Assembly (NCBI GenBank): GCA_937873255.1
Contig: CALMVM010000428.1
Span: 1 to 17,311 of the forward strand
Length of the DNA: 17,311 nucleotides
Origin: an uncultured Verrucomicrobiota bacterium
GTDB lineage: Bacteria; Verrucomicrobiota; Verrucomicrobiia; Chthoniobacterales; SZAS-18
Direction: 5' to 3'
Each line of letters opens with the position of its first letter. The first letter of the stretch is position 1. The notes under the pieces were generated by a model, which ran no database searches, had not been told where the DNA came from, and saw only the letters and a program-made list of their open reading frames with translations. This document shows positions 1-17,311 of this stretch, piece by piece. A program made the position numbers and the translations under genes.

Positions 1-275
1 AACCTGACTGATGCGGAGTACCGCGCGTGTGCGCAGGCGCACCAGGCGATGGGCGTCGTCGGCGGGGCCCATCGCCTGGGCCTCGTCAACGTCGAGGTCA
101 TCGCCGGCACACTTCTTTGCTGCGCTGCACCATCGGCTACGAGGCTCCGCTCTGGGTCCGGTTCCTGGGCTGGTTCAACCGCTCCAACTATTTTCTGCAC
201 CGCCATCTGATTGAGGAAACGGGCGCGTTCGCGTGCGACATCACCTCGAAATACGCCACGCCCAAAGCTGCCTGA
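1..275 (+). pseudogene. Frameshifted gene fragment, family not recognised (left end outside window)
   Basis: The first frame reads as protein-like sequence from base 1 (NLTDAEYRACAQAHQAMG, then a GGAHRLGLVNVEV stretch) to about base 110. From there a different frame continues convincingly (RCTIGYEAPLWVRFLGWF, then NRSNYFLHRHLIEETGAF) to a TGA at 273-275. The simplest reading is one gene with a frameshift near 108-120 and its 5' part outside the window. The C-terminal part looks like an amphipathic helix rich in aromatic and basic residues, but I do not recognise the family. Its neighbours downstream are also broken genes, which supports decay rather than a sequencing slip. Confidence 0.4.
233..251 (+). 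repeat. Left copy of 19-bp imperfect direct repeat
   Basis: GTGCGACATCACCTCGAAA here matches GTGCGATATCACCTCGAAA at 1919-1937 at 18 of 19 positions, in the same orientation. This copy lies in the 3' end of the frameshifted fragment. The two copies bracket about 1.7 kb of decayed genes. The origin is unknown: recombination scar, attachment-like site or chance. Confidence 0.5.
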
Positions 276-349
276 CGCGCGCGGATAGCTGCCCTTCAAC
301 CACTACTCCACCAATGATCAAGTTCACCATCCTGTTAAATCGCAAGAAA

Positions 350-767
350 TGAGAGCCGAAGACGGTCGCACGGTACTCGGCCGCGTACTCCAACGCCCAT
401 CGCCGCGACGCCGCGCCCCGCGCCGGGTTGGCGCTGAACATGGAGCTGAGCCCCGGCACGGCGACCTGGATTGGGCAGCTTCTATGATTTCTTGGAAAAG
501 AGAGAAGGGCGCTGGGGCATCGCCCTGCGACAGGGCGTGTACGACAAGGATCGCATCGACCCGGTGGCGCCGGACGCCGTCCTCCATCTGGATGCCGGGC
601 GGCTGCGGACGTTCCCCGCCGGCTACCGGCACCTCGCCTATCTGCAGACGCGGATCGGCTACGAGGTCAAAATGGACATGCCGCAGTCGGAAGGCAAAGA
701 GATCGAGGAACTCTACCGCCGTGGCGCTGCCTGGCTGCGAGGGGAGGAGAGCGGTCCCCCTCGGTGA
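350..767 (+). pseudogene. NTF2/SnoaL-like protein, broken remnant
   Basis: From 471 the frame encodes about 98 residues resembling the C-terminal half of bacterial NTF2-like (SnoaL-type) proteins: FYDFLEKREGRWGI, then YDKDRIDPV, GYRHLAYLQTRIGY and a C-terminal YRRGAAWLRG. The cone-shaped NTF2 fold serves as enzyme or ligand pocket, and this subfamily has no assigned reaction I know of. A matching upstream part (YSAAYSNAHRRD to SPGTATWIG) lies one frame away and joins at about 474, so a frameshift is implied. That frame is preceded directly by a TGA at 350-352 and lacks a start and the family's N-terminal helices. Family assignment is from remembered motifs. The broken state is visible in the sequence. 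Confidence 0.55.
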
Positions 768-1010
768 AGATGCCGTCAACAGCGTGGCCTGGAGCGTTGC
801 TCGTAAAAGCCGGTCTTCGTCCATTCGTCACGCTGGACTTCCTCTCCATGGACCGCAAATGTATCGTGAACACCCCCTGGCGAATGTCAGGTACCGTTTT
901 CAGAATACTCCTAGTTTCAGCCGAATCTACGCGCAAAACCCCAAAAAAATCCGCCGTACGTTAACCTACTCGCAAGTATATTGATTCACCCGGATCAAAC
1001 AGAAATTTAC
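768..1010. other. Gap between pseudogenes, AT-richer, no gene seen
   Basis: This stretch is lower in GC than its surroundings, with several A/T runs around 930-1020. No frame gives a convincing protein. It probably holds degraded or noncoding sequence between two broken genes. Confidence 0.4.
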
Positions 1011-1737
1011 ATGGCATCCGTTTTCGCAATATTTTCTTATCGTCCTTGCTCTGCGCGTGGGACACGATGGGGTTCGCGCGATGAATCATCTCCCGTAGCC
1101 GATGTGGAGTCCCCCGGTGTCGAGACGCTCGGCCTCGGCCAATGCGTCTTGGCTGCCCTGTGGCAAACGCGGTCCGCGATCCTGGCCGAGTTGGTCAGTC
1201 GCCTGGAGGACGCGGGCGGGAAAATCAGCGCTAACGTGCTCTCCCTCGCCCTGGTCGATCTGCAAACCAGGATCGATGCGGACGCGTCGCCGCCCTTCGC
1301 CCTAGTCGAAACCGGCACGCGGTAGACGCTGCGGGCCAAACAAGACGCTTTGGAGGTTCTCGCGAGCGACCGGAAGCTCCACCTCGCCCGACCGCTCTCC
1401 GAGGAAGAATTGACCATCCCGTCGATCATCATTTTCAATGGCTTGGAGGGACTCTCGCGCAAGTCCATCCACCGCTGCACCGGCGAGGACCCGGCGGCGG
1501 CGCTCGCCCGCCTCCAAGACGAGGGGCTCAATTTACATGGTCCCCGGTGAGGCATTCGATCACTGGCGACCTTCGCCCACGATTCTCCGAAAACTCGGAT
1601 TGAAGCGGTTTTCCGATCTGCCGGGCTACCGGGATTTCCGGGCATTCCTGCAAGGGGAAGGGAGTTACGCGGACGCCGAAAAGGCTGCCGTCCGGGAGTT
1701 GCGCCGTGCCAAACCGAAGAGCGGAAGCGGCGCGTGA
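1011..1737 (+). pseudogene. ScpB-like (SMC-associated kleisin partner) pseudogene
   Basis: Read through its lesions, this encodes about 240 residues with the plan of ScpB: a first winged helix ending in PPFALVETGTRW and TLRAKQ, a second starting LARPLSEEELTIPSIIIFN with AALARLQDEGL, then PTILRKLGLKRFSDLPGY, matching the ScpB 'FGL-SL-DLP' segment. ScpB binds ScpA in the SMC condensin complex that organises the chromosome. Two lesions are visible: TAG at 1323-1325 where the frame expects TGG (Trp), and one extra A at 1530-1531 (CTCAATTTAC against expected CTCATTTAC), which shifts the frame inside EGL-IYMVPGEAF. The end is rich in basic residues. The start at 1011 is a guess. A functional scpB presumably exists elsewhere, since this one cannot make the full protein. 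The family call is moderate; the pseudogene call is stronger. Confidence 0.5.
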
Positions 1738-2086
1738 GGGAAAGAAACCTCCCCGGACGGGGCACCGGATTTTGGCGGTCCGATCGGAAACAATTCGCGG
1801 TCGCGCCAAAAAAATTGCAGTCAACGCGGGTCAGTCTGGCAGCGAAAGCACGTCGTGGCAGCCGGCCATCCGCGCCGCCGCAACAGAGTAAACCTGCACT
1901 TGATCAACCCATTACAGGGTGCGATATCACCTCGAAAAAAGGCTATGGTCAGAACCCCAAATTGTGCTGGGCGCGTCGGTGGAAAAGGTTAAGCTGCCGT
2001 GGGATATTAGACAACGATGGATCGTCCGGCACCCCGCCTGGGCTCCACGTTGTACAAGCTCAGTGGAATTTAGCGGCGCAGGTCAC
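1738..2086. other. Gap upstream of first WbaZ-like gene
   Basis: No convincing gene lies in these 349 bases. An open frame from 1919 runs into the downstream glycosyltransferase, but its extra 56 residues have no counterpart in the paralogous protein at 8398. The stretch contains the right copy of the 19-bp repeat. A very weak promoter-like pair, TTGATC at 1900-1905 and GATATC 17 bases later, is noted without confidence. Confidence 0.4.
1919..1937 (+). repeat. Right copy of 19-bp imperfect direct repeat
   Basis: GTGCGATATCACCTCGAAA differs from the copy at 233-251 by one base. This copy lies 150 bases before the glycosyltransferase start, outside recognisable coding sequence. Confidence 0.5.
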
Positions 2087-3262
2087 ATGCATCCGGTCAC
2101 ACCAATCGTACATCCGCTGCCTGACAAGGTGGCGATCATCCACGATTGGCTGCCCGTTTACGCCGGGGCCGAACGCGTGTTGGAACAAATCATCAAGATT
2201 TTTCCGCACGCGGAACTTTTCAGCATGGTCGATCTGCTGCCGCCCGACCAGCGAGGCTTCCTGCTCGACAAAAAGGTGAACACGTCGTTTGTCCAGAAGC
2301 TGCCGCGCTGGGCGCGCAATCGTTACCGGGCGTTCCTGCCGCTGATGCCGTACGCGGTCGAGCAGTTCGACTTCTCCGGGTTTCCGTTGGTGATTTCGAG
2401 CAGCTACGCCGTGGCCAAGGGGATCATCACGGGGCCGGACCAACTGCACGTTTGCTATTGCCATTCGCCCGTGCGCTACGCCTGGGACTTGCAGCATCAG
2501 TACCTGCGTGAGGCCAAGCTGGGGGCCACCAGTATCAAAGGGATCATCTCGCGCCTGATTCTCCATTACCTGCGGCTGTGGGACGGAGTAGGCCACCACC
2601 GGGTGGATCGGTTCGTGACCAACTCGCAGTTCGTGCGCAAGCGCCTGCGGAAGTTCTATCGCCGGGATGCATCCGTGGTCTACCCGCCCGTGGACACGGA
2701 ATATTTTACCCCGGGGGGGCGCAAGCAGGAATATTACCTGACGGTCTCGCGCATGGTGCCGTACAAGATGGTCGGCGCGGTGGTGGACGCGTTCGCGCTG
2801 ATGCCCGACAAGGAGTTGCACGTCATCGGGGCCGGCCCGGAATTCAAGAACATCAGCAGCCGCGCCACCCCCAACGTGAAAATGATGGGATACCAGCCCA
2901 ACGATGTGCTGCGGCAAGAAATGCAGGGTGCCCGAGCATTCATCTTTGCCGCGGAGGAGGATTTCGGTATCGTGCCCGTCGAGGCCCAGGCCTGCGGGAC
3001 GCCGGTGATCGCCTTCGGGCGCGGCGGGGCGAAGGAAACCGTGATCCCGGGACGGACCGGCATCTTTTTTTACGAACAGAGTGCCTCGGGAATCCGCGCG
3101 GCCGTCGAGGCATTCGAAGGTTCGCTCCATCGCTTCGACAGCCAGGCGGTCCGCGAGCATGCCGAGCAGTTTTCCTGCTTGCGGTTCCGTGAGCAGATGG
3201 AATGGGAGGTGCGCCGGTACTGGAACGAGTTCGCGCACAATTACCCGACCGTGGTGCGTTGA
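2087..3262 (+). CDS. GT4 glycosyltransferase, WbaZ-like (copy A)
   Basis: A 391-residue GT-B fold glycosyltransferase of family GT4, close to the WbaZ-type mannosyltransferases of O-antigen synthesis. It would add a sugar from a nucleotide donor to a lipid-linked oligosaccharide at the cytoplasmic face of the inner membrane. The N-terminal domain starts with VAIIHDWLPVYAGAERVLEQ and carries the typical YCHSPVRYAWDL segment. The C-terminal donor domain has the GT4 EX7E signature (E291 and E299 in EEDFGIVPVEAQACGTPVI) and a GRTGIFF motif. ATG 2087 was chosen because it puts the first beta strand about 14 residues in; no strong ribosome binding site is seen. It is paralogous to the protein at 8398 over its whole length. 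Its 3' end faces the GT4 gene on the other strand with only 28 bases between. Sugar and linkage cannot be read from the sequence. Confidence 0.9.
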   Translation: MHPVTPIVHPLPDKVAIIHDWLPVYAGAERVLEQIIKIFPHAELFSMVDLLPPDQRGFLLDKKVNTSFVQKLPRWARNRYRAFLPLMPYAVEQFDFSGFPLVISSSYAVAKGIITGPDQLHVCYCHSPVRYAWDLQHQYLREAKLGATSIKGIISRLILHYLRLWDGVGHHRVDRFVTNSQFVRKRLRKFYRRDASVVYPPVDTEYFTPGGRKQEYYLTVSRMVPYKMVGAVVDAFALMPDKELHVIGAGPEFKNISSRATPNVKMMGYQPNDVLRQEMQGARAFIFAAEEDFGIVPVEAQACGTPVIAFGRGGAKETVIPGRTGIFFYEQSASGIRAAVEAFEGSLHRFDSQAVREHAEQFSCLRFREQMEWEVRRYWNEFAHNYPTVVR

Positions 3263-3290
3263 GCATTGGTCCGCCGGCGCGGCCCGGGGA

Positions 3291-4457
3291 TCAGCGCAGG
3301 ACCTCGGCGTACACCGCTTCGACATCCCTGGCGGTGCGCTCGATGGTGAAGCGTTCCGCAACGCGTTGTCGGCCGAGGCGAGCCATGGCGGCGGTCCGCT
3401 CGGGCTGGCTCAACAGTTGGCAGATCGCGTCGGCCATCCGATCCACGTTGCCCGGCGGGACGAGCAAACCCGTCTGGCCGTCAACGATGATCTCGGGCAC
3501 ACCGCCCGCCTCCGTGGCAACGACCGGCTTGCCGGCGGCCATGGCCTCGACGACGATCTGGCCGAACGGCTCGGGCGTGGTCGAAGCCAGCACGAGCACA
3601 TCGAGGGCATGCAGGCGGGCGGCCACATCGTTGACGAATCCGGTGAACTCGACCACGGCGGCCAGCCCGAGCGATGCCGTCAGGCGACGAATCTCCCCCT
3701 CGTAGGCGAGATCGTTGAAAAACGCGCTGCCGATCACCTGGAAGCGTGTGGTCGGGAATTGCCGGAGCACCTGGGCGGCGGCCCGCAAAAAGATGTCCTG
3801 ACCCTTCGTTGAACTGATCCGGCCGACGATCCCGACCGTGGCACACGACGAATCCCCGGGCCGCGTCGGCGGCGAATGGTCGAACTCCTCCAACGAGATG
3901 CCCGGATAAATGACCCAGGACGGTCTGGCTCCGGAAGCTCCGACCGAGCGCAGGGTGTGCCAGGAATTCGCGATCAGATATTGCGGCACGGTGCGCGTCA
4001 GAAAACGAAAAACCCTTGCCAGCCGGGGCGGCATGTAGCCCTCGGCCAGCCCCATGTGCAGGTGCCAGATGCAAGGCCGGCCCGCCAGCCGGCTCGCCAG
4101 CCCCCCGATGATATTGGCCTTCAGAGAGTGGGTGTGGACGAGATCGATGCCGTGCTCACGGATGAAGCGCGACACCAGCCGGATGTGGCGGATCGTGGCG
4201 CTCAGCTCCGCGAAGCGAAAGAGCGCGCGACCGGCCTCGTGACGGGAGGTGGACACGACCTTGTCGGAAAGCGCGAGCACGTCCACCGCGATTCCCGCCT
4301 CCGTGAGGAGGGAAACAAGGGGGCCATCGGAAAACAACAGCACCCGGCAGTCGAAGCGCTCGCGGTCGATGTGCTGCAGCAGCCGCAGCAGCGCCAGTTC
4401 GGCCCCGCCGGGGACGGCGGTATGGTCCAGCAGTAAGATTTTCGGCCGGTCCTTCAT
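3291..4457 (-). CDS. GT4 glycosyltransferase, coupled to the PIG-L deacetylase
   Basis: A 388-residue GT4 glycosyltransferase. It opens with KILLLDHTAVPGGAELALLR, the GT4 glycine-rich loop for acceptor/donor binding, followed by DLVHTHSLKANIIGGLASRL and IWHLHMG. The C-terminal Rossmann domain begins at VGIVGRISSTKGQDIFL and has the EX7E pair E296/E304 in PEPFGQIVVEAMAAGKPVV, then GGVPEIIVDGQTGLLVPPG. The start ATG at 4457 overlaps the deacetylase stop as ATGA (4454-4457), a sign of translational coupling. A longer open frame upstream is only the deacetylase region read in another frame. It likely acts in the cytoplasm on the EPS repeat unit or on a small glycoside. The pairing of GT4 with a PIG-L deacetylase recalls BshA/BshB and MshA/MshB, but no thiol pathway genes are present. 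Confidence 0.9.
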   Translation of the reverse strand: MKDRPKILLLDHTAVPGGAELALLRLLQHIDRERFDCRVLLFSDGPLVSLLTEAGIAVDVLALSDKVVSTSRHEAGRALFRFAELSATIRHIRLVSRFIREHGIDLVHTHSLKANIIGGLASRLAGRPCIWHLHMGLAEGYMPPRLARVFRFLTRTVPQYLIANSWHTLRSVGASGARPSWVIYPGISLEEFDHSPPTRPGDSSCATVGIVGRISSTKGQDIFLRAAAQVLRQFPTTRFQVIGSAFFNDLAYEGEIRRLTASLGLAAVVEFTGFVNDVAARLHALDVLVLASTTPEPFGQIVVEAMAAGKPVVATEAGGVPEIIVDGQTGLLVPPGNVDRMADAICQLLSQPERTAAMARLGRQRVAERFTIERTARDVEAVYAEVLR

Positions 4458-5284
4458 GGCGGCGAGGTGCGGAAGAAAAGCTCGTGGGAGCCGAGGAACT
4501 GCGGGAGAAACCCCTCGGGCAGGGTCGCGAGCTGCGAACGATAAGCCGCGATGGCCCGTCGCTTGCGCGCGCGCACGGGCTCGACGCACAGGCAGGTCGC
4601 CCCGGCGAGCTGCCCGGGCGTCAGGCTCAGGAAAAGCGGCGCGGACCACATCATCCAGATGGGATACTGGATCAAATCGACGCATACCCCGGCGTCCCGG
4701 ATGGCCGCGCAGGTGATCTTCCACGCTGCTTCGTGGTCCGGGTGGCGGTCACGGCGGTGCGGGGTGAACACCTCGCCCGGGCAGTAGGTTTTCAGGAGTT
4801 CGCAGAGGCGGGAGGTGGCCGCGCCGCGTTGGGCCGCGTCGCCCAACCGTCCGTCGGCCAGACCGAAGAAATGAACGTCGCTCTCCCGGATGCCGAGGAT
4901 CACCGCAGATGCACGGGCCTCCTGTTCGCGCCGCTTCACGAACTCCTCCGGACTCGGTGCAGGCTCCGGCCGCCACGCGGACGACCCGTCGGTCAGGAAA
5001 ACGACCCGCACCGGCACGCCGGCGGCGCGCTTGAGCGCGATCAGCCCGCCGCAACCGAGGGCTTCGTCATCCGGATGGGGGGCGATGACGAGAACCGGCT
5101 TTTTGGTGACTTCCAACCGCGAACCGGTGAACAAGCGCAGCCCGCGACGCAGGCAGCGCACCTGAAATGTCCGGCCCAGCCGCAGGAAGTGTTGAACCAT
5201 CTTCACGCCGCCGGCCCGGCCCTCGCCGCTCCGCATGCCGGATCGGGCGGCCCGGTCTGGCCGTGTGCGAAAGATGATTGTCAT
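4454..5284 (-). CDS. PIG-L/LmbE family deacetylase
   Basis: Up to 276 residues. The metal site motif PHPDDEALGCGG (H70, D72, D73 in this numbering) follows the first beta strand VLVIAP, and a second motif HRDRHPDHEAAWK gives the third zinc ligand. Family members remove N-acetyl groups from GlcNAc-type sugars in small glycosides, lipids or antibiotic intermediates, using zinc. The start is uncertain: 5284 is the first ATG and follows an AT-rich leader, but the first 28 residues are Arg/Gly-rich and unconserved-looking, so ATG 5236 or especially 5200 (MVQHFLRLGRTFQVR) may be the true start. None has a clear ribosome binding site. The stop overlaps the next gene's start by four bases. It probably deacetylates a sugar added by the coupled GT4, making an amino sugar in the EPS; this role is inferred. 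Confidence 0.88.
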   Translation of the reverse strand: MTIIFRTRPDRAARSGMRSGEGRAGGVKMVQHFLRLGRTFQVRCLRRGLRLFTGSRLEVTKKPVLVIAPHPDDEALGCGGLIALKRAAGVPVRVVFLTDGSSAWRPEPAPSPEEFVKRREQEARASAVILGIRESDVHFFGLADGRLGDAAQRGAATSRLCELLKTYCPGEVFTPHRRDRHPDHEAAWKITCAAIRDAGVCVDLIQYPIWMMWSAPLFLSLTPGQLAGATCLCVEPVRARKRRAIAAYRSQLATLPEGFLPQFLGSHELFFRTSPP

Positions 5285-5489
5285 TTGGTATAGATACTGC
5301 TAGTTCACAGGCACCTCCCCATGTGCAAATTTTTCCTGAAGACGGCCGCCCTTTGCTATTTGGTCTTTATCGGTGATCGCTGCTTCAAGACGTTTCCTAA
5401 TTGACCGGGCGCGGATCTGTCAGCCGAAATCCGGTTGACGACTCGAAAAAGCTTGGCGGTGGCGGCACCCGAGAGGAGAACCGTGGGAA
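5285..5489. promoter_or_regulatory. Divergent intergenic region (deacetylase operon / wzy-like gene)
   Basis: This 205-base gap lies between divergent genes, so it should contain promoters for both directions. It is AT-richer than the flanks near 5280-5400. I could not pick a convincing -35/-10 pair on either strand. A ribosome binding site AGGAG at 5474-5478 serves the rightward gene. Confidence 0.4.
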
Positions 5490-6983
5490 ATGGGTTCTCA
5501 CGACTCTCCGCCCCCGCCGTGGCAGAAGCAATGGATTCATGGAGAAACCTCTCCGTATCCGGTCCTCGCCGCATCGCGCTGGATGCTGCTGGCGATCCTG
5601 GCCGCCGCCCCCTGGGCATACGGGTGCATTCGCTGGTGGGTTATCCCCTGGTTCACGGGCGCGTTGTTGGTGACTTCGGGGCTGTGGCTGGTGGGCCTGG
5701 TGCTGCGCATGCGCAGGACGACCGCTCACTGGGGATTTTGTTGCGCGACATTTTATCTACTGGCGCACGGGTGGCTGCTCGTCGCCAACGCCGGCTATCG
5801 CTATGATCGCGCGCAGCTTCAGTTCGTGGAGGTCAAACCCCTGCTGGCCGCGTGGCTGCCGGGTGCCATTGATACGGCGATGGCGTTGCCGATGATGTTG
5901 AGGATCACCGGCCTGCTCGGGGTGGCGTGGATGGCGGCCGACGCGGCCCGGCACGCCCAATGGCGGCGGAACCTGTTCTGGACCGGCGTCGTCGGCAGCA
6001 CGCTGTTGATCGTCTATGGATTCTGCCAACGGGTTTCCCCGGTTCCGCTGCTGTTCTGGGAGCAGAAGGACCTGGAGCACAACCTGTTCGCAACCTATTA
6101 TTATCACGGAAACGCCAGTGCATTCATGAATCTCCTGCTGCCTTTCGCCTTCGGAGCGGCCGTGTACGGATTTCACCAGAAACAAAGGCCGATCCTGCGC
6201 GCCTTCGGGGTGGCCGCCTTGTTCCTGAACGTCGCCGCTGCGGTAGCGATTGCCTCCAAGGCCGGTCAGATCGTGACCGCGCTGCTTCTGGTGGCGTTGG
6301 TCCTCGCCTACCGGCGCGAACTGCTCCCATCGGCGGAAAACAAAAGGACGGCGCGCCGGCCGACCTTCTGGCTGACGACCACGCTGGTAGTGCTTTTGTG
6401 CGTGGGCGGGCTCGCGTTCACCTCCGATACCGCCCAACGGCGCTGGCAAGAAGTGCCGCGTTTGTTGGAGCCGGATCACAATGCGCGCCTCCTGGCCTAC
6501 CGCGCCTGTCTGCGCATGCTGCCCGACGCCGGGCTATGGGGCATCGGCGCCGACAACTTCCGCGTCGCGTTTCCGCATTACACCTATGGCTTGCCCGAAG
6601 AGATCATGGGCCTCTGGGAATACGCGCACGAGGATTATCTCCAGACGGTCATCGAATGGGGATGGATCGGCGCGGCCGGATGGGGCTTCCTGTTTTTCGG
6701 CGCGTGCTGGCGGGGCTGGCGTGGACTGCGAGCGAGAGCTGCCACGGCACCGCTCTCGCTGGAGGAGGTGATCCTGCCTCGCTCGGCCCTGCTCGCCCTT
6801 GGCGGGGTCGCCCTCCATGCCACCGTCGATTACCCGCTGCAAATCGGTTCAATCGAACTCTACATCATGGTATTCGCGGGATTGCTCTGGCATCAGCCCG
6901 ACCGGGCGCGTCAAAGAACGGACGAAACCGCATCCCCAAGCCAGCGGTCGGTATCCAACCCGATCCTGCAAAAGCTGCGGTAG
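5490..6983 (+). CDS. O-antigen ligase/polymerase family (Wzy_C) membrane protein
   Basis: A 497-residue inner-membrane protein with about ten or more hydrophobic segments, the first at WMLLAILAAAPWAYGCIRWW. The family includes O-antigen ligases (WaaL) and Wzy polymerases, which join undecaprenyl-linked sugars at the periplasmic face. Supporting segments are HNLFATYYYHGNASAFMN from residue 197, the loop EPDHNARLLAYRACLRMLPD with WGIGADNFR, the family motif HEDYLQTVIEWGWIG at 380, and HATVDYPLQI at 443. The large periplasmic loop between the later helices fits the Wzy_C domain. The start has AGGAG 11 bases upstream. In a locus with Wza- and Wzc-like genes, polymerase is more likely than ligase. 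The stop is TAG and lies 11 bases from the convergent small gene. Confidence 0.85.
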   Translation: MGSHDSPPPPWQKQWIHGETSPYPVLAASRWMLLAILAAAPWAYGCIRWWVIPWFTGALLVTSGLWLVGLVLRMRRTTAHWGFCCATFYLLAHGWLLVANAGYRYDRAQLQFVEVKPLLAAWLPGAIDTAMALPMMLRITGLLGVAWMAADAARHAQWRRNLFWTGVVGSTLLIVYGFCQRVSPVPLLFWEQKDLEHNLFATYYYHGNASAFMNLLLPFAFGAAVYGFHQKQRPILRAFGVAALFLNVAAAVAIASKAGQIVTALLLVALVLAYRRELLPSAENKRTARRPTFWLTTTLVVLLCVGGLAFTSDTAQRRWQEVPRLLEPDHNARLLAYRACLRMLPDAGLWGIGADNFRVAFPHYTYGLPEEIMGLWEYAHEDYLQTVIEWGWIGAAGWGFLFFGACWRGWRGLRARAATAPLSLEEVILPRSALLALGGVALHATVDYPLQIGSIELYIMVFAGLLWHQPDRARQRTDETASPSQRSVSNPILQKLR

Positions 6984-6994
6984 ATGCCGGGCCT

Positions 6995-7303
6995 TTATCG
7001 CGCTGACGGAGCCTGCGCGGACAGATCGCCGGCGGGCAGCGTCAAGTACGCATAATCGTAAGTAAAAGTCGTGGGATCAACGACATAACATCCACGCCAC
7101 ACCGCGATGCTACCGGCACCCTGGGAAATCCCGGCCGACGGCTGCCCCGCGGCCACACCAGCGGGCGGAGGATTGGCGTCGGTTTCGGAGAAACCGATCA
7201 GGTTGGCTTGATTCGCAGGGGCCGTCGGTGGCTTGCCCGCCTGAGCCAAACCGCAGGATCCGAAGACCAACAAGGCCGAGACAACCGATGCGCGCATTTT
7301 CAT
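6995..7303 (-). CDS. Small secreted protein of unknown function
   Basis: About 102 residues starting MKMRASVVSALLVFGSCG, a typical signal peptide with likely cleavage after LAQA. The mature part is small, Pro/Ala/Gly-rich at first (GKPPTAPANQAN, PPPAGVAAGQPSAG), then ends in a compact segment, GSIAVWRGCYVVDPTTFTY with YAYLTLPAGDL. It holds one cysteine after the signal region. The frame is open to 7381, but the extra residues are only Arg/Lys-rich, so ATG 7303 or 7297 is preferred. No family is recognised. It sits tail to tail with the Wzy-like gene, and its 5' side shares the long gap with the GbsR-type regulator, so the two may be divergently controlled. Confidence 0.6.
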   Translation of the reverse strand: MKMRASVVSALLVFGSCGLAQAGKPPTAPANQANLIGFSETDANPPPAGVAAGQPSAGISQGAGSIAVWRGCYVVDPTTFTYDYAYLTLPAGDLSAQAPSAR

Positions 7304-7689
7304 AAACGCTTGGATCTTAGAGCGTCGGCGCGTCCTGGCAAGGAAAATCTTTCGCATGCGCCGCGAGGAGAAAATCGGCACGCCAATGACGAGCCCCTGA
7401 TGCTACGGAGCAAAAGTTCCCTTCGGCAGCGATCCCGCCCTCTTTGAAAAAGCTCCCGGCAAAAATAATTGACGTTTTGGGATGGACAAACGGTTTCGAC
7501 CCTTGTAATTCCCTGCGCTTCATTCGTTACCATCCATTCGTCTCCGGTGCGAACCAAAGGGTTTCATGCAGATCACAAAGGTAGTGACTGCTTCTTGCAC
7601 GAAGGTTGTCACCCCGCAAAGGGGGGACAACCAAGTGCGGCAGCTTTGCGTCAAACACTTCAGAAGGAACTGAACTCACCCGAACCTGT
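7304..7689. promoter_or_regulatory. 386-bp divergent leader region upstream of the GbsR-type gene
   Basis: No gene is supported here. The gap separates the leftward small secreted gene from the rightward regulator and should contain both promoters. A TTGACG hexamer at 7469-7474 could be a -35 box for the regulator, but no good -10 follows at 16-18 bases. A strong hairpin at 7597-7638 is listed separately. Confidence 0.45.
7597..7638 (+). promoter_or_regulatory. Strong inverted repeat / hairpin upstream of the GbsR-type gene
   Basis: The arms GGTTGTCACCCC (7604-7615) and GGGGGGACAACC (7621-7632) pair over 12 bases with one mismatch around a GCAAA loop. After a small internal loop the stem extends with GCAC (7597-7600) and GTGC (7635-7638). 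It ends 51 bases before the regulator start. No U-tract follows, so it is not a standard terminator. It could be a repressor operator, for example for autoregulation, or an RNA leader structure. Confidence 0.5.
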
Positions 7690-8256
7690 ATGGTCGAATT
7701 GAACACCGAAAACGTGAACCGGTCCGAGGTTGTGGCCTGCGAAAAGCCGGGCTTGCCCGACACCCCCACGGCAGATATCGCGTGGAGCGGCATCTCGCCG
7801 GAGCGGTGGGCGATCATCGAGTTTTGCGTGCGCCTGACCCGACTGTTTGGGATTCCCAAATCGGTCGGCGAGATTTTCGGGTTCGTTTTCAGTTCTCCGG
7901 AGCCGGTGACCTTCGATGCGGTCGTGTCCTCCCTCGGCGTGAGCAACGGTTCGGCCAGCCACGGTTTGCGGCTGCTGCGACAGTTGGGCGCGCTGAAGCT
8001 GGCCTACGTGGCCAGGGATCGCCGGGACTTCTATGTCGCGGAAACCTCCGCCCGTCGTCTGCTGGCCGGGTTTTTGAGCGATCATGTGCTCCACGAGGTC
8101 AGCGAGAACAGGCGGCGACTGTTCGATCTGCATGCCAAGCTCAGCGCCGACCAGCAGCCGTCCTCTCTCGATCTCCTACCGCACGTGAACGTGTTGATGG
8201 ACTGGAGCCAGCAAGGCTCGACTGCCCTGAAAGCCGCGATGGAAGTTTTTGTTTGA
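7690..8256 (+). CDS. GbsR/MarR-type winged-helix transcriptional regulator
   Basis: 188 residues with the GbsR pattern: RLFGIPKSVGEIFGFVFSSP leads into a winged helix-turn-helix at about residues 69-105 (PVTFDAVVSSLGVSNGSASH, then GLRLLRQLGAL, and a wing with ARDRRDFYVAE). GbsR proteins are mostly repressors that respond to small ligands; the ligand here is unknown. The C-terminal helical part (LFDLHAKLSADQQPS) probably forms the dimer. The start ATG 7690 was chosen because the upstream in-frame stretch crosses the hairpin. It stands alone, 141 bases before the second WbaZ-like gene on the same strand, and may control the surrounding EPS genes. That target is inferred from position only. Confidence 0.82.
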   Translation: MVELNTENVNRSEVVACEKPGLPDTPTADIAWSGISPERWAIIEFCVRLTRLFGIPKSVGEIFGFVFSSPEPVTFDAVVSSLGVSNGSASHGLRLLRQLGALKLAYVARDRRDFYVAETSARRLLAGFLSDHVLHEVSENRRRLFDLHAKLSADQQPSSLDLLPHVNVLMDWSQQGSTALKAAMEVFV

Positions 8257-8397
8257 AGCGCGGCATCCCTCGTCGCTCGGTGGCGCTGCCTGCGGTCAGG
8301 CTGTCATCCCCCGTAAACTCCGCTTTTACCGAACCCCTCCCCCGATGAAATTTTTCTTGCGAACATCATAAATAGCTGAAAATAGGGAACAAAGGAA

Positions 8398-9675
8398 ATG
8401 AATACACGCGCGTCCGGAAAGTTATCTGCGGCTTTCGAATCACTGGCAAGCCCTGGCAGGCCCAAGGTGGCCATCGTGCACGATTGGCTGGCCAAATACG
8501 GCGGCCCGGAGCGCGTTCTCGAGCAGATCATCCAGATTTTCCCGGACGCGGACCTCTTTAGCATGGTCGATCTGATCCCGGCGGAACGTCGCGGGTTCCT
8601 GATGAACAAGCCGGTCGCCACGTCCTTCATCCAGAAGCTGCCGAAGTGGGCTCGCCAACGCTTCCTGGCGTTCCTGCCGCTGATGCCGTGCGCGGTCGAG
8701 CAGATCGACCTGTCCGCTTACGATCTCATCATCTCCAGCGGCCATTCGATCGCCAAGGGGGTGATCACCGGCCCGAACCAGTTGCACATCAGCTATTGCC
8801 ACTCGCCGATGCGCTACGCCTGGGACCTGCAAAGCCTCTATCTCAAGGAAGCGAACCTGTATTCCAGTGCACGGGGGCTGATCACGAAGATCCTGCTGCA
8901 TTACTTCCGGCTCTGGGACGCGCAAAGCCAGCAGCGCGTGGACCATCTCATCACCAACTCACAGTTCGTCCGGCGGCGGATCGAGAAAATCTACCGGCGC
9001 AGGGCCGATGTGGTGTACCCACCCGTCGATGTGAAGCGGTTCACCTGCCACCCTGTCAAAGAGGAATACTACCTCGTCGCCGGACACATGGTGCCCTACA
9101 AGCGCATCGGCATGGTGGTCGATGCCTTTGCCAAGATGCCGAACCGGCGGCTCCGGGTCGTCGGCCATGGGCCGGAGTTCGAGTCGATCCGGCGGCGGGC
9201 CACGCCGAACGTGCGATTGCTCGGCTACCAACCCAACGCCGTGTTGCGCGAGGAAATGCAGCGCGCGAAAGCCCTGGTTTTCGCGGGCGAGGAGGATTTC
9301 GGTATCCTGCCGGTCGAAGCGCAGGCCTGCGGGACGCCGGTCATCGCCTACAGTCGCGGCGGCCTGAAGGAAACGGTCGATCCCGGCCGCACGGGCGTGT
9401 TTTTCCACGAGCAGACTCCCGAAGCGATCTGCGAGGCGATCAACCAGTTCGAGGCCGTGCCGGTCTCTTTCGGTCCACGGGAGATTCGCCAGCACGTCGA
9501 GCAATTTTCGACCGAAAATTTCCGGCGGGCCTTCTTGACCCTGGTCGCCCGGCACTGGCGGGAGTTCACCGGTGGGGACGAGCTGGAGGTGAACGCGAAA
9601 ATACCGGACCCGACCGACTTCGTCGACCGGATTCTGTCCGGTGAGACAAACGCGGTGGCCACGTCCACGCGATGA
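8398..9675 (+). CDS. GT4 glycosyltransferase, WbaZ-like (copy B)
   Basis: A 425-residue GT4 enzyme closely similar to copy A at 2087: VAIVHDWLAKYGGPERVLEQ, a MVDLIPAERRGFL segment, YCHSPMRYAWDL, and the donor-site EX7E pair E299/E307 in EEDFGILPVEAQACGTPVI. The N-terminus has about 22 extra residues before the first strand, and the C-terminus about 30 extra (ELEVNAKIPDPTDFVD), which copy A lacks. A ribosome binding site AGGGA lies nine bases before the ATG, in an AT-rich leader. Its likely role is adding a sugar, possibly mannose, to the EPS repeat unit in the cytoplasm. The two copies may add successive sugars or be a duplication that later diverged in acceptor. Confidence 0.9.
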   Translation: MNTRASGKLSAAFESLASPGRPKVAIVHDWLAKYGGPERVLEQIIQIFPDADLFSMVDLIPAERRGFLMNKPVATSFIQKLPKWARQRFLAFLPLMPCAVEQIDLSAYDLIISSGHSIAKGVITGPNQLHISYCHSPMRYAWDLQSLYLKEANLYSSARGLITKILLHYFRLWDAQSQQRVDHLITNSQFVRRRIEKIYRRRADVVYPPVDVKRFTCHPVKEEYYLVAGHMVPYKRIGMVVDAFAKMPNRRLRVVGHGPEFESIRRRATPNVRLLGYQPNAVLREEMQRAKALVFAGEEDFGILPVEAQACGTPVIAYSRGGLKETVDPGRTGVFFHEQTPEAICEAINQFEAVPVSFGPREIRQHVEQFSTENFRRAFLTLVARHWREFTGGDELEVNAKIPDPTDFVDRILSGETNAVATSTR

Positions 9676-9746
9676 GAACCGCCTGTCAGCAACCTTGTAA
9701 AGATCGCCGGCCTGCGGCCAGCCCGTGCGCCGGCCCGGCCCGGGAG

Positions 9747-10295
9747 TCAAAGACCTTCGCGCGACAGGGGATGGCGCCTGGGCGGCAGGAGATCCCCCGG
9801 ATGAATTTCGGCTTCGATCTGTCTGACCAGAAAGCTGACGAGAATCCGCAAGCGTTCGCGGCCGGTGAGGATTTGCGTGACCACGGCTTCCAAACCGCGC
9901 AGAACCCCGTCGATGATCTCCACTTCGGTGCCGACCGCAATGCCCGGCGTAATCGTGACGAGTTGGTTGTCGTCGACATACTGCCGCAGGCGTTGGATGA
10001 CCTCATCCTCGATGGTGACGTATCGGTCGCTGAATCGCAGGATGTCCGCGACTCCCGGGCTGTACCGGATCTCCTTGTGACGGGTTTCAAGGACGAACCG
10101 CGCGAACAGGTAGCCGGGAAACAAGGCTTCCGTGAACCATTTCGCGCCCGTGCGTGTCTTGCGGTTGATGCGCAGTTGCGGACAGAACACTTCCACGTCG
10201 TCCATCTGCCGAAGATGAACCGCCGCGATCCGCTCGTGTTTCTGCCGGCTGCGAATGCAGTACCAGCGGGGCGGGGTTAACGCAACGTCGTCCAT
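9747..10295 (-). CDS. NusG-family antiterminator paralogue (RfaH/UpxY/LoaP-like)
   Basis: 182 residues with the two NusG domains. The NGN domain spans about residues 10-105 (RWYCIRSRQKHERIAAVHLR, PQLRINRKTRTGAKW, then the hallmark LFPGYLFARF and RYSPGVADIL). A linker leads to a KOW domain at about 118-170 (GTEVEIIDGVLRGLEAVV). NusG paralogues bind RNA polymerase and suppress pausing and termination in long operons, often for capsule or O-antigen genes. It is not the housekeeping nusG, judging by its EPS context and lack of the secE/rplK neighbourhood. No ribosome binding site is seen before ATG 10295. It is divergent from the export operon, 142 bases away, the most likely target. Recognition of an ops-like site is possible, but none could be identified. 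Confidence 0.87.
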   Translation of the reverse strand: MDDVALTPPRWYCIRSRQKHERIAAVHLRQMDDVEVFCPQLRINRKTRTGAKWFTEALFPGYLFARFVLETRHKEIRYSPGVADILRFSDRYVTIEDEVIQRLRQYVDDNQLVTITPGIAVGTEVEIIDGVLRGLEAVVTQILTGRERLRILVSFLVRQIEAEIHPGDLLPPRRHPLSREGL

Positions 10296-10376
10296 GGAGG
10301 CCGGAGTGTGGCGCGGCCGTCGCGCGAAAACGAATCAATTTTTGGACGCGTCCGCTCCGGGCACGACATGGATGGA

Positions 10377-10405
10377 TTGACAGCCTTGGAAAAAATTTAT
10401 ACAAA
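10377..10405 (+). promoter_or_regulatory. Putative sigma-70-type promoter of the export operon
   Basis: A perfect -35 hexamer TTGACA (10377-10382) is followed after 17 bases by TACAAA (10400-10405), matching four of six -10 consensus positions. An overlapping TATACA with a 15-base spacer is the alternative. The local AT-rich run in a GC-rich region supports it. Transcription would start about 25 bases before ATG 10438. Seen in sequence, not tested. Confidence 0.55.
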
Positions 10406-10437
10406 GCGGGGAATTTGTCCGACCCACTGACCTACCC

Positions 10438-11959
10438 ATGCATGCACCAATTTTTGTTCGCCCCCTCAAAAGGGTGTGCCTCGTCGGGATCGTCGGGCTG
10501 GTGTGCTTGGCGTTGAGGCAAATCTCGGCCGACCCGCCGAGCACGCCCGCCCCCGCGTCGGACCCGGAGGCCGCGCCCGCGCCCGACGGCCTTGCCCCCG
10601 CCGGCGGTCTTCCCCCTGCCATCCGGGTCCGATCCGCTTCCAGCCAGTTCCGGAAACAACGGCTCGCCGGAGGCCGCCCGATTGTTCAACGACAACGCCG
10701 CCGGAGCGGCGCAGACCCAGACTGAGGAACAACGCCGCGCGTCGGCGCTCAACCAGGCGCAGAACCTCCAGGCGGCGTCCGATATCTATACCAGCGCGTC
10801 CTACCAGCGCGCGGAGTCGCTGGGCGAGGCGTTGTTCAACGGGATCGGCGGCGTGCCGCAGGCGCTTAGCCCCCTTTACCTAGCTGCGGGATCGAAGGAA
10901 TCGCAGGGTTTCAAGCTCGGCCCCTTCACGCTGCATCCCATCCTGAGCGCCGGGCTCAACTACGGGTCCACCAGCGGGAGAGGGGCAAGTGGCGTGAATG
11001 GTTTCTACGGCTCCGTGTCGCCGGCCTTCAGCCTGACGCTGGGTGATCCCGTGACCGGCCGCATGCTCACCGCGCAATACACGGGCAGCCTGACTTTCGG
11101 CGACACCGACAGCAACCACGCGCGGTACGATCAGTCGCTTTTTCTCAACGGCACGTTGAACTTCGTCAAACTCAACCTCGGCTTCGGCCTGGACTTCTCG
11201 CAGCTCACCAGCAGCGACCGCGACTTCGGCGGTCAGGCCGTCGACCGCGAGATCATCGGCCTGTCCTTTTACGGCAGCTATCTCTTCAGCGAGAAGACCA
11301 ACGTCAGCGCCTCGGTGCAGGTGCCGATCCGCCTCTACAGCCGGGGCGATAGCTCGGAGGGGGTGAACGGCACCGTGTTCGCCAATTACGTCTACAGCCC
11401 CCTGACGACCTTTGGCCTGGGCATCTCCGTGGGCACGGTGGGAGTCGAGCGAAACGACTTTCAGGTTTACGAACAAATCCTGACACGGCTGACCTACATC
11501 GCCACCCAGAAGCTGAGCTTTAACGGGACGCTCGGCTACGAATTCCGGCAGACGGAATCACGCGATGTGACCAATCCGGTCTTCGGATTCGGGCTGAATC
11601 TGGCCATCCGCGACGGCACGAACCTTTCGTTGAACGCCGAGCGGCGTGTCTTGAATTCCGCCTCGAACCTCGGCGCGAACTACACCGACACGACGGTTTT
11701 GTTGTCGCTGGGACAGCGACTGGGGACGCTTGTCCAACTGGTCGCCACGGCCGGGTACGAGAACTCCGCCTACCAGGGAGTCACCACCGGAGTGTCCAGC
11801 AACCGGAACGACAACCAGTTGGTCTTGCAGACAGCCCTGACGTACCGCTTCAAGGAACGCTGGCTCGTCTCGGAAATCATTTCCTATTCCAAGGACTTCT
11901 CGAATCAGAACTCCTTCCAGGCGTTTCAGAACTCGTTGCAACTCACCTATGTATTTTGA
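10438..11959 (+). CDS. Outer-membrane beta-barrel protein of the EPS locus, with apparent +1 frameshift
   Basis: The signal peptide (MHAPIFVRPLKRVCLVGIVG, cleavage probably after ISA) and an Ala/Pro-rich start of the mature protein are read from 10438. The rest (about 440 residues from PLPSGSDPLPASSGN on) is read one frame later and is open only from about 10517, with TTG 10592 as its first possible start. The frames join most simply at the C-run 10613-10617 or 10594-10598, where one C fewer gives a continuous protein of about 506 residues. The mature part has many alternating amphipathic beta strands (such as FYGSVSPAFSLTLGD, GLSFYGSYLFSEKTN) and ends in LQLTYVF, the C-terminal aromatic signature of barrels inserted by BamA. 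It probably helps polymer cross the outer membrane or forms a porin. The 3' end overlaps the OPX gene by 11 bases. Confidence 0.75.
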
Positions 11960-12608
11960 AGCAACCCGGTCCCGGAGGCTCCTGACCGCGATCTGCCTCC
12001 TTACCTGGATGGTGGTGAGCCCCGCGCGGGGTCAAACCCGGACTCCTTCGTCGGATCGACCTGACCCGAGAGCCGCGTCCACGGAGAGCGGGTCCTCTCC
12101 ACGTTCGGCCAATTACCAGCTGATGGCGGGAGACATGGTGTCGGTGCGCGTATTCAGAGAAACCTCGCTGGATACCAGCCAGCGGGTCGCCAAGGACGGC
12201 ACGATCAATTATCCGCTGCTCGGGTTCGTGCGGATCGCGGGGAAGACGACGAACGAGGCCGCAACCCACATCGCCGCCTTGCTGGAGAAAGACTACATCG
12301 TCCACCCGCAGGTGTCTGTGTCCATCTTGAACTACGTCAAGCAAAAGTTTACCGTGCTAGGCTGTATATCCAGTGCGGGGAGTTACGAGATTCCAGACGA
12401 GCAGACCATCGACCTCTTGGCCGCCATCGCGAAGGCAGGCGGATTCACGCGCTTGGCGGATCCGGCGAAGATCACGGTGCGACGCCTCACAGACGGACAG
12501 GAGCAAATCTTCAAGGTCGATGGCAAGAAGCTGATGAACGATCGGACCAGCCCCCGATTCGTGGTCCAGCCAAACGACACGATCAGCGTCGGGGAGAGAA
12601 TTTTTTGA
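11949..12608 (+). CDS. Short Wza/GumB-like polysaccharide export (OPX) protein
   Basis: 219 residues. A signal peptide (RRLLTAICLLTWMVVSPARG) is followed by a linker, the poly-export (PES) domain from about residue 55 (NYQLMAGDMVSVRVFRE to YIVHPQVSVSIL), then one SLBB domain from about 131 (KQKFTVLG, SSAGSYEIPDEQTIDLLAAI, KAGGFTRL). It ends with VVQPNDTISVGERIF. OPX proteins form a periplasmic ring that passes EPS to the outer membrane. Compared with Wza (about 360 residues with a C-terminal membrane helix) it is short, like GumB, and no outer-membrane helix is visible. No clear lipobox is seen: the only early cysteine, in LTAIC, lacks the usual preceding small residues. It starts 11 bases before the barrel gene ends, so the two are probably translated together. 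Confidence 0.88.
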   Translation: MYFEATRSRRLLTAICLLTWMVVSPARGQTRTPSSDRPDPRAASTESGSSPRSANYQLMAGDMVSVRVFRETSLDTSQRVAKDGTINYPLLGFVRIAGKTTNEAATHIAALLEKDYIVHPQVSVSILNYVKQKFTVLGCISSAGSYEIPDEQTIDLLAAIAKAGGFTRLADPAKITVRRLTDGQEQIFKVDGKKLMNDRTSPRFVVQPNDTISVGERIF

Positions 12609-12618
12609 CGCCTTTCGC

Positions 12619-12643
12619 GCTCCACCCGTTGGAGTCATTTTTT
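12619..12643 (+). terminator. Weak terminator-like hairpin between the OPX and kinase genes
   Basis: CTCCA (12620-12624) pairs with TGGAG (12630-12634), extended by a G-U pair, around a CCCGT loop. It is followed by a run of six T (12638-12643). The stem is short, so it would be a leaky terminator or pause site. A NusG-type antiterminator is encoded nearby, which makes read-through control plausible but unproven. Confidence 0.35.
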
Positions 12644-12746
12644 CCAGCCACCGCCGTGCGACCGAAGTGGCGCTCGCCGGGGGATCTGCGGCCTTGCTTT
12701 CCCATGGGATGCCGAACGCTTAGACTCTGGCTGGATCAATTTTAAT

Positions 12747-15005
12747 ATGGCCGCAATCACTCAAGGCAACAAAAGCGCATCCGACTCGTTGGTGACGGCG
12801 GACGACACCGGTGAGTCGTCGCTGGACATCCAGGGGATTCTGCATCTTCTGCTGCATCGCAGTTGGATCATTCTTTTACTCGCGTTAATCGGAGGCATGG
12901 CGGCCGAGGCGTATGTGCGGCAATTGCCCGTTTTGTACCAATCCACGACGGTCATCGAGGTGGATACGAGAGAGCGCAAGCCCGTCAACATCGACGACAA
13001 GAACGATCAAAACTTGCAGGACCCCGAAGTGGTGGAAACGATCTTGGAAAACTTCCGCCACCGCGCCCTGATGGAACGGGTAGCCAAGGCGCTCGATCTG
13101 GCCCACGATCCGAAATTCCTCGGCCCGACGCCGCCCCCGACGGCCACCGCCAGCGATTCCATCGTGGCAACGTTGCTGGCTTCGTCCTACGTCGCTCTCC
13201 AGCCCAGGACGCGGTTGGTCAACGTCGTCTTCGTGCACCGCGACCCGGCCACTGCGCAGAAGATCGCCGATGCGCTGGTCGAGCAATTTTTGCAACAAAA
13301 CATCGACCAGAAAATCCGGGCCACGGAATCTCAGAACGATGTCCTGCGGCAAAAGGCGGACGAGTTGAAAGCAAAGCTGACCCGCTCCGAAGAAGCGCTC
13401 CAGGAGTACAAGCAAAAACTCCAGACCGTGTCGGTCGAGGAACAGCGCAATCTTGTCGAGTTGAAACTCAAGGCCCTGAACGCCGATCTCTCTGCGGCGA
13501 ACACTGAGCGCATCACCCTCGAAGCCGATCAGCAGACCGTCAAGAACGCCGGCGATTCCGTCCCGCAACTCTTCGGCATTACCAGCATCGCGCAGGACCC
13601 GCAAGTGGCTGCGGCGCGCCAGCAGGTGAAAACGGCCGAGGACGAACTGGCCTCGCTCCTGCAACGCTATCACGACAAGTGGCCGGCGGTCATCGAACAG
13701 CGGGCCCAGATAGAAAACGCCCGACGCAATCTCAAGGAAGCGGTGTTGTCCGCTCCTTCGCGTCTGACCGCGCGCTACAAGGCGGCGGTGGCCAAGGAAC
13801 AAAACGTGAAGTACGCGGTGGCCGAAGAGGAAAAGGCGATGCTGGACCTCGAGAGCAAGATGATCCCCTACCGCGCGCTGCTGCGGGAAAACGAGTCTGA
13901 TCGGTCTTTGTTTGAAACGGTGTTGCAGCAGTTGAAGCAAAACACGCTGGCCCTCGGCGTCCAGCCAGCCAGCTTTCATGTGGTGGAACCGGCCACCCCG
14001 GCCAAGGTGGTGGCTGGAAAACGGCTCCTCATCGTCATCGGCGCGGGCCTCGCCATCGCGCTGCTGTCCGCAGCCGGCTTCGTCGGAATCTTCCTTGTCA
14101 ACTCGTCCATCCGCACCGTGGACGACGCCGAGAGCACGCTCGGGTTGCCCGTGTTGGCGGCGGTCTCGACCATGCGCAAGCCACGTGCCCCCGGCCAGGT
14201 CCTGTCACTGGTCCATGACCCCGGCTCACCCATCGCCGAGAGTTTTCGCACCTTGCGCTCGGCGATTCTTCTGCTTGGACGGGAGGAAAAAGGACATGTT
14301 ATCCTCTTCACGAGCGCTCTGGCCGGCGAAGGCAAGAGCTTCGTGGCCGCCAACACCGCCGTGGCATTCGCCCAGCAGGATTTGAAGACCATCTTGGTGG
14401 AGGCCGACCTGCGCAAGCCCGCGCTCTCGAAGCAAATCTTCGCGTTGGGAGATCGTTTGCCCGGAATCGCGGACTACATGGTCGGGAAGCCCGCGCCGAT
14501 CCAGTCAACCTCGATCAAGAATTTGTACGTGATGCCTGCCGGCTCACGTGTGCCGAACCCGGCCGAGTTGCTCAGCAACTCTCATTTCAATGAGATCACC
14601 GAGTGGTTGAAACACGATTTCGACCGCATCGTGATCGATACGGCGCCGCTGAATGTGGTGAGCGACACCCTGAACATTGTCTCCTGCGCTTCCATCATCT
14701 GCCTGGTCGTCCGCAGCAATCTGACGCCACGCAAGGCCGTTCGACGGGCGATTGAGTTGCTCCGACGCGCAAAGGCACAGCCCGATGGCATTGTCCTGAA
14801 CGGTTTGCCGCGCTCGAGCGGGATCGGGTATCATTATTACTATTCGAGCGGGTCGAAATACGGCGGCGATGAGACGTACGGCAGTTCGTATTCTCACGAC
14901 GATCAGAAAAGCGAGCAGGGATCTTCCCGCGCCACCGGTGGAGAAGACCGCCTCGAACGCGGGAAGAACAGGCGTGCGGAGCAGGGTGTCAAGATCGGAG
15001 ACTGA
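12747..15005 (+). CDS. Wzc-like polysaccharide co-polymerase with tyrosine autokinase (BY-kinase) domain
   Basis: 752 residues. The Wzz domain begins with a membrane helix at about 38-55 (SWIILLLALIGGMAAEAYV). A long periplasmic coiled-coil region follows (LKAKLTRSEEALQEYKQKLQ), then a second helix at about 427-450 (LLIVIGAGLAIALLSAAGF). The cytoplasmic kinase has Walker A ALAGEGKS (K530), Walker A' ILVEADLRKP at 549, where Glu replaces the usual first Asp, and Walker B IVIDTAPLNVVSD near 628. The tyrosine cluster at about 695-716 (YHYYYSSGSKYGG, then DETYGSSY) is the usual autophosphorylation tail, here followed by a 35-residue charged tail. Such proteins set chain length and couple polymerisation to export through the OPX ring. 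No Wzb-like phosphatase is in the window. The ATG 12747 has no clear ribosome binding site. Confidence 0.92.
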   Translation: MAAITQGNKSASDSLVTADDTGESSLDIQGILHLLLHRSWIILLLALIGGMAAEAYVRQLPVLYQSTTVIEVDTRERKPVNIDDKNDQNLQDPEVVETILENFRHRALMERVAKALDLAHDPKFLGPTPPPTATASDSIVATLLASSYVALQPRTRLVNVVFVHRDPATAQKIADALVEQFLQQNIDQKIRATESQNDVLRQKADELKAKLTRSEEALQEYKQKLQTVSVEEQRNLVELKLKALNADLSAANTERITLEADQQTVKNAGDSVPQLFGITSIAQDPQVAAARQQVKTAEDELASLLQRYHDKWPAVIEQRAQIENARRNLKEAVLSAPSRLTARYKAAVAKEQNVKYAVAEEEKAMLDLESKMIPYRALLRENESDRSLFETVLQQLKQNTLALGVQPASFHVVEPATPAKVVAGKRLLIVIGAGLAIALLSAAGFVGIFLVNSSIRTVDDAESTLGLPVLAAVSTMRKPRAPGQVLSLVHDPGSPIAESFRTLRSAILLLGREEKGHVILFTSALAGEGKSFVAANTAVAFAQQDLKTILVEADLRKPALSKQIFALGDRLPGIADYMVGKPAPIQSTSIKNLYVMPAGSRVPNPAELLSNSHFNEITEWLKHDFDRIVIDTAPLNVVSDTLNIVSCASIICLVVRSNLTPRKAVRRAIELLRRAKAQPDGIVLNGLPRSSGIGYHYYYSSGSKYGGDETYGSSYSHDDQKSEQGSSRATGGEDRLERGKNRRAEQGVKIGD

Positions 15006-15077
15006 CTCCTGCACAACGGACCGGAAGTGGCGCGGCGCGTCTTCGAGAGGGGGCCGGGAACTGGCAGGGGCAAAGAG

Positions 15078-16229
15078 ATGCGTGTCTTAATCATCAACAT
15101 CTGGGACGGGGGCGGCATTCCCACCGCGATGCGATGTGTCGCGGAAGGATTGAAGGGCCGCGACGTGAAGTTTGACGCCTTTTGTTTCAATGGGTTCCAT
15201 CCCCACAGCCGATGGGCGGAGTTTTGCGCCGACCTCTACGACCATCGGGAGTGCAGCCTGACGGAGCTTTTGGTGAAACGCCATTACGATGTCGTCCACA
15301 TGGTTGAAGCGGCCGGCCCGCCGCCTTACAGCGCCAACCTCTGGCTCGAACGCGCGGCATTTCGGGGTGGGGTGATTTGCATGTGTCAGAACACCATCTA
15401 TGAGTTGCTGCCGGAGCAATTCGCGCATGTCTATCTGGCGTGCTCGGAGGCGAGCAGGCATTTCATGGAGAAGTTCATTTCGAAGCCGATCCGGGTGGTC
15501 CCGAACGGGGTGGATACAACGCGTTTCTACCCCCGGCCCGTCGCTGCCCCGTCCCGACCGGTTCTCGCCTGGGTCGGGAGGACCAGTGATCTGCGGCAAA
15601 AAGATATCTTCGGGTTCTTGCACCTCGCGGCCTCGCTGCTCGACGAACCCTACGACTTCTGGATCGTCGACGGCGGCGGGAGCCGGGAACCTCTCCGTCT
15701 TGAGGAGTGGTTCGGAGATCGCGTGCGCTACGAACAGAATCTGGACGCGGGAGCCTTGGCGGTCATTTACAACCAGGTCGCGGCGTCGGGCGGGGCTGTC
15801 GTTTCGACTTCCGCCTTCGAAGGTCTGCCCTTCGCGCTGTTGGAGGCCGCCGGCTGCGGATGTCCAGTGATCGCGCCGCAGGCACCGGGCCTTGAGTACC
15901 TCGAACCCGGTAAAACCGGTCTGATGTACGAGCGTCACGACGGGCTGAAGGCATTGCGGGCCGCCGTCCACGCGCTTGCCGACGAATCTTTGCGCCGACG
16001 CCTTGTGGAGGGCGGCTTCCAGATGATCCGCGAGCGGTACAACCACCAGAGCATGGCCGAGGGTTACTACGCCGCCTTCCAGGACGCCGTCGCGTTGGCG
16101 ACACGCGCGCCTAATCCGTGGCGCGATGCGGTGAAGAGCCGTTTCTACTCTGCCGCCTTGGCCGGTCAGCGCGCGCTGCGATTGCTCAAGCGCAGGGCTT
16201 GGCGCGGGTCGGCATCGACCGCGAATTGA
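15078..16229 (+). CDS. GT4 family glycosyltransferase
   Basis: 383 residues. It starts MRVLIINIWDGGGIPTAMR, a GT4-type N-terminal strand and glycine-rich loop. After IRVVPNGVDTTRFYP the C-terminal domain begins at VLAWVGRTSDLRQKDIFGFL and carries the EX7E pair E248/E256 in FEGLPFALLEAAGCGCPVI. It likely transfers a sugar to the EPS intermediate in the cytoplasm; donor and acceptor are unknown. ATG 15078 is preferred over the longer frame start at 15027 because AGGGG lies seven bases upstream and the first strand follows directly. It is 72 bases after the kinase gene and 26 before the methyltransferase, so it is probably part of the export operon. The C-terminal 40 residues are Arg/Ala-rich, perhaps for membrane contact. 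Confidence 0.88.
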   Translation: MRVLIINIWDGGGIPTAMRCVAEGLKGRDVKFDAFCFNGFHPHSRWAEFCADLYDHRECSLTELLVKRHYDVVHMVEAAGPPPYSANLWLERAAFRGGVICMCQNTIYELLPEQFAHVYLACSEASRHFMEKFISKPIRVVPNGVDTTRFYPRPVAAPSRPVLAWVGRTSDLRQKDIFGFLHLAASLLDEPYDFWIVDGGGSREPLRLEEWFGDRVRYEQNLDAGALAVIYNQVAASGGAVVSTSAFEGLPFALLEAAGCGCPVIAPQAPGLEYLEPGKTGLMYERHDGLKALRAAVHALADESLRRRLVEGGFQMIRERYNHQSMAEGYYAAFQDAVALATRAPNPWRDAVKSRFYSAALAGQRALRLLKRRAWRGSASTAN

Positions 16230-16255
16230 CATCGCCGACGGACTCCGATTTTCCT

Positions 16256-16954
16256 ATGCCTACCAGTTTTCATTCGCACCTCTCCAAAATGGTCGATTGG
16301 ATTTTCGTGATCCAGCCACGCTCCGTCCTGGATATCGGCGTGGGCCATGGGAAATGGGGATTTCTTGCGCGCGAGTACACCGACATTTTTCACAACCGCT
16401 ACGAACGCGAGGACTGGCTGGTGAAGATCGACGGCGTGGAAGCGTTCCCCCGGTACGAGACGCCGGTCTATCGTTACGCTTACGACCAGGTGCATTTTGG
16501 CGACATCAAAGATGTGCTGCCCGGGCTGCCGAACTACGATCTGGTGATCATCGGCGACGTAATCGAGCACTTTCCGAAGGAGCAGGGTCAGGCCCTGCTG
16601 CAAGCCCTGCGCAAAAAGGCGTCGTTCATCCTCATTTCCTCACCCACTCGATTTTTCCAGCAGGAAATCCTGGGCAATGACTTCGAGACTCACCACAGCC
16701 TGTGGTCATGGCGTGACTTCCAGGGTTACGAGTTCGACTATGAAGAGATCGATCACGCGCTTTTCGTAACGCTGCTGCGGGGGGACTTGCCGCCGGTGGC
16801 GGAGGTCACCCTGACCGGGAAGGCGGCGAGCGCCATCTACGCCTTGCCCTGGATAAAAAGCCGGCCTAAGCTGGCGCAGATCGCAAAAAAGTTCGTCGGC
16901 AAGCTGCCGGGTTATCAACCGGCCAGGATCACCCCGCCGCTCCAGCAAAAATAA
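16256..16954 (+). CDS. Class I SAM-dependent methyltransferase
   Basis: 232 residues with motif I at about 24-36 (VLDIGVGHGKWGF, the SAM-binding loop). The acidic residue ending strand two is in the DGVEAFPRY segment. Motif IV is at 95-107 (DLVIIGDVIEHF), followed by FILISSPTRFFQQ. This is a Rossmann-fold methyltransferase that probably O-methylates a sugar of the EPS, for instance to cap or modify the chain; the substrate is inferred from neighbours only. The protein extends past the core with a basic C-terminal tail (RPKLAQIAKKFVGKLPGY) that could touch the membrane. ATG 16256 was chosen because motif I then sits at the usual distance. No strong ribosome binding site is seen. Confidence 0.82.
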   Translation: MPTSFHSHLSKMVDWIFVIQPRSVLDIGVGHGKWGFLAREYTDIFHNRYEREDWLVKIDGVEAFPRYETPVYRYAYDQVHFGDIKDVLPGLPNYDLVIIGDVIEHFPKEQGQALLQALRKKASFILISSPTRFFQQEILGNDFETHHSLWSWRDFQGYEFDYEEIDHALFVTLLRGDLPPVAEVTLTGKAASAIYALPWIKSRPKLAQIAKKFVGKLPGYQPARITPPLQQK

Positions 16955-17035
16955 TCACGGTCCGGCCGCGCGGGCATCACGCAGGGAAGGGGGCAGCTAT
17001 CATGGCGCCGTCCAGGGTTCGAAATTTTTTAGGGA

Positions 17036-17227
17036 ATGAGATTTTTTTGGTTGGCTGTCCTCTGCTCCATCGCCCTGCCGGGCTCGCTCCTTGCCGACGG
17101 GGAAGCCGGAGCGGTTCTGCTCACGGACTCCGGTTACGCCGACTACATCAAACGGCACGGCGAATGGGGCGCCTGGCAAGGCAACCCGTATTTGTACCAG
17201 GAGTGCCAGCCGGTCTCGACGATATAG
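17036..17227 (+). CDS. Small secreted protein, probably truncated by an in-frame TAG
   Basis: 63 residues with a clear signal peptide (MRFFWLAVLCSIALPGSLLA, cleavage probably after LLA). The mature part reads DSGYADYIKRHGEWGAWQG, then NPYLYQECQPVSTI before TAG at 17225-17227. The same frame stays open to the window end and reads like protein: FRAKLTGFRGACAGWGAVFW, then LVVDGVRT. That suggests a longer gene interrupted by a nonsense mutation, or a short secreted protein followed by chance coding-like sequence. AGGGA touches the ATG directly, too close for a normal ribosome binding site. No family is recognised. It lies 81 bases after the methyltransferase on the same strand. Confidence 0.45.
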   Translation: MRFFWLAVLCSIALPGSLLADGEAGAVLLTDSGYADYIKRHGEWGAWQGNPYLYQECQPVSTI

Positions 17228-17311
17228 TTTCGCGCGAAGCTGACCGGCTTCCGGGGGGCGTGCGCGGGATGGGGGGCCGTGTTCTGGTTGGTCGTGGACG
17301 GGGTGAGGACC

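Follow-up and report, generated by a model that had tools for sequence, protein, structure and literature searches.

Composite exporters, in which a short OPX protein is coupled to a separate outer-membrane β-barrel, are an already published principle and are described in Myxococcus as well as in other bacteria. The EpsX/EpsY (WzpX/WzaX) translocon of Myxococcus xanthus consists of a short OPX protein with domains D1 and D2 and no D4, and an adjacent 18-stranded AlgE-like barrel, with a PCP encoded in the same cluster (available text of PMC9601211 and PMC9603273). In the 2022 scheme for such exporters, the OPX protein and the barrel bind and stabilise each other, both are needed for export, and the PCP has an extended periplasmic helical part. 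A 2022 survey of 6,607 genomes reported barrel-coupled short OPX proteins in 10 phyla (Schwabe et al., PMC9601211); Verrucomicrobia are not named in the available main text of that paper (0 matches), and the legend of its Fig. 4 lists the PVC superphylum. In Akkermansia, the cps1 cluster carries a Wza gene of 783 bp whose disruption yields a strain without capsule, and the word "barrel" has no match in the available text of the paper (PMC13343947). A literature search, which was not exhaustive, found no description of a barrel/OPX pair in Verrucomicrobia.

The window analysed here, a stretch of 17,311 nucleotides, carries a polysaccharide cluster with glycosyltransferases, a PIG-L deacetylase, a Wzy-type protein and a NusG/RfaH-type regulator, followed by a barrel, an OPX protein and a polysaccharide co-polymerase (PCP) with tyrosine autokinase. 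The features discussed below are:

5490..6983, + strand: Wzy/O-antigen ligase-type membrane protein, also encoded in this cluster (PF04932, E 1.2e-13)
9747..10295, − strand: NusG/RfaH-type antiterminator, divergent from the barrel gene (PF02357, above cut-off)
10438..10611, + strand: signal peptide-like N-terminus of the barrel protein and start of its proline-rich linker, frame +1 (tblastn with P0002 residues 1-67, E 2e-9; ORF 10438-10725)
10517..11959, + strand: outer-membrane β-barrel, frame +2 (frame open from 10517; first listed start 10592, 455 aa)
11949..12608, + strand: short OPX protein, 219 aa, with D1 (Poly_export) and D2 (SLBB) (Pfam, AF2 model, best PDB match WzaB, 9n9a)
12747..15005, + strand: PCP fused to a tyrosine autokinase (Wzz + BY-kinase), 752 aa (Pfam Wzz and NCBIfam TIGR01007, both above cut-off)

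Hydropathy of the PCP places two membrane segments near residues 30-57 and 421-455, about 363 residues apart, plus an isolated peak at 637, within the kinase region. The antiterminator matches the RfaH, UpxY and LoaP models, all below the NCBIfam cut-offs; its gene points away from the barrel-OPX-PCP genes. Two family-4 glycosyltransferase genes (1919-3262 and 8398-9675) are paralogs with 61% identity over 370 columns, and a 128-aa ORF at 6995-7381 on the − strand begins with a signal-like segment and matches no NCBIfam model.

The OPX protein contains a Poly_export domain (E 7.9e-22) and one SLBB domain by Pfam, and with 219 aa (ORF 11949-12608, + strand) lies within the size limit of the 2022 scheme for short OPX proteins (≤ 280 aa, D1 and D2 only). 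In the AF2 model the last strand of D2 spans residues 211-216 and 3 residues remain to the chain end; neither the model nor the hydropathy profile, in which all 19-residue windows are ≤ 1.3, contains a helix or hydrophobic segment C-terminal of D2. The protein thus also lacks the C-terminal membrane helix considered in that scheme, and D3 and the D4 outer-membrane helix of class-1 Wza are absent, as the chain stops after D2. By eye, we read the N-terminus as a probable signal peptide. Cysteines occur at positions 16 and 139 only; Cys16 sits within the hydrophobic stretch at the N-terminus and does not fit a lipobox, Cys139 is likewise not of lipobox type, and the type 2 signal peptide of myxobacterial OPX lipoproteins is missing. 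The protein is short, free of a C-terminal membrane helix and free of a clear lipobox, as the earlier note on this DNA had described it. Cys139 (12363-12365) lies in the second domain after a conserved Gly; at this position 25 of the 27 rows of alignment A2 have Gln and one has Glu.

The barrel gene lies just upstream (ORF 10592-11959, + strand, 455 aa), and its stop overlaps the ATG of the OPX gene by 11 bp (11949-11959), as reported previously. Residues 325-452 match PF10082 (BBP2_2) with E 6.3e-6 and 25.7 bits, above the gathering cut-off of 23.7; the structure model has 18 strands between residues 112 and 454, a count that had been proposed as a check, and the chain ends in ...LQLTYVF, bearing out the description of an outer-membrane barrel with an aromatic C-terminal end. 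The 2022 scheme takes an 18-stranded barrel encoded within five genes as the partner of a short OPX protein; the gene here is adjacent, with its frame interrupted in the contig. The first 75 residues of the ORF, mostly at pLDDT < 50, could act as a plug in the modeled protein. Since OprD/Occ-type porins score level with AlgE against the model in VIA-align and come first in the Foldseek ranking, where AlgE appears only at rank 26, the fold is no proof of sugar export; a search of PDB sequences with the barrel profile gave zero matches up to E 0.1.

The frameshift suspected in the barrel gene is borne out by tblastn with P0002, a homologue of 525 aa: its residues 1-67, covering signal peptide and linker, match frame +1 (10438-10611) and residues 48-525, covering linker and barrel, match frame +2 (10532-11956), with 10532-10611 shared by both matches, so that the signal-peptide part and the barrel part lie in different frames. 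The activity of this copy is uncertain because its frame is interrupted in the contig, and the break is either a contig error or a real lesion. A decaying locus, in an organism left without a functional barrel, would explain the displaced signal-peptide part; the deposited versions of P0003, P0006, P0007 and the fragment P0010 likewise start without a recognisable signal peptide, which may reflect wrong starts, partial genes or similar breaks. Decay is nevertheless unlikely, as the barrel frame is free of stops over 480 codons, P0002 reads through in one frame at 77% identity to the barrel, and the OPX and PCP ORFs are full-length; furthermore, the assembly has draft status, with 642 contigs, and small sequence errors are plausible in draft genomes. 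A barrel ORF that reads through is also present in the pair of a relative on QAYZ01000012.1 (L118, titled Spartobacteria bacterium LR76).

Conservation of the pair was assessed in 57 genomes, the window's own and 56 from the same genus, family or order; an OPX match was found in 51/57 and a match to barrel alignment A1 in 26/57. Among the relatives' OPX loci above 100 bits (the close set, n=38), the barrel is immediately upstream on the same strand in 27 and within 3.3 kb in 3, while 2 loci are cut by a contig end and 6 have no barrel; the pairing is thus conserved in relatives. Relatives with an OPX gene and no barrel, which the earlier note had taken as grounds for refutation, do exist (6/38); five of the six belong to one supported clade of seven lipoprotein OPX proteins, with no barrel match in stretches of 14-20 kb, and the other two members of this clade have a barrel after the PCP. 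The five clade-mates (L208-L212) are short lipoprotein OPX proteins whose genes are adjoined by a PCP gene. The sixth locus (G004) shows no barrel in 18 kb; one lies about 17.6 kb upstream on the same contig. Weaker OPX loci (n=61, two in the window's genome) have the barrel upstream in 29 cases and about 1.8-2.5 kb upstream with the PCP between in 15; 4 are cut and 13 have no barrel within 3.3 kb. The 30 weakest of 131 OPX matches and a truncated OPX gene (L103, G000:C503) were left out of these counts.

Conversely, 5/33 barrel matches have no OPX match nearby. The whole-genome search is the less biased direction, since the ORFs behind barrel profiles R2 and R3 came from the retrieved OPX loci. 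A pattern scan with the smaller OPX alignment A3 returned 23 titled loci. Most titles name Verrucomicrobia (Spartobacteria, Chthoniobacteraceae, Opitutaceae and others), and one MAG each is titled Nitrospiraceae and Betaproteobacteria; 7 of the loci are contigs already counted, L126 is not an OPX protein, and the remaining 15/15 have a barrel ≤ 1.1 kb upstream. The corresponding scan for further genome contigs with the barrel alignment gave no matches. Over 43 pairs, OPX and barrel distances correlate with r 0.77 (mirror-tree test with no species-tree control), as expected for co-inherited partners; adjacency alone can give the same value. Three gene orders occur in the bacterial order studied: barrel-OPX-PCP, barrel-PCP-OPX and, with a lipoprotein OPX, OPX-PCP-barrel (L206, L213, L214-L227, L220, L229). 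The window's genome holds the first two, with two further linked loci on contigs C513 (barrel-PCP-OPX) and C638 (barrel-OPX-PCP). Some OPX genes appeared to be preceded, about 2 kb upstream, by "short barrels" of 170-260 aa. This was an artefact of where the retrieved stretches ended: longer flanks revealed barrels (394-638 aa) arranged as barrel-PCP-OPX.

Lipoboxes were called by a regular-expression rule combined with hydropathy, with L101 added by eye, in 109 OPX proteins; 6 OPX proteins cut by contig ends (2 close, 4 weaker) were left out. Where the barrel is directly upstream, 39/43 OPX proteins lack a lipobox (close set 25/27, titled loci 13/15, window 1/1), and across all linked gene orders, weaker set included, 81/90 linked OPX proteins lack one. 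A barrel lies within 3.3 kb for 81/90 OPX proteins without a lipobox versus 9/19 with one (Fisher p 9e-5 on raw counts); an independent-pairs test of lipobox against barrel linkage on the tree gave a median p of 1 and no support, and the contrast largely follows clades. A near-clean split between barrel-linked proteins without a lipobox and unlinked proteins with one (Fisher p 4.6e-6 in the close, titled and window loci) was weakened by longer flanks, which placed a barrel after the PCP for two lipoprotein OPX proteins, and by the tree test, which lent no independent support. It is a tentative and rather doubtful proposal that in this lineage the barrel alone recruits and holds mostly unlipidated, linked OPX rings at the outer membrane, lipidated OPX proteins being found preferentially in barrel-unlinked loci; if true, this would be a barrel-anchored variant of the composite translocon. 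The many lipobox-free OPX/barrel pairs would be suitable for testing if an OPX ring can be anchored solely by a barrel. Almost 50% of class-3 OPX proteins are predicted lipoproteins and about 30% carry Sec/SPI signals (available text of Saidi et al., PMC9603273), so the missing lipobox here is variation within the known range.

The barrel and the short OPX protein most probably work together as a two-part outer-membrane exporter of a sugar polymer. The proposed architecture is very likely right, based on the fold, the WzaB match and the conserved gene pairing; the joint function is suggested by published homologous systems. About eight OPX copies would assemble above the PCP into a periplasmic ring, D2 would dock beneath the barrel, and the barrel would be the actual outer-membrane pore for a Wzx/Wzy-made polymer; with no lipid anchor on the OPX protein, only the barrel would keep the ring at the outer membrane. 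It is improbable that the barrel is instead an accessory surface protein (a Wzi-like lectin, or a helper of the EpsL type) involved in retaining or shaping the polymer while another protein supplies the pore, given that nothing in the OPX protein itself spans the membrane, so that some pore is needed, and that a barrel adjoins the OPX gene in the majority of close relatives (27/38). An OPX protein that itself crosses the outer membrane, as Wza and those short OPX proteins ending in a helix do, is scarcely credible: the structural matches to D1-D2 do include Wza, but the 3 residues past D2 offer no hydrophobic or helical segment, and short OPX proteins as a rule come with a barrel partner (453/1,230) or end in a C-terminal helix (535/1,230), according to the available text of PMC9601211.

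The two-part architecture proposed in the earlier note is supported in part, and neither a lipidation site nor a membrane helix, which the note had named as grounds for refutation, was found in the OPX protein. The claim that the pair would extend this architecture to the lineage overstated the novelty, as the available text of the 2022 survey already places the composite system in 10 phyla. The composite polysaccharide exporter emerges as a common arrangement in an apparently environmental order of Verrucomicrobiota, in three gene orders and often in several copies per genome.

Among known proteins, AlgE shares 9-11% identity with the barrel in structural alignments. AlgE belongs to a synthase-dependent pathway and is not known to need an OPX partner. 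EpsL (TIGR03014, PEP-CTERM-associated outer membrane protein) has weak profile similarity to barrel residues 296-451 (E 1.3e-7), and at 31 bits against a cut-off of 275 the barrel is not a member of this equivalog. Wzi combines an 18-stranded barrel with a helical plug; in the barrel here, the N-terminal region modeled with low confidence might be a plug. The closest match of the OPX protein in both structure and sequence is the class-3 protein WzaB (PDB 9n9a, 36% identity), for which no published structure paper was found in the literature search; WzaB has an acylated N-terminal Cys (available text of PMC9601211), whereas the OPX protein here has no lipobox Cys. The pair shares with EpsX/EpsY the short D1D2 OPX protein, the adjacent barrel, modeled here with 18 strands, and the PCP in the cluster. 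The barrel here matches PF10082, whereas the Myxococcus barrels have reported homologues only in myxobacteria in the available text, where all but one of 48 myxobacterial OPX proteins are predicted lipoproteins. By the features tested here, the pair is of the composite OPX/barrel kind, and its missing lipidation site is a difference from the Myxococcus paradigm.
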